From: an uncultured Eubacteriales bacterium
GTDB taxonomy: Bacteria > Bacillota > Clostridia > Peptostreptococcales > Anaerovoracaceae
Direction: 5' to 3'
Length of the DNA stretch: 54,025 nucleotides
NCBI GenBank assembly: GCA_902774265.1
Contig: CACYHR010000015.1
Span: forward strand, 1-54,025
A model generated the notes under the pieces. That model did no database searches, was not told the origin of the DNA, and saw only the letters and a program-made list of their open reading frames with translations. This document shows positions 1-54,025 of the stretch, in pieces (positions within the stretch are counted from its first letter, which is position 1; every line of letters begins with the position of its first letter). The translations under genes were made by a program, and so were the position numbers.

Positions 1-246
1 AAATGGCGCTTCCCCGCATCGGTGCAGTACAGCTCTCAGCTTTGTCAGACAAGAGAAATCTGCTTCCATCGTATCGTTCAGATTTGTATATCCTTCATCA
101 GCTCCGGTAAACGGCATATATTCCTGTATAGGTCCCCCGACCAGATCCTGCATCGCCTCAAGACTGTCCTCGATCCAAGCCGTTTCTGCATATTCATCCG
201 GCCTGCAAATGATCACTCGCAGCATGTTTTTCTCTCCATCTGTCAT
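1..246 (-). CDS. DUF3846 family protein, partial (runs off window start)
   Basis: The minus-strand frame is open from an ATG at 246 to the window edge, giving 82 N-terminal residues. A GGAG Shine-Dalgarno lies about 9 bases before this ATG; a second in-frame ATG at residue 8 is less well placed. Residues 8-50 have the pattern of DUF3846: a short beta strand (LRVIIC), then a segment like SLEAMQDLVGGPIQEYMPF, which matches the family's conserved S-L-x-x-M-Q-x-x-V-G-G-x-I-E core. These proteins are common cargo of mobile elements in Firmicutes and have no established function. A weak terminator separates it from the gene upstream. Confidence 0.75.
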   Translation of the reverse strand, partial: MTDGEKNMLRVIICRPDEYAETAWIEDSLEAMQDLVGGPIQEYMPFTGADEGYTNLNDTMEADFSCLTKLRAVLHRCGEAPF

Positions 247-282
247 ATTAGAAACACTCCTTTCTTCGGTTTGTAAACATAC

Positions 283-310
283 AAAAAGGCCCGGTCTTAT
301 GACTGAGCCA
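283..310 (-). terminator. Intrinsic terminator
   Basis: On the minus strand a 9-bp stem with one mismatch and one wobble (GGCTCAGTC / GACCGGGCC) around an ATAA loop is followed by TTTTTG. It lies after the 143-aa gene and before the DUF3846 gene. Confidence 0.55.
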
Positions 311-344
311 GTAGGTACATGTATTCTGTTGTCAGAGCATTTTG

Positions 345-776
345 CTATTCTTTTTCATCGTAATCATCAGATGTTAACAGCACTGCCGGAGTATACTCTG
401 TTTCCGGTACGATTTCTTTAATGACCGCGAATAAATCACTAAAGTAATCAATCGGGACCCAGTACATCTCTTTCACTTTTGTTTTGTCTGAATACGTGAT
501 AATGAACTCAATGCCGCCAACATCAGTACATATTAAATCATTTTCCTTTTCAAGGATTCCCGGGATCATAGCCTGGATCTCTTCAAACCACTTTCTGAAG
601 AGTGGGCTATTTGTCTTGTATTTCCATTTTCTCTTTGGATTTGTCTCCGACTCCACAGCAGGAATGTACTCATAGGAAACAGCATCTTCAGTAATTATGA
701 TCTTGTCATTATACGCTTCATCATAACAGCAATAGCCTGATGAACTCTTTATTACTATTCGACTAATATCCGCCAT
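345..776 (-). CDS. Hypothetical protein of the mobile element, 143 aa
   Basis: An acidic soluble protein with no signal peptide or membrane segment and no motif I recognise. Its start codon follows the stop of the upstream 136-aa gene by 3 bases (TGA-TCG-ATG), so the two are probably translated together. The middle has alternating aromatic and acidic residues (for example VGGIEFIITYSDKT), which looks like a beta-rich fold. Both proteins resemble small accessory immunity- or DUF-type proteins found on mobile elements, but I cannot assign a function. The gene is real because coding is continuous, coupling to its neighbour is tight, and a terminator follows. Confidence 0.7.
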   Translation of the reverse strand: MADISRIVIKSSSGYCCYDEAYNDKIIITEDAVSYEYIPAVESETNPKRKWKYKTNSPLFRKWFEEIQAMIPGILEKENDLICTDVGGIEFIITYSDKTKVKEMYWVPIDYFSDLFAVIKEIVPETEYTPAVLLTSDDYDEKE

Positions 777-779
777 CGA

Positions 780-1190
780 TCAGTACTCTTTCGGTCCGTT
801 GACAGCCTCGTCCAGACATTCGAAGAACTCTTTGTAATTCTTCGGATATGAGTTGCATCCGCGGGCCTCTACTGTCCTTCCATCTGAAAGAATTATTGTC
901 AGAGAAAAGCTCTCTCCGTCAAGAATATTCGGGTCGCTGCCGCTAAAACCGTTCCACTTTTCAATACCAAGTCCGGAAAGGATCTCTGCCACTTTTCTGT
1001 AATCCCTATCGGTTCCTATACCTTGAGACAGTTGACAGTCTTCACGCTTTATATCGTCATTATAGAGCCACGGACCATCATACATAGTAGCCTGCAAGCC
1101 AGTGTCTGTCTTCAACAACTCATACTCTCTTGTTGATGTACGCATCCCTGTAATGCTGAGCGTGATCCTCTCAAAGTCCAGTTCTTTCAT
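780..1190 (-). CDS. Hypothetical protein of the mobile element, 136 aa
   Basis: I chose the ATG at 1190 because AGGAG lies about 10 bases before it; the longer frame to 1226 has no such site. The product begins MKELDFERITLSITGM and carries a conserved-looking C-terminal half: a segment on display of a search or index term (SLTIILSDGRTVEARGCNSYP) and a run YKEFFECLDEAV. There is no signal peptide. It is probably a two-gene unit with the 143-aa protein downstream. The function is unknown. Confidence 0.7.
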   Translation of the reverse strand: MKELDFERITLSITGMRTSTREYELLKTDTGLQATMYDGPWLYNDDIKREDCQLSQGIGTDRDYRKVAEILSGLGIEKWNGFSGSDPNILDGESFSLTIILSDGRTVEARGCNSYPKNYKEFFECLDEAVNGPKEY

Positions 1191-1365
1191 GATTGTAATC
1201 TCCTGTCTACATGCAGAGTATAGCATGGGATCATGAAAAAAAGTTGAAAAGCTGCTGATGTTTTAAGTTCAGTTAAGGCGGAGTTGCTATTCTATCATTG
1301 TCAACAGAGACAAATTTTTTTCTTCATATAAACTCCAAAATACCTAAAACTACCATTAACAAAGA

Positions 1366-1394
1366 AGCCTTGCAGAACGATTGTCTGCAGGGCT
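1366..1394. terminator. Hairpin terminator, possibly bidirectional
   Basis: An 11-bp stem with one wobble (AGCCTTGCAGA / TCTGCAGGGCT) encloses a 7-base loop. TTTTG follows on the plus strand and CTTCTTTGTT on the minus strand. It separates the RadC-Toprim gene from the pair downstream on the minus strand. Apart from this hairpin I see no gene in 1191-1599. Confidence 0.6.
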
Positions 1395-1599
1395 TTTGTC
1401 ATGGATAGATTTATAATGATCACAAAATACTTGACTATCCCAAATAGAATGTAATATGGTTTAAACACAAAGAGGACAGGTCTGCATTGGATATGTGCGG
1501 TACGCTGCCCTCACTTTTATGCTTACAATTTTATTGATCCAGATATTTCTATTTGATAACTTCCTGCAAACAACAATGATCCGATGAATCAGCCAGCGC

Positions 1600-2436
1600 C
1601 TATCTTTGATATGAAAATCTTTCCCTGTTCTTCTGTCTGGCTGTTCGTTCCTGCTGTCTCTTGCGTATCTCTACAAGATAATCGTTATAGTCCTTGCCGT
1701 ACGGAGACGGCTCATCACGTACACAGTATCTGTCTGCAAGCATTTCTGTTATCGCTTTCGATGCACCTCTTCCGGCTTCATCATTATCAAGATGAAGTGC
1801 GACAGTGTTGACCTCAGGATGATTCTTAAGCGCATTACCAAGTGCAGACGGCATTTTCATGCCGGTCCTGTTTCCGGAAGGAATATATACTCCGCCGAGC
1901 GATACCATCGGCTCAGATCTCCAGTCACATCTCTTCATCTTGACTATAGTTGCATAGGAGAGTCTGTCCAGTTCACCCTCGCTGCTGAAACTGTATATCC
2001 CTGAGTCTCCTGATCCGACGATAAGATGATCCAGGAATCTTACCCCGATTATGTCGCAGGCCTGCAACATTCTCCGGGTCACCTCCCTGTCTTCATCGCT
2101 GGGATAGACCTCGGCACGATAGGCACCGGGATGATTGTGGATCATGATCACCCCGTTTGCGTTATTCAGGATCACACTCTTTAACGCTTCCCGCGGAGAA
2201 AATACAGCTGAGTCCAGTGTTCCGACGCTGCAAAAATTCAGTGCTATGGGCTGACCATTGGCTTTGAGGGTAAGGATAGCAATTGCTTCTCTATCCCATG
2301 TTGACAGCTCATCTGCGATGACCTTTATAGCATCCTCAGGTGTCCTTATCTTCTGTTCACTGTAAAGGGACGGTTCTCTGACAAGGCGGATATTTACCAC
2401 CTGCAGCTCATTCGGATTACCCATCTTCCTGGCCAA
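1600..2436 (-). CDS. RadC-like JAB/MPN domain protein fused to a C-terminal Toprim fragment, 278 aa
   Basis: Residues 1-155 form a RadC-type JAB domain. The metal-binding JAMM motif is H100-x-H102-P followed by S113-x-x-D116. Such domains are common on plasmids and ICEs, where their role is not settled; a link to DNA repair is historical. Residues 176-255 match the C-terminal half of DUF3991/Toprim proteins: SLGGVYIPSG, then the acidic Toprim strand LDNDEAGRGA (216-225), then GKDYND (247-252). The usual N-terminal Toprim glutamate motif is absent, so this half should not be an active Toprim enzyme. The start is TTG, with AGGTGATC 8 bases before it; an ATG at residue 5 is an alternative. The fusion may have arisen by deletion between two neighbouring genes. 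Confidence 0.8.
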   Translation of the reverse strand: MARKMGNPNELQVVNIRLVREPSLYSEQKIRTPEDAIKVIADELSTWDREAIAILTLKANGQPIALNFCSVGTLDSAVFSPREALKSVILNNANGVIMIHNHPGAYRAEVYPSDEDREVTRRMLQACDIIGVRFLDHLIVGSGDSGIYSFSSEGELDRLSYATIVKMKRCDWRSEPMVSLGGVYIPSGNRTGMKMPSALGNALKNHPEVNTVALHLDNDEAGRGASKAITEMLADRYCVRDEPSPYGKDYNDYLVEIRKRQQERTARQKNRERFSYQR

Positions 2437-2578
2437 TGCTGATCACCTCACTTATATCCACGGAATAAACAGTACCCTCAGGGATCTCGTTAATAAGATC
2501 CCTGAGTCCCTTAAACCCTGTAATCAGAATAACCGAATCCTTCGTTTCCGTTATCTTTACCTCCGTCTTCGAGTGCAT
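2417..2578 (-). CDS. Small hypothetical protein, 53 aa, overlapping both neighbours
   Basis: This short frame starts at an ATG with a strong GGAGGT site 8 bases upstream. It overlaps the end of the 105-aa gene by 68 bases and the TTG start of the RadC-like gene by 20 bases. The product is MHSKTEVKITETKDSVILIT followed by GFKGLRDLINEIPEG and ends SIGQEDG. Alternating charged and hydrophobic residues and the exact fit between neighbours argue that it is translated. The coding sequence includes an 11-bp inverted repeat (CTCAGGGATCT near 2478-2510), which may fold in the mRNA. No family is recognised. Confidence 0.6.
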   Translation of the reverse strand: MHSKTEVKITETKDSVILITGFKGLRDLINEIPEGTVYSVDISEVISIGQEDG

Positions 2579-2828
2579 CTCTTACCTCCTCTCTTTTAGC
2601 CGGCTTGGGATCCTCACCATCCATAAGCCATGCGAGTTCACCGTGATTGGCCTTGATCGCGTCCTGGAGTTCAAAGATATTGCCCATCTCTCCTGTAAGG
2701 CTTGTTCTGTATATCTCACGACCGTCAAGAGCTTTGATCTTTGCCGCAGTATCATAACCTGCATCCTTCAGCTTATTGAGTGTATTAATCTTGCCGCGTT
2801 CTATTCCTGTTGTTTTCTTCTCCGCCAT
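2511..2828 (-). CDS. Hypothetical mobile-element protein, 105 aa
   Basis: The start is supported by GGAAAGGAG just upstream. The product is soluble and charged. Its middle (GREIYRTSLTGEMGNIFELQ) and a tail rich in Asp, Gly and Lys resemble conserved hypothetical proteins found next to RadC-like genes on Clostridia elements. It overlaps the 62-aa gene upstream (shared bases 2785-2828) and the 53-aa gene downstream, so the whole 2417-3316 stretch reads as one polycistronic unit. No catalytic motif is evident. Confidence 0.7.
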   Translation of the reverse strand: MAEKKTTGIERGKINTLNKLKDAGYDTAAKIKALDGREIYRTSLTGEMGNIFELQDAIKANHGELAWLMDGEDPKPAKREEVRDALEDGGKDNGNEGFGYSDYRV

Positions 2829-2973
2829 AGCTGTTCTCCTTTCCTTTTTCTATACCAAGCTTCTTCATGACTACAGGAAGACAGTAACCGCAAAAGGGTA
2901 CGACTTTATTGCGGTATCTGCATTCCTCCGGACATAGCACTTTTGTTCCGGGTATCTTAGGTAGTTCCTTCAT
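2785..2973 (-). CDS. Small Cys-rich putative zinc-binding protein, 62 aa
   Basis: I took the ATG at 2973, which lies inside the last codons of the winged-helix gene and has GAGAAGG about 10 bases upstream. Four cysteines are arranged as C-P-E-E-C, then 11 residues on, F-C-G-Y-C, a pattern that fits a small zinc ribbon. The C-terminus is polar (EENNRNRT). It may bind nucleic acid or a protein partner, but this is inferred from the cysteine spacing alone. It overlaps the genes on both sides. Confidence 0.6.
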   Translation of the reverse strand: MKELPKIPGTKVLCPEECRYRNKVVPFCGYCLPVVMKKLGIEKGKENSYGGEENNRNRTRQD

Positions 2974-3316
2974 CTGATGTGCCCTTCTCACGCAGAAGCT
3001 TTTCTCCATATTCTGTAAATGCATACCAGTAGGTGTGATCGAATTTATCATCATCAAGTACATCTATGCTGATAATGCCTTTAGCCTCAAGTTTTCTGAC
3101 TGAGTTGCGTACCATGTCTTCTGTCAGAAACTGAATATGATCAGTCATGGTTTTCTGCGTGCATTTTACCCATGTCATACCGTTCACAGCTTTCAAGTCG
3201 GCCCCACTGAACTGCATATCTTTGATAAGATCGGCAATCACTGCTTCCCTGAGGCCGTAGAGAGCTGCGATCCTGATATTATATTTTCTTTCGTTTTCTT
3301 TGATGATCTTAAGCAT
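2957..3316 (-). CDS. Winged-helix-like protein of the mobile element, 119 aa
   Basis: The start at 3316 has AAAGGAG 10 bases before it; the longer frame to 3373 would run through a terminator hairpin and is unlikely. The body reads like a MarR/replication-initiator winged helix. An N-terminal helical region (residues 1-50) is followed by KTMTDHIQFLTEDMVRNSVR as helix-turn-recognition helix, then the KLEAKGIISIDVLDDDKFDHTYWYAFTEYG wing (about 78-107). This matches small DNA-binding proteins in ICE replication or regulation modules. It may regulate this operon or serve in replication. The DNA target is unknown. Confidence 0.65.
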   Translation of the reverse strand: MLKIIKENERKYNIRIAALYGLREAVIADLIKDMQFSGADLKAVNGMTWVKCTQKTMTDHIQFLTEDMVRNSVRKLEAKGIISIDVLDDDKFDHTYWYAFTEYGEKLLREKGTSDEGTT

Positions 3317-3345
3317 TGCTCTCTTTCTCCTTTGCTCAAAATAAA

Positions 3346-3373
3346 ATGGCGGCCACCGTGACGATGCCGCCAT
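3346..3373 (-). terminator. Intrinsic terminator after the parA-parB unit
   Basis: A perfect 8-bp stem (ATGGCGGC / GCCGCCAT) with a 12-base loop is followed on the minus strand by TTTTATTTTG. It ends the parA-parB transcript and lies just before the winged-helix gene. Confidence 0.8.
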
Positions 3374-3472
3374 ATTATGTCAGTTACATCTTTAGATTTT
3401 GACTATAATGCATGTAATATTCTTGAGATTATTATCATCTTATTACTTTTTGTGAACTGTCAGTGACCGTTA

Positions 3473-4203
3473 TTACCTCTCATCATCCCTTTCCCGCTGT
3501 CTTTGACGATGTCTGCCATAGAATTCCATAGCTGCCGCTATATAGTCTTCTCTCTTGGACATCGGCAGATCCGGCGGGAAGAGTTTACTGAAACGATCAC
3601 CTTTGAGAACTATCTTCTCTTTCTGATTAGGCTTTTCCTCCGTCAAGATCGCCTCGATCGCTTCAGGAGTCAGCTTGCCTTCATCACACATCTTCCTCAT
3701 CCTGATAGTCTGCGCATGTGACGGTGTGCATTGCTCTTCCTCGATGTGCTGCCAGATATAACCCTGCTTCAGTTTAGGGATATATGAAAGTTCGACAGCC
3801 GGTCTGAGTGCGATCTTGCCCTCATCTACCATATCCAGAAGCTCCGGGATAAGCTCGGTGAGGCGGATGTATCTCCTAACCTGATCCTGACTTTTTCCTA
3901 CCTGATCACCAAGTAATTCTCTTGAGGTCTTAGACTTCTGTGCCCGGAGATGAGTTCATATCTTCCGTTTTCCTTTTTTCTGACCGTAGCAGGCGTCATG
4001 ACACCATGAGCTTTGATAGATTCGACCAGATTCTCCATATCCTCGTCATTTTTGACTTTATATGGATGATTCGGAAACGGATCTATCTTTTCAAGAGGGA
4101 TCTCATAGATCCGTTTCAGCTTTGCATCATTCCTTTCCTCCTGTGAGGAGAAGAGTTCATCGAATGATGGCAGTTTCATTTCTCTGTTTTTCCCGTTCGA
4201 CAA
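3473..4203 (-). pseudogene. parB: parB pseudogene: internal deletion plus frameshift
   Basis: The first 90 or so codons encode the start of a ParB/Spo0J-family partition protein: FDELFSSQEE, then EKIDPFPNHPYKVKNDEDM, VESIKAHGVMTPATVRKK and ELISGHR. The start is TTG at 4203 with GGAGG upstream, overlapping the end of parA by 47 bases. Directly after GHR the frame changes. In the -1 frame the text continues SKTSRELLGDQVGKSQDQ and RRYIRLTELIPELLDMVDEG, and ends at 3473. The normal stretch between these parts (the rest of the GHRR box and the following helices, roughly 60 residues) is missing. The lost DNA was not a multiple of three, so no full ParB is made. A sequencing or assembly error would have to remove about 180 bases and is less likely. 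Confidence 0.85.
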
Positions 4204-4975
4204 ATCTCATTACCTCCTTCGTCAGTTGTTCATATGCAAGTGCAGGCTTGGATCTCGCATCGTATGCGAAGATACTCATCCCGGCCTTACTGGCTTCCGC
4301 TGCTTTGACTGCGATCGGTATCTGCGTATCGAATATACGGATATGCATGCCGTATTTGGAGCGGATGGTATCGATCACTTCTCTTGCAAGATTTGTTCTC
4401 CCATCCACAAGAGTCATGACTATGCCTGTAACTTTGAGATCCTCATTAGTGTGGTTCCTTACCATATTGATGCTCTTCATCAGATGTGTCATACCCTTGG
4501 TCGGAAGATACTGCGCCTGTACGGGGATGATCACCTCGTCAGCCGCAGTAAGCGCATTAATAGTGATCATCCCGAGGGAAGGCATACAGTCTATGAGGAT
4601 ATAGTCATAATCATTCCTGACTTCTTTCAGGACATTGTCCATTACCTTCTCTCTGCTCATAGCATTCACAAGCTGCGATTCCATTGACGAGAGATCAAGG
4701 TTCGAAGGAATCAGATCGACGCCCTCCTCATGATGCAGTATCACATCATGAACCGCAGGCTTATGATCCTGTGTGACAAGATACATGAGACTGCCGAGAG
4801 AATGGTCGAGTGAGTCAGCCTCCCATCCAAGAGCAGTCGTAAGATCGTTCTGCGGATCTGCATCGACGAGCAGCACCTTTCTCCCTTCTCTGGCCAGTCC
4901 AACACCCAGATTAAGGCAGCTCGTGGTTTTCGTAACGCCGCCTTTCTGATTACATATCGCTATAGTCTTTCCCAT
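4157..4975 (-). CDS. parA: ParA-family partition ATPase, 272 aa
   Basis: A complete ParA/Soj-type P-loop ATPase for segregation of a plasmid or an excised element. The deviant Walker A box is QKGGVTKTT (residues 10-18), with the signature Lys at 11. Walker A' is LLVDADPQNDLT and Walker B is YILIDCMPSLGMI. Length is normal for the family (250-280 aa). It normally acts with ParB bound at parS, but parB next to it is broken, so partition may no longer work. Its ATG overlaps the stop of the 143-aa gene upstream by one base. Confidence 0.95.
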   Translation of the reverse strand: MGKTIAICNQKGGVTKTTSCLNLGVGLAREGRKVLLVDADPQNDLTTALGWEADSLDHSLGSLMYLVTQDHKPAVHDVILHHEEGVDLIPSNLDLSSMESQLVNAMSREKVMDNVLKEVRNDYDYILIDCMPSLGMITINALTAADEVIIPVQAQYLPTKGMTHLMKSINMVRNHTNEDLKVTGIVMTLVDGRTNLAREVIDTIRSKYGMHIRIFDTQIPIAVKAAEASKAGMSIFAYDARSKPALAYEQLTKEVMRFVEREKQRNETAIIR

Positions 4976-5406
4976 CAGCTTACCTCCAGAATACTTTCCA
5001 TGATTAAATGATCGATCACATCACTTTCCATGAAACTTTCGATGAACATCTCGCAGATATCATCGCAGTGACAGCTGCAGCTGACAATGATATCAAGCTC
5101 CATTGCTGCATTTTCCATTCCGTTGGCGTAAAACATTGCCTTGAGCAGAGTTACTGCGATATGAGGATCACTGTATTCGATGATGCACAGCATCGCCATG
5201 ATGGAATTGGTGCTTACTCCTTCTGTCATATAAAAGAAGTGCTCAGATGCTCTAACTGCAATGAATGAAGCTACCTCATAGGCGATATCTTCTGTGCCGG
5301 ATCTCTCAACAGTATCGGTCTCATTCTCATCTTCCATACCTGAATGGATATGTCTGAAAACAGCTTCGGACATATCTTCTTCATCCTGATCAATGTCCGG
5401 ATCCAT
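4975..5406 (-). CDS. Hypothetical acidic protein upstream of parA, 143 aa
   Basis: The frame ends TGATG with the parA start, so the two are coupled. The first 40 residues are very acidic (DPDIDQDEED...); the rest is largely helical and hydrophobic, with several methionines and a C-S-C-H-C cluster near residue 110. It could be a helical accessory protein of the partition unit, but I recognise no family. No signal peptide is present. Confidence 0.65.
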   Translation of the reverse strand: MDPDIDQDEEDMSEAVFRHIHSGMEDENETDTVERSGTEDIAYEVASFIAVRASEHFFYMTEGVSTNSIMAMLCIIEYSDPHIAVTLLKAMFYANGMENAAMELDIIVSCSCHCDDICEMFIESFMESDVIDHLIMESILEVS

Positions 5407-5478
5407 CTAATCCATTGCTTTTTTCAGTGCTGCTTCTCTCTCTTTTTCATAACGTTTCTTTGAACTCCTGAAATTCAT
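5407..5478 (-). CDS. Tiny basic peptide, 23 aa
   Basis: The frame starts at an ATG with GGAGAAAGGAAG in the 20 bases upstream and ends TAG-ATG with the next gene. The product, MNFRSSKKRYEKEREAALKK plus AMD, is a charged helix. Its position, ribosome site and coupling suggest that it is translated, either as a leader of the parA operon or as a micro-protein. No homologue is recognised. Confidence 0.4.
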   Translation of the reverse strand: MNFRSSKKRYEKEREAALKKAMD

Positions 5479-5516
5479 AACGTACTTCCTTTCTCCGGTC
5501 ATATGTCCGGCTGCAA

Positions 5517-5547
5517 TAAAAAAGCCCCGCACCCTATGTGCAGAGCC
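5517..5547 (-). terminator. Intrinsic terminator
   Basis: On the minus strand a 9-bp GC-rich stem with wobbles (GCTCTGCAC / GTGCGGGGC) is followed by TTTTTTATT. It terminates the 46-aa gene and precedes the parA operon. Confidence 0.75.
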
Positions 5548-5577
5548 ATTGATTGATTTATGGGCATTGCCCTATAT

Positions 5578-5718
5578 TCAGTCGATGAGTTTAACAAGAA
5601 GATCATCGACAGCATCAGTATATCTTCCTTCAGCTATGAGCTGATTCTTGAGTTCAATAAGAGCCCGGATGATGATATTGACCTCATCATATGTGAATCT
5701 GAATTTTGGTTTGAACAT
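5578..5718 (-). CDS. Small conserved mobile-element protein, 46 aa
   Basis: It starts at an ATG with AGGAAGGGGTGAG upstream and encodes MFKPKFRFTYDEVNIIIRAL followed by IELKNQLIAEGRYTDAVDDL. This matches a short helical protein that I recall as recurrent on Tn916/CTn-type elements of Clostridia, function unknown. It is a single-gene transcript, as a terminator follows it closely. Confidence 0.65.
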   Translation of the reverse strand: MFKPKFRFTYDEVNIIIRALIELKNQLIAEGRYTDAVDDLLVKLID

Positions 5719-6015
5719 CTGTCTCACCCCTTCCTGTGAATCAGGTCACTTTTTATTCACGTCAGTTTTACAGACAGATTATATCTTCCATCCATAGCAG
5801 AAAGCTATTCTGCGATTTTGTGGGTATGATTCCCGCCATATACTTAAGAATCGAAGTTTTGAAAAAGAATATATTTCGATTCCCGCAACCTACGCGGGAA
5901 GTCCCACAAAAAATCCCACACAGGCATGTACTTGCATCGACTTGAGTGGACCTGAGCGGTCTTGTACTGAAATCCGCAACGTATTGGAATTTCAAGGGTT
6001 TCAGCTGCATCCCAG
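5719..6015. other. Junction region between mobile element and ssrA, candidate att arm sites
   Basis: No convincing gene. The stretch has a pair of close TGTGGGA motifs (on the minus strand, TGTGGGATTTTTTGTGGGAC around 5903-5925) and several GCGGGAATC/CGATTC copies near 5830-5900. Repeats of this sort are common as integrase arm sites next to attachment points. This is an inference from position and repetition. Confidence 0.35.
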
Positions 6016-6051
6016 TAAAATCAAAGGCCCCAGGATTTTGTTCCTGAGGCC
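6016..6051 (-). terminator. ssrA terminator
   Basis: A 10-bp stem with one wobble (GGCCTCAGGA / TCCTGGGGCC) and a short loop lies directly after the tmRNA CCA, followed on the minus strand by TTTGATTTTA. Confidence 0.75.
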
Positions 6052-6057
6052 AAAAAG

Positions 6058-6415
6058 TGGTGGAGACGGTGGGAATCGAACCCACGTCCAAGAGCATTTC
6101 CGGAAGAGCTTCTCTCATGCTTAGCCGGGTATTTGGTTCTCGCCCGCTGAGCGTCACACGGCGGACTCACAGCGGACCATCCCGTAGATACTAATGCGCT
6201 GCCGGGATGTCACGCATTAGTTTTTCTGCATAAATGATGCCGGATCCTGTGCCTGCAGACGAACTCAGGCCGACACGCGGGGCTGAACTATGCAGCCAGT
6301 GCGAAATTGTTTGTGTTTGTTTTAGCGTTTCTTTTTAACGGGTACTTTTAACGTGGATCACCACCACGGCATGCTACTCTTCGTTCCACACACCTGTCGA
6401 AACCAGTACGTCCCC
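6058..6415 (-). ncRNA. ssrA: Transfer-messenger RNA (tmRNA, 10Sa RNA)
   Basis: The tRNA-like domain is clear. The 5' end GGGGACG pairs with CGTCTCC at the 3' end, the T-arm reads GTGGGTTCGATTCCCAC, and CCA is encoded. The 5' part has the conserved CTGGTTTCGACAGG. The resume codon GCT is at 6326, and the tag frame runs to TAG at 6288, giving AKTNTNNFALAA, whose ALAA end is recognised by ClpXP-type proteases. With SmpB it rescues stalled ribosomes and marks the nascent chain for decay. The 358-nt length is normal. The element at 1-6057 sits on its 3' side and leaves the gene intact. Confidence 0.97.
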
Positions 6416-6433
6416 TCAAATATGCAGTAAATT

Positions 6434-6461
6434 ATTATACCTTGTATATACATTTTGTCAA
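6434..6461 (-). promoter_or_regulatory. ssrA promoter, sigma-A type
   Basis: On the minus strand TTGACA (6456-6461) and TATAAT (6434-6439), both perfect consensus boxes, are 16 bases apart, and the -10 lies about 18 bases before the tmRNA 5' end. Confidence 0.9.
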
Positions 6462-6538
6462 GCGCCTTTTTTGCAGGTCCAGAATGCAAATCCAGAATGC
6501 AGTTTCAGAACCATATCAATGACTATAACCTCAATGAT

Positions 6539-6710
6539 TCAACCAGGAGCAAAGCTCCAACAAGCTCGCTTGATTGGAGCGAGCGACGCCGTCAACAGAC
6601 ACCGGGAGCTTCAACTCCCGAGAGCATCAGTGGGGGATTGTTACCCACCACTGATGCTCGAAAATGGAACCCGCCGCCTAAGAGGCGGGGGACATCCGGT
6701 GTCTGTTATA
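6539..6710 (+). repeat. Palindromic intergenic repeat, complete copy (copy A)
   Basis: The unit opens with a GGAGC-AAA-GCTCC hairpin (6546-6558) and the box TTGATTGGAGCGAGCGACGCC. It is then closed by a perfect 12-bp inverted repeat: AACAGACACCGG at 6594-6605 and CCGGTGTCTGTT at 6696-6707. Inside lie three hairpins: GGGAG...CTCCC, a 12-bp stem GAGCATCAGTGG/CCACTGATGCTC, and a GC-rich CCCGCC...GGCGGG stem. The first 97 bases recur at 39912-40008 with two mismatches, and the second half recurs at 49214-49324 on the other strand. The layout suggests a folded RNA or a non-autonomous element related to IS200/IS605-type palindromic ends; no ORF is inside. Confidence 0.85.
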
Positions 6711-6761
6711 TTTCCGGCTCTTCACTGGATCAAAAAGATTGCAGCATGTATTCAATTTCTT

Positions 6762-7673
6762 TTACAAATTGAGCAGTATCAGTGCGGTGATTATCATGAG
6801 GATGGCGGTCTTTTGTTTTGGAGTTATTTTTTCATGGAAGATCAGTACGCCTGCGATGCTGACAAGGATTATCGTACCTGTGCTGTATGTCGGATAGACG
6901 ATGACGGCCGGCACATATGCGAGTGCTGCAAGCAGAAACCTGGCTGTGTAGAAATTCGGTATTCCTATGAGGCAGCCGAAGAGTACGTCATCGCGTGTCA
7001 GTCCCTGTCTGCTCCAGACAGCTGCCATGGTACACAGTATGATTGCGGATATAAATGTGTATAAGAGAAAGTGTTCATTGAGATCGCTGCTGCCCAGTTC
7101 TTCATAAATCTTTGACATTGCATCGCCTGAACCTCCCATCAGCAAAAGTGCTATCAGGGCTTTTGGAGTGGTGACGGTTATGTCTGACGATTTGCTGCTG
7201 TCAGTTTTATCCGTCTTTCCGCTCTTCCCGTATTTTCCGCTCAGGTTCAGCACCAGTATTGCCGCTACTGCCAGGATTATTCCGCAGATCTGTAACCGGC
7301 CCGGGCGCTCGCCGAATACGATGATGGCCGTCAGAGTCGGTACCAGAACGCCGAGTTTCATGAATGTCGCGGACATGGTCACTCCATTTTTGCGGATATT
7401 GTACTGATAGAGGATGAACCCTCCCACATAGAAAAAACCGTTCACAAGACCCATAAGCTGCGTTTCGCGCCCGTCGGCCGAATGAACGATAAAAGATCCC
7501 GTCCCGGTTTCGCCCGCGCCTGTCGCAGCGATGGTATAAGCAAGAGAGAGTATCAGACATATTAAATAATTGACGGCGAGCACGGAAATGTTATTTTTTA
7601 TCCTGTGCTCGCCGAGTCTCATCATTATTGCAATGAGTGCGCTGCAGCATAATGCTGCCGTCAGATATACCAT
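6762..7673 (-). CDS. DMT/EamA-family membrane transporter, 303 aa
   Basis: About ten hydrophobic segments in two repeated halves, as in EamA (drug/metabolite transporter) proteins. The N-terminal half has a motif ending KNGVTMSATFMKLGVLVPTL, and the loop after TM5 is polar and Ser/Lys-rich (GKYGKSGKTDKTDSSKS). The C-terminal half ends ITPKQKTAILMIITALILLN. Such proteins export metabolites, amino acids or nucleobase-like compounds; the substrate cannot be read from sequence. It lies downstream of pncB on the same strand with an 80-base gap, so co-transcription and a link to NAD precursors are possible but unproven. Confidence 0.85.
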   Translation of the reverse strand: MVYLTAALCCSALIAIMMRLGEHRIKNNISVLAVNYLICLILSLAYTIAATGAGETGTGSFIVHSADGRETQLMGLVNGFFYVGGFILYQYNIRKNGVTMSATFMKLGVLVPTLTAIIVFGERPGRLQICGIILAVAAILVLNLSGKYGKSGKTDKTDSSKSSDITVTTPKALIALLLMGGSGDAMSKIYEELGSSDLNEHFLLYTFISAIILCTMAAVWSRQGLTRDDVLFGCLIGIPNFYTARFLLAALAYVPAVIVYPTYSTGTIILVSIAGVLIFHEKITPKQKTAILMIITALILLNL

Positions 7674-7753
7674 ATATCTATGATTGATTCAGTTTATGCG
7701 TGTAATTCATATAGATGCAATTGCTGCTAAAATGCTTGGCTTACATGTTTGTC

Positions 7754-9217
7754 TTACATGTTTGCAGAACCGTATTTGTTGAGCAGGTCGTGCTTGAGGT
7801 TCCAGAGCGGCTTGGACAGGTCTACATAGTATACCTGCGGATTTTCAAATCTCAGGAACTCGCCCCATAGCTTGTCGATCTGCTCTGTGCAGGTTTTGCG
7901 GATATCCTGGATATCAGGTTCATCATATACCAGCTCGCCTTTTTCGAAAATAGGAACGAGGAGTTCCTTTGCCTCGTAATTCTCGAGAACCTTGCGTTTC
8001 CATACAGCATTCGGATCGAAGATCTCATACGGTTTGCCGTCAGGAATCTCTTCTTCGCGGAGCATGATCACATCAGCCAGAGCCTTGCCTGTTTCCTTAT
8101 CAAAGAATCTGACGACTTTTTTGAAGCCCGGATTCGTGATCTTTTCGATGTTTTCGGAAATCTTCATCTTCGGAACCATGTTGCCGTTTCTCATGATACC
8201 CGAAAGTTTGTATACACCGCCGAATACAGGTTCCGATCTCGCGGTGATCAGTCTTTCTCCGACGCCGAATGAATCGATTTTCGCGCCTTCAAGTATTACA
8301 TCTCTGATTATGTATTCATCGAGCGAGTTGCTGATAACTATCTTGCAGTCCTCAAGGCCCTCTGCATCGAGTATCTTACGGCATTCTCTGGTCAGATATG
8401 TGATGTCTCCGGAATCTATCCTGATTCCCATGCTCTGCGGCTTGAGTTCCTTGAAAACTCTGATCGCATTAGGCAGTCCGGATTTGAGAACGTTATATGT
8501 ATCGATCAGCAGAGTCGCATTCTGCGGATACAGCTCTGTGTATTTTCTGAATGCTTCGTATTCGCTGTCAAAGCTCTGTACCCAGCTGTGCGCCATCGTT
8601 CCGAGCGCCGGAGTGTCGTGGTTTCTGTCAGCGATCGTGCATGCGGTGCCGGCGCAGCCTGCGATATATGAAGCTCTTGCTCCGTATACTGCAGCGTCCG
8701 CTCCATGTGCCCTTCTTGTTCCGAATTCCATGACCGGACGACCGAGCGCCGATCTTACTATCCTGTTGGATTTGGTCGCGATCAGACTCTGATGGTTGAT
8801 CTGCATAAGTATAAATGTTTCTACGAACTGAGCCTGGATCAGCGGTCCCTTAACGATCATGATCGGTTCGTGCGGAAAAATCGGATAGCCTTCCGGAACC
8901 GACCAGACATCGCAGGTGAATTTAAAATCGATGAGATAGTCAAGGAACTCTTCGGTGAAGCAATTCTTTGTCCTCAGGTAATCAATATCCGCCTCGGTGA
9001 ATTTGAGTCTTTTCATATATGCGATGATCTGTTCGAGTCCCGCCATGATAGCAAAACCGCCGCCGTCAGGCACCCTGCGGAAGAATACATCAAAGCACGC
9101 CTCTGCATCGCGCATATCCGAGTTGAAATATCCGTTTGCCATCGTGATCTCATAGAAATCAGTCAGCATCGTGAGGTTGTAATCATTAAGTCTGTGGTAA
9201 TCTTTTCTTTCTGTCAT
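7754..9217 (-). CDS. pncB: Nicotinate phosphoribosyltransferase, 487 aa
   Basis: It makes nicotinate mononucleotide from nicotinate and PRPP with ATP, the entry step of the Preiss-Handler NAD salvage route in the cytosol. Family signatures: N-terminal LNDYNLTMLTDFYEITMANG, then a central FGTRRAHG and RASYIAGCAGTA (about 165-190), and IRIDSGDITYL (about 270-280), which carries conserved phosphate-binding and base-binding residues. The length is that of the bacterial type with the C-terminal extension. A clear Shine-Dalgarno is not seen next to the ATG; the nearest purine-rich site is about 24 bases away. Confidence 0.95.
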   Translation of the reverse strand: MTERKDYHRLNDYNLTMLTDFYEITMANGYFNSDMRDAEACFDVFFRRVPDGGGFAIMAGLEQIIAYMKRLKFTEADIDYLRTKNCFTEEFLDYLIDFKFTCDVWSVPEGYPIFPHEPIMIVKGPLIQAQFVETFILMQINHQSLIATKSNRIVRSALGRPVMEFGTRRAHGADAAVYGARASYIAGCAGTACTIADRNHDTPALGTMAHSWVQSFDSEYEAFRKYTELYPQNATLLIDTYNVLKSGLPNAIRVFKELKPQSMGIRIDSGDITYLTRECRKILDAEGLEDCKIVISNSLDEYIIRDVILEGAKIDSFGVGERLITARSEPVFGGVYKLSGIMRNGNMVPKMKISENIEKITNPGFKKVVRFFDKETGKALADVIMLREEEIPDGKPYEIFDPNAVWKRKVLENYEAKELLVPIFEKGELVYDEPDIQDIRKTCTEQIDKLWGEFLRFENPQVYYVDLSKPLWNLKHDLLNKYGSANM

Positions 9218-9265
9218 TTTACAGCACCAGTATAATATCCTTTCTGTGCGGGAGTGATAAATTAA

Positions 9266-9583
9266 TTAATCTTTGTCCTTGGATTTATCTTTTGACTTGT
9301 CTTTTTTTGATTTATCTTCTTTATCTTCGGATTTATCTTTGGATTCGTCTTCGGATTTGTCTTCGGATTCGTCTTCCTTTGAGTCTGCTGCTTCGGCCGC
9401 ATCCTCCTCTTCGGCCTGATCCTGCTGTTCATATGTCTGCTGCGCCTGCTCCTCTGCCAGCTTTTTAGGATAGTCCAGTATGATCTGCATCCTCCAGTAA
9501 ATAATTCCCGCTGCGATTGCAACAATAATTATCGCCAGAAGTATATCGTTTATATTGTGAAAGAAATTCTTTATCAATCTCAT
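9266..9583 (-). CDS. Small membrane-anchored protein with charged Lys/Asp/Ser-rich tail, 105 aa
   Basis: One N-terminal transmembrane helix (about residues 12-32) is followed by a Glu/Gln/Ala-rich segment (40-65) and a tail of short charged repeats (S-K/E-D-K, 70-105). The tail encodes near-repeats of GATTCGTCTTCGGATTTGTC type on the plus strand, and because of this periodicity another frame is open too. The start has GGAGC about 8 bases upstream. This resembles membrane-anchored low-complexity proteins of Clostridia with no known role. The tail probably faces the outside if the N-terminus is inside. Confidence 0.6.
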   Translation of the reverse strand: MRLIKNFFHNINDILLAIIIVAIAAGIIYWRMQIILDYPKKLAEEQAQQTYEQQDQAEEEDAAEAADSKEDESEDKSEDESKDKSEDKEDKSKKDKSKDKSKDKD

Positions 9584-9728
9584 GCGTTAGCTCCGTAATC
9601 AATATCTTTTTTTGTTTTATTTTTGCGCATTCATTATACTAACAAATCAATATGTTTTCAATCTCAGATGATGAGGGACGCGCGGATGTACCGTACCATG
9701 TACAGGACCCACCGGACATGAAAATTCC

Positions 9729-9757
9729 TTGAGACACAGCGTTCTTCATGTTAAAAT
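9729..9757 (+). promoter_or_regulatory. Likely promoter of the rluA-lepB-smpB set
   Basis: TTGAGA (9729-9734) and TAAAAT (9752-9757) with a 17-base spacer, ending 64 bases before the start codon of the RluA-like gene. Confidence 0.6.
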
Positions 9758-9821
9758 ATTTTGATATGTCACTGCGGGCATGTTATCAGAGCGCCTGTCA
9801 ATGAAAAATATCCGGAGGCAT

Positions 9822-10994
9822 ATGAGAGAGATAATTATTGGCACAAATGATGCCGGGAGACGGCTTGACCGTTTTCTTCGCAAATACCTCAGAGAGGCTT
9901 CGCTGGGGGAGATATACAAACTGATCCGTAAGGATATCAAGGTGGATGGAAAGCGCCGGGATCAGTCATATATGCTTTCGGAGGGTGAGGTCATTAATCT
10001 TTATATTTCTGACGAAGTTCTCGGCCGCATGACCGGCGAAGCTGATACCGGGTCCGGCATTGGACCGGGCGGCAGGAGACATATCTCCAAAAGCAAAGCC
10101 AAAAGGCAATTCGCCATCATTTATGAGGATGATCAGATCCTTATTGCCGATAAGCCTTTCGGACTGCTTACGCATGGTGATTCACATGAAAAAAAGGATC
10201 ATCTTGCAAATCAGGTGAAGGATTACCTGATAGAGCGCGGAGATTACGATCCCGGATCGGAGAGAGTTTTTTCGCCGGCTCCGGCAAACAGGATAGACCG
10301 AAATACTACAGGTCTTGTGCTCTTCGGCAAGACAGCAACTGCACTCAAGGATCTCAACACTATGATCCGCGAGGATATGATCGACAAATATTATCTGACT
10401 ATCGTGTCGGGAATCATTGATAAGGAGATGACTCTTACCGGTTCTCTCATTAAAGATGAACGTAGCAACAAGGTCAAAGTCAGTCATGTGACCAGAGAAT
10501 TTACGGACGTCGACCGTCTTTCAGCAATGCACGGCAGATCATCCGCTAATATGAAAGGTTTTTCTGCTAAATGCGCCGGCATCTCATATGCCGGCAGATC
10601 AAGCGATCCGGACAGCGGGCGCGAAATAATCACTGTCGTGAAACCGCTCGAACATTTCTCTGTCAGAGATACCAGCCCGGGAAAATCCGGGGCACGCCCG
10701 ATCACGGCCACTCTTGCTGAGATACATCTTGTAACAGGAAGGCCGCACCAGATACGTGCACACCTTGCAAGTATAGGACACCCTGTTATCGGTGATGCAA
10801 AATATGCGGACAGACATGCTTCGAGGCTCAACGATTATGCGAAAAAGCATTTCGGCCTGACTACTCAGCTGCTGCATGCGCGGCGCATAGAGTTCAGGGA
10901 AACGACAGAGAAACTTGCCTATTTGCGCGGCAGATCCTTTGAGGCATCGCTTCCCGCAAGATTTGAAAAAATTCTCGCGAATATTCGCGGTTGA
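9822..10994 (+). CDS. RluA-family pseudouridine synthase with extra loops, 390 aa
   Basis: It converts uridine to pseudouridine in rRNA or tRNA. The N-terminal S4-like domain (1-67, with DAGRRLDRFLRKYL) is followed by the catalytic domain with NRIDRNTTGLVLF, where D159 is the likely nucleophile, and LVTGRPHQIRAHLA near 303-316. I chose the ATG at 9822 because GGAGG precedes it closely (3-4 bases) and the protein then starts like other RluA members. Usual length is 290-320; here two hydrophilic insertions (about 68-92 and 226-265) add some 65 residues. Which RNA site it modifies is not clear. Confidence 0.9.
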   Translation: MREIIIGTNDAGRRLDRFLRKYLREASLGEIYKLIRKDIKVDGKRRDQSYMLSEGEVINLYISDEVLGRMTGEADTGSGIGPGGRRHISKSKAKRQFAIIYEDDQILIADKPFGLLTHGDSHEKKDHLANQVKDYLIERGDYDPGSERVFSPAPANRIDRNTTGLVLFGKTATALKDLNTMIREDMIDKYYLTIVSGIIDKEMTLTGSLIKDERSNKVKVSHVTREFTDVDRLSAMHGRSSANMKGFSAKCAGISYAGRSSDPDSGREIITVVKPLEHFSVRDTSPGKSGARPITATLAEIHLVTGRPHQIRAHLASIGHPVIGDAKYADRHASRLNDYAKKHFGLTTQLLHARRIEFRETTEKLAYLRGRSFEASLPARFEKILANIRG

Positions 10995-11012
10995 TAGAGA
11001 GGAGTTATTATT

Positions 11013-11597
11013 TTGAGTAATTATGAAGAAAAACATGCAGTTGAAGCAGCTGCCGGTACAGGAAGTTTTTTAAAGAGTTTACTGATCGATATAGTTATCG
11101 CAATTATTCTGGCTTCGATAGTACTGTTCTTTATCAGACCGTCTATCGTCAGGCAGTCTTCTATGGAAAATACTCTGCATGACGGCGATTACATGATAAT
11201 GTACAAGCAGGCTTACCGCAATCATGAGCCTCAGAGAGGCGATATCATTATCTTCCAGAGTTCGCTGGTAAATGAGGAGACCGGCGGTGAGAAGCTGCTA
11301 ATCAAGAGAGTAATCGGTCTGCCGGGTGACGACATTTCCATTATTGACGATCAGCTGTACATCAACGGCGAAGCTTACGAAGAAGATTATCTCAAGGACG
11401 GATATACGCCGGCCTTCGAAATTCCTGCGGAGGGTGAAACATTCACTGTTCCGGACGGAGAATATTTCTGTATGGGCGACAACCGTGCAGGAAGTGTCGA
11501 TTCGAGAACTTCAGATGTCGGATGCGTGACCAAGCCTCAGATCAAAGGAAAAGTAATTCTCAGACTCTTCCCGTTCAATAAGATACAGAGATTCTGA
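11013..11597 (+). CDS. lepB: Signal peptidase I, 194 aa
   Basis: A membrane-bound serine protease that removes Sec signal peptides. It has one N-terminal membrane segment (about 22-42), the box containing S50-M51 (nucleophile Ser50), the Lys box LLIKRVIGLPGD with catalytic K98, and GDNRAGSVDSR near the C-terminus. All match the Gram-positive SipS type. The start is TTG with GAGGAG about 9 bases before it. It follows the RluA gene by 18 bases and precedes smpB, so the three are probably one transcript. Confidence 0.95.
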   Translation: MSNYEEKHAVEAAAGTGSFLKSLLIDIVIAIILASIVLFFIRPSIVRQSSMENTLHDGDYMIMYKQAYRNHEPQRGDIIIFQSSLVNEETGGEKLLIKRVIGLPGDDISIIDDQLYINGEAYEEDYLKDGYTPAFEIPAEGETFTVPDGEYFCMGDNRAGSVDSRTSDVGCVTKPQIKGKVILRLFPFNKIQRF

Positions 11598-11651
11598 AAA
11601 AGGACAATTAAATAAAAGATTCTATAACAGCAGAGGGATTATCACAATAAT

Positions 11652-12128
11652 ATGCCTGGAAAGAAAAAAAGAACAGTTGCAAATAACAAGAAAGCGTTTC
11701 ATGATTTTTTCGTTGAAGAGCGCTATGAGGCGGGAATCGTCCTTACCGGTACGGAGATCAAATCCATACGCAAGGGCGGAGTCAGCATCAAGGAAAGCTA
11801 TGCCAAGATAACGAGCAAGGGCGAGCTTGTTGTGACCGGAATGCATATTGCGCCGTATGAGCAGGGAAACAGATATAATGTCGATCCTCTCAGAGTCCGC
11901 ACTCTGCTGATGCATCGCAAAGAGATCAACAAACTGTACGGTACTGTAAAAACACAGCAGGGTCTGACGCTTATTCCTCTTTCGGTCTATCTTGATGAGA
12001 ACGGACGCTGCAAGGTCGAGCTTGGTCTCTGTCGAGGTAAAAAGAATTATGACAAGCGTGAGGCACAGGCAAAACGCGATGCGGAGCGCAAGATGGACAA
12101 GGCCATCAAAGCATCTAGACAGCGCTGA
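11652..12128 (+). CDS. smpB: SsrA-binding protein SmpB, 158 aa
   Basis: It binds the tRNA-like domain of tmRNA and carries it to stalled ribosomes. Family blocks are present: RTVANNKKAFHDFFVEERYEAGI, LTGTEIKSIRKGGVSIKESY, the IAPYEQGNRYN loop and the basic C-terminal tail KRDAERKMDKAIKA that enters the mRNA channel. Length is normal. Its partner ssrA lies 5.2 kb away on the opposite strand. A terminator follows. Confidence 0.97.
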   Translation: MPGKKKRTVANNKKAFHDFFVEERYEAGIVLTGTEIKSIRKGGVSIKESYAKITSKGELVVTGMHIAPYEQGNRYNVDPLRVRTLLMHRKEINKLYGTVKTQQGLTLIPLSVYLDENGRCKVELGLCRGKKNYDKREAQAKRDAERKMDKAIKASRQR

Positions 12129-12209
12129 CGGCTGTATTGCAGACTTTTCGCTGCAGATCGCAGATGAGTCGCAGCGGATCGCAGCCGAATATTTTTTCAC
12201 TTAGCACAG

Positions 12210-12245
12210 AGGACACCGGGGCAGCCGCTCCGATGTCCTTTTTTC
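12210..12245 (+). terminator. smpB terminator
   Basis: An imperfect GC-rich hairpin (AGGACA...TGTCCT with an inner CGG/CCG stem) is followed by TTTTTTC on the plus strand, 80 bases after smpB. Confidence 0.8.
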
Positions 12246-12300
12246 GTTAAAGTTTTTGTTGATGTTTCTCGCTAAATTTTTTTGCTGAGATCTTTTTTAC

Positions 12301-15267
12301 CTAAAGCATTTTTTTGAGGTAATGTCCGGTATAGGATTCTTTAACCTGTGCTACCTGTTCCGGTGTACCTTCCGTGACTATGCGTCCGCCTCCGTCTCCG
12401 CCCTGCGGACCGAGGTCTATTATGTGATCAGCCTGTTTGATGACATCGAGGTTGTGTTCGATGACTACTACCGTGTTCCCTTCATCTACGAGGCGGTTAA
12501 GTACGTAAAGCAGTTTTTCGACGTCTGCGAAGTGCAGTCCTGTAGTCGGCTCGTCGAGTATATACAGAGTGCGGCCGGTACTGCGTTTGGAAAGCTCTGT
12601 TGCCAGCTTGATCCTCTGGGCTTCTCCGCCGGACAGCTGTGTCGACGGCTGCCCGAGGCTTATGTATCCGAGACCCACATCGTCAAGGGTTTTGAGATAA
12701 CGCAGTATGCTTTGCTGATTCTCGAAGAAAGGTATAGCTTCCGTGACGGTCATGCTCAGCACTTCGGAAATATTCTTTCCTTTGTATTTGACTTCGAGCG
12801 TTTCGTGATTATATCTTGCACCGCCGCAGACTTCGCATGGCACGAAAACATCCGGCAGGAAGTTCATTTCCACCTTTATGATCCCGTCGCCGCTGCAGTG
12901 CTCACAGCGCCCGCCTTTGACATTGAAGCTGAAACGGCCCTGCTTGTAGCCGCGGACCTTGGCCTCCGGCATTTCGGCAAACAGGTTGCGTATATGGGTG
13001 AACATTCCGGTATATGTCGCAGGATTTGAACGCGGGGTCTTGCCTATAGGCGACTGGTCTATATTGATAACCTTGTCGAAGTTTTCGATTCCGCGTATCT
13101 CACGAAACTTTCCCGGTCTCTCCTGTGTGCGGTTCGTCACTCGCGACACGCCTTTATATATTATCTCATTTACCAGGCTTGATTTACCTGAGCCGCTGAC
13201 TCCGGTTACAAGAACGAGTTTGCCTCCCGGGATCCTTACATCGATATTTTTGAGGTTGTTCTCCTGTGCGCCGATTATGTCCAGATACACTCCGTTGCCG
13301 GGCCTTCTCACCTGAGGAACTTCTATATGCCTCTTTCCGGACAGGAACTGGCCAGTAATGGATTCCGGACAATTTTTGATATCATCTATCGTACCCTGAG
13401 CAACCAGTTCACCGCCGTTGACTCCGGCGCCGGGACCGATGTCTACTATATGATCTGCAGCATACATAGTATCCTCATCGTGTTCAACGATGATCAGAGT
13501 GTTTCCCATATCTGTGAGGCTTCGCAGCGAAGCGAGGAGCTTGTCATTATCGCTCTGATGGAGGCCTATAGACGGCTCGTCAAGTATGTAAAGCACGCCG
13601 ACCAGCCCCGAACCTATCTGTGTTGCAAGCCTGATTCGCTGGGACTCGCCTCCGGACAGTGTGCTTGCAGTACGGCTGAGCGTCAGATAGCTGAGTCCGA
13701 CATTTTTGAGGAATCTGAGTCTTGCTTTGATTTCTTTTGTAACCATCTCGCTGATCTTCTTCTCTCTCGGGCTCAGCTGTCCTTCGAGATCATCAAAGAA
13801 TCTGATAGCCTGCTCTACTGAGAAATCTGTCAGATCTATAATGTTTTTGCCCCCGACAGTTACAGCAAGTACAGTGTCCTTGAGTTTGCGTCCGCGGCAG
13901 ACCGGACATTCCTCCTCTGTCATCATATCGGAAATCTTGTTCTTGATGTAATCCGAGTTCGTTTCTCCCCACCTTCGCTCGAGGCTTGGTATTACACCCT
14001 CAAAAGTGTGATTCATATGGGAGACTCTGCCGGATTTGCTTTCATATGTGTATTTGAGTTTTCTTGTTCCCGTGCCATGCAGCAGCTCTTCCTTGAATTT
14101 CGGCGGAAGAGCCTTGTACGGTACGGAAAGGTCTGTATTATGATCTATCGCAAGGCGGTTCAGCATCTGCCGATAAAACCCCATTGCATCGAGCGATGCA
14201 AATACATTTCCCATCGCTCCGTTCAGTATGCTCTTGTTTTCATCTGTAACGACTGCTTCATCTGTTATCCTTAGCGTAAATCCAAGTCCGCTGCAGCAGT
14301 CACATGCTCCGTAAGGTGCATTGAAAGAGAACATTCTCGGTTCCATTTCCTCCAGACCGACACCGTGATCAGGACAGGCAAATTTTGTCGAATACGTTAC
14401 TATCTGTTCTTTTTGCTCGGCAAACAGACGTCCGTCCGGGCCGGCGCTCTCGGAGCCTGTATTCTCCGATCCTGCATCTGCAGCCTTTGCGTCAGCTGCC
14501 ATGCTCGCGCTTATCCCTGCTGCATATGCGTCTGCGCTGTTTCTGTCAGGCATAAAGATGACATTGCAGATGCCTTCGCCCTCTCGTATAGCTATTTCAA
14601 GTGCCTCGGCAATACGGCTCCTGTTATCCTCGCGAATGACTATCCTGTCGACAACTATCTCTATTGTATGCTTGTTGTTTTTGGCCAGTATGATTTCATC
14701 TTCATCGAGCCTTTTCATCTCACCGTCTACTCTGACTCTGATAAAACCGTCACGGCGTATGCGATCGAATACAGCCTTGTGTTCGCCCTTGCGTCCGCGT
14801 ATAACCGGTGCAAGAACTATTATCCTTGTTCCTATGCCGTGTTCCTGGATGTTTTCTATTATGCTGTCTATCGACTGGCTGCTGATCTCGCGTCCGCAGA
14901 CCGGGCAGTGAGGTATCCCTATCCTTGCATACATCAGTCTCAGATAGTCATAGATCTCCGTTACTGTTCCCACAGTCGACCTCGGATTGCGGCTTGTAGT
15001 TTTCTGGTCGATGCTTATTGCCGGGGAAAGCCCTTCGATAAGCTGGACATCAGGCTTTTTCATAAGGCCGAGAAACTGGCGTGCGTACGAAGAAAGCGAT
15101 TCTACGTATTTTTTCTGTCCCTCTGCATAAATAGTATCGAATGCAAGCGAGGATTTGCCTGAGCCCGAGAGTCCGGTCAGGACCACCATCTTGTCACGCG
15201 GTATGCTTACATCGATTCCTTTAAGGTTGTGCTCGCGGGCACCTTTGATGACTATGTTTTTTTCCAT
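12301..15267 (-). CDS. uvrA: UvrABC system protein A, 988 aa, with Ala/Ser-rich insertion
   Basis: The damage-recognition ATPase of nucleotide excision repair; as a dimer it loads UvrB onto damaged DNA. Two ABC modules are clear: Walker [10 protein letters not shown] (33-41) and GVSGSGKSS in the second half, with signatures [13 protein letters not shown] and [13 protein letters not shown]. The second zinc module reads CEHCSGDG...CEVCGG. The first has CPDHG then CDCC, where the second position is His. Usual length is about 940. The excess is a low-complexity Ala/Asp/Ser-rich stretch at about 242-283, in the UvrB-binding/insertion region. It lies 25 bases after uvrB, so they form one operon. 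Confidence 0.97.
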
Positions 15268-15292
15268 TCGTTTGTTCCTGTGTTACTGTAAT

Positions 15293-17269
15293 CTATGCTC
15301 TGGTGCTGGCGCGCAGCTCAAAGAGCACGTCTCTGAGTTCGGCTGCGCGCTCGAAGTCGAGCTGGGCAGCGGCTTCCTTCATGTTCTTTTCTACGTCTCT
15401 TATCGTCTCACGAAGCTCTGCGGTCGTCATTGTCTTCGGATTCTTTACATCAACTTCTCCGTGATATTCGTCTGTTGCACGTGCTATCTCCCTGATAGGC
15501 TTGACTATGGTCTTTGGAACTATGCCATGCTCCTTATTGTATGCATCCTGTATCGCACGGCGTCTTGCTGTCTCATCTATGCAGACCTTCATTGCCTTGC
15601 TTATATAGTCGGCGTACATGACTACTCTTCCGTTCTGGTTACGGGCAGCTCTTCCGACTGTCTGTATAAGCGAGGTCTCGGTTCTGAGGAAGCCTTCTTT
15701 GTCTGCGTCAAGGATAGCTATAAGCGAAACCTCCGGCAGATCCAGTCCCTCTCTCAGCAGATTGATTCCGACGAGTACATCGAATTTGCCCATCCTGAGG
15801 TCTCTGATTATCTCCAGTCTCTCGAAATTGTCGATCTCTGAATGGAGATATCTGACTTTGATGCCTTCCCCCTGAAGGTATTTACTGAGGTCTTCGGCCA
15901 TCCTCTTGGTGAGCGTTGTGACTAATACTCTTTCACCGTTCTTTGTTGTTTTGTATATCTCGCTCATGAGGTCGTCGATCTGGCTTTCGGTTGGCCGCAC
16001 CTCGATCTCCGGATCGAGGAGGCCGGTAGGCCTTATGAGCTGTTCCGCTGTTACGCCTCCTGAGCGGGACAGCTCATATGCGGCCGGCGTTGCCGATACG
16101 TATACTGTCTGCCCTGTCAGTTCCGAGAATTCATCGAATTTGAGCGGTCTGTTGTCAAATGCCGATGGCAGCCTGAATCCGTATTCGATAAGGGATTCTT
16201 TGCGCGCATGGTCTCCGTTGTACATGGCGCGGAGCTGCGGCAGCATTGCGTGTGATTCGTCTATTATTGTCAGGAAATCACCGTCCGGGAAATAGTCGAG
16301 CAGTGTATACGGCCTTTCACCCGGCTTGAGGAAGTTGATATGTCTCGAATAGTTCTCTATCCCCTTGCAGGTACCTACTTCGAGCATCATTTCTATGTCA
16401 TAATTCGTACGCTGTTCCAGTCTCTCCGCTTCAAGCAGCTTGCCGTTTGCTCTGAACCAGTCAAGCCTCTCTTTGAGTTCCTCCCTGATCGAGGCAACCG
16501 CCATCTGCATGTCTTCCTTGCTCGTAATATAGTGGCTGGCCGGGAAGATCGAAATATGCGATCTCACTCCGGTTACCTCTCCCGTTACCGGATTGATTTC
16601 TCTTATGCTCTCTATCTCGTCGCCGAACATCTCGACCCTGACGGCTGCCTCGCCGCCGGCAGGATATATATCTACGGTGTCACCGCGCGCTCTGAATGAA
16701 CCGCGCTGAAAGTCTATGTCGTTTCTCGTGTATTGTATTTCTGTAAGACGCCTCAGCAGCTGCATGCGTTCAATCTCCATTCCCGGACGCAGACTGATCA
16801 GCTGATTGCGGTACGAAGCAGGTGATCCGAGACCGTAAATACAGGACACCGATGCCACTATGATAACATCTCGCCTCTCGAGCTGCGCTGCAGTAGCTGA
16901 ATGCCTCATCTTATCTATCTCTTCATTGATATCAGCGTCTTTTTCTATATAGAGATCTGTCGATGGAACATATGCCTCCGGCTGGTAGTAATCGTAGTAA
17001 CTGACAAAATACTCGACAGCATTGTCAGGGAAGAATTCCTTGAATTCGCCGTGGAGCTGAGCGGCAAGAGTTTTGTTATGAGAAATGACCAGTGTCGGTT
17101 TCTGCACTGCTTCTATTATCTTGGCCATGGTAAAAGTCTTACCGGATCCGGTAACACCCATCAGCGTCTGCGCTTCCCGTCCTGCAAGTATTCCGTCTGC
17201 TATCTCCCTTATCGCCTGCGGCTGATCACCCGTAGGCGCAAATTCACTTACAACTCTGAAATCACCCAT
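15293..17269 (-). CDS. uvrB: UvrABC system protein B, 658 aa
   Basis: The helicase-like damage verification subunit of excision repair; it receives DNA from UvrA and recruits UvrC. I chose the ATG at 17269 (protein [20 protein letters not shown]), with AGGAG about 11 bases upstream; longer starts run through a terminator hairpin. Walker A is GVTGSGKTF, the beta-hairpin region has [12 protein letters not shown], motif II is DESH, motif VI includes QTVGRAARN, and a C-terminal UVR motif sits near residue 640 ([13 protein letters not shown]). The length is standard. Confidence 0.97.
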
Positions 17270-17318
17270 CCTGCTGATTCTCCTGAATAATATAGTGTCC
17301 CGTACATTATCTTTTGAT

Positions 17319-17355
17319 TGGAAAAAAATATCAACCCCATTTTTGAGGTTGATAT
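17319..17355 (-). terminator. Intrinsic terminator between patatin-like gene and uvrB
   Basis: A perfect 9-bp stem (ATATCAACC / GGTTGATAT) with a 10-base loop is followed on the minus strand by TTTTTTTCC. Confidence 0.9.
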
Positions 17356-17417
17356 GAGTATACCACATCCAGTCGCATTTGCAAACATTTGTTCCTGTTT
17401 GACACCCGGATCGTAAT

Positions 17418-18260
17418 CTACGCTTCGATGAAGGCCTCTATCGCTTCTGCATCTTCGTAACCCTTGTGATACAGCTTTTTTATCATTTCAGGATCACGTG
17501 TCAGCGTTTTCATTCCGCCAATATCATCAGGTGCGATTATAAGAACTTTTCCTTTTGCTTCATACTGCTTCGCCAGCCAGAGCTCAGTATTGTAGATCAG
17601 TGCTCTCCTGCGCAAAGCCTCAGCAGCTTTTGGAAATTCACTGTTCATGACCGCGACTATCGTTCTGTCTTTTTTCGGATCCCTTACAAAATCATAAGGT
17701 CTGGTAAGAATGATCACTACTTTGTCGCAGCCGTCCTCAAAGCATTTCTCGAGCGGTATCGGATCCGACATTCCTCCGTCGTAATAGCCGGCACCGTTTA
17801 CATAATACGGTCTGTTCGCAGCAGGTACACAGCTCGACGCTTTAACAGCTCCGTAATCATCCTGATTCATGTCTGTTTTGTCAAAATAGCGCGGCTTGCC
17901 GCTGAAAGCATCTGTCGCTACTATTTTAAATTCCGCCGGGTTGGCCATCAGCGCCTCAAAGTCCAGAGGATATTCCCCTCCTGTGTTTGAGAGTGTTCCG
18001 TATCCGTAATCCAGATCAACAAAATTGCGTGTTTTAACATAATTCCGCAAACTCATTGACTCTTCACGCAAATCATAATCTGTATAAAAAACATAGTTTC
18101 GTCCGCGCTGTCCCGAGAGGTATGAGCAAAGGTTACCTGCTCCTGCCGACACACCTATGCAGTAATCGAACTTTATTCCGTTATCCATGCACCAGTCCAG
18201 AATACCGGCTCCATAGGAATCTCTCAGACCTCCGCCAACATCAATTACTCCTATTTTCAT
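17418..18260 (-). CDS. Patatin-like phospholipase family protein, 280 aa
   Basis: A cytosolic serine acyl hydrolase of the patatin/RssA type. The oxyanion loop is [11 protein letters not shown] (9-19), the nucleophile elbow is GVSAG with S38, and the Asp of the Ser-Asp dyad is in YYDGGMSDP. Closely similar proteins act on phospholipids or other acyl esters; the substrate is not known. There is no signal peptide. It stands alone, with terminators on both sides. Confidence 0.9.
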
Positions 18261-18323
18261 TTCTTTTTCTCCCCTGCATCCTCTGTTATCTGTTTTTTAT
18301 ATGCATTGAATTTTTTAATATAA

Positions 18324-18350
18324 CGGGAGACGGTCGATCACCGTCTCCCG
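18324..18350 (-). terminator. Terminator of the secreted lipase-like gene
   Basis: An 11-bp perfect GC-rich stem CGGGAGACGGT / ACCGTCTCCCG with a short loop; on the minus strand TTATATT follows. The T run is weak but the stem is strong. Confidence 0.65.
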
Positions 18351-18387
18351 AATCCGTTATTTGCCGAAGCAGTTATTCAGCCTTTCA

Positions 18388-21042
18388 TCACTTAACTTTA
18401 ACGCTCTTAACTGCTGACCAGTGTGAAACATATTTTACTGATGATGTTTTCTTTGCATTACGCACTCTTACGTAGTATTTAGTATCTTTTTTGAGGCCTT
18501 TTATCTTATATGATGTTTTCGATCTGGAAACAATTACGACTTTATATTTCTTGAAGCTCTTATATGTGCTGTACTGCACTTCAGTCCTGCTGAACTTTGC
18601 ACGCTGCTTAGCACTATGTTTCTTCCAGCTTACCGTTATAGACTTGCTTCCGGCCTTTGCTTTAAAGTTTTTGATCTTTGGTATTGAACTGCTGTATTTA
18701 GGATTTGTTCCCGGTACAGGATCTGATCCACCGCTTACGCTGATGCTGTATTCTGCGGCTGAAGGCAGTGCATATCCGCTTTCGCCCTCTGCTACAGCCG
18801 GAACATTCAGAATGACAGCCCCATCCTTATATGCATCAAGCACAGTCCAGTTATATTTGCTGTCCCTATTTACAACTCTGGCAATTTTGCCATCATACAC
18901 TGAGTACTCAGCAAGTTTAATATTCAGTTTGCTGTTTTTGCTTACTTTCAGTTCAACAGTGTAGCTGTTGTCCAGCGGCAGTCTGAGCCAGCCGCCATTA
19001 TCGCTCTTAGTGTAACCGATCCAGTCGTCTTTCCTCGAAAGAATCCGGCCGTTTTTAAAGATCGCAGCAGCAGAACCGTCTTCAGTCCTGACTATTCCTG
19101 CCACATCAACACCTTCAGGCTGATTAATATACACTCTTCTGTAACCGGAAAGCTGGCTATCAGTGTATCCTTCGTAATCATTGTATAAATCACATGCAGC
19201 CTCGACCCATGCCTGACCGCATTCGATATAGTGAAGTGTGTCGTAGCTGGTGGTATTGCCGATCAGTGTTGCAAGTTGCTTAAACTGTTCATTATTCGGA
19301 TCAAGAGGTCTTATACTGTCGCTCTGATATTCATTGTCAAACAAAGCATGTGATAATGTGTGCGACATGGCATTACCGGCTTCTTCAGTTGTCATGGAGC
19401 TAATTAATGCACTGTCCACACCCTGAGCAGTCAGCATCTCGTCCAGGGTCATTATGTATAATCTGGCACTTATCTTATTAATTGCCTTCTCAAAATTCTC
19501 GTCAACTGTTATTCCTCTTTTAAGGCTGTATTTCTGAGGTATTCCGTTCAGATCTGTTTTGATATCTGTATTTTCCACAAAATACAGTCTCCTGAGCAGC
19601 TTATATGCGGCGTCAGTTGCCTTCAGTCTGGCCACATCTTTGCGGAGATTTCCGTTTTCATCTTCTATTTTGTCTGCAAGCGCATTGAATGTACTCTCTA
19701 CGGCAGCATTGATTTCTGCATTTTTTAAAGCGCCGTTTTCAGCTTTCCTTTCAGCCAGAAAACTTATGTATGTTGACAGCACAAACGGTACGGCTGCTTT
19801 GGTTTTGAGTATAGTACCTGCATCCGGGAATCCGTATGATTTATAATACTTCATGAAATCAGAGAACGGATCCTGATAATTCTTATAGTATTCTTCTCTG
19901 ACATCTCCGCCGTCTTCATTGAACATTTTCACAATTGAATTCATAACACCGTCCAGGAATTGACCCTGATCGTATGGCAGATATGAATCATCGTCAACTG
20001 TCAGTGACAATTGACCTTTGAGCAAAGCTTTTAAATCAAGCTTCTTAGGAGCAAAGCTGTTCGGATCACCGCCATTGATATATGACTCATAATCGGATTC
20101 CGAGTGTACCTCCATCAGTCTGAGCGCATCTGCTGCGTTGACTCCGTCTCTCAGATCATGCAGCTGTCCTAACCATCCGAAGCTCATAAGTTCATTCGGC
20201 ATCCTGATAACTATATCCGAATCACTTATGATATTGTGGATAACATCGTATCTGTCTGCATCCAGATCCCTGGTATTAACCGCACTGCGGTACGGGCTGA
20301 ATGTATAGCAATAAATATCTGAATTTGTAACGCTTACGCTGCTGCCAAGAGCTGCGGCTGGGTTATCTACTACTTCTCCTGCCATAAGATTTGCCACACC
20401 GCCGCCGCGGCTGTAGCCGGCTATCCAGACCTTTAAGTCACCTTCGATGCCGAATTTTTTTATATAGTCTCTTGCAGCCTGCAGTGACTTTTCTTTTGTG
20501 TCATAAAAGTAAGCATAATCTCCCTTGTCATTTTCGGAGTGACTGGCTTTCATGACATTATAGAACTCAGCTTCAAGAGCACCGCTCTTAGGGAAAACCG
20601 CGAGAAGAGTATACTCTTTTCCGCTATCGCTTATCTTCTTGTGAGCGCAGATAGTCGGTGCTTTTGTCCCATCCGGCTTCACTTTATAATCTTCGTTTAC
20701 ATAAACATCCGAAAAACCGCAGTCCTCGAGGTATTCACATGCGTTCCGTGACATAGCTCTGTACTTTTCACTCTCGTCAGTATATCTGTGCGAGTTGTTT
20801 GTCGTACTCGCAGCAATTACAGACATGATTGCAAGATGCGGATTATACTGCGTCGGATCCGTTGTAAAAAGATCCTCATTAAAATAATCGACACCTATAT
20901 TGTCAGAGGATTGAAAGCAGACCTTCTTTACATTATTCAGATCGTTGTAATCTGTATCTCCTGCAAATGATGCCAAAGGAACGCTCGTAATCATTGACAT
21001 GACAAGCGCCAGCACCAGCAGTATAGAAATCTTTTTTTTCAT
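18388..21042 (-). CDS. Secreted lipase-like alpha/beta hydrolase with C-terminal Fn3 domain, 884 aa
   Basis: The start is at 21042 (MKKKISILLVLALVMSMITS), giving a typical Sec signal peptide cut after about residue 27 (FAG). Residues 60-330 look like a lipase: the elbow VWIAGYSRGGG places a nucleophile at S211, and it is followed by TFSPYRSAVN and a possible Asp in IISDSDIVI. A middle region of unknown fold follows. The last 100 residues form an Fn3 domain (IKNFKAKAGSKSITVSWKKH ... YYVRVRNAKK). No LPXTG or other anchor is seen, so it is probably released or held by charge. Its substrate is unknown. Confidence 0.75.
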   Translation of the reverse strand: MKKKISILLVLALVMSMITSVPLASFAGDTDYNDLNNVKKVCFQSSDNIGVDYFNEDLFTTDPTQYNPHLAIMSVIAASTTNNSHRYTDESEKYRAMSRNACEYLEDCGFSDVYVNEDYKVKPDGTKAPTICAHKKISDSGKEYTLLAVFPKSGALEAEFYNVMKASHSENDKGDYAYFYDTKEKSLQAARDYIKKFGIEGDLKVWIAGYSRGGGVANLMAGEVVDNPAAALGSSVSVTNSDIYCYTFSPYRSAVNTRDLDADRYDVIHNIISDSDIVIRMPNELMSFGWLGQLHDLRDGVNAADALRLMEVHSESDYESYINGGDPNSFAPKKLDLKALLKGQLSLTVDDDSYLPYDQGQFLDGVMNSIVKMFNEDGGDVREEYYKNYQDPFSDFMKYYKSYGFPDAGTILKTKAAVPFVLSTYISFLAERKAENGALKNAEINAAVESTFNALADKIEDENGNLRKDVARLKATDAAYKLLRRLYFVENTDIKTDLNGIPQKYSLKRGITVDENFEKAINKISARLYIMTLDEMLTAQGVDSALISSMTTEEAGNAMSHTLSHALFDNEYQSDSIRPLDPNNEQFKQLATLIGNTTSYDTLHYIECGQAWVEAACDLYNDYEGYTDSQLSGYRRVYINQPEGVDVAGIVRTEDGSAAAIFKNGRILSRKDDWIGYTKSDNGGWLRLPLDNSYTVELKVSKNSKLNIKLAEYSVYDGKIARVVNRDSKYNWTVLDAYKDGAVILNVPAVAEGESGYALPSAAEYSISVSGGSDPVPGTNPKYSSSIPKIKNFKAKAGSKSITVSWKKHSAKQRAKFSRTEVQYSTYKSFKKYKVVIVSRSKTSYKIKGLKKDTKYYVRVRNAKKTSSVKYVSHWSAVKSVKVK

Positions 21043-21238
21043 ATACAAACCTCTTCCCTTCTGTTTCATGTAATAACGACTTCCCCGATATCTTCTCATT
21101 CCCTTATTTTCAATGCAGTGAATAATTCTATGTATCCCGATCACCCGTGTATACCCTCGAGTGATTTATTCACTTGTTCAATAAAGGTTATTTTATTCTA
21201 AAAAGCCACTAAACGGAAGTATTTACTCATAATTTCTT

Positions 21239-21277
21239 AAAAAAAACGGAAGACGGATCCTGCGGATCCGTCTTTCT
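21239..21277 (-). terminator. Terminator of the MBG/Fn3 protein gene
   Basis: A 10-bp perfect stem (AGACGGATCC / GGATCCGTCT) with a 3-base loop is followed on the minus strand by TCCG and a run of eight T. Confidence 0.9.
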
Positions 21278-21328
21278 GTTATTCATTGTCTGATGACTGT
21301 TTTCAGATAATCAAAGCAATGTCTGATA

Positions 21329-23134
21329 TTATTTAGTTCTGAATTTTACAGTTTTTGACCATTCGCCCTTCAGTACTATATCATCTTCATCTTCTGGTGC
21401 GTCGATAGTACCGATAGCTCTGACTTTTACACTGTATGTTTTATGCTTACTGAGACCGGTAACATTACCATAGATATATCTGGTGGTGTCCTGAGGAATA
21501 GTTCCTTTATCGACAACATTGCCTTTTGCGTCTTTGATCAGATATGCATATTCGATTTTATCGAAATAGTCAGTCTTTGTTCTTCTGAATCTGAATTCAG
21601 CTCTTGTTCTGCCCTTCTTGGTTACCTTGAGCTGTGTAACTTTAGAAGGCGCAAGGATTGAAATCTCCTCATCTTCATCTTCATCAGCAGCTGCAGGAGC
21701 ACTTGCTATTGAAACATTAAGGCTTCCTTCGATTTCATTGTAGTTGTCGTTCTTAGGAATTACCTTGTACAGAACTCTATAAGGTGTGTCTATACCTGTC
21801 GCATCAGTTGCCTCTCTTGCTGTCGGAACAGCTTTGGACCACTTTGTTGTTTCCGGGCTTCCTGAATCAATCGCATATAATACTACTTTAGCGCCTACTG
21901 CTGTACCAGGATTGATCAGTTTCTGATAAGTATCATTGAATACAAGACCCTTCTTTGCAGTCGGCTCAACTATCCATTTCGGATTAGTCTTATCGATTGT
22001 AACATTCTTTTCAAGAACGATTCTGTCGTTGTTCTTGGAACCTCCGACGATTACAGTAAATTTATAAGATCCTACCGGCAGCAGAGTTACTCCCGGAACA
22101 AAGAGTCCGTTCTTTCCGCTTACTGTATTCTCATACTTTACTGTCATAGGTCCGAACTTCTTTACGGAATATACATTATGACCAGCACCGATAACAGGTA
22201 CTACGATAACCGGCATTCCATATTCACCTTTAGCGTCTTCATCAGTGATAATTTTCTTGGCTCTGAGATCAGTTAAAGTCTTTTCTAATTCTTCAGGACT
22301 GCTGAAGTCAATAGCATCCGGATCGATCTTAGCCAGTCCCTTGATATCCTTCAGGAATACAACATCAACAAAATTACCGTCATGTGCAGCATTTTTCTTG
22401 ATTTCAAAGTCAGCTGTTGCTGTAGTGACTTCTTCAAGATCTATTTCTTCGCCCTCGCCTACATACTTATAAAGATAAGCCTTAGCTCTGTAATGACCTG
22501 CATCCTTAGGCTTCTTAGCATCATACTTTGCATTTCTCTTGTCCAGTGAAAGATACTCGAATGCAACCATATAGGTTTTTCTATCGAATTCTGAACTACC
22601 ACCTATCTTCGCTACAGGTGATACAGTCTCACCATACCAGCAATCATCAACCGTAACAGTGAATCCAGTGATTGAGAAAGTTCCTGTCAGATTGCCAAGT
22701 ACCTGGTCTCCTATCTTCAGAGGGACAGTTACCTTATATGTTCCTACTTCTACAGGAGCTTTTGCAAGAGGTTCACCTTCTTCCGTGCTGTAAGCAATAG
22801 GTGCTCCGAATGTTGCATCAGGAGCTTTTTTGTTGATATCTGCCATAGGATATTCTTTAGATACAGCAGGTGCTCCAATCAGTTCAGCATCATAAGCCTT
22901 GCCATCATAGACCTTGTCCTGTGGGGCAGCTTCGAACCAGGTCCAGCCTGGTGATTCCGGACAATTATTATCAACACAGTGAACTCCCACCAAAGTACCA
23001 GGATAGGTCGTGTTATTAACTACCCAGCTGTGAACGTGTGCCGGTTCTTCAGCGAACGTTGTCATGGTGAACATGCCGCAGACAACGAGAACTGAAGCCA
23101 GCAAAGCAACAATTAGTTTAACTCTGTTCTTCAT
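21329..23134 (-). CDS. Secreted MBG/Fn3 domain surface protein, 601 aa
   Basis: The start at 23134 gives a Sec signal peptide (MKNRVKLIVALLASVLVVCG then TFAEEP). Residues about 60-160 and 170-270 look like MBG-type beta domains (VYDGKAYDAELIG, GTYKVTVPLKIGDQVLGN), and residues 490-600 look like an Fn3 domain (VTQLKVTKKGRTRAEFRFRR ... YSVKVRAIG). Two DxDE acidic runs separate the domains. Such proteins bind other cell-surface molecules or act as adhesins. No cell-wall sorting signal is visible at the C-terminus. Confidence 0.65.
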   Translation of the reverse strand: MKNRVKLIVALLASVLVVCGMFTMTTFAEEPAHVHSWVVNNTTYPGTLVGVHCVDNNCPESPGWTWFEAAPQDKVYDGKAYDAELIGAPAVSKEYPMADINKKAPDATFGAPIAYSTEEGEPLAKAPVEVGTYKVTVPLKIGDQVLGNLTGTFSITGFTVTVDDCWYGETVSPVAKIGGSSEFDRKTYMVAFEYLSLDKRNAKYDAKKPKDAGHYRAKAYLYKYVGEGEEIDLEEVTTATADFEIKKNAAHDGNFVDVVFLKDIKGLAKIDPDAIDFSSPEELEKTLTDLRAKKIITDEDAKGEYGMPVIVVPVIGAGHNVYSVKKFGPMTVKYENTVSGKNGLFVPGVTLLPVGSYKFTVIVGGSKNNDRIVLEKNVTIDKTNPKWIVEPTAKKGLVFNDTYQKLINPGTAVGAKVVLYAIDSGSPETTKWSKAVPTAREATDATGIDTPYRVLYKVIPKNDNYNEIEGSLNVSIASAPAAADEDEDEEISILAPSKVTQLKVTKKGRTRAEFRFRRTKTDYFDKIEYAYLIKDAKGNVVDKGTIPQDTTRYIYGNVTGLSKHKTYSVKVRAIGTIDAPEDEDDIVLKGEWSKTVKFRTK

Positions 23135-23241
23135 ATAGTTTTCTCCTTTCTTTATCCATATTGCGGCTTTGTTCAGCCACATATAATACCTGCGTATAAG
23201 ACTACGCATTTGTAATTGAATTATACGACAAAACTCTACAA

Positions 23242-23277
23242 AAATACAACAAAAACAGGCCAAAAATCAGCCTGTTT
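23242..23277 (-). terminator. Terminator after pspC
   Basis: An 8-bp stem (AAACAGGC / GCCTGTTT) is followed on the minus strand by TTTTTGTTG. Confidence 0.75.
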
Positions 23278-23313
23278 CTGAATGCATATTAAGCTTTGTA
23301 TGCAATTATCAGA

Positions 23314-23700
23314 TCATTCTGTCGGTTCATCCATATTGAACTCTACAATATCAGTTTCTTTTACTACTGGATCACTCTCTTTCACGCTGAAATTAACATC
23401 AGATCCTTCATTGGCTGCAGCATCTGCAGCAGTTACATCTGCATTCTCAAGCGGTTCGACATGAACATTCGGAGCCGGTCTTGCAGCTTCCTCAGCCATC
23501 TGAGCCTTTGCTATGCTCTCATTCGGCAGTATCAGCGCTCCTGCAATATAAAGAATGATGCCCGCACCGTAAAACCAGGTAACTACAAACCATACAATCC
23601 TTACGATAGTCGGATCGATCTCAAAATAGTCCGCGACTCCGGCGCATACACCTGCCAGCTTTTTATTTGTTTTAGATTTGTAAAGCTTCTTTCCGCCCAC
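23314..23700 (-). CDS. PspC-domain membrane protein, 128 aa
   Basis: A PspC domain at residues 1-60: KKLYKSKTNKKLAGVCAGVADYF, then a hydrophobic helix VRIVWFVVTWFYGAGIILYIAGAL. The C-terminal 60 residues are acidic and disordered. In other bacteria PspC is a membrane sensor for envelope stress. It is 4 bases downstream of the TelA gene, so it is co-transcribed with telA and xpaC. Confidence 0.85.
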   Translation of the reverse strand: MGGKKLYKSKTNKKLAGVCAGVADYFEIDPTIVRIVWFVVTWFYGAGIILYIAGALILPNESIAKAQMAEEAARPAPNVHVEPLENADVTAADAAANEGSDVNFSVKESDPVVKETDIVEFNMDEPTE

Positions 23701-23704
23701 TTAA

Positions 23705-24955
23705 TTACTTCCTTTCCATCTCCATCTCAGCCTGAAGCTCGCTTGCCGATTTGCCGGCTGTCGAAGCGACCTTGAGCATTTTCTGTTTGAGCTCATCTTC
23801 GATCCTGACGAGTTCCTTCTCAGCATTAGCTCTTGCAAGCTTACCGTCGGACTGGATCTGCTGTATTTCATCGAGTGCGCTGATCAGCTGCTGATTTGTA
23901 TGCTGCAGAGTCTCAAGATCAACTATACCTCTCTCGCTTGCCTTTGCGGTCTCAACCGAACTCATATGCAGGGCTTCGGCATTCTTTCTGAGCATCTCAT
24001 TCGTAGCCTCTGTGACCTTGTTCTGAGCATCAATAGCCTTCTGCGTATGATAATTGTTTAAAGCAAGCACCATCTGAGTCTTCCACATCGGGATGACATT
24101 GATGATGGTGGAGTGGATCTTTTCGGACATGATAGTGTCCGAATTCTGTACCATTCTGATTTCAGGCGCTGACTGCAGGCATACCGTCCTTGACAGCTCG
24201 AGATCGTAGAGCTTCTTTTCGAATCTCGTGATCATGTCCGCATAATCCTGTGCTGCCTGTGCATCTTCCGGCAGATTTGTTTCCATGGCTTTCTTTTGCA
24301 GTTCAGGCAGAGTCTCTGTTCTTGCCTTTTCGAGAGCCATCTTACCTGCCTCTATGTACATCGAAACTTCCTTGAAGTACAGTTTGTTCTTGTCGTAAAG
24401 CTTGTCGAGCTGAACGATGTCCTTTACAAGCTGCTGCTCATGCTCTTCAAGAAGCTTGATGAGTCTGTCGATATTTGCCTCTGTAGTGCTGTACTGTGCC
24501 TTAAGTCTGTCGAACTGCTTGTCCGCATTGTCAAAGAGTCCGGAGAAGAAACCTTTCTTTGGCTCTCCGTTGTGCTGCAGCTCTACCAGCAGCGACGAAA
24601 GAACCTGTCCTGTTTCTCCCATATCCTTGCCTCTGACGCTCTGCAGAGCTCCGTCTGCAAAATCAGATACCTTGCGCTGTGCGCTTGCACCATAGCTGAG
24701 TACAGCATTGCTGTCGGTGATATCTATCTTATCAGCTACTGCAGTGATCTGTCTCTGTTCTTCAGGAGTATATTTTGCAAGCGGGTTTTCCTCTTTCTTT
24801 GGCTCTTCCTTTATCGCTGTATCGACATCGAGTACAGGTGTGAGATCGATCTTTGCCGCTTCTTCGGCAACATCCTTAACTTCGTCGAATACAGCCTGCT
24901 GCATTTCCTGAGTGCCATCCTCGATCGTCTGTGGAGTAAGTTCAAAATCTGCCAT
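23705..24955 (-). CDS. telA: TelA-family toxic anion resistance protein, 416 aa
   Basis: A cytosolic helical protein of the TelA/KlaA family. It has long amphipathic helices with RVTVPL-free coiled-coil character, a central block LLVELQHNGEPKKGFFSGLFDNADKQF and helices with TLPELQKKAMETNLPED. The N-terminal acidic part (1-60) is divergent. TelA homologues are linked to tolerance to tellurite, cell-wall antimicrobials and other envelope stress in Firmicutes. It lies in a compact operon with XpaC (upstream) and PspC (downstream), a recurring pairing in Clostridia. The true physiological role is uncertain. Confidence 0.9.
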   Translation of the reverse strand: MADFELTPQTIEDGTQEMQQAVFDEVKDVAEEAAKIDLTPVLDVDTAIKEEPKKEENPLAKYTPEEQRQITAVADKIDITDSNAVLSYGASAQRKVSDFADGALQSVRGKDMGETGQVLSSLLVELQHNGEPKKGFFSGLFDNADKQFDRLKAQYSTTEANIDRLIKLLEEHEQQLVKDIVQLDKLYDKNKLYFKEVSMYIEAGKMALEKARTETLPELQKKAMETNLPEDAQAAQDYADMITRFEKKLYDLELSRTVCLQSAPEIRMVQNSDTIMSEKIHSTIINVIPMWKTQMVLALNNYHTQKAIDAQNKVTEATNEMLRKNAEALHMSSVETAKASERGIVDLETLQHTNQQLISALDEIQQIQSDGKLARANAEKELVRIEDELKQKMLKVASTAGKSASELQAEMEMERK

Positions 24956-25026
24956 ATCTACCTCCGTATCCGGCTCTCGCGGAGCCTTTCATCTTTTATT
25001 TACTTGAAAATTGTATATTTGCATCA

Positions 25027-26640
25027 CTACAGATCGAAATCCGAATCCAGCAGACCTTTGCTCGCAAGCGTAGTCTGCAGCATCTGGATATCTGTAGAAA
25101 TATCCATGAGTTCGCCTTCATGAAGCTTTTCGAGCAGGTTTTCAGATGCCTCTGTAACCGAATCTATCAGGCTTATCAGTTGTTTTTTGATATCGTTTGC
25201 CTGACGCTCGAGGCTGTTAGGGTCGAGATCTATTACCGGCTTATCAGGATCAGCAGCAGGCTTTTCCGCTCCGAATTTGCCGAGATCTGCGATCTTTTCG
25301 TTATATGCATCCGTAAGACGGACTACCTCAGGGTAATATTTCTCTCTGAAGTCCTTTACCTGATCGGTCAGTTCAGGTTCTTCCTCAACTCTCTGATCGA
25401 TCTTCTTTGTTATTGTTCTGAGGGTCTTGAGCCTGCTCTTGATCTCGCTGTCATCGGTCATAATGATCAGATCGTCTATGCTCTCAGGCAGTTTACCTTT
25501 CTCTCTCGCCGCCTGACGTCTCGCTTTCTTGCTGGCTGCTGCCGACTTTTCAGGATCTTCAATAGGAACTCCGTTCCTTGTCATCACAAGAAGTCTGTTC
25601 TCTACATCAAGATATGCTCCGGCAAAGAATCCGTCCGCGAGCATTTTCTGCATATCATCGATGACCTTGCTGACTGTGCAGTTCATCTTTTCCGCGATAT
25701 CATCGAGGGAGGTGTTGCCCTTCATATTGACGCTTGCTTCGTATGCGCGTATCTTCTTTGCCCTCTGAGTATTGCTGATCTTGAGTACTACTGCCAGAAC
25801 GCCCAGCACTCCGGCTACCGCCAGATATGTATATGTCTGTTCAGGAGTATTAGATTCCGCAAGCGCAGAGATTCCCGTCATCACCGCAAATATTGCAGAA
25901 AACATCGCGCCCCTGGATTTGCCGAGTCTCATCTTGTTTAGCTTTTTCTCACTCTTGCGTCTGGTGTACGACTGCATCGGAGTGGTATATGTCTGCTGAG
26001 CAGAGCTTCGTGTCTGAGTTGACTGCCCCGCAGTACGCTGTGTCCTCTGCGCAGACTGCGGCCTCTGTGCTCCTGTTTTTATCTCGCCGCTCCTGCTGCC
26101 TGTTGCAGGACCAGTGCTTCTTCTGCTGCTGCCTGCGCCCGCACTCCTACCTGACGCTGTTGTCTCAGGCATACCTCCTGTTCCGAAGAGTTCTCCGAAT
26201 ATACCGCCGCTTCCGTCTGCACCGGTAATCATATCCTCAAGATCCCGCATGGAGCTGATGGTTCCTTCGACAAACTGTCTGTTCTCGCCGTCTATCCCGA
26301 CCTCGTAATCGACGGAATTAGCCGCCATAACAAAAGATATGCTTTTTACTTCTGCCGGTATCCTGATAGTGGATTTAAAATTCTTCTTCTCGCCGCGTTT
26401 CCAGTTGCCGACATTGATCGTTGCTGAGCCCAGACTGCTGCCATCGGCTTTATTCACTACCCGGAGATTGTATGAAAATTTTACAAAATCATATCCCGTA
26501 TTGTTTACCACGGAGAAGCTGTAACTCACCTTGTTGTTATCGATACGTTCGGTCCTTGTCGTTGCCTTTGCACTTTCCCTGAAATCCGACTCGAACCATT
26601 CAAGCACATCTCTGCGTATATCTTCACTGTTATATGCCAT
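25027..26640 (-). CDS. XpaC-like protein with N-terminal extra domains, 537 aa
   Basis: The ATG at 26640 (MAYNSEDIRRDVLEWFES) lies in better context than the longer frame. Residues 1-115 form a beta-rich domain (VNNTGYDFVKFSYNLRVV, FKSTIRIPAEVKSISFVMAANS). Residues 140-225 are Gly/Ser/Thr/Gln-rich and disordered. Two hydrophobic segments follow (about 240-285), and the C-terminal part (370-535) has the helical character of XpaC/TelA-associated 5-bromo-4-chloroindolyl phosphate hydrolysis proteins. It may sense the envelope and pass a signal to TelA. It is upstream of telA by 71 bases. Confidence 0.7.
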   Translation of the reverse strand: MAYNSEDIRRDVLEWFESDFRESAKATTRTERIDNNKVSYSFSVVNNTGYDFVKFSYNLRVVNKADGSSLGSATINVGNWKRGEKKNFKSTIRIPAEVKSISFVMAANSVDYEVGIDGENRQFVEGTISSMRDLEDMITGADGSGGIFGELFGTGGMPETTASGRSAGAGSSRRSTGPATGSRSGEIKTGAQRPQSAQRTQRTAGQSTQTRSSAQQTYTTPMQSYTRRKSEKKLNKMRLGKSRGAMFSAIFAVMTGISALAESNTPEQTYTYLAVAGVLGVLAVVLKISNTQRAKKIRAYEASVNMKGNTSLDDIAEKMNCTVSKVIDDMQKMLADGFFAGAYLDVENRLLVMTRNGVPIEDPEKSAAASKKARRQAAREKGKLPESIDDLIIMTDDSEIKSRLKTLRTITKKIDQRVEEEPELTDQVKDFREKYYPEVVRLTDAYNEKIADLGKFGAEKPAADPDKPVIDLDPNSLERQANDIKKQLISLIDSVTEASENLLEKLHEGELMDISTDIQMLQTTLASKGLLDSDFDL

Positions 26641-26721
26641 TTCCACGTCCCTTTCTGTATGCATGCTGCCCGTCATAAGCGGGATGCTATACTCTTTGGA
26701 TTATAACATAAACGAGCGGCA

Positions 26722-27447
26722 TTATCTGTATTTCATCAGAAGACCGATGTTGTAGTTTTCGATCGAGTTAAGATAGTCAAGCGTAAAGCCGCTATCCGGA
26801 TAATACCAGCTTTTTGATTCATAATATCTCTGATAATCTTTATTCTTAAAGATATATCCGTTTCTTGCATATATCTCGTTTATCGCATCCTGTGCAAAGC
26901 TGTCCGTTACAGGTACTCCCGGCATTGAAGCTAGTGTTGACCGGATCTCATCCTTGCTTAATTTGCTGACCGAGGATTCAGGAAATACGAAGTCATCATC
27001 ATCAAATTCATAATACGGATCGAAATGAGCATCATATCTGTCATCATAATAATTGTTTATTATAGTAGTTCCTCCGGCGGTGTTCTCTTCGTCATCTTCG
27101 AAAACCGCCTCCTCTTCAACTGTCACTGTACAGGATGCCTCGTAACCGTCCTGTGTCGTGCAAATGATGTTGCAATTGCCCGCTGCATTAGCTGTAACAA
27201 GGCCCTCACTGTTTACGAGTGCGACATTCTCATCAGTAGAAGTCCATGTCAGTCTGACCTCGGGAGTTTTTCCGATGCCATTTTTGACCTGCGCAGTCAC
27301 TTTAAGATGCTCGCTCTCGCCTACGGCCATTTTAAGCGAATTGTAATTCAGACTGATACCCGTGACACTTTTGCAGCCGCTCAGTATAACGCTTATCGTC
27401 AGCAGTATAGTGAACATCATTAATGCGAAGCGAATATTGCGTCTCAT
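26722..27447 (-). CDS. Lipoprotein with Ig-like (BIG2) and YARHG domains, 241 aa
   Basis: The start at 27447 has GGAGGG 7 bases before it. A lipobox ILSGC (about residues 25-29) makes it a lipid-anchored protein on the outer face of the membrane. A BIG2-type domain follows (LTWTSTDENVALVNSEGLV, GNCNIICTTQDGYEA, about 55-105). An acidic linker comes next, and the C-terminal YARHG domain (INEIYARNGYIFKNKDYQRY) is a short domain common in Clostridia surface proteins. The function is unknown. Confidence 0.8.
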   Translation of the reverse strand: MRRNIRFALMMFTILLTISVILSGCKSVTGISLNYNSLKMAVGESEHLKVTAQVKNGIGKTPEVRLTWTSTDENVALVNSEGLVTANAAGNCNIICTTQDGYEASCTVTVEEEAVFEDDEENTAGGTTIINNYYDDRYDAHFDPYYEFDDDDFVFPESSVSKLSKDEIRSTLASMPGVPVTDSFAQDAINEIYARNGYIFKNKDYQRYYESKSWYYPDSGFTLDYLNSIENYNIGLLMKYR

Positions 27448-27543
27448 AATTATTCCCTCCATCATTTCCCTTTGTCTCTAATAATACACCATTTCTGCTG
27501 AAAAAAGTATATCTATCGGCCGTGATCGTGCTGTAAACAAAAC

Positions 27544-27582
27544 GGCTGCTGCGTATATGCTTTTATCATACACACAGCAGCC
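27544..27582 (-). terminator. Terminator of the 194-aa lipoprotein gene
   Basis: An 8-bp stem GGCTGCTG / CAGCAGCC continues imperfectly through TATG/CATA; GTTTTGTTT follows on the minus strand. Confidence 0.8.
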
Positions 27583-27614
27583 TTATTTGAACATATGTAT
27601 ACGCAGCCGTCAAA

Positions 27615-28199
27615 TCAGAAGTTCAGGCTGAAGTCAAGATCCACTTCCTGTTCGTCATCCGTTATGCCGACTATATAATGCCCGCTGTCGTCCTCTCTCT
27701 CCTCTACGGCAGTGAAATTGTCCCTTCCCGCTACGCCGTCCATAACTGCTATAATGTGATCTTCAATCAGGGCATTACCATTGATTGCGGAAATCGTACC
27801 GTCTTCCATCAAAGCCAAAACTGTTCTGTATCCGTCGTTTCCGTATGGAACCACGTAGACTTCATTGACCTTTCCGCTTTCTTCAAAAGGATAAAGCGCT
27901 TCCGAGTCATCCTTGATCTCATTCTTCTTGAGATCCTCAATCGGGACTATCGCTACCGAGCCGTCTTCAAAGAGCGTTATCGATTGTATCTGCATCGGCT
28001 TATACTGACTCAGATCATCGTCTATCCCTTCGATGGTCGCAACGACCTTGGGCTTCGATTCAGTATCCTGCTGTTCTTCCGTAGTCTGCTGATCCGCAGC
28101 ATCTTCACCGGCGTCTTCCTTGTCTCCGCATGCAGTCATGCAGACCGACAGAGTAAGTACCATCAGCATCGCCAGTATGACCGTCAGTTTATTCTTCAT
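27615..28199 (-). CDS. Predicted lipoprotein, 194 aa
   Basis: An N-terminal signal ends with a lipobox MTACGDK (Cys near residue 24). An acidic Gln/Glu-rich linker (25-50) follows, and then a compact beta-rich domain with lines such as GYRTVLALMEDGTISAIN. It is probably tethered to the membrane outside. I recognise no family for the mature domain. Its own terminator follows, and the gap to the liv operon upstream is 282 bases with nothing identifiable in it. Confidence 0.65.
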   Translation of the reverse strand: MKNKLTVILAMLMVLTLSVCMTACGDKEDAGEDAADQQTTEEQQDTESKPKVVATIEGIDDDLSQYKPMQIQSITLFEDGSVAIVPIEDLKKNEIKDDSEALYPFEESGKVNEVYVVPYGNDGYRTVLALMEDGTISAINGNALIEDHIIAVMDGVAGRDNFTAVEEREDDSGHYIVGITDDEQEVDLDFSLNF

Positions 28200-28481
28200 A
28201 ACACTCTTCCTCCTGTAACGTATTTTTCATTATGTCCACAAGTATACCATATGTTGGACTCTTTAATAAGCGGCATGAGGTGCTCCACGAGTGAACATTA
28301 TATGAAATTATTTTTCACCTTTTTTTCATTTTCCGACCCGACAATAGATTTCAAGCCGCAGTTAAAGCAATTGAAACGGCACAGCTGCGCATATTGATCT
28401 GTGCGTACTATGCCGTCTTATTTGTATCAAAACTGTATTCTGCAGGCTCACAGGTCCTGCGCATTTTTATCTGCTGCCGGC

Positions 28482-29192
28482 TTAGCCTCCCAGATAAGCC
28501 TTGCGGACTTCGTCCGATTTTGCAAGCTCTTCACCTGTTCCCGACAGCGTGATTCGTCCTGTTTCGATGACATATGCTCTGTCGGCTACGGAGAGCGCCA
28601 TCTGAGCATTCTGTTCTACGAGCAGAATTGTTGTACCGGCCTTGTTCAGATTCTGAATGATCTCAAAAATCTGGTCTACAAGGATAGGGGCGAGTCCCAT
28701 TGAAGGTTCATCCAGCATAAGCAGTTCCGGATCGGACATCAGAGCCCTTCCCATAGCAAGCATCTGCTGCTCGCCTCCGGACAGTGTGCCCGCGATCTGC
28801 TTCGTTCTTTCCTTGAGTCTCGGGAACTGTTCGTAAACATACTCCAGGTTGTGAGCAATACGGTCTTTCTTTGCAACGAACGCCCCCATCTGCAGATTTT
28901 CCTCTACAGTCATGCCCTGGAAGATTCTTCTGCCTTCAGGTACATGGGAAATACCCATCGATACGATCTTATGTGCAGCCGTGTGAGCGATAGAGCTCTC
29001 GAGGAACTCTATATCTCCGGTCTTGCTGCGCAGCAGTCCCGAAACAGTATGCAGAGTCGTCGATTTGCCGGCTCCGTTTGCTCCGATCAGTGTAACGATC
29101 TCGCCTCTGTTTACATCGAAGGAAATTCCCTTAATGGCATGTATAGCACCATAATAAACGTTGATATTTTCAACTGTAAGTACAGTACCCAT
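28482..29192 (-). CDS. livF: Branched-chain amino acid ABC transporter ATPase LivF, 236 aa
   Basis: The second of two ATPases of the Leu/Ile/Val (HAAT) importer. Walker A is GANGAGKST, the ABC signature is LSGGEQQMLAMGRAL, and Walker B is LLMLDEPSMGLAP. The family's short 235-residue form fits exactly. Its ATG overlaps the stop of livG by one base (TAATG). Confidence 0.95.
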   Translation of the reverse strand: MGTVLTVENINVYYGAIHAIKGISFDVNRGEIVTLIGANGAGKSTTLHTVSGLLRSKTGDIEFLESSIAHTAAHKIVSMGISHVPEGRRIFQGMTVEENLQMGAFVAKKDRIAHNLEYVYEQFPRLKERTKQIAGTLSGGEQQMLAMGRALMSDPELLMLDEPSMGLAPILVDQIFEIIQNLNKAGTTILLVEQNAQMALSVADRAYVIETGRITLSGTGEELAKSDEVRKAYLGG

Positions 29193-30385
29193 TACAGAAC
29201 CTCCCTTCTGGACGGAATTTTTTCAGACTTGCCTTGTTTTTCAGCTATATCAGCTTTTATCTCGGCCTTTACTTTGTCTGCATGTTCTTTTGCGGAAGCC
29301 ATATCTTTGTGAGCTTTTGAGCCTGCGTCTTTTCCATCCGGCTTCGGATCGACCTTTGTCGCAACAGTACCGATCTTAAGTGCTGCTTCGATATCGCCTT
29401 TTTCCTCTGCCTCTTCTTCGTCCATCTTACCTCTGCTCTTACCGAGGTATGCTTCGATAACCTTAGGATTGCTCTGTATCTCAGCAGGACTTCCCTTTGC
29501 TATCGTCCTGCCGTAATTGAGCACAGCAATACCTTCGCAGATACCCATAACAAGGTTCATATCATGCTCGATCAGCAGAATCGCGATCTGGAATCTGTCC
29601 CTGATCTCCCTGATAGTATCCATCAGTTCTGCTGTTTCCGACGGGTTCATGCCTGCGGCCGGCTCATCGAGGAGAAGCAGCTTTGGCTTGGTCGCAAGAG
29701 CTCTCATTATCTCGAGTCTTCTCTGTGCGCCGTAAGGCAGCGATCCCGCTCTGTAGCTGGCGGTCTTGGTCATGCCGAAGATCTTGAGGTATTTCATGGC
29801 CTCCCTGCGGATGCGGTACTCCTCATGCTTGTATTTAGGCGTATGGAACACGCCGTCCAGCAGACCGTAGTTAGTTGTGTGATGCAGAGCTACTTTTATG
29901 TTCTCCTCTACGGTCAGCTTGTCGAACAGTCTGATGTTCTGGAAGGTTCTCGCCATTCCCGCCTTGTTGATGTCGACTGTGCTCATACCCTTGGTACTCT
30001 TGCCGTTGAAGATGATATCGCCTCTTGTCGGCTCGTATACCTTGGTAAGCATGTTAAATATGGTAGTCTTTCCGGCACCGTTAGGGCCGATAAGTCCGGC
30101 TATCTCTGTACGTCCGATAGCTATGCTGAAATCGTTTACAGCTGTCAGTCCGCCGAAATCGATGCCGAGACCTTTTACCTCGAGTACAGGTGTTTTGTTC
30201 TTATCCTTTTCCTGAAGGATGGTCTCTGTGACGGTCGGTGTGTCAGGCGAATAATGCTCTTTTGCGTCAACAAAGACAGCTCTGCCGCCTACGTTGTCGT
30301 TGTAGTATATTTCCTGCCTGTTTTCATAGCCGTGACCGGTATCGGTAGTTTCAACGCCGTAATTTTTATCTTCATATTCTGACAT
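29192..30385 (-). CDS. livG: Branched-chain amino acid ABC transporter ATPase LivG, extended at both ends, 397 aa
   Basis: The ABC core runs from about residue 66 to 322: Walker A GPNGAGKTT (100-108), the LivG-type loop LFDKLTVEENIKVALHH, and the Walker B region LLLLDEPAAGMNP. The usual length is about 255. Here a polar N-terminal extension of some 65 residues (Tyr/Asp/Glu/Thr-rich) and a charged Ala/Lys/Glu tail of some 75 residues are added. The tail could be flexible or a binding site; its role is unknown. The start is one base before the stop of livM. Confidence 0.95.
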   Translation of the reverse strand: MSEYEDKNYGVETTDTGHGYENRQEIYYNDNVGGRAVFVDAKEHYSPDTPTVTETILQEKDKNKTPVLEVKGLGIDFGGLTAVNDFSIAIGRTEIAGLIGPNGAGKTTIFNMLTKVYEPTRGDIIFNGKSTKGMSTVDINKAGMARTFQNIRLFDKLTVEENIKVALHHTTNYGLLDGVFHTPKYKHEEYRIRREAMKYLKIFGMTKTASYRAGSLPYGAQRRLEIMRALATKPKLLLLDEPAAGMNPSETAELMDTIREIRDRFQIAILLIEHDMNLVMGICEGIAVLNYGRTIAKGSPAEIQSNPKVIEAYLGKSRGKMDEEEAEEKGDIEAALKIGTVATKVDPKPDGKDAGSKAHKDMASAKEHADKVKAEIKADIAEKQGKSEKIPSRREVL

Positions 30386-31510
30386 TTACGCCACCTCCTT
30401 TCCGGCCTTTTTCCCCGTCTTATCCTTTTTCTTAGGCTTGATCTTTTTAAAGAATGCATTGACCCTTGACTTGATAGTCGGGTTATATGTACAGATCATG
30501 ACTACGATCAGTACTATAGCATAAGCCAGCATTCTGTAATCCGAGAACTGTCTGAGTGCTTCCGGCAGTACGGTCAGGAGTGCAGCTGCTATCATGCCGC
30601 CCCAGATGTTTCCGATACCTCCGAGAACTACGAATACCAGTATCAGTACGGATGTGTTGAAATTGAATTTTACAGGTGCCAGTGTACTGTAGTTCTGTCC
30701 GAACATGCATCCGGCCATGCCTGCGAGAGCTGCACTGATAACGAACGCCATGAGCTTATATTTCTTGACGTTGAGTCCTATCGATTCTGCCGCGATGCGG
30801 TTGTCTCTGATCGACATGATCGCACGTCCCTGCATGGAGTTTTTGAGGTTCAGCACGATAAACAGTGTGAATGCTGTCAGCAGAGCTGCTCCGGTAAACG
30901 TTGCGGTTTTGGTGACTCCGGTCGCTCCTATAGCACCGGTGATGATCCTCTGGCTGTTATCTATGCCTTCGATAGTGTGGTTGAATGCGAATTTGAGGTG
31001 TCCCTTATCATCCAGCGCAAAATAGAGCACGTTCATGAAATTTCTTACGATCTCGCCGAATGCCAGTGTCACGATGGCAAGATAGTCTCCGCGCAGACCG
31101 AGGATAGGGATACCGATTATGAATCCGGCTATGCTGGCCATGATGGCAGCTACTATGAGTGCCAGTATCAGTCTGAGAGGCGCAAATCCTATGCTTCCCT
31201 CCAGTACTCTTGTCACAACAATACCGGTGAATGCACCGACAGCCATGAATCCTGCATGTCCCAGTGAAAGCTCACCCGATATACCTACTACAAGGTTGAG
31301 AGATATCGCAAGTGAGACGTACACACATATAGGCACGAACTGGCCCTGCAGATTGTGTCCTATCAGACCTGCTGCGGCTCCGACCTGCAGTATAATGTAT
31401 CCGATAATAAGAATGCCGTATGAAATAAATGCCTCTCTTCTGTATTCACTGCCCTTGACAGCTCCTCTGAGGCTTCTGACGCTTACCGCCTTGAATAATC
31501 TGTCTGCCAT
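30386..31510 (-). CDS. livM: Branched-chain amino acid ABC transporter permease LivM, 374 aa
   Basis: About eight to ten membrane segments, including the LivM-type motif ISGELSLGHAGFMAVGAFTG (about 75-95) and IPILGLRGDYLAIVTLAFGEIVRNFMN. The C-terminal 25 residues are very Lys-rich (KKIKPKKKDKTGKKAGKEVA), which fits a cytosolic tail near the ATPase. It pairs with LivH to form the membrane channel. Confidence 0.95.
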   Translation of the reverse strand: MADRLFKAVSVRSLRGAVKGSEYRREAFISYGILIIGYIILQVGAAAGLIGHNLQGQFVPICVYVSLAISLNLVVGISGELSLGHAGFMAVGAFTGIVVTRVLEGSIGFAPLRLILALIVAAIMASIAGFIIGIPILGLRGDYLAIVTLAFGEIVRNFMNVLYFALDDKGHLKFAFNHTIEGIDNSQRIITGAIGATGVTKTATFTGAALLTAFTLFIVLNLKNSMQGRAIMSIRDNRIAAESIGLNVKKYKLMAFVISAALAGMAGCMFGQNYSTLAPVKFNFNTSVLILVFVVLGGIGNIWGGMIAAALLTVLPEALRQFSDYRMLAYAIVLIVVMICTYNPTIKSRVNAFFKKIKPKKKDKTGKKAGKEVA

Positions 31511-31517
31511 AGCGCAC

Positions 31518-32402
31518 CTACACTTTCTCGCTTACCTTCTTGCCCAGCAGCCCTGTCGGCTTGACAAGAAGTACGATTATCAGACAGGCAAATACGATTG
31601 CATCCGAAAGCTCGGTCGAGATATATGCCCTTGAGAATATCTCTATGATTCCGAGTATAAGTCCGCCGATCATGGCTCCCGGAATTGATCCTATGCCTCC
31701 GAATACAGCGGCTGTAAACGCCTTGATTCCCGGCATAGCACCTGTTGTAGGCATCAGTACAGGATATGCGGAGCACATAAGAACACCTGCAACGGCTGCG
31801 AGTCCTGAACCTATGGCGAATGTCATTGAGATCGACTGGTTTACATTGATTCCCATCAGCTGAGCTGCACCGTTATCTTCAGAAACAGCGCGCATAGCTT
31901 TGCCGGCCTTGGTCTTGCTGACAAACAGGGTAAGAACGATCATGATCACGATGTTGGCGATGATCGTGAACAGCGATTCCGGTGTAATTGTCAGCTGTCC
32001 GTTTGCAGCGTGAATGGTTTCCGCACCGTTGAACAGACTTGTGAAAACTCTCGGGTTGGCTCCCCAGATCAGCAGAGCTGCATTCTGCAGGAAGTACGAT
32101 ACGCCGATAGCGGTTATCAGTACAGCCAGCGAGCCGGTACCTCTGAGAGGTCTGTACGCCAGTCTTTCAATTATTATACCGAGCAGGGTGCATACAACCA
32201 TGGCGATCAGAAGTGCTACCCATCCGTTCATCCCGACATACATGGTCAGACAGAAAGATACATAGCCGCCTACCATGATTACGTCGCCGTGAGCGAAGTT
32301 AAGCATCTTGGAGATGCCGTATACCATCGTATATCCGAGCGCGATGATGGCATATACGCTTCCCAGACTCAGTCCTGATATCAAACTGTTTAAAAATGTC
32401 AT
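31518..32402 (-). CDS. livH: Branched-chain amino acid ABC transporter permease LivH, 294 aa
   Basis: Eight membrane segments with LivH features: LGSVYAIIALGYTMVYGISKMLNFAHGD near the N-terminus, and GIKAFTAAVFGGIGSIPGAMIGG (about 220-242), the conserved loop that meets the ATPases. The length is normal. It is separated from livK by 93 bases with a stem-loop. Confidence 0.95.
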   Translation of the reverse strand: MTFLNSLISGLSLGSVYAIIALGYTMVYGISKMLNFAHGDVIMVGGYVSFCLTMYVGMNGWVALLIAMVVCTLLGIIIERLAYRPLRGTGSLAVLITAIGVSYFLQNAALLIWGANPRVFTSLFNGAETIHAANGQLTITPESLFTIIANIVIMIVLTLFVSKTKAGKAMRAVSEDNGAAQLMGINVNQSISMTFAIGSGLAAVAGVLMCSAYPVLMPTTGAMPGIKAFTAAVFGGIGSIPGAMIGGLILGIIEIFSRAYISTELSDAIVFACLIIVLLVKPTGLLGKKVSEKV

Positions 32403-32427
32403 ATTACTTCTTCCTTATGCTGGTCAA

Positions 32428-32455
32428 GGGCGCCGCACATGCCATGCAGCGCCCC
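32428..32455 (-). other. Stem-loop between livK and livH
   Basis: An imperfect GC-rich stem (GGGCGC...GCGCCC) lies in the livK-livH gap. On the minus strand no T run follows (TTGACC), but the plus strand has TTTTTT. It is better read as a processing or stability hairpin that raises livK mRNA relative to the rest of the operon. Confidence 0.4.
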
Positions 32456-32495
32456 CGATTTTTTAACAACTATACTCACTTAGTCACTGTAAGAC

Positions 32496-33677
32496 CTACT
32501 GCTCAACATACTTGCCGTCTTCGATTACACAGACCTTAGGTGTCTTGTTTACTTCGCCGGAAGCATCCCACTGCATCTCTTCAGCTGTGAGTCCGCTTGC
32601 CTTGAAGTCTCCGCCTGTGAATACGCCGATCATTGCTTCGCAGATCTCATCATATGATGCGGAAGCATCGAGACCGGTCTTCTGGAATGCATCGTATACA
32701 GCATATACGCAGTCATAAGCATCAGCAGCGAACTGGATCGGAGTTTCGCCGTAAGCATCCTCATAAGCCTTTACGAAGTTCTGTACGTTCTCATCGTCGG
32801 AGTATGGTGTGAACGGTGTCAGGAGGAGTACTCCCTCAGCCAGTGATGTGTCGAATCCTTCGAGATCGAGGATTCCGTCCATACCGTCAACGCCGAAGTA
32901 TGTTACGTCATAACCCATCTTGCTTGCCTGTGTCATGATGTTCGAAGCCGGTGTGTAGTAGATAGGGAGGAAGATCAGGTCTACGCCTGCATCCTTCATG
33001 CTGTTCAGCTGAGCTGTGAAGTCAGCGTTAGCATCATCGGAGAATGCCTCTACTGCAGCGAGCTTCTTGCCGCCTGCTTCATATTCGGATTTGAATTTGT
33101 CATAGATTCCGGAGGAATAGTTATCAGCATTGTTGTAGATAACGCCTACTGTCTTGTCAGCATAGTTCTCTTTGATGTAGTCAGCGCTGGCAACTCCCTG
33201 GTTAGGGTCGGAGAAGCAAAGCTGGAATACGTTGTCGTTTCCTTCTGTTACGGCCGGGCCGGAAGCGGATGGTGTCAGTGCGAACATCCTGTCTTCAAAA
33301 GCCTCAGCAGCTACTGCTGTACATGGAGCTGTTGTAACTGTTCCTACGAGTACCTGCATTCCGTCGTCAACCAGCTTGTTGTAAGCGTTAACGGATTTCT
33401 CTGCATCGTGCTCGTCATCCTGCATATCCCATGCAAGCTGAAGTCCGTCCGGATTAGCTGCGTTGATCTCGTCAACTGCGAGCTGTGCTCCGTTCTTTAC
33501 TGCTGTTCCGTAAAGCGCTGCAGGGCCGGTGAGAGGTCCAACGCCGCCGAGGTGCAGAACGTTCTCTCCGCCTTCACTGCCGCCGTCAGATGATCCGCCG
33601 CCGCATGCTGTCATAGCGAACACCATCATGCAGGACAGTGCTACTACTGCGATTTTTGTCCAAGTCTTGTTCTTCAT
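32496..33677 (-). CDS. livK: Branched-chain amino acid ABC transporter substrate-binding lipoprotein, 393 aa
   Basis: The extracytoplasmic receptor of the importer. A lipobox ending AMTACGGG (Cys near residue 26) anchors it to the outer leaflet. The body is a periplasmic-binding type I fold of the LivJ/LivK family: VLHLGGVGPLTGPAALYG near the start, and VQVLVGTVTTAPCTAVA-like and ASDYIKENY-like segments later. AAGGAGAAAAG lies ahead of the ATG. It is the first structural gene, after a leader of about 300 bases. Confidence 0.95.
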   Translation of the reverse strand: MKNKTWTKIAVVALSCMMVFAMTACGGGSSDGGSEGGENVLHLGGVGPLTGPAALYGTAVKNGAQLAVDEINAANPDGLQLAWDMQDDEHDAEKSVNAYNKLVDDGMQVLVGTVTTAPCTAVAAEAFEDRMFALTPSASGPAVTEGNDNVFQLCFSDPNQGVASADYIKENYADKTVGVIYNNADNYSSGIYDKFKSEYEAGGKKLAAVEAFSDDANADFTAQLNSMKDAGVDLIFLPIYYTPASNIMTQASKMGYDVTYFGVDGMDGILDLEGFDTSLAEGVLLLTPFTPYSDDENVQNFVKAYEDAYGETPIQFAADAYDCVYAVYDAFQKTGLDASASYDEICEAMIGVFTGGDFKASGLTAEEMQWDASGEVNKTPKVCVIEDGKYVEQ

Positions 33678-33768
33678 ATTCTTTTCTCCTTACTAATACC
33701 TTTTAGTTAAGCTTTTTTAAATATGACTGAGTGATAGTTGATAATTGACCGTACTCTTATGTATGCCG

Positions 33769-33803
33769 GGATACCGATGCTGCAGAAATATTCTTCAGTA
33801 TCC
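33769..33803 (-). other. Second leader hairpin before livK
   Basis: GGATAC (33798-33803 on the minus strand) and its complement at 33769-33774 close a stem with an AT-rich interior. It lies between the leader ORF and livK and could be an alternative structure to the hairpin at 33820-33837. Confidence 0.35.
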
Positions 33804-33819
33804 GCAGGGCATTCAATAA

Positions 33820-33837
33820 GCCCGCATCGCTGCGGGC
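33820..33837 (-). other. First leader hairpin downstream of the 29-aa ORF
   Basis: A perfect 7-bp stem GCCCGCA / TGCGGGC with a GCGA tetraloop begins 43 bases after the stop of the small ORF. TTATTG follows, so termination is possible but not strong. Confidence 0.5.
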
Positions 33838-33879
33838 CGCAAGTACAGGTTTATTTCGATCCAGTGTACTCATATCGCC

Positions 33880-33969
33880 CTACAGCGCAAAACCGTCCTC
33901 GATAAGTCTCTCGACTGCAAGGACACTGATAATGCCGACTATGACGATACCGCTTGCTGCAAAGTACAT
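33880..33969 (-). CDS. Ile/Val/Leu-rich 29-aa ORF in the liv operon leader
   Basis: It starts at an ATG with GGAAAGGAG ahead of it and encodes MYFAASGIVIVGIISVLAVE then RLIEDGFAL. Of 29 residues, 14 are Ile, Val or Leu (6 Ile, 5 Val, 3 Leu). It lies at the start of the transcript of a branched-chain amino acid importer and is followed by hairpins. Two readings are open: a ribosome-mediated attenuation leader, or a small membrane protein of the transporter. The hydrophobic stretch (about residues 5-19) would make a short helix. I see no T-box. Confidence 0.55.
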   Translation of the reverse strand: MYFAASGIVIVGIISVLAVERLIEDGFAL

Positions 33970-33993
33970 ACAGGATCTCCTTTCCTTTAAATT

Positions 33994-34031
33994 ACAGTGC
34001 TGATAATAACACTGTGAAGATTGTGTGTCAA
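33994..34031 (-). promoter_or_regulatory. Promoter of the liv operon with dyad over the -10 box
   Basis: TTGACA (34026-34031) and TATTAT (34003-34008) are 17 bases apart on the minus strand. A perfect 6-bp dyad, ACAGTG (33994-33999) and CACTGT (34010-34015), straddles the -10 box, where a repressor would block RNA polymerase. Confidence 0.75.
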
Positions 34032-34253
34032 CACTTTTTTGTGTCTGAACTCAAAATTTTAACGATATTTTGTGTATAGAATACAGAACAATGACCGTTT
34101 TTCGTCCTTCTGCACAATTTTATGGACTTAAATACTCCAAACATAAAAGGATGACCGCCGGTCATCCCTTAATTATGTTCTATTGTCTGTATTCTGTCAT
34201 CCGGTACAGGCCTTTTCAGGCGACGTTGCCCGTACTGTTTTCTTATCAGTGTT

Positions 34254-34802
34254 TTACTGCGGAGTGCCGTCCGAATTGAACAGAGGCAGATATTCGAGGT
34301 ATGTGATATCTTCTCTGTCAGCTGCTTCACCCTCAGCCAGAACGGTGAATTTACCGACGATATTGCCGCCTACTGTATCGACCAGTTTCTCAAGCGCTGC
34401 GATCGATTCGCCCGTGCTGATAACATCATCTACAAGCAGGATGCGCTTTCCTTCCATGACCTCTCTCTCTTTCTTTCCGAGGCACATAGTCTGTACATGT
34501 GATGTTGTTATCGAATTGACATGGACAGTTACGATATCCTGCATGTAAAGCTTCGGTCCTTTACGGGCTACGATGTAAGGTTTGCCCGACTGACGCGACA
34601 TCTCATAGCAGAGAGGAATGCCTTTGCTCTCGGCAGTGATCAGAACATCGAATTCAGGCGCACGCCTGAGCAGTTCCCTTGCACAGGCTTCTGTAATCTC
34701 CACATCGTTGAACATGATAAAACCCGCGATGTAAAGGTCATCGGTGATCTTACAAAGAGGAAGATGTCTTTCCAGACCTGCTATAGTCATCTTGTAGTCC
34801 AT
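34254..34802 (-). CDS. Adenine/xanthine-type phosphoribosyltransferase family protein, 182 aa
   Basis: The PRPP-binding motif ILLVDDVISTGES (about 122-134) and the flexible-loop region are present. The fold matches Apt/PurR-type type I phosphoribosyltransferases, which salvage a purine base with PRPP. The N-terminal 30 residues (MTIAGLERHLPLCKITDDL) are a PurR-like or Apt-like dimer arm. Which base it uses is not clear from sequence. It stands alone, with AT-rich promoter-like sequence (TATAAT near 34871-34876) upstream. Confidence 0.75.
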   Translation of the reverse strand: MDYKMTIAGLERHLPLCKITDDLYIAGFIMFNDVEITEACARELLRRAPEFDVLITAESKGIPLCYEMSRQSGKPYIVARKGPKLYMQDIVTVHVNSITTSHVQTMCLGKKEREVMEGKRILLVDDVISTGESIAALEKLVDTVGGNIVGKFTVLAEGEAADREDITYLEYLPLFNSDGTPQ

Positions 34803-34928
34803 AATCTTTTCCTTTCATTCAGGCAGAAGCAAAGCCCCTGCCAAACACTGTCATATGCAATTACACTCAAATTATACACCAGTGATTCATTGATTGCACG
34901 AATAATGCGCGAAAAATGATTATTCCGT

Positions 34929-36656
34929 TCAGTGTTTTATCCTGTTTTTGAAAAATTCCTCTTTTACCGGAGTGTCAAGTATCCTCACCGGCTTTACCTG
35001 CGCTGACGACACGCCTTTACTGATCTGCATAGCCGCCCAGGCTTTTTGTGTTCCCGGTTCCTGATTCTCTACAGTCATACGTCCCATTCCGCTGATAGCC
35101 GTAAAATATGCGTACCTCGGATTAACTTCACAGAGCTTCTGATGAGCAAAATCCTCATACTTCTTCATATCTATGCCGCTGTCGTTTTCGAGCAGCAGCA
35201 CGTAATGATACGGATGCTTATCCAAATCATTATATACAGTCCAGTTGATGATTTCGCATCCGGCTTCTTCTTTAAGCAGATTGACTACTGCAGCCATATG
35301 CTCCTCGGTAGTCTTTTCGCCCGTGATGTTCAGGAGCTGTCCTTTGCGAAGTGAGAATTGTATATAAGGGCAGTCATTCATTTTATCAACGACTTTAATA
35401 ACATCTCCGCACCTGTATCTGTACAGACCTGCCTGATTTGTTATTACTATCTCATATTCCTTACCGATCTCAAGTTCATCGACGGACAGCGTGATGCTCT
35501 CATCATCAGTATCCTGAGGAATGAATTCATAATAACAGCTGTCGATAAGCAGCAGCTGTTTGCCGGAATCAAGCTCATCTACTGCAGCAAAAAGGCCTTC
35601 GCTTGCTCCGTAGATCGAAAAATCAAAAGGTATTCCTTTTGTATACTTGCGCGCAAGTTCTGCGAACGGTTCGAAAGTGGATGTGCCTATACCGCAGATT
35701 ACCGACATATTCGGCCATATCCTTTTTATTATGGTCTCATCAAAGCCTTTCTCAAATTCGGTTCTCAGCTCGGCAGCTCTCTCCGGATTCGGTTTCAGGA
35801 CTTTGCTGAGTTTTTTGAGCGCTTCAGGTGTCGCGTGAGAAATCTCACTGACTGTCCCGTGCTCGATGTCATCGACCATAGTCTCCCAGTTATTTTCAAG
35901 GAAATCAATATACGAAGTTATCTCCCTGAAGAACACGCAGAACATATACATCGTATCCTTTTCTTCAAGTGAAAACCTCAGATTGATGTATTTTGAATCC
36001 ACCTCCTGCTCCGTAAACTGTTTTCTGAACGGCGTATTGAGTATATACGGATAGATAAAGCCGAGCTGTTTTGCCGCAACATCCGCTATATTACTGCACA
36101 GCATGCCGTTTGGAAATCTGTCATCAAACGAAGGGCAGGTAAACATGCCTCTGAAGTATTTCATATCTCCCGAAGCGCCGTTTCCTTTTTTTCTGTTCTT
36201 TTTGTGATAATCATCCGCAAGCGCCAGCATCCTTGTTACTGTATAGCGTGTATATACGTTGACCTCAGGCTGTGTGATGGGAACAAATTTCCTGTTTCCT
36301 ACACTTCCGGAACTCTGTGCATATCCCACAAGCTTAAGCGATGTGATGAGACTTTTCTTATCATTATCTATCATCTGTACGATATAATCTTCATAATCGT
36401 CAAACGTCGTGTACGGCAGCTTCTTTTTGTATTCTTCTGCGCTCTTTATATCCTCAAAGCCGTATTTCATGCCGTATACGCTGTATTTATTGACATCCAG
36501 TATATGCATCAGAAGTTTTTCATTTTTGCTGCGCGCATCAATTGTGTTGCGATGCATGCGTTTAAGATCATGATGGCCTTTGACCGTCATCGCTTTCACC
36601 ATCATTTCGGATAGTACTCTTCTTGATTTAGACTCTTTATCTTTGTTTTTCCGCAT
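34929..36656 (-). CDS. GH3 auxin-responsive promoter family protein, 575 aa
   Basis: An ANL-superfamily adenylating enzyme, homologous to plant GH3 acyl-amido synthetases, which join acyl acids to amino acids via an acyl-adenylate. GH3 features: VGYAQSSGSVGNRKFVPIT near residue 105-125 as the ATP/P-loop-like motif, FSIYGASEGLFAAVDE near 345 and YRYRCGDVIKVVDKM near 415, which carry the conserved adenylate-binding residues. Bacterial members have no settled substrate. It has no obvious metabolic partners in this window. Confidence 0.8.
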   Translation of the reverse strand: MRKNKDKESKSRRVLSEMMVKAMTVKGHHDLKRMHRNTIDARSKNEKLLMHILDVNKYSVYGMKYGFEDIKSAEEYKKKLPYTTFDDYEDYIVQMIDNDKKSLITSLKLVGYAQSSGSVGNRKFVPITQPEVNVYTRYTVTRMLALADDYHKKNRKKGNGASGDMKYFRGMFTCPSFDDRFPNGMLCSNIADVAAKQLGFIYPYILNTPFRKQFTEQEVDSKYINLRFSLEEKDTMYMFCVFFREITSYIDFLENNWETMVDDIEHGTVSEISHATPEALKKLSKVLKPNPERAAELRTEFEKGFDETIIKRIWPNMSVICGIGTSTFEPFAELARKYTKGIPFDFSIYGASEGLFAAVDELDSGKQLLLIDSCYYEFIPQDTDDESITLSVDELEIGKEYEIVITNQAGLYRYRCGDVIKVVDKMNDCPYIQFSLRKGQLLNITGEKTTEEHMAAVVNLLKEEAGCEIINWTVYNDLDKHPYHYVLLLENDSGIDMKKYEDFAHQKLCEVNPRYAYFTAISGMGRMTVENQEPGTQKAWAAMQISKGVSSAQVKPVRILDTPVKEEFFKNRIKH

Positions 36657-36746
36657 TTATAATATCCTCTGCTAAAATCCTACTTTCAAAATATTTTTTT
36701 ATCATACATTTTATACTGTAAGGCAGTGCCATACAGAGAATCCGCG

Positions 36747-37511
36747 CTAACTGCTCATAACGCAGGCAAGCATATAGCGGGCATTTTTGTATTCGTATGC
36801 GCATGTGCTCAGTATCACTATTCTGTTATCGGCGCTTATTTCGTCATCGATATCTGTCAGGTATTCAGCTTTGTCCCTGATCAGATTGATGTATGCTTCC
36901 CTATCTTTTTCTTCGTGAAAATTCGTTGCGTATATGTCGCTGTCTGCCGGTTGATTGACAAATGCCCATATCTGCATATGATTGCTTCCTTCCGGGGTTA
37001 TCAGCTCCATTTCGGGGTGTTCTTCGGTAAATTCCGGGTCTTTGAAGTCCTCCAGAGATGCGAACATTGTGCCGTCGCGCATATGGTGTCCGTATACAAT
37101 CGTATTGAATTGTCTGAATGGCTCCTCTGTGACCGCTTCGACAAATAAAGTCCCGCAGCCGCCGGAGCTTCCGTCAAAGAGTGTGTGAAGATATTTCTCA
37201 TTATCGCTGCCCTGCACGACCGGGTAGTCGATTACAGTTCCCTCACATCTGAGCCACGCGACGATATCCGGATTTACGGCTTTGAGTGCTTCAAAGTCTA
37301 TGCCCGGTTCATCTGCCTCGTTCCCTGCACGTGCTGTCTCAGATATATTTTCATACACCTGCTGATCCTTATGGTATTCATGCATGATAGTCCAGACCTT
37401 CCAGCCCGAAAACAGCACAATAACAGCAAGGCAGCCGATGATCACATCCATCGCGATCCTCCCCGCCCTGCTTTTTTTGTTATTTTCTCTGCCTCTTTTT
37501 TCGGTATCCAT
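36747..37511 (-). CDS. srtB: Class B sortase, 254 aa
   Basis: A membrane-bound transpeptidase that cuts a sorting signal and links proteins to the cell wall or pilin. An N-terminal membrane segment lies at about residues 20-40. The catalytic His is in IVYGHHMRDGTMF, the catalytic Cys in LSTCAYE and the Arg in NARYML. The insert between His and Cys (SLEDFKDPEFTEEHPE...) is the helix-rich region typical of class B. No protein with a clear sorting signal is encoded in this window. Confidence 0.9.
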   Translation of the reverse strand: MDTEKRGRENNKKSRAGRIAMDVIIGCLAVIVLFSGWKVWTIMHEYHKDQQVYENISETARAGNEADEPGIDFEALKAVNPDIVAWLRCEGTVIDYPVVQGSDNEKYLHTLFDGSSGGCGTLFVEAVTEEPFRQFNTIVYGHHMRDGTMFASLEDFKDPEFTEEHPEMELITPEGSNHMQIWAFVNQPADSDIYATNFHEEKDREAYINLIRDKAEYLTDIDDEISADNRIVILSTCAYEYKNARYMLACVMSS

Positions 37512-37565
37512 CCGGTTTGCGTTAAATTTTCGAGCTGCGTTCTCTGTTAATGTTTATTATGTTTC

Positions 37566-37667
37566 AGCCGGGATCAGGCAGCACCCTGATTATCGGAGAA
37601 GCTCAGCTTCCGCAGATCAATGCTTCCTACCTTACGGCAACGCTGTTTGATCCGGCGTCTGTTATTA
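37566..37667 (+). repeat. Palindromic intergenic repeat, divergent copy (copy H)
   Basis: Similar to copy D (41028-41205): both share AGATCAATGCTTCC, TTACGGCA and GCCGTTTG/GCTGTTTG blocks. It ends CCGGCGTCTGTTAT, like copy A's CCGGTGTCTGTTAT. Its end overlaps the stop codon of the rhodanese gene. Confidence 0.6.
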
Positions 37668-38144
37668 TTCGGCGATTTCGCCCGTGTATCTGTCTATTCC
37701 GCCTATACTGACTGCTTTTGTGTAGCCCTTTGATCTGAGTATCTTTGCCGCCCTGCTGCTCCTTGATCCCCTGAGGCAGCATATGAACAGCGGTGTTTCT
37801 TTATCCGGAACTACGCTTTCTATCTCATCAATCCGGTCCAGAGGCAGATTGACAGCTCCGGGAATGTGCCCGTAGCTGAATTCTTCACTGCGTCTGACAT
37901 CCAGCAGCACCGCCCCGCTTACATTCTTCATTTCTTCCAGGCGGTCGTTTATATCTCCGACCCTTCTGTATACCAGAAAATATCCCAGCAGAATGCCCAA
38001 AATCAAAGGTTCAGCCAGATTGCCCAGTCTGAAGCTGTAGCTGCCATGAGCGATCACAGTCGTATACAGGAATTCAAATACGGTCCAGACAGCTGTGAAC
38101 ACTGCCGTGAACAATATCAATGCCGTATTTCTATCCTTCAGCAT
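37665..38144 (-). CDS. Membrane-anchored rhodanese-like sulfurtransferase, 159 aa
   Basis: Two or so membrane segments (about 6-30 and 38-58) precede a rhodanese domain with the active-site loop FICCLRGSRSSRAA (cysteine near residue 127). These domains move sulfane sulfur or bind thiols. It has GGAGG ahead of its ATG and starts 11 bases after the phosphohexomutase stop, so it is in the same operon. The catalytic side probably faces the cytosol. Confidence 0.85.
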   Translation of the reverse strand: MLKDRNTALILFTAVFTAVWTVFEFLYTTVIAHGSYSFRLGNLAEPLILGILLGYFLVYRRVGDINDRLEEMKNVSGAVLLDVRRSEEFSYGHIPGAVNLPLDRIDEIESVVPDKETPLFICCLRGSRSSRAAKILRSKGYTKAVSIGGIDRYTGEIAE

Positions 38145-38155
38145 TATTCTGCCTC

Positions 38156-39688
38156 CTATTTCGCGCCGCTGTACTGCGGAACGGAAATCCCGTCATACTT
38201 TCCGATGAAATCAAGCACCATTGGCAGCATAATGTTGATCCCTCCTTCGTTTTCGGATTCAATGTTCAGCGGCATCACAGGATCGTGAAGCGATTTGCGC
38301 AGCAGGAACCAGCCCCTGACATGATCTCCGTCAGCACCGCCTGCAGGCAGGTCGTAGTTGACGCGAACGCCTTCATAATTAGGAGTTTCCAAAGACAGTC
38401 CGTCTTTTTCTTCAACCCATTTCTCCAGATCTGCGAGTACCTGATCACCGACTGCACCGAAGTCCTCTGCAGTTATATTCATTCTGATCTCAAGCGATTC
38501 AGCAGGCGAACCGAGACCTTCGAGCAAAGCTGTGATATCCTTGCCCTCTGCTTTGAGCTTAGCCGCGTTTATGACTATCTGTACAGCTAGGAAAGCTCCG
38601 TCATCGAGATAGTAGTTATCGGAGAAAGCGCCGTGTCCGGATGTCTCAATGGCAAGGAAGGCCTGCATACCGTTATACGACAATTCCTGCGCCTTCTTTA
38701 TGACATTGCGGTATCCGCGCTTATATCTGTAATGTCTGAGTCCGAGCTTGTTCTCAAGGAAATCATGCAATTCGTTGGAGGTGATACTGTCTGTAACTAC
38801 TGTGCCTCCCGGATAATCCTCTGCGCCGATAGCAGCGGCAAGAGCTATTATCTCATTTCTTGCGATTGGCTTGCCGTCAGGGCCGACTGCCGACGATCTG
38901 TCTCCGTCAGTATCGAATATGATGCCGAGATCCGCTTTGTTGTCCAGCACGGCTTTGCATATCGACGCCATTGCTTCGCTGTTCTCAGGATTCGGCTGGT
39001 GATTCGGGAAATGTCCGTCCGGATCCAGGAACTGGCTGCCACTGATATCAGCGCCAAGCGGTTTCAGCACTTCGGTCGCAAAGAATCCGCCCGCTCCGTT
39101 TCCTGCGTCCACGACAATGTGCATACCCTTCAGGCATCCCGGAACATCTTTGAGCCCGAGAGAAATCATCTGGCGAAGGTGAGCTGCATACATCTGCATT
39201 ACATTGGTGCGGTGCTCATCATAGACACCGCCTATGAATGTGTATTTTGCAGCCAGCTTCAGTATCTCGGCTATATCCTCTTTGTCCAGCCCGCCTTCGG
39301 CAGTAAAGAACTTGAAGCCATTCCTGTTATACGGCAGGTGGCTGGCCGTGATCATGATAGCTCCGTCAAATTCAAATTGCGGCATGACTGTCGCCATAAA
39401 CATCGCCGGCGTAGTCGCGAGACCTGCATCATGTCCTTCTGCGCCCCACAGGCTGATAGCCTGAAGCGCCCCGGATTTCAGTTCATCTGCCGAAAGCCTG
39501 GAATCGTGTCCGATCGCGATCTTGAGCATTACAGGGTTCTTGTGGACCTTTTGTGATAGCCAGTAAACGAATGCGCCGGTTATGCGTCCGGCGTTGACTA
39601 CATCCAGATTGACCTCTTCGCCCGGTACGCCATCAATGGCGATTCCTCTTATATCGCTGCCATTCTGCAGTTTTCTTATGTCAAACAT
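38156..39688 (-). CDS. Phosphomannomutase/phosphoglucomutase, 510 aa
   Basis: An alpha-D-phosphohexomutase of the ManB/Pgm type, moving phosphate between C6 and C1 of glucose or mannose for cell-wall and capsule sugars. The phosphoserine loop is TASHLPYNRNG (Leu in place of the usual Asn), the metal loop is DTDGDR and the sugar-binding loop is ETSGHGAFSDNY. AAAGGAGAAGACG precedes the ATG. It heads a two-gene transcript with the rhodanese gene. Confidence 0.9.
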   Translation of the reverse strand: MFDIRKLQNGSDIRGIAIDGVPGEEVNLDVVNAGRITGAFVYWLSQKVHKNPVMLKIAIGHDSRLSADELKSGALQAISLWGAEGHDAGLATTPAMFMATVMPQFEFDGAIMITASHLPYNRNGFKFFTAEGGLDKEDIAEILKLAAKYTFIGGVYDEHRTNVMQMYAAHLRQMISLGLKDVPGCLKGMHIVVDAGNGAGGFFATEVLKPLGADISGSQFLDPDGHFPNHQPNPENSEAMASICKAVLDNKADLGIIFDTDGDRSSAVGPDGKPIARNEIIALAAAIGAEDYPGGTVVTDSITSNELHDFLENKLGLRHYRYKRGYRNVIKKAQELSYNGMQAFLAIETSGHGAFSDNYYLDDGAFLAVQIVINAAKLKAEGKDITALLEGLGSPAESLEIRMNITAEDFGAVGDQVLADLEKWVEEKDGLSLETPNYEGVRVNYDLPAGGADGDHVRGWFLLRKSLHDPVMPLNIESENEGGINIMLPMVLDFIGKYDGISVPQYSGAK

Positions 39689-39751
39689 ACGTCTTCTCCT
39701 TTATGTTATTTAAATAAATATCTTTCAAAGCTGTGCAGTGTAATAATTCAG

Positions 39752-39782
39752 TTCGACCGGGAGCAAAGCTCCGGCAAGCTCG
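39752..39782 (+). repeat. Palindromic intergenic repeat, short fragment (copy C)
   Basis: A 31-base copy of the opening of the family: TTCGACCGGGAGCAAAGCTC and CGGCAAGCTCG, with a GGAGC/GCTCC hairpin. It lies upstream of the phosphohexomutase start. Confidence 0.65.
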
Positions 39783-39842
39783 TATCTCATATATTCTAAC
39801 ACGACTATGTCTGACGTGCATCATTTTATCTCCGGACGCCAT

Positions 39843-39887
39843 AAAAAAACTGCTTTCCTTCTGCCTGACATCGCAGAAGGAAAGCAG
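39843..39887 (-). terminator. Terminator of the restriction endonuclease gene
   Basis: A perfect 15-bp stem (CTGCTTTCCTTCTGC / GCAGAAGGAAAGCAG) with an 8-base loop is followed on the minus strand by seven T. The plus strand also has TATTTTTAT, so it may serve both ways. Confidence 0.92.
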
Positions 39888-39911
39888 GGTATTTTTATGT
39901 ATGTCTCAGGT

Positions 39912-40008
39912 TCAACCAGGAGCAAAGCTCCAACAAGCTCGCTTGATTGGAGCGAGCGACGCCGTCAACAGACACCGGGAGCTTCAGCTCCTGAGAGCAT
40001 CAGTGGGG
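39912..40008 (+). repeat. Palindromic intergenic repeat, first half (copy B)
   Basis: 97 bases matching 6539-6635 with only two mismatches. It ends within the 3' end of the restriction endonuclease gene: the stop codon at 40000-40002 and the last His codon lie inside the repeat. Confidence 0.9.
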
Positions 40009-40980
40009 CGGCGTTACAGGAAGATAAACATCAAGTACGAAGCTGCGGCCATTTTCGTTGCTCTCTCCGACCAGAATGGTGCAGCATACTGCCCAGCCTC
40101 CGTCAAATGTGAACTGTACGGTATCTCTGGACAACTCGCCGTATCTGCCATTGGCAAATCTGACATCAAGCAGCTCCGCCGGGAATCTCACGTTCGGAGT
40201 ATGGAGATTAGGGCTGCCCGGGATGCGGCCGAGCCCTCTGCGGGAATTGACAGCTCCGATTCGGGTAACCCCGACCTCGTCGATAGGATTGATGTAATAG
40301 TAGTCGATCTTGCCGTAGAAATAGTCTATCAGCATCTTAGGTGCACCCGGATGATCCCAGCAGATTCTCGGGAGCTCTCTACCGAGTGCCTCCAGCATAG
40401 GAGTTATCATATTGTCATATACGAAGTCATCATCCTTAAGGAGTTCTCTCCATGTTTCTCTGTCATGCTTGGAGATCTTTTCGAGTATCGCATTCATTTC
40501 CGTGAAATATTCATTTGAGCATGGAACCCCGAATATTCTTTCACCGAAATCATCGATCTTGTTGTACACATTTACGATGTCGTTCATGTATGTAGCTATA
40601 TCCCTGTCGGCTACAGGCATGGTTGCCAGAACCTTTGCATCGCTTTTTATCGAAATAGCAATACGCCAGTCCAGATCCTCACGTTCGAGCAGTATCTCCG
40701 CAAACGATTCATGTCTCTTCCTGACATCTTTATCGTTGAATCTTATGACAAGCGGATCACCCTTAATCTCGTAAATATAAGGTTCTTTGGAGAAAATACG
40801 TCTGAAGGCAGGTCTGGCCTTTTTGAGTTCGGCCTCTTTTCTTGCCGCAGGCGTGTTTGCCCAGATCAATCCATAATCATCATAAGCGTCATTAGCATCT
40901 ATTAAATAAGGGATACCCTCTTCTCCGAGAAGCTGCTCTATCGCCTTTGTTGATGCTGCTACAAGCAAACCGTTTACCAT
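40000..40980 (-). CDS. HaeIII-family type II restriction endonuclease, 326 aa, without visible methylase
   Basis: The true start is at 40980, with GGGAGGG ahead of it; the longer frame to 41208 passes through repeat copy D. The family is recognised from FGERIFGVPCSNEYF (about 145-159), LIDYFYGKIDYYYI and RFPAELLDVRF...DTVQFTFDGGWAV near the C-terminus. D85-V and ISIK (109-112, K112) fit the PD-(D/E)xK active site. HaeIII cuts GGCC, but the target here is unknown. No modification methylase is within the window. The end of the gene lies inside a repeat copy, so the C-terminus may be rebuilt. A strong terminator follows. Confidence 0.7.
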   Translation of the reverse strand: MVNGLLVAASTKAIEQLLGEEGIPYLIDANDAYDDYGLIWANTPAARKEAELKKARPAFRRIFSKEPYIYEIKGDPLVIRFNDKDVRKRHESFAEILLEREDLDWRIAISIKSDAKVLATMPVADRDIATYMNDIVNVYNKIDDFGERIFGVPCSNEYFTEMNAILEKISKHDRETWRELLKDDDFVYDNMITPMLEALGRELPRICWDHPGAPKMLIDYFYGKIDYYYINPIDEVGVTRIGAVNSRRGLGRIPGSPNLHTPNVRFPAELLDVRFANGRYGELSRDTVQFTFDGGWAVCCTILVGESNENGRSFVLDVYLPVTPPH

Positions 40981-41027
40981 CGTCTTTCCCTCCCAATGAA
41001 TATTTTTGCCATGACGGCAGTATTCCT

Positions 41028-41205
41028 TCAAACAGGAACAAAGCTTCAACAAGCCCGCTTTATTGGAGCGAGTGGCGCCGTACTTACCGGAGGAACTGCC
41101 TCCGGAGATCAATGCTTCCGATTTTACGGCAGCGCCGTTTGGTACGGATGAAGCATTTACCGGCGCCGGGAGCTTCGGCTCCTGACATCGTCGGCCGGTG
41201 ATCGT
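41028..41205 (+). repeat. Palindromic intergenic repeat, divergent full copy (copy D)
   Basis: It begins CAGGAACAAAGCTTCAACAA and has TTGGAGCGAGTGGCGCCG, as in copy A (TTGGAGCGAGCGACGCCG). An inner stem AATGCTTC...GAAGCATT (about 41111-41157) is enclosed by GGCGCCG/CGGCGCC, and it ends with GGGAGCTTCGGCTCC. Here the stem arms differ from copy A but the plan is the same. It lies just upstream of the restriction gene. Confidence 0.7.
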
Positions 41206-41382
41206 CACACGCTGCCGACATTCGAAGATTGAACCTTCTGCTGTATAATATACTCCAAAAAAAGCAGTCGGTAAAGACTCCCTTCTACAGTTATTTTTTA
41301 TCGGTAAAACCGGTTACAATTCACTGAGCAGCCAGATTCATACATAAGCGAAATACCTCGGAATCGGCCGATGGTTGAATTG

Positions 41383-41414
41383 TAACAAAGAACCCGCCGA
41401 ATGCGGCGGGTTCT
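41383..41414 (-). terminator. Terminator of the V-ATPase operon
   Basis: A perfect 11-bp stem (AGAACCCGCCG / CGGCGGGTTCT) with a tetraloop-like gap is followed on the minus strand by TTTGTTAC. It lies 40 bases after the K subunit gene. Confidence 0.85.
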
Positions 41415-41453
41415 GTATACATCTGTTATTCTCCCTTGTTCCGGGGCGACAGA

Positions 41454-41882
41454 TTAGCTGTTGAGCAGCAGCAGGCTGAATACGAGCGTGAAGAGCGCTA
41501 CAGTCTCAACGATACCGATTACGATGAAGTAGTTAGCAGTACCTTTGCCTGTTGCTCCGAGAGCGTCAGCGGAAGCTGCCGCAGCTCTGCCCTGGAAGAG
41601 TGCTGACATGCCTATAGCAAGGCCGCCGAAGATTCCGACGCCGATCGCCATTCCTGCATCGCAGTTAGCGCTTCTGATGAAGTTCATCAGGAGGAAGCCG
41701 TAGATGGTCTGTGTCAGAGGCGCACCTGAGAACGCGATCATGATGAATGGAGCAGGTTTGCCACTTGCGTAGCACTTTTTCCATGCACCTACAGATGCCA
41801 TACCGGCAAATCCTGCGCCGAATGCAGAACCAGTAGCGGATAAACCAAGGGCCGCAGCCATACCAAGAAATGCAAGATTCAT
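41454..41882 (-). CDS. atpK: V-type ATPase subunit K (rotor ring), 142 aa
   Basis: Four membrane helices in two repeated hairpins, as in duplicated V-type rotor proteins. The ion-binding Glu is E126 in GIVETVALF. The residues T57 and Q58 (PLTQ) and Q97 (LFQGRAA) match the Na+ ligands of E. hirae NtpK, so a Na+-coupled enzyme is likely. The first hairpin has no carboxylate. It is the last gene of the operon, with a terminator 40 bases on. Confidence 0.9.
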   Translation of the reverse strand: MNLAFLGMAAALGLSATGSAFGAGFAGMASVGAWKKCYASGKPAPFIMIAFSGAPLTQTIYGFLLMNFIRSANCDAGMAIGVGIFGGLAIGMSALFQGRAAAASADALGATGKGTANYFIVIGIVETVALFTLVFSLLLLNS

Positions 41883-41898
41883 ATCAATTCTCCTTTTC

Positions 41899-43722
41899 TT
41901 ATTTACTTAACTCTTTAAATGGCTCGTAAGGAATTCCTGTCCACTCAAGACCAACCTGTCCCGAGAACTCAAGAACGTTCAAACGAACACCGTGAACGAC
42001 TACTGAGAGGAAGCACATGATTATGTTCAGTCCGTGTCCAATCAGCACCACCAGGACTCCGAGGATAATCAGCGGTCCGTGCATGCCGGCCGCGATGCCG
42101 TTGAAGCTCTGGGAGATCGCTACGCCGGCCATGCCGACAGCGAACAGTCTGATATAACTCATTACGTTACCGAAACAGCTGATGGTGTTGAGGAATACCG
42201 TGAAGGAATCCGCAAGTCCGGCTTTAAGTCCCTGTCCGACAGTCTTGTCAGGCGACATGCCTCCGAACAGTACTACCAGCACGAATGCTACACCGATAGC
42301 AGCAAATACAGGTACGATATTGATGTTTTCGTGTATTACCAGGAAGAGCGACAGCAGATACATTGCAACTACTGCGATTGCCCATCCGAGGTCGGCTACC
42401 CACGAGAGGTTCTTCTCACTGATTTTCTTCCTTATTGCAAGTATTGATCCGAGCACCATCTGTATTGCGCCTATTGTGAACGAGAACTTCATGATAGTGT
42501 TCTGCGGCACGTTGGCCTCAAGCCCGAAGACTTCAGGATATGTCGCGAATTCCGGTATTACCATCGCCTTGAGGAACGGAACGTTCATTGCGCTTTCCAT
42601 ACCGAACCATGTTCCCGTCACAGCGCCCCATACAATGGTCGCGATCGACAGCACATAGAGAAGGAATGAAACATCCTTATTAACCAGCTTTTTCACTGAA
42701 AGCACGATTGTTGCGATCAGGATCAGCACGCCGTAGCCGCCGTCTCCTATGATCATCGCGAAAAACAGTGTGAAGAACAGGAAGAACCAGAGTGATATAT
42801 CCTGTTCCCTGTAACCCGGCAGTATACCGAGTATATCGAACACCGGCTGTATGTATTTGGATACCTTTCCGTAGCGCACCTTGGTCGGGATCTGATCGTC
42901 GTCTTCGGCGACATCCTCTATACCGTACGCACACTTTTTCTCAGCTGCCATTTCCTTGAATGAATCGAGGTCGGCTTCAGGTATGTATCCGGAGATCCAT
43001 ACAAAGTCCGTATTGCTCTGAGCTGTTGCGCTCGCAGCCGAGAAATTGATCTCGTTCTGCGTCTTGAGCATCTGGTTCTTGAAGCTGGCGTCGTATATCG
43101 ATGCTGATTTGAGTTCTGCATCGCATTCTTCGATACCTTTGCGCCATCCCTCGATATCCTGCTGCATCTCAGAGATGCTCTTTTCAGGCAGAACCAGTTC
43201 GGTCGCCTGTATCTCAGGTGGCAGCGTTCCCAATACTGCTGCAGTGTTCATCTTGTCGACAGGCGCGAGACGGATGAGTTTGATGTTCTCGTCCTCCGAT
43301 GCCATCTGGAAATCCTTATCTCCCATGCGGTAGAAATGGAAATCGTATCCGGCATCTCTGAGCTCTTTCAGCTCTGCAGGCGAGAAATCACCCCATTCCG
43401 ATATCCTGTCTATCTCTGAACTCGAGGCGCTTATTTCCTGACCGAGTACGGACTTGCGGTCCATCGCGGCCAGCACCTCTGTATACATCTTATTGAATTC
43501 ATCATCGCTCAGGATCTCTTTGCTGCCCTTTTGCTTTGGCTCAGCATACTCCTTGAGAGCATTTGCTGTCTTTGACAGCGTCTGGAAGCGTTCAGTCAGC
43601 TCACGATCCGCGCTCTGTTTTTCTGCGAGATGCACGACCCCGATATCCCTGAGGCCCTTAAGCATCTCCTCTTTTCCGGAGGCAGTCGTGACGATGTGAA
43701 CCATTTTCATTTTTTCAATCAT
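41899..43722 (-). CDS. atpI: V-type ATPase subunit I (stator membrane subunit a), 607 aa
   Basis: The N-terminal 300 residues are helical and cytosolic (MVHIVTTASGKEEMLKGLRD...). The C-terminal half has about seven or eight membrane helices with WFFLFFTLFFAMIIGDGGYG (about 340) and NVMSYIRLFAVGMAGVAIS (about 515), whose Arg is the one that meets the rotor Glu. It lies 4 bases after subunit D's stop codon. Confidence 0.95.
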   Translation of the reverse strand: MIEKMKMVHIVTTASGKEEMLKGLRDIGVVHLAEKQSADRELTERFQTLSKTANALKEYAEPKQKGSKEILSDDEFNKMYTEVLAAMDRKSVLGQEISASSSEIDRISEWGDFSPAELKELRDAGYDFHFYRMGDKDFQMASEDENIKLIRLAPVDKMNTAAVLGTLPPEIQATELVLPEKSISEMQQDIEGWRKGIEECDAELKSASIYDASFKNQMLKTQNEINFSAASATAQSNTDFVWISGYIPEADLDSFKEMAAEKKCAYGIEDVAEDDDQIPTKVRYGKVSKYIQPVFDILGILPGYREQDISLWFFLFFTLFFAMIIGDGGYGVLILIATIVLSVKKLVNKDVSFLLYVLSIATIVWGAVTGTWFGMESAMNVPFLKAMVIPEFATYPEVFGLEANVPQNTIMKFSFTIGAIQMVLGSILAIRKKISEKNLSWVADLGWAIAVVAMYLLSLFLVIHENINIVPVFAAIGVAFVLVVLFGGMSPDKTVGQGLKAGLADSFTVFLNTISCFGNVMSYIRLFAVGMAGVAISQSFNGIAAGMHGPLIILGVLVVLIGHGLNIIMCFLSVVVHGVRLNVLEFSGQVGLEWTGIPYEPFKELSK

Positions 43723-43726
43723 CGCT

Positions 43727-44335
43727 CTATACCTCCACTAATTTCTTCTTAGAGATCTTGCCGCGAACTACGGCCGCCGTCTGCTGGTCTCCCAGGTATA
43801 CCTGGATGACCCTGATGTTCTCCTTGGCTTCAGGTATCTTGACCTTTTCAAAGAGGTTAACCCTCTGTGAAGTCGTACGGAGTTCAGCTTCGAGCAGTTC
43901 TGTCTGCTTGCGAAGCGTCGAGACTATTGCGTCGAGTCTGGCGATCTCACGAAGCTTGAAGACCGCAGTATCAACCCAGAGAGGATAGTCATCCACATCA
44001 TAATTGATATCCTTGAACGTCAGCTCTTCGAAGGCCGGGATAGTGACGCCGGCGATGTTCTCGTTCTTTGTCACCACCTTGTCCGGCTGTACAAGCCGGT
44101 CAAGCCTTTTCTCCTCTTCGAAGATCTCGTTTTCTGCAAATACAGCTATCCAATCGTCCAAATCACCAATCATCTGAATGCGTTCGGTTTCCTTCTCTTC
44201 CAGCTCAGTTCTGATCTTCATGATTACCGACTGCAGCTGCTGCTTCTTGAGCTGCAGAGTAGGGAGATAGCGCTGAAACTGTTTGAGGTTGTCCTTCTGC
44301 TTCTTCAGTTCATTCTTTGTAAGTTTGATAGCCAT
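43727..44335 (-). CDS. atpD: V-type ATPase subunit D (central stalk), 202 aa
   Basis: A long N- and C-terminal coiled coil (MAIKLTKNELKKQKDNLKQF ... VKIPEAKENIRVIQVYLGDQ) forms the rotor shaft in the A3B3 head. The ATG follows the stop of subunit B by 13 bases. The length is normal. Confidence 0.93.
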   Translation of the reverse strand: MAIKLTKNELKKQKDNLKQFQRYLPTLQLKKQQLQSVIMKIRTELEEKETERIQMIGDLDDWIAVFAENEIFEEEKRLDRLVQPDKVVTKNENIAGVTIPAFEELTFKDINYDVDDYPLWVDTAVFKLREIARLDAIVSTLRKQTELLEAELRTTSQRVNLFEKVKIPEAKENIRVIQVYLGDQQTAAVVRGKISKKKLVEV

Positions 44336-44348
44336 GAACCGCTCCTTC

Positions 44349-45644
44349 TTAATTCAACGCATCTTTATTCGGCCATCTCTCCTTGATCAGACTGGTCTTC
44401 ATTCCTGTCTCATTAGGCTCGAAGCATTCCGCAAGTATCTGCCAGCCGAGGTCGAGTGCATCCTCCAGAGGAATGTTTACACTCAGATCCATCAGTTTGG
44501 TTTCGAAGAGCTCACCGTATTTGAGCAGCTTGTCGTCCCACTCAGTCATAAGGAATCCCATGGATTTCTTTTCAAGACTCTCCTTGTACTGAGCGTACAG
44601 ACGGATCATACCATCCATTACTGCACGGTGGTCATCTCTTGTCTTGCCGTTTACGTTCTGTTTAAGTCTTGACAGCGATCCGAACGGCTCGATACGTCCG
44701 CCCTTGAGGTAATACTGTCCCTCTGTGATGTATCCTGTGTTGTCAGGTACCGGGTGGGTTACGTCATCACCAGGCATCGTTGTAACGCCGAGGATAGTGA
44801 TCGAGCCCGCGCCTTCAATATCTACAGCCTTTTCGTAACGTGCAGCGAGTGAGCTGTAGAGGTCTCCAGGATAACCACGGTTGGACGGTACCTGTTCCAT
44901 AGTGATCGCCATTTCCTTTTGAGCATCGGCGAAGTTGGTCATATCTGTCAGCAGTACGAGCACTCTCTTGCCCTCGAGAGCGAACTGCTCAGCTACAGCC
45001 AGTGACATATCCGGAACCAGTGTACACTCTACGATAGGGTCCGCAGCGGTATGAATGAACATTACTGTGTGGCTCATGGCTCCGCCCTTTTCGAGGGTGT
45101 CACGGAATTCCATGTAATCATCGTATTTGAGTCCCATTCCTCCGAGGATGATGACGTCTACCTCAGCCTGCATCGCTATACGCGAGAGGAGCTGGTTGTA
45201 AGGCTCTCCGGAGATCGAGAAGATAGGCAGCTTCTGGCTCTCTACGAGAGTATTGAATACGTCGATCATAGGGATACCGGTACGGATCATCTTTTTAGGC
45301 AAAATACGTTTTGCCGGGTTGAATGAAGGGCCGCCGATAGGGATCATGTTCTCTGTAAGAGCCGGACCGTTATCTCTCGGTACGCCCGCACCGTCGAAGA
45401 TACGGCCGAGCAGGTGCTCTGAGAACGATACCATCATCGGTCTTCCCAGGAAACGTACAGGGTCTGTCGTGCTGACGCCCTGAGCGCCCGCAAATACCTG
45501 GAGGGATACCATATCCTTATCCAGTTTGATTACATTCGCATAACTGTCGCCTACCAGCGCAAGGTCGCCGTTTCTGACGCCCGGCGCACGTACGGTAACG
45601 ACGTTACCGACTATTGATTCTATTTTTGTATAAACTTTTTGCAT
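44349..45644 (-). CDS. atpB: V-type ATPase subunit B, 431 aa
   Basis: The non-catalytic nucleotide-binding subunit. It has the family's [20 protein letters not shown] in place of a true Walker A, and [20 protein letters not shown] and [21 protein letters not shown] later. The length is somewhat short for V-type B (about 460) but typical of the spirochaete branch. Confidence 0.95.
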
Positions 45645-45658
45645 ATTATACCGACCTC

Positions 45659-47386
45659 CTAGTCAATGACCTTAGACATATAAAAGTCAGTGATCTTCTT
45701 TTCCTGTTCGAAGAACTCAGGGCTCTCGAACACTGTGCCGTGCCAGTCGAGGAATTCCTGTCTGAGCTGGTTGAAGAATGCTCTGATCTCTGTCTTGTCT
45801 TCAAGATCGTATGCCTTCATCATTGCATCATAGAGTACGCCGAACTCTCTGCGCTGTCTTGCAGGCAGGCAAGCCTCGTCGATAGGATCGAACGAGTTCT
45901 GCTGCAGATATACAGAGTCCAGCAGTTCGCCCTTCTGGTAGATGATATAGTCTTCAGCGGAAGTACCTTCCTCACCGACTACCTTCATCATCTGGTTGAC
46001 TTCTGTGCTGCGGATGAGGATTCCGCGGGCTCTTTCAATGAGATCCATATCTACGACGCCGTTGTATTTTGACCAGGAATCCACCGGGTGGATAGCCGGG
46101 TATTTACGGGCATCGGAACGCTCTCTTGCAAGACCGTGGAATGCGCCTACTACCTTGAGGGTCGCCTGTGTTACAGGTTCTTCGAAGTTACCGCCGGCCG
46201 GTGATACTGTTCCGCCGATGGTGATCGATGCGAGGCTGCCGTCGTTCAGACGAACTTTGCCCGCTCTCTCGTAGAATGCCGCAATTGTGGATTCCAGATA
46301 AGCCGGGAACGCTTCCTCGCCCGGGATCTCCTCCAGACGTCCTGACATTTCACGCATGGCCTGTGCCCAGCGGCTAGTGGAGTCCGCGAGCAGCAGAACG
46401 TCGAGTCCCATCTGTCTGTAGTACTCTGCCAGTGTTACTGCTGTGTAGCAGGAAGCCTCTCTGGCGGCTACCGGCATGGATGATGTATTACAGATGATGA
46501 TGGTTCTCTCCATCAGTGAACGTCCTGTCTTAGGGTCGGTCAGTTCAGGGAATTCCTTAAGTACTTCTACTACCTCGCCGGCACGCTCTCCGCAGGCAGC
46601 TACGATTACGATATCAACGTCGGAGTTCTTGGCCTGCATGTGCTGCAGTACTGTTTTACCGGCGCCGAAAGGTCCCGGTGTACAGAATGTTCCGCCCTTT
46701 GCTACAGGCAGGAACGAGTCGATACAGCGGATCTTTGTTACCAGCGGTTCTGTAGGACGAAGTCTCTCCGCATAGCACTTTACAGCCTGCTTGATCGGCT
46801 GTGTGAATATCATCGTAAGATCTTTCTCTTCGCCTTTGTCGTTGGCTATAGTAGCGATAGTTGCATGTACATTGTATTTGCCTGCTTTTTTGACATCTTT
46901 TACTTCCCAATCACCCTTCAGTATGAAAGGCACCATGATGTGGTGGGTGAACAGTCCTTCAGGCACTGTACCGATCGTATCGCCTGCTTTTACGCGGTCT
47001 CCGACTTTTGCGACCGGTGTGAAGTCCCAGTCTTTATCCGGAATCGCGTTGAGGTAAACACCTCTGTCCAGGAAGAATCCGCACTGTTCAGCCAGAACAG
47101 GCAGCGGGTTCTGCAGGCCGTCGAAAACCTGTGTCAGCAGTCCCGGACCCAGATCTACGCTCATCAGCTCTCCGGTAAATTCTACCTGGTCGCCGACCTT
47201 GATGCCGTCTGTCATCTCGTAGATCTGCATACTTACTTCCCCGTTGTTGATACGAATTACCTCGCCCTTAAGGCGCTTATCATCAACGAGGATGTAACCG
47301 ACTTCATTCTTTCGAACGGAGCCATCGAAATCAACCTTGATCAGGTTACCGTTGACTCCGGCTACATATCCTGTTTCTGTTTTCAT
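45659..47386 (-). CDS. atpA: V-type ATPase catalytic subunit A, 575 aa
   Basis: The catalytic subunit with Walker [10 protein letters not shown] (near residue 235), an N-terminal barrel ([20 protein letters not shown]) and the V-type non-homologous region ([20 protein letters not shown]). [21 protein letters not shown] is the conserved Walker B and arginine-finger region. It lies 12 bases after the DUF2764 gene. Confidence 0.97.
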
Positions 47387-47398
47387 ATAACACTCCTG

Positions 47399-47920
47399 TT
47401 ACAAACTGTATACGCGCTGCTGTATCCCTTCAAACAGGGACTGGAATTCAGCCTTACCTTTCGACTGCTCGAAGCTGTTCAGACGTTCAAGCAGTTTCAA
47501 TTTGATCGCATATCCGAACAGCACATAGGCGTCAAACATATGCAGTCCAACCAGTGAGTCAAGAATCTCGAACTCATACTCGAGCAGCACTTTCTCAGCT
47601 TCGAGCGGGTTCTTTGCCGACAGTGCGGAATTCACAACCGAAGTAATGAAGCCGTCCTTATCGTACGCGGAAGAGTAGCTCTTGCCGAGATTCATACTTC
47701 TCTGATAGTTGAGTTCCTTAGTCAGCATTCCGTAGAATTGTGCCCACTCTGACACGAGCGGACCCTCGGTGGAAGAAAGGCTGAGATCTTCCAGCAGCTG
47801 ATAAGTCGAATCACTCACATTTGACTGGCAGCAGTTCAGAAATTCACCGTATGTGAACGGCATCTCTCCGTCTGCTCTTAGCTCAGGCAGGCTTGCTATC
47901 AGATAATAATATGAAGCCAT
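47399..47920 (-). CDS. DUF2764 protein, V-ATPase subunit C-like, 173 aa
   Basis: The opening MASYYYLIASLPELRADGEM matches the DUF2764 family, which sits between E and A in V-ATPase operons of spirochaetes and Bacteroidetes and is taken to replace subunit C (the rotor-to-shaft linker). It is helical and soluble. The canonical Firmicutes subunits C and F/G are not in this operon. Confidence 0.85.
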   Translation of the reverse strand: MASYYYLIASLPELRADGEMPFTYGEFLNCCQSNVSDSTYQLLEDLSLSSTEGPLVSEWAQFYGMLTKELNYQRSMNLGKSYSSAYDKDGFITSVVNSALSAKNPLEAEKVLLEYEFEILDSLVGLHMFDAYVLFGYAIKLKLLERLNSFEQSKGKAEFQSLFEGIQQRVYSL

Positions 47921-47935
47921 ACTGCGCCTCCTTCT

Positions 47936-48499
47936 TTACTGGAAGTCCAGATTTCTGAAGTATGGCATCAGCATCTCCATGATCCCATCATCTGAACAAT
48001 CAAAAAATCCGGATCCGTCCTTTGATGCAAGGCGGAATCCACTCTGTACATTTTTGGCAGGTCTGATCTCGAGTCCGTCTTTGATCTCCTTTGCCAATTC
48101 TGCTTTAAGAGCATCGCTAACCTCGGATACTTCAGCAGCATATGCCGAAACGTCCTCACCTGCTACAGCTGCACGGATCAATTTACCAAGCGATTCGCCC
48201 TTGAGCTCTTTGCGTACATCTGCCGCAAGGATCTTCTCGAACTCGCCCTGGATCTCTGTCTTGAATGCCAGAACGGCATCCCTCTTAGCCTGTTCAGCAC
48301 TTACCGCAGCGCTCTCTCTGAGAATTGCTATTTCCTTCTCAGAAGCGTCTTTGAACTGCTGAGCCTCTGCCTTCGCATTTGCGACGATAGAGTCGGCCTT
48401 CGACTTCGCCTCTGCAACGATTGATTCAGCTTCTGCATTAGCTGCCTCTATCCCTTCTTTACGGATAGAGGATACAAGGTCTTGAATCTGTAATTCCAT
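47936..48499 (-). CDS. atpE: V-type ATPase subunit E (peripheral stalk), 187 aa
   Basis: The N-terminal 80 residues are a long Ala-rich helix with heptad order (IVAEAKSKADSIVANAKAEA), the peripheral stalk, and the C-terminal part is a mixed domain. I placed the start at the ATG at 48499, with AGGAGG 5 bases away; a GTG two codons earlier is too close to the ribosome site. It is the first gene of the operon. Confidence 0.88.
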   Translation of the reverse strand: MELQIQDLVSSIRKEGIEAANAEAESIVAEAKSKADSIVANAKAEAQQFKDASEKEIAILRESAAVSAEQAKRDAVLAFKTEIQGEFEKILAADVRKELKGESLGKLIRAAVAGEDVSAYAAEVSEVSDALKAELAKEIKDGLEIRPAKNVQSGFRLASKDGSGFFDCSDDGIMEMLMPYFRNLDFQ

Positions 48500-48555
48500 A
48501 GGCACCTCCTATTTGTGATAAAACCTCTTTCATTACCTAAAACCTATACATGTCT

Positions 48556-48584
48556 ATTATAAACTTCAAGTGTATTTACTTCAA
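48556..48584 (-). promoter_or_regulatory. Likely promoter of the V-ATPase operon
   Basis: TTGAAG (48579-48584) and TATAAT (48556-48561) with a 17-base spacer on the minus strand, 57 bases before the atpE start. Confidence 0.65.
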
Positions 48585-48779
48585 ACAAAACAAAGTTCTG
48601 AAAAAAATTTTGTCCTTTGAACTAAGTAATTTCAAAGGCTATAAGATTGAAAAATTTTTCACAAGCATCAATAAAATACAATTGAACCGCAGTCTATACA
48701 GCGGTCACATGTTGAAAAAATCAATACTTTACCGCAGTTTTGAAGCTATATTGCGGTGAGTTTTGCTGCCAAAAATCAT

Positions 48780-48859
48780 GTAACGGAGGCTGAGCTCCTC
48801 CGATAAGTACGGAGTCGCTCGCTCCAATCAAACGCGCGTGTTGGAGATTTACTCCCGGC
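48780..48859 (-). repeat. Palindromic intergenic repeat, first half (copy E)
   Basis: On the minus strand it reads GCCGGGAGTAAATCTCCAAC, then TTGATTGGAGCGAGCGACTCCG, then GGAGGAGCTCAGCCTCC. It follows the plan of copies A and B with changes in the arms. Confidence 0.75.
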
Positions 48860-48860
48860 T

Positions 48861-48885
48861 AAAAAAAAAGGAGCTGTTCGCTCCG
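48861..48885 (-). terminator. Terminator of the 59-aa membrane protein gene
   Basis: The hairpin GGAGC-GAACA-GCTCC on the minus strand is followed by nine T. It adjoins repeat copy E. Confidence 0.75.
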
Positions 48886-48997
48886 ATTTCCGTTTATCTG
48901 TCCGGGTCAGTATTGCATTTGGACTTGCATGTATCCGGATTTATATGTGCTTTTTGCACGTATTATGCCTGCGGTCCGCGCTGCATTGTGCTGTTTT

Positions 48998-49177
48998 CTA
49001 ATTCATGAAAAACAGACCTGCAGAGATCACATAGAATACAACCATAGAAGCTACCAATACAAGCGCAATGATCTTTGCACTCTTGTTGAGCTTTTTACGG
49101 CGCTCTTCGTAGTACTGCATAGTCTTCTGTTCCGATGCTTTTGATGAATTATTGCTCTTGCTGTATTTATTAGCCAT
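48998..49177 (-). CDS. Small single-pass membrane protein, 59 aa
   Basis: The frame starts at an ATG after AAGGATAAGG and encodes a polar Ser/Asn/Lys-rich N-terminal 34 residues (MANKYSKSNNSSKASEQKTM...). A membrane helix follows at about 36-57 (IIALVLVASMVVFYVISAG), then FFMN. The N-terminus is basic, so it should stay inside. I recognise no family. It has its own terminator. Confidence 0.65.
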   Translation of the reverse strand: MANKYSKSNNSSKASEQKTMQYYEERRKKLNKSAKIIALVLVASMVVFYVISAGLFFMN

Positions 49178-49213
49178 TTCCTTATCCTTTCCTTATATAT
49201 GAAATATGAATTA

Positions 49214-49324
49214 TTAACAGATGTCGACTGTCCCCGCCTTTAAGGCGGCGGTTCTATTTTCGACCATCAGTGGCCGGTCACAATCCCCGCTGATGGTCTC
49301 AGGAGCCGAAGCTCCCGGTTGAAT
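49214..49324 (-). repeat. Palindromic intergenic repeat, second half (copy F)
   Basis: On the minus strand it reads ACCGGGAGCTTCGGCTCCTG, then AGACCATCAGCGGGG...CCACTGATGGTCG, then the hairpin CCGCCGCCTTAAAGGCGGGG and GACATCTGTT. This is the 3' half of copy A, with paired changes in the stem (GAGCATCAG/CTGATGCTC becomes GACCATCAG/CTGATGGTC). Confidence 0.85.
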
Positions 49325-49434
49325 ATGTAAATCGCGTACTCACGGCACCGGCTGTGATATCCGGCCACCGGAACCGGGTTTCGCCGGCGCCTGTAATATA
49401 TATTAGTTTGGCGCTCAAATCAATACCGTATTCC

Positions 49435-49914
49435 TTATTTGTGGTATGTCTCACCGGCGTTGATTTTGAACGCCCTGTATATCTGTTCCAGCAGGACCAC
49501 CCTTGCCAGCTGGTGAGGAAGCGTAATCTTCCCGAAGCTGAGCTTCATATCAGCTCTCTTCCTGACTTCATCTGACAGTCCCAGACTGCCTCCAATTATG
49601 AAGTCTATACGCGAATGATCGAATGCAATCTCTGCGATCCTCTTTGCAATTCCGGGAGAATCAAGTTCTCTCCCCTGAATATCAAGAGCAATCACATAAT
49701 CACTGCTGTCTATCTTCGCCAGTATATCTCTGCCTTCTTTGATCATCACATTCTGTTCATCGGCAGGTGAAGCATTTGCAGGAAGCTTTGCCTCTTTGAC
49801 CTCAACGACAGTCGGACTGCAGTACCCGCCAAGCCTCTTGAGATACTCCGCGCATGCCGACTCCCAGTATTTCTCCTTGAGTTTTCCCACACAGATAACT
49901 CTGATATTCAGCAT
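49435..49914 (-). CDS. rlmH: 23S rRNA (pseudouridine1915-N3) methyltransferase RlmH, 159 aa
   Basis: A SPOUT methyltransferase that methylates pseudouridine 1915 of 23S rRNA at the ribosome. Family features: MLNIRVICVGKLKEKYWE at the start, YVIALDIQGRELDS in the middle, and the C-terminal knot FIIGGSLGLSDEVRKRA ... LPHQLARVVLLEQIYRAF. The length is exact. Confidence 0.97.
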   Translation of the reverse strand: MLNIRVICVGKLKEKYWESACAEYLKRLGGYCSPTVVEVKEAKLPANASPADEQNVMIKEGRDILAKIDSSDYVIALDIQGRELDSPGIAKRIAEIAFDHSRIDFIIGGSLGLSDEVRKRADMKLSFGKITLPHQLARVVLLEQIYRAFKINAGETYHK

Positions 49915-50100
49915 ACCTTCCTCCGCTTCGCTGTTAACTGATCAGTATTACGATGTCAGGGTCATACGGAATCCGTTCATATGCCGTATTTCCATAATGC
50001 CATATACCATACTGCCGTATTGCCGTATTCCCTGAATATACAAAACGCCTGTCGCCGCTGATCAACCTTCTGTCAATTCACAGTGAACGGGCATTTTGAA

Positions 50101-50169
50101 TGCGCTGACAAAATTCAGCGCATCTATTGTACTAAATTACTGGCACGATAGCCAGTGATTTAGTACAAT
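50101..50169. other. Tandem hairpins upstream of mnmA
   Basis: A perfect 8-bp stem TGCGCTGA / TCAGCGCA (50101-50122) is followed by a 19-bp stem with one wobble (ATTGTACTAAATTACTGGC at 50126-50144 and its partner at 50151-50169) around a 6-base loop. No T run follows either on the mnmA side. The 552-base gap 49915-50466 between the divergent genes rlmH and mnmA holds these and a 15-base direct repeat CTGGAGGTACTAAAC (near 50305 and 50370), and no convincing ORF. Confidence 0.6.
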
Positions 50170-50466
50170 CTTTGTGTAAATGCATTTATTCATTTACTCT
50201 GGTAAAATTCATCGAGTATTCAGTGATTTATTATTTGACTTTTTTGTAATTGACTTACCGTGCACAAATGCCGTACCTGGTGACTCTGACAGACCGCTGC
50301 AGGGGCTGGAGGTACTAAACTTCCGTCCTTTTCGCCGTTTTGGGGCCTCAGGGACGGAAGTCTTCAGAAACTGGAGGTACTAAACGGTGATGTCAGCGTC
50401 AAAGCATAAACAAAATGCAAATAAAGTGTAAATTAAGTGCACACAAAGTGTAGATAAGGAGCAGAT

Positions 50467-51747
50467 ATGATCAAACAGGCTCTTGTTGGAATGAGCGGCG
50501 GTGTCGATTCTAGTGTGGCGGCGTACCTTGTGAGAGAGGCGGGCTACGATACGACGGGCGCTACGATGAGATTATTTGATAACGAGACTATCGGACTTGA
50601 CAGCGGCAAGACCTGCTGCAGTTTAAGCAGTATAGAGGATGCATGTGCTGTCGCAAACAGGCTCGGAATTTCCTACGTCGTATATGATATGCGTGAGGAT
50701 TTCAAGCGTGAAGTAATAAATCGCTTTGTTGATGCCTATGAACACGGCTCTACACCGAATCCCTGCGTTGCCTGCAACAAACATCTTAAATTCGATTTGT
50801 TATATCAGCTGTGTGCAAGAGATCTGCTAAGCGATCAGCCGGATGCAGGAGATTTGCTTAGTAATGCAGCTTCTAATGATGATTCCGGAACATATACAAC
50901 AAATTCAGACGGAAGTTCGGACTCTAAATCTGTAGTTTTGAATTCCGGGGTGAATAATGCCGGTAATGCGAATACAGGCAAATCCGCTGATAGCAATGGC
51001 TATACTGCAGTAAGAAGTCTTGCGGAGGCTCCGCCTCTCAGCATTGCAACCGGCCACTACGCGAGGATAGAGCACGACCGCGGAGCGGGCAGATTTCTGC
51101 TTAGAAAGGGTGTTGATCCGGGTAAGGATCAGAGTTACTTTTTGTGTGATCTGACGCAGGAGCAGCTCGGAAGAACACTATTTCCGCTTGGCTCGATGAC
51201 GAAGAGTGAAGTCAGGGATGTCGCTGAATCTTTGGGGCTTGTCACGGCTAAGAAGAGAGAGAGTCAGGACATATGCTTTGTTCCCGGGGGCGACTATGCT
51301 TCTTTTATAAAAGGATATACCGGGCATGAATACCCGTACGGTGATTTTGTCGATGCACACGGGAATGTGATGGGCGAGCATAAAGGTATCATCAAGTATA
51401 CGATAGGTCAGCGAAAGGGCTTGGGGCTGGCGCTTAAAAAGCCGGCGTATGTCTGCGCGCTGGATGTTGAGAACAACAGGGTAATACTCGGTGATAATGG
51501 TGATCTTTTCAAACGGGATATGACCGCTTCGGAATTCAACTGGATCGCCATGGATGTTCCGTCTTCGGATATACGGGCATCGGCCCGGATCAGATATCGT
51601 CACCACGAAGCGCCGGCGAGGATCATTCCTCTTGGAGCTGACCGAGTGAAAATTGAGTTTGATGAACCGCAGCGGGCAATGACGCGGGGGCAGTCGGTCG
51701 TTGTTTATGACGGGGAATACGTTATCGGCGGCGGAATCATTGATTAA
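50467..51747 (+). CDS. mnmA: tRNA-specific 2-thiouridylase MnmA, 426 aa, with Ser/Asn-rich insertion
   Basis: It thiolates U34 of tRNA for Lys, Glu and Gln. The PP-loop ATP site is GMSGGVDSS (8-16). The catalytic cysteines are C100 or C103 in NPCVACNK and the later DICFVPGG Cys. HYARIEH (197-203) and FVPGGDYASFI are family blocks. The usual length is about 360. Residues about 118-190 are a Ser/Asn/Asp/Thr-rich stretch of low complexity in place of a short loop before IATGHYARIE. AAGGAG precedes the ATG. Confidence 0.96.
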   Translation: MIKQALVGMSGGVDSSVAAYLVREAGYDTTGATMRLFDNETIGLDSGKTCCSLSSIEDACAVANRLGISYVVYDMREDFKREVINRFVDAYEHGSTPNPCVACNKHLKFDLLYQLCARDLLSDQPDAGDLLSNAASNDDSGTYTTNSDGSSDSKSVVLNSGVNNAGNANTGKSADSNGYTAVRSLAEAPPLSIATGHYARIEHDRGAGRFLLRKGVDPGKDQSYFLCDLTQEQLGRTLFPLGSMTKSEVRDVAESLGLVTAKKRESQDICFVPGGDYASFIKGYTGHEYPYGDFVDAHGNVMGEHKGIIKYTIGQRKGLGLALKKPAYVCALDVENNRVILGDNGDLFKRDMTASEFNWIAMDVPSSDIRASARIRYRHHEAPARIIPLGADRVKIEFDEPQRAMTRGQSVVVYDGEYVIGGGIID

Positions 51748-51851
51748 ACCGGGATGGGGTTAGATTCCGGGCGGAATTATTGAGTGAGACGGGACGGGAT
51801 TAGATTCCGGGCGGAATTATTGAGTGAGACGGGACGGGATTAGATTCCGGC
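51730..51851 (+). repeat. Tandem repeat derived from the 3' end of mnmA, 40-bp period
   Basis: The unit GGCGGAATTATTGAGTGAGA then CGGGACGGGATTAGATTCCG occurs twice (from 51770 and from 51810), preceded by the mnmA end itself (from 51730), which matches it with several changes. Each unit includes an in-frame-like TGA. It fills the gap between mnmA and hydE. Confidence 0.9.
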
Positions 51852-51871
51852 CGGCATAAAGGAGGCATGCA

Positions 51872-52930
51872 ATGGGGGTTTTGAGACCTTTGATAGATAA
51901 GCTGCGTGAGGAAGGCACGCTGACTCACGATGAGTTCGTGAAGATGCTTACCGACCGCAACGCTGAAGACAGCGAATACATGAGAGCGATTGCACAGGAT
52001 ATCGCCGTCGCGAATTACGGACACGATATATTTCTGCGCGGACTGATCGAGTTTACAAATTACTGCAGAAACGACTGTCTTTACTGCGGGATCCGCCGTT
52101 CAAACGACAAGGCGGAACGGTACCGTCTTACCGCTGAAGAGATACTTGAATGCTGCGGGATCGGTCACAGTTTCGGGTTAAAAACTTTTGTACTGCAGGG
52201 CGGTGAGGATATGACTTATCGCGATGATGAGTTCTGCGAACTGATCGCCGAAATTAAAAGACGTTTCCCGGAATGTGCGGTGACTCTGTCTGTGGGCGAA
52301 CGGCCACGGGAGACTTATGAGAAATATTACAACGCCGGTGCGGACAGATATCTGCTGAGGCATGAGACTTCTTCGCCTGAGCACTACGCGATGCTGCACC
52401 CTGCGGAGCTGACGATAGAGAACCGCAAGCGCTGTCTGCGCGATCTGAAGGATATTGGTTTCCAGATCGGTGCAGGATTTATGGTGGGTTCGCCTTACCA
52501 GACTTATGATTATCTGGCTGAGGATTTTGAATATCTGCGGGAACTGGAGCCGCACATGATAGGAATCGGACCGTTTATCCACCATCAGGATACGCCTTTC
52601 CGCGATATGCCGGACGGCAGTTATGAGGAAACGCTCTATTGCCTGTCGATGCTGCGTATCATGTTTCCGCGGGTTCTGCTTCCTGCGACGACAGCCCTCG
52701 GAACGATCCATCCGAGGGGGCGCGAGGAAGGTATTCTGCACGGGGCAAATGTAATAATGCCGAGCCTTTCGCCAAAGGATGTACGGAAGAAATATCTGCT
52801 GTATGACGGCAAGATCTGCACCGGCGAAGAAGCGGCCGAATGCCATGCATGCCTCGAGAGACGCATAAGCAGCATAGGCTACCGTGTTGTTTCGTCGCGT
52901 GGCGACCAGGCTGACTGGGTGAGGAAATGA
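51872..52930 (+). CDS. hydE: [FeFe] hydrogenase H-cluster radical SAM maturase HydE, 352 aa
   Basis: A radical SAM enzyme that makes a precursor of the bridging dithiolate ligand of the H-cluster. The cluster motif is C65-x3-C69-x2-C72 (NYCRNDCLYCGIR). It also has GGEDMTYRDDEF, YLLRHETSSPEHY and GAGFMVGSPYQTY, typical of HydE. GGAGG precedes the ATG. HydF, HydG and the hydrogenase itself are not in this window, so it is a stand-alone maturase gene. Confidence 0.95.
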   Translation: MGVLRPLIDKLREEGTLTHDEFVKMLTDRNAEDSEYMRAIAQDIAVANYGHDIFLRGLIEFTNYCRNDCLYCGIRRSNDKAERYRLTAEEILECCGIGHSFGLKTFVLQGGEDMTYRDDEFCELIAEIKRRFPECAVTLSVGERPRETYEKYYNAGADRYLLRHETSSPEHYAMLHPAELTIENRKRCLRDLKDIGFQIGAGFMVGSPYQTYDYLAEDFEYLRELEPHMIGIGPFIHHQDTPFRDMPDGSYEETLYCLSMLRIMFPRVLLPATTALGTIHPRGREEGILHGANVIMPSLSPKDVRKKYLLYDGKICTGEEAAECHACLERRISSIGYRVVSSRGDQADWVRK

Positions 52931-53878
52931 TCAGTCAAATAACGTTAATTCGTCTCTGGCGGCTATCGTAAGGGTGTAATCTCTGCCCTTTTCGAAGCCG
53001 TTTTTTTGCAGTATTTCCTCTACTGTAGTACGGGCGTAAAACGGCGCATTATTGTGAAAACTGAGATGCGCCAGCATAATATGGAGCGGCGATGAATTTC
53101 CTGCAGGCCGGCATTCGGCTCTGTCTGACAGCAGCTTCATAAGTATTTCGCCGGCATAATGGTTGGAAAGATGTCCGTAATCACCCTTAATACGCATTTT
53201 GAGGGGATACGGGTATTCTCCGAACATCAAAAGATCTTCGTCATGATTTGATTCGAACACAAGTATATCTGCATCACGGATTGCTTCATAAATACTGTCA
53301 GTGACTATGCCGGTGTCGGTGACGATTGCCAGTTTTTCCCCTGCATATTCGATCGTATAGCTTAGAGGTTCAGCTGCATCATGGCTGATGGCGAAGGCCG
53401 AAATCGTAATATTGTTATATTTTTCTGAATATTTTACAACACCAGGCAGGGTTCGGTTTGCGTTTTGAACTCTTTCAAAGCAAATCTGATTTGCCGTGTA
53501 GTTTTCTTTGTCCTCCTGAGGTGCCTTGTATGGTGCTTCCTCAGTCATATAAATCCTGTCTCCGGATGCGGCTATCATAAGTCTTTCGTCCGGTATGTAT
53601 TTGAAATTTTCTGTGTTCTCCGCAGTGCCTCTGCTCGTGATAAATACAGCATTTTTGCATTTGCGTCCGATGGCTCTTACGCTCCGTACGTGATCCACAT
53701 GTTCATGAGTTACGAGGACAGCATCAACCTCTTCCGGTGTTATATTGAATTTTTCCAGTGCCGCGATTATGCGTTTTGCGGCTAGGCCGACGTCGAGGAT
53801 TATATTATGTTTGCCGGCCATTATAAGATATGAATTGCCTGAGCTGCTGCTGCCTATTGATATTACTTCTATTGCCAT
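52931..53878 (-). CDS. MBL-fold metallo-hydrolase, YycJ/WalJ-like, 315 aa
   Basis: A metallo-beta-lactamase fold hydrolase. The metal motif is THEHVDHV (near residues 54-61), and further ligands are in AISHDAAEP, VTDTGIVTD and GHLSNHYAG. The GSSSSGNSYLI start is that of the YycJ/WalJ group, thought to be nucleases or phosphodiesterases. It lacks the walRK neighbours of other Firmicutes. It converges on hydE with no gap (stop codons at 52930 and 52931). Confidence 0.9.
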   Translation of the reverse strand: MAIEVISIGSSSSGNSYLIMAGKHNIILDVGLAAKRIIAALEKFNITPEEVDAVLVTHEHVDHVRSVRAIGRKCKNAVFITSRGTAENTENFKYIPDERLMIAASGDRIYMTEEAPYKAPQEDKENYTANQICFERVQNANRTLPGVVKYSEKYNNITISAFAISHDAAEPLSYTIEYAGEKLAIVTDTGIVTDSIYEAIRDADILVFESNHDEDLLMFGEYPYPLKMRIKGDYGHLSNHYAGEILMKLLSDRAECRPAGNSSPLHIMLAHLSFHNNAPFYARTTVEEILQKNGFEKGRDYTLTIAARDELTLFD

Positions 53879-53949
53879 TCTATACTCCGGTTGGTGATAT
53901 TTTTTCTGTGTTTTAAGGTGTTACTATTTATCATATATTGGCGAGAAGA

Positions 53950-53971
53950 CCCCGTCCTCTGCAGGGCGGGG
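53950..53971 (+). repeat. GC-rich hairpin of IS605-like type
   Basis: CCCCGTCC-TCTGCA-GGGCGGGG with one wobble, followed by ATGAATCG. It resembles the subterminal hairpins of IS200/IS605 elements and the GC-rich stem of repeat copies A and F, but no transposase is in the window. It is near the right edge and may begin an element that continues outside. Confidence 0.4.
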
Positions 53972-54025
53972 ATGAATCGCCTCTTACATATATACAAGTC
54001 CGCAGTTCTTTCTTAGTATCTTGCA

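Follow-up and report, generated by a model that had tools for sequence, protein, structure and literature searches.

A structured, mobile, non-autonomous repeat family of uncultured Clostridia that mostly lies 3' of TATAA

Results

The 54,025-nt stretch of DNA analysed here (the window; contig CACYHR010000015.1 of GCA_902774265.1) carries a complete copy of a folded repeat between a protein-coding frame and a tmRNA gene. All three are on the minus strand, on which a 303-aa frame (6762-7673) precedes the copy by 49 nt and the tmRNA gene follows it after about 120 nt. The initial annotation had placed a structured repeat at 6539-6710, and it is there: the repeated stretch spans 6538-6712, the element proper is a complete 168-nt copy at 6538-6705, and 6706-6710 is its target. 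The tmRNA gene (6058-6415, minus strand), directly downstream of the element on the same strand, carries the tag AKTNTNNFALAA. Elsewhere in the window we noted a tandem repeat at 51730-51864, with a 40-nt period and three 55-nt copies in register (GGCGGAATTATTGAG...), and short direct repeats of the TCTTTATCTTCGGATTTATC type at 9270-9375, within the minus-strand frame 9266-9583. The parts of the element and its further copies in the window are as follows, with the strand on which the element reads.

6538-6705, minus strand: complete element; in minus-strand reading the 5' (left) end is 6705 and the 3' (right) end 6538; the sharp ends are common to copies with unrelated flanks
6706-6710, minus strand: target TATAA (TTATA on the plus strand), immediately 5' of the element, from per-base flank counts and from a relative's empty site at a different locus
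6696-6705, minus strand: closing stem P1, 5' arm CAGACACCGG; perfect 10-bp helix with the 3' arm, both-sided changes in 4 of 8 counted pairs
6596-6605, minus strand: closing stem P1, 3' arm CCGGTGTCTG; its first two bases can alternatively be used by P4
6670-6691, minus strand: left-end hairpin P2 CCCCCGCCTCTTAGGCGGCGGG with a bulged C; 98.1% of main-helix cells paired, no both-sided changes
6622-6659, minus strand: large hairpin P3 GAGCATCAGTGG...CCACTGATGCTC; 4 of 11 main-helix pairs changed on both sides, 98.4% of cells paired
6604-6619, minus strand: small hairpin P4 GGGAGTTGAAGCTCCC; 91.3% of cells paired, no both-sided changes
6554-6580, minus strand: right-end imperfect hairpin P5 with a bulged T (GCTCCAA-T-CAAGC-GA-GCTTG-TTGGAGC); 96.0% of cells paired, one compensatory change, CG to AU, in L033
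6546-6558, minus strand: alternative right-end hairpin P6 GGAGCTTTGCTCC, 8 nt from the 3' end and mutually exclusive with P5; 98.2% paired, no both-sided changes
39911-40017, minus strand: second copy, interrupted within the large hairpin
41027-41235 (41027-41111 plus 41159-41235), minus strand: third copy, with an extra internal module M and an interrupted B half
39751-39782, minus strand: A-half fragment
37598-37655, minus strand: module M fused to an element end
48809-48863, plus strand, opposite orientation: A-half fragment, then the start of module M
49215-49319, plus strand, opposite orientation: B half, the initial annotation's copy F, recognised by a paired change

The element is modular, and its copies are often rearranged at one place. 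The further window copies are real; those at 48809-48863 and 49215-49319 match on the minus strand, and the element in them reads on the plus strand, opposite to the other copies. An optional module M exists in addition to halves A and B. Several copies show a deletion, duplication or truncation at one arm of P3, either at its base or at its apex. These breakpoints fit hairpin slippage or stalled copying; one of them, in L030, coincides with an assembly gap (a run of N). The frequency of shortened copies is possibly inflated, because short-read assemblers probably favour resolving such copies. Two composite arrangements stood out. Locus L303 (G266, about 1940-2170) holds a full element to which another left end is joined directly, head to tail, and a 184-aa frame lies shortly downstream. 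In L355 (G168, 1500-1680) the left end continues into a different long palindrome, and nearby frames resemble, on our reading of the ORFs, pieces of a mutator-type transposase.

The repeat is abundant in its source genome and scattered through the order. The initial annotation had proposed collecting all copies genome-wide; the genome has 60 exact occurrences of the left-end signature, against 0 for the reversed control pattern, and a 241-base query gave at least 47 matches (40 of 158 candidates were scored). Carriers made up 14 of 60 genomes (its own, 35 of the same genus and 24 of the same order), and all 14 belong to the same genus. A covariance model built from these copies, with 9 first-look candidates scored per genome, matched 11 of the 297 genomes in the order, the source genome among them; these represent four families and 8 of 135 genera. 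The window copy, itself a row of the model's alignment, matches model positions 1-169 of 169 at 200.8 bits. Some distant members have a shorter form, about 110 nt long, and the small hairpin 8 nt from the end is seen again in the copies of other families. The left-end pattern, which contains TAAC, occurs in 17 of 393 genomes and 9 of 158 genera; its reversed control has one match, in one of the 393 (G372).

Near-identical copies occupy many sites within single genomes. Among the matches listed, carriers include metagenome assemblies deposited as Mogibacterium sp. (sheep and goat, ileum or colon) and as uncultured Ruminococcus, Clostridiales, Clostridia and Ruminococcaceae. The pairs G304/G062, G433/G064, G086/G021 and G090/G025 are not independent, since contig places identify them as the same genomes. 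In RUG11231 (G060), where 40 of 178 first-look candidates were scored, most copies among the matches listed lie at contig ends, and most such contigs start or finish in the repeat. The family may hamper short-read assembly of these gut bacteria.

The family also reaches viral contigs. The covariance model gave three strong matches on two of them, L384 and L394, and the strict A-half pattern gave 0 matches on viral contigs. The left-end pattern matches 28 viral contigs, most of them seemingly by chance, since the full model is convincing only for L384 and L394. Contig L394 carries two copies of a related element, at 832-966 and 9194-9331. By blastn, the plasmid and phage collections returned no match to the window copy. 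Rfam returned no match at the gathering score; relaxing the cut-off to E 10 added seven sub-threshold matches, all far from that score. We found no description of this repeat in the literature searched.

The ends of the element are sharp, and its target lies on one side. When copies were lined up with their flanks, the plus-strand ends read TTCAAC at the left and GTCTG-TTAT at the right, with unrelated DNA outside. Across 93 distinct right flanks, TTAT is found in 87-90 of 93 per base and a fifth base, A, in 64 of 93; the opposite flank has a mild A/T preference only. Read on the minus strand, 146 flanks collected by the left-end pattern without a target requirement yield TATAA at T 101, A 125, T 129, A 130 and A 127, and both flank sets contain some chance pattern matches. 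Exact TATAA precedes 17 of 22 distant copies, and the remaining five have the variants AATAA, GATAA, TGTAA (twice) and TATAG.

An empty site distinguishes target from element. In L253 the neighbouring gene terminates at the TTATA that adjoins the element. At the equivalent place the element-free relative L278 reads TTATACAAG and keeps TTATA as its native stop codon; TTATA is therefore target and not element, in a comparison that covers one locus and has a left edge not alignable base by base. A second element-free relative, L277, reads CGTCTGTTATA at the same site (around 1501; its genome, G086, is the same as G021), and the CGTCTG there is the element's tail sequence and may be a scar of loss, possibly of 6 nt. 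At a second locus, L017, relatives keep the end of the left gene with its stop codon and show nothing further.

By eye, ends and flanks contained no terminal inverted repeat and no target-site duplication. The element is inserted 3' of a specific tetra- or pentanucleotide, and each end has a subterminal hairpin: on the left P2, at a distance of 14 nt from the end, and on the right P5 or P6. Most rows of alignment A3 have ATG(T) 5' of the left hairpin, where simple pairing with TATAA is not apparent.

The element forms a stable multi-helix fold. At -96 kcal/mol, the window copy is far more stable than 200 dinucleotide shuffles, which average -57.84 (sd 4.54) and so place it at z -8.41. A 12-bp closing stem had been described, and it exists; its outer 2 bp use the target's TT, which leaves 10 bp inside the element. 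We named a 48-pair structure by hand and then scored it on 23 selected copies, in which 96.5% of cells are standard pairs. This alignment, A1, comprises the window copy, 15 of 22 representatives below 95% identity, 6 of 9 further copies and L197; all but L197 come from 50 distinct full-length copies. Seven representatives with an internal duplication, a deletion or module M were left out, as were two further copies with such changes and L007.

Several helices covary. Taken as counts and not probabilities, because the copies are related, both-sided changes affect 10 of 48 pairs against 4.7 on shuffling, a number equalled in 0 of 500 shuffles, and slid partners give at most 4. Further pair types, at 22, are not above shuffling (22.3; 386 of 500). 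The initial annotation had pointed to a paired change in copy F, from GAGCATCAG/CTGATGCTC to GACCATCAG/CTGATGGTC. That change is present, and it is weaker evidence than claimed because the pair is mismatched in 14 of 23 aligned copies (CC 10, CT 3, CA 1) and paired in 9 (TA 6, GC 2, AT 1); the covariation is carried by other pairs. An RNAalifold consensus keeps P2 and P3, omits the closing stem P1 and shows both-sided changes in 5 of 48 pairs.

The closing stem P1 is the clearest case of covariation across lineages. In six hand-picked copies from four lineages the arms differ, and each pairs with its own partner over 6-10 bp; arms from different lineages pair over at most 5 bp, and within the genus the L082 arm reaches 7 bp with other copies too. 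At the right end, where P5 and P6 exclude each other, the single compensatory change (L033) favours P5. The minus strand has 25 G.U cells against 11-13 A.C, an excess that leans slightly towards that strand.

Copies mostly read in the same direction as the genes around them. Using gene calls from our own ORF scorer, we found that, of 79 hand-listed copies, 49 are flanked on both sides by genes on the element's minus strand and 7 by genes on its plus strand; 12 copies lie between divergent genes, 8 between convergent genes and 3 have a single neighbour. The list omits copies at contig ends, fragments, repeats of one place and smaller window copies, among them L024, L025, L043, L044, L047, L049, L056, L057, L063, L065, L066 and L069-L072, further copies in L034 and L228, and L225, L230, L238, L242, L243 and L259-L263. 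The right neighbour is on the minus strand for 57 copies, and in 13 of these its predicted stop falls within the copy, no more than 7 nt from the edge. GC skew, for 60 of the 79 copies, follows gene direction, so the orientation bias cannot be separated into replication and transcription. The 49-to-7 bias would be in the direction expected if minus strands enter the lagging-strand template. Because the element lies mostly in the sense of the host transcript, its fold may also act in untranslated RNA.

No transposase gene accompanies the repeat consistently. We searched 36 relatives, 20 carriers and 8 more genomes for Y1_Tnp (PF01797) and did not find it consistently present among them: 9 of 20 carrier assemblies have it, several as fragments only, and it went undetected in 11, the heavily loaded G060 among them. 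Such absence from metagenome assemblies is weak evidence, because a gene between repeats may land in a short contig dropped at binning. Around Y1 genes, 31 loci gave no element match at E 5 or better; conversely, the Y1 profile found no Y1 frame in the collected element loci. A long autonomous element with the same ends is absent from 264 sequences, in which the two 'long' rows are one place, an unpaired fragment. TnpA or TnpB genes with the element's ends, suggested earlier as a check, were not found in the loci collected, and only the left-end hairpin resembles an IS605. As for the initial proposal of a stand-alone relative of a TnpB/IscB guide RNA, it is not supported: a tnpB-like frame occurs once in 292 partly overlapping element loci, and Rfam has no match at the gathering score.

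A co-resident IS605 has a similar left-end hairpin. A tnpA-tnpB IS605 resides in G266, G064 and G018, and the G021 version has stops in tnpA. In G266 its left-end hairpin, TCCCCCATCCTCTATAGGTGGCGGG, scores 33-35 against the element consensus TCCCCCGCCTCTATAGGCGGCGGG, where 1020 single-base shuffles each reach maxima of 25-30; the likeness is weaker in G018 (26 against a shuffle maximum of 27) and G064 (21 against 27). P2 resembles the IS605 left-end hairpin in L323, and less so in L160 and L217. The hairpin loops of the two elements also look alike in G266 and in G064, a likeness that over two genomes is suggestive only. The IS605 of L323, L160 and L234 shares with the repeat a left-end hairpin of the form TCCCCC...GGYGGCGGG and a C as the base after the target. 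Unlike the repeat, it appears to have the target TTAA and the right end TCACA, with ends deduced from 3-4 copies, and its hairpin spacing, on those few copies, appears to be 18-20 nt against 14. In G062, L234 holds at about 3140-3945 an IS605 with the left end and tnpB start and most of tnpA deleted, which bears that left-end hairpin.

Discussion

These results establish a real, structured, mobile, non-autonomous repeat family. We favour, at a probability of roughly 0.6, the reading that it is a non-autonomous mobile element working like an IS200/IS605 'ends-only' (PATE-like) element. Its minus strand would fold as single-stranded DNA, likely on the lagging-strand template at the replication fork, and a Y1 HUH transposase supplied in trans would bind the subterminal hairpins. 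The enzyme would cut the left end after TATAA and the right end after TTGAA, and the excised strand would be pasted after another TATAA. Its likeliest source may be an IS605-type element with a left-end hairpin resembling the repeat's.

The comparison with IS200/IS605 concerns anatomy and probable mechanism rather than membership. The initial annotation had suggested a non-autonomous element of this type, and much agrees with it: a TATAA target on one side alone, subterminal hairpins, a left hairpin like that of the co-resident IS605, and neither a terminal inverted repeat nor a duplication seen. The anatomy matches that of IS200/IS605 as described in the available portions of PMC7290912 and PMC6006769. 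Against filing the element there, Y1_Tnp is undetected in 11 of 20 carriers and an autonomous copy with the same ends was not found in the loci collected. We therefore write that the element works like these transposons and do not claim that it is a member, because a transposase with shared ends was not found.

Other readings explain parts of the evidence. Possible, though unlikely, is an order-wide structured family, also present on two viral contigs, moved by an unrecognised enzyme that cuts 3' of TATAA and reads a conserved multi-helix single-stranded DNA or RNA fold, whose closing stem would sequester the newly cut left end; this substrate would be unlike the simple end hairpins of IS608 and ISDra2, or the family would be a bacterial SINE-like retroelement. 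A functional structured RNA (guide-type, or a 3'-UTR element), spreading and maintained through selection at the RNA level, would account for the multi-helix fold, the covarying closing stem, the mostly co-directional neighbours and the excess of G.U over A.C cells. We consider it improbable: single-stranded DNA folding would yield identical covariation, near-identical copies sit at many sites in single genomes, and the Rfam result and the lone tnpB in 292 loci also speak against it. We noticed no common neighbour gene, in neighbourhoods whose gene families were left uncompared. A SINE-like element, copied by a group II-type reverse transcriptase that starts at the 3' end of the element's minus-strand transcript, would fit copies that retain the 3' portion (on the minus strand) and break off midway through the large hairpin, as expected if the enzyme stalled there (L052, L238 and window 39911), and an orientation that follows transcription. 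It looks quite improbable given that RVT_1, found in 4 of 7 carriers examined, is not found in G003, G008 and G009, that L242 and L243 are cut at the opposite side of the same hairpin arm, and that short-read assembly has probably inflated the number of shortened copies.

Two further transposase families could be the mobiliser. The repeat could be a REP/REPIN-like element moved by a domesticated single-copy RAYT (TnpA_REP). By our own reading, Y1 genes of RAYT size exist in G000 (253-aa ORF), G025 (269-aa frame), G266 (253-aa frame) and, many times, G168, and REPs are likewise intergenic folded repeats in what is accessible of PMC6006769. This is nevertheless very improbable, as no copy was found flanking a tnpA_REP gene (0 element matches in the 31 loci around Y1 genes), no Y1 gene was detected in 11 of 20 carriers, and REPs measure 21-65 nt in that source against 168 nt here. 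The least credible of the readings makes the repeat a miniature derivative of some other family that lacks terminal repeats, for example IS91 (Y2) or IS110; IS91-type Y2_Tnp is present in three multicopy carriers (G000, G021 and G064), but in only these 3 of 20, and the similarity of the element to the three loci is limited to short chance matches.

Bacterial genomes commonly contain small folded repeats, whose mobilisers are often unidentified. Here the target, ends, fold and near-identical copies (metagenome assembly SIG258) are clear, so the enzyme can be sought directly.

The repeat shares features with several known systems. Like the ends-only PATEs of IS200/IS605, it has no terminal inverted repeat or duplication seen, lies 3' of a fixed 4-5 nt target and has subterminal imperfect hairpins, and trans-mobilisation is plausible. 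Unlike PATEs, it has a covarying closing stem and internal hairpins, and an autonomous partner with the same ends was not found; its closing stem goes beyond the end hairpins described for IS608 and ISDra2 in the available accounts. REP, BIME and REPIN sequences with their RAYTs also form many intergenic folded copies, whereas our element is longer, and none was found adjoining Y1 genes; the REP hairpin foot is GT[AG]G in the accessible text of PMC6006769. BOX of Streptococcus pneumoniae has terminal inverted repeats likened to ISSpn2 (in the available part of PMC3049150), where none is seen here. In that same account BOX resembles our element in being folded, intergenic, non-autonomous and modular, with boxA, boxB and boxC set beside A, M and B.
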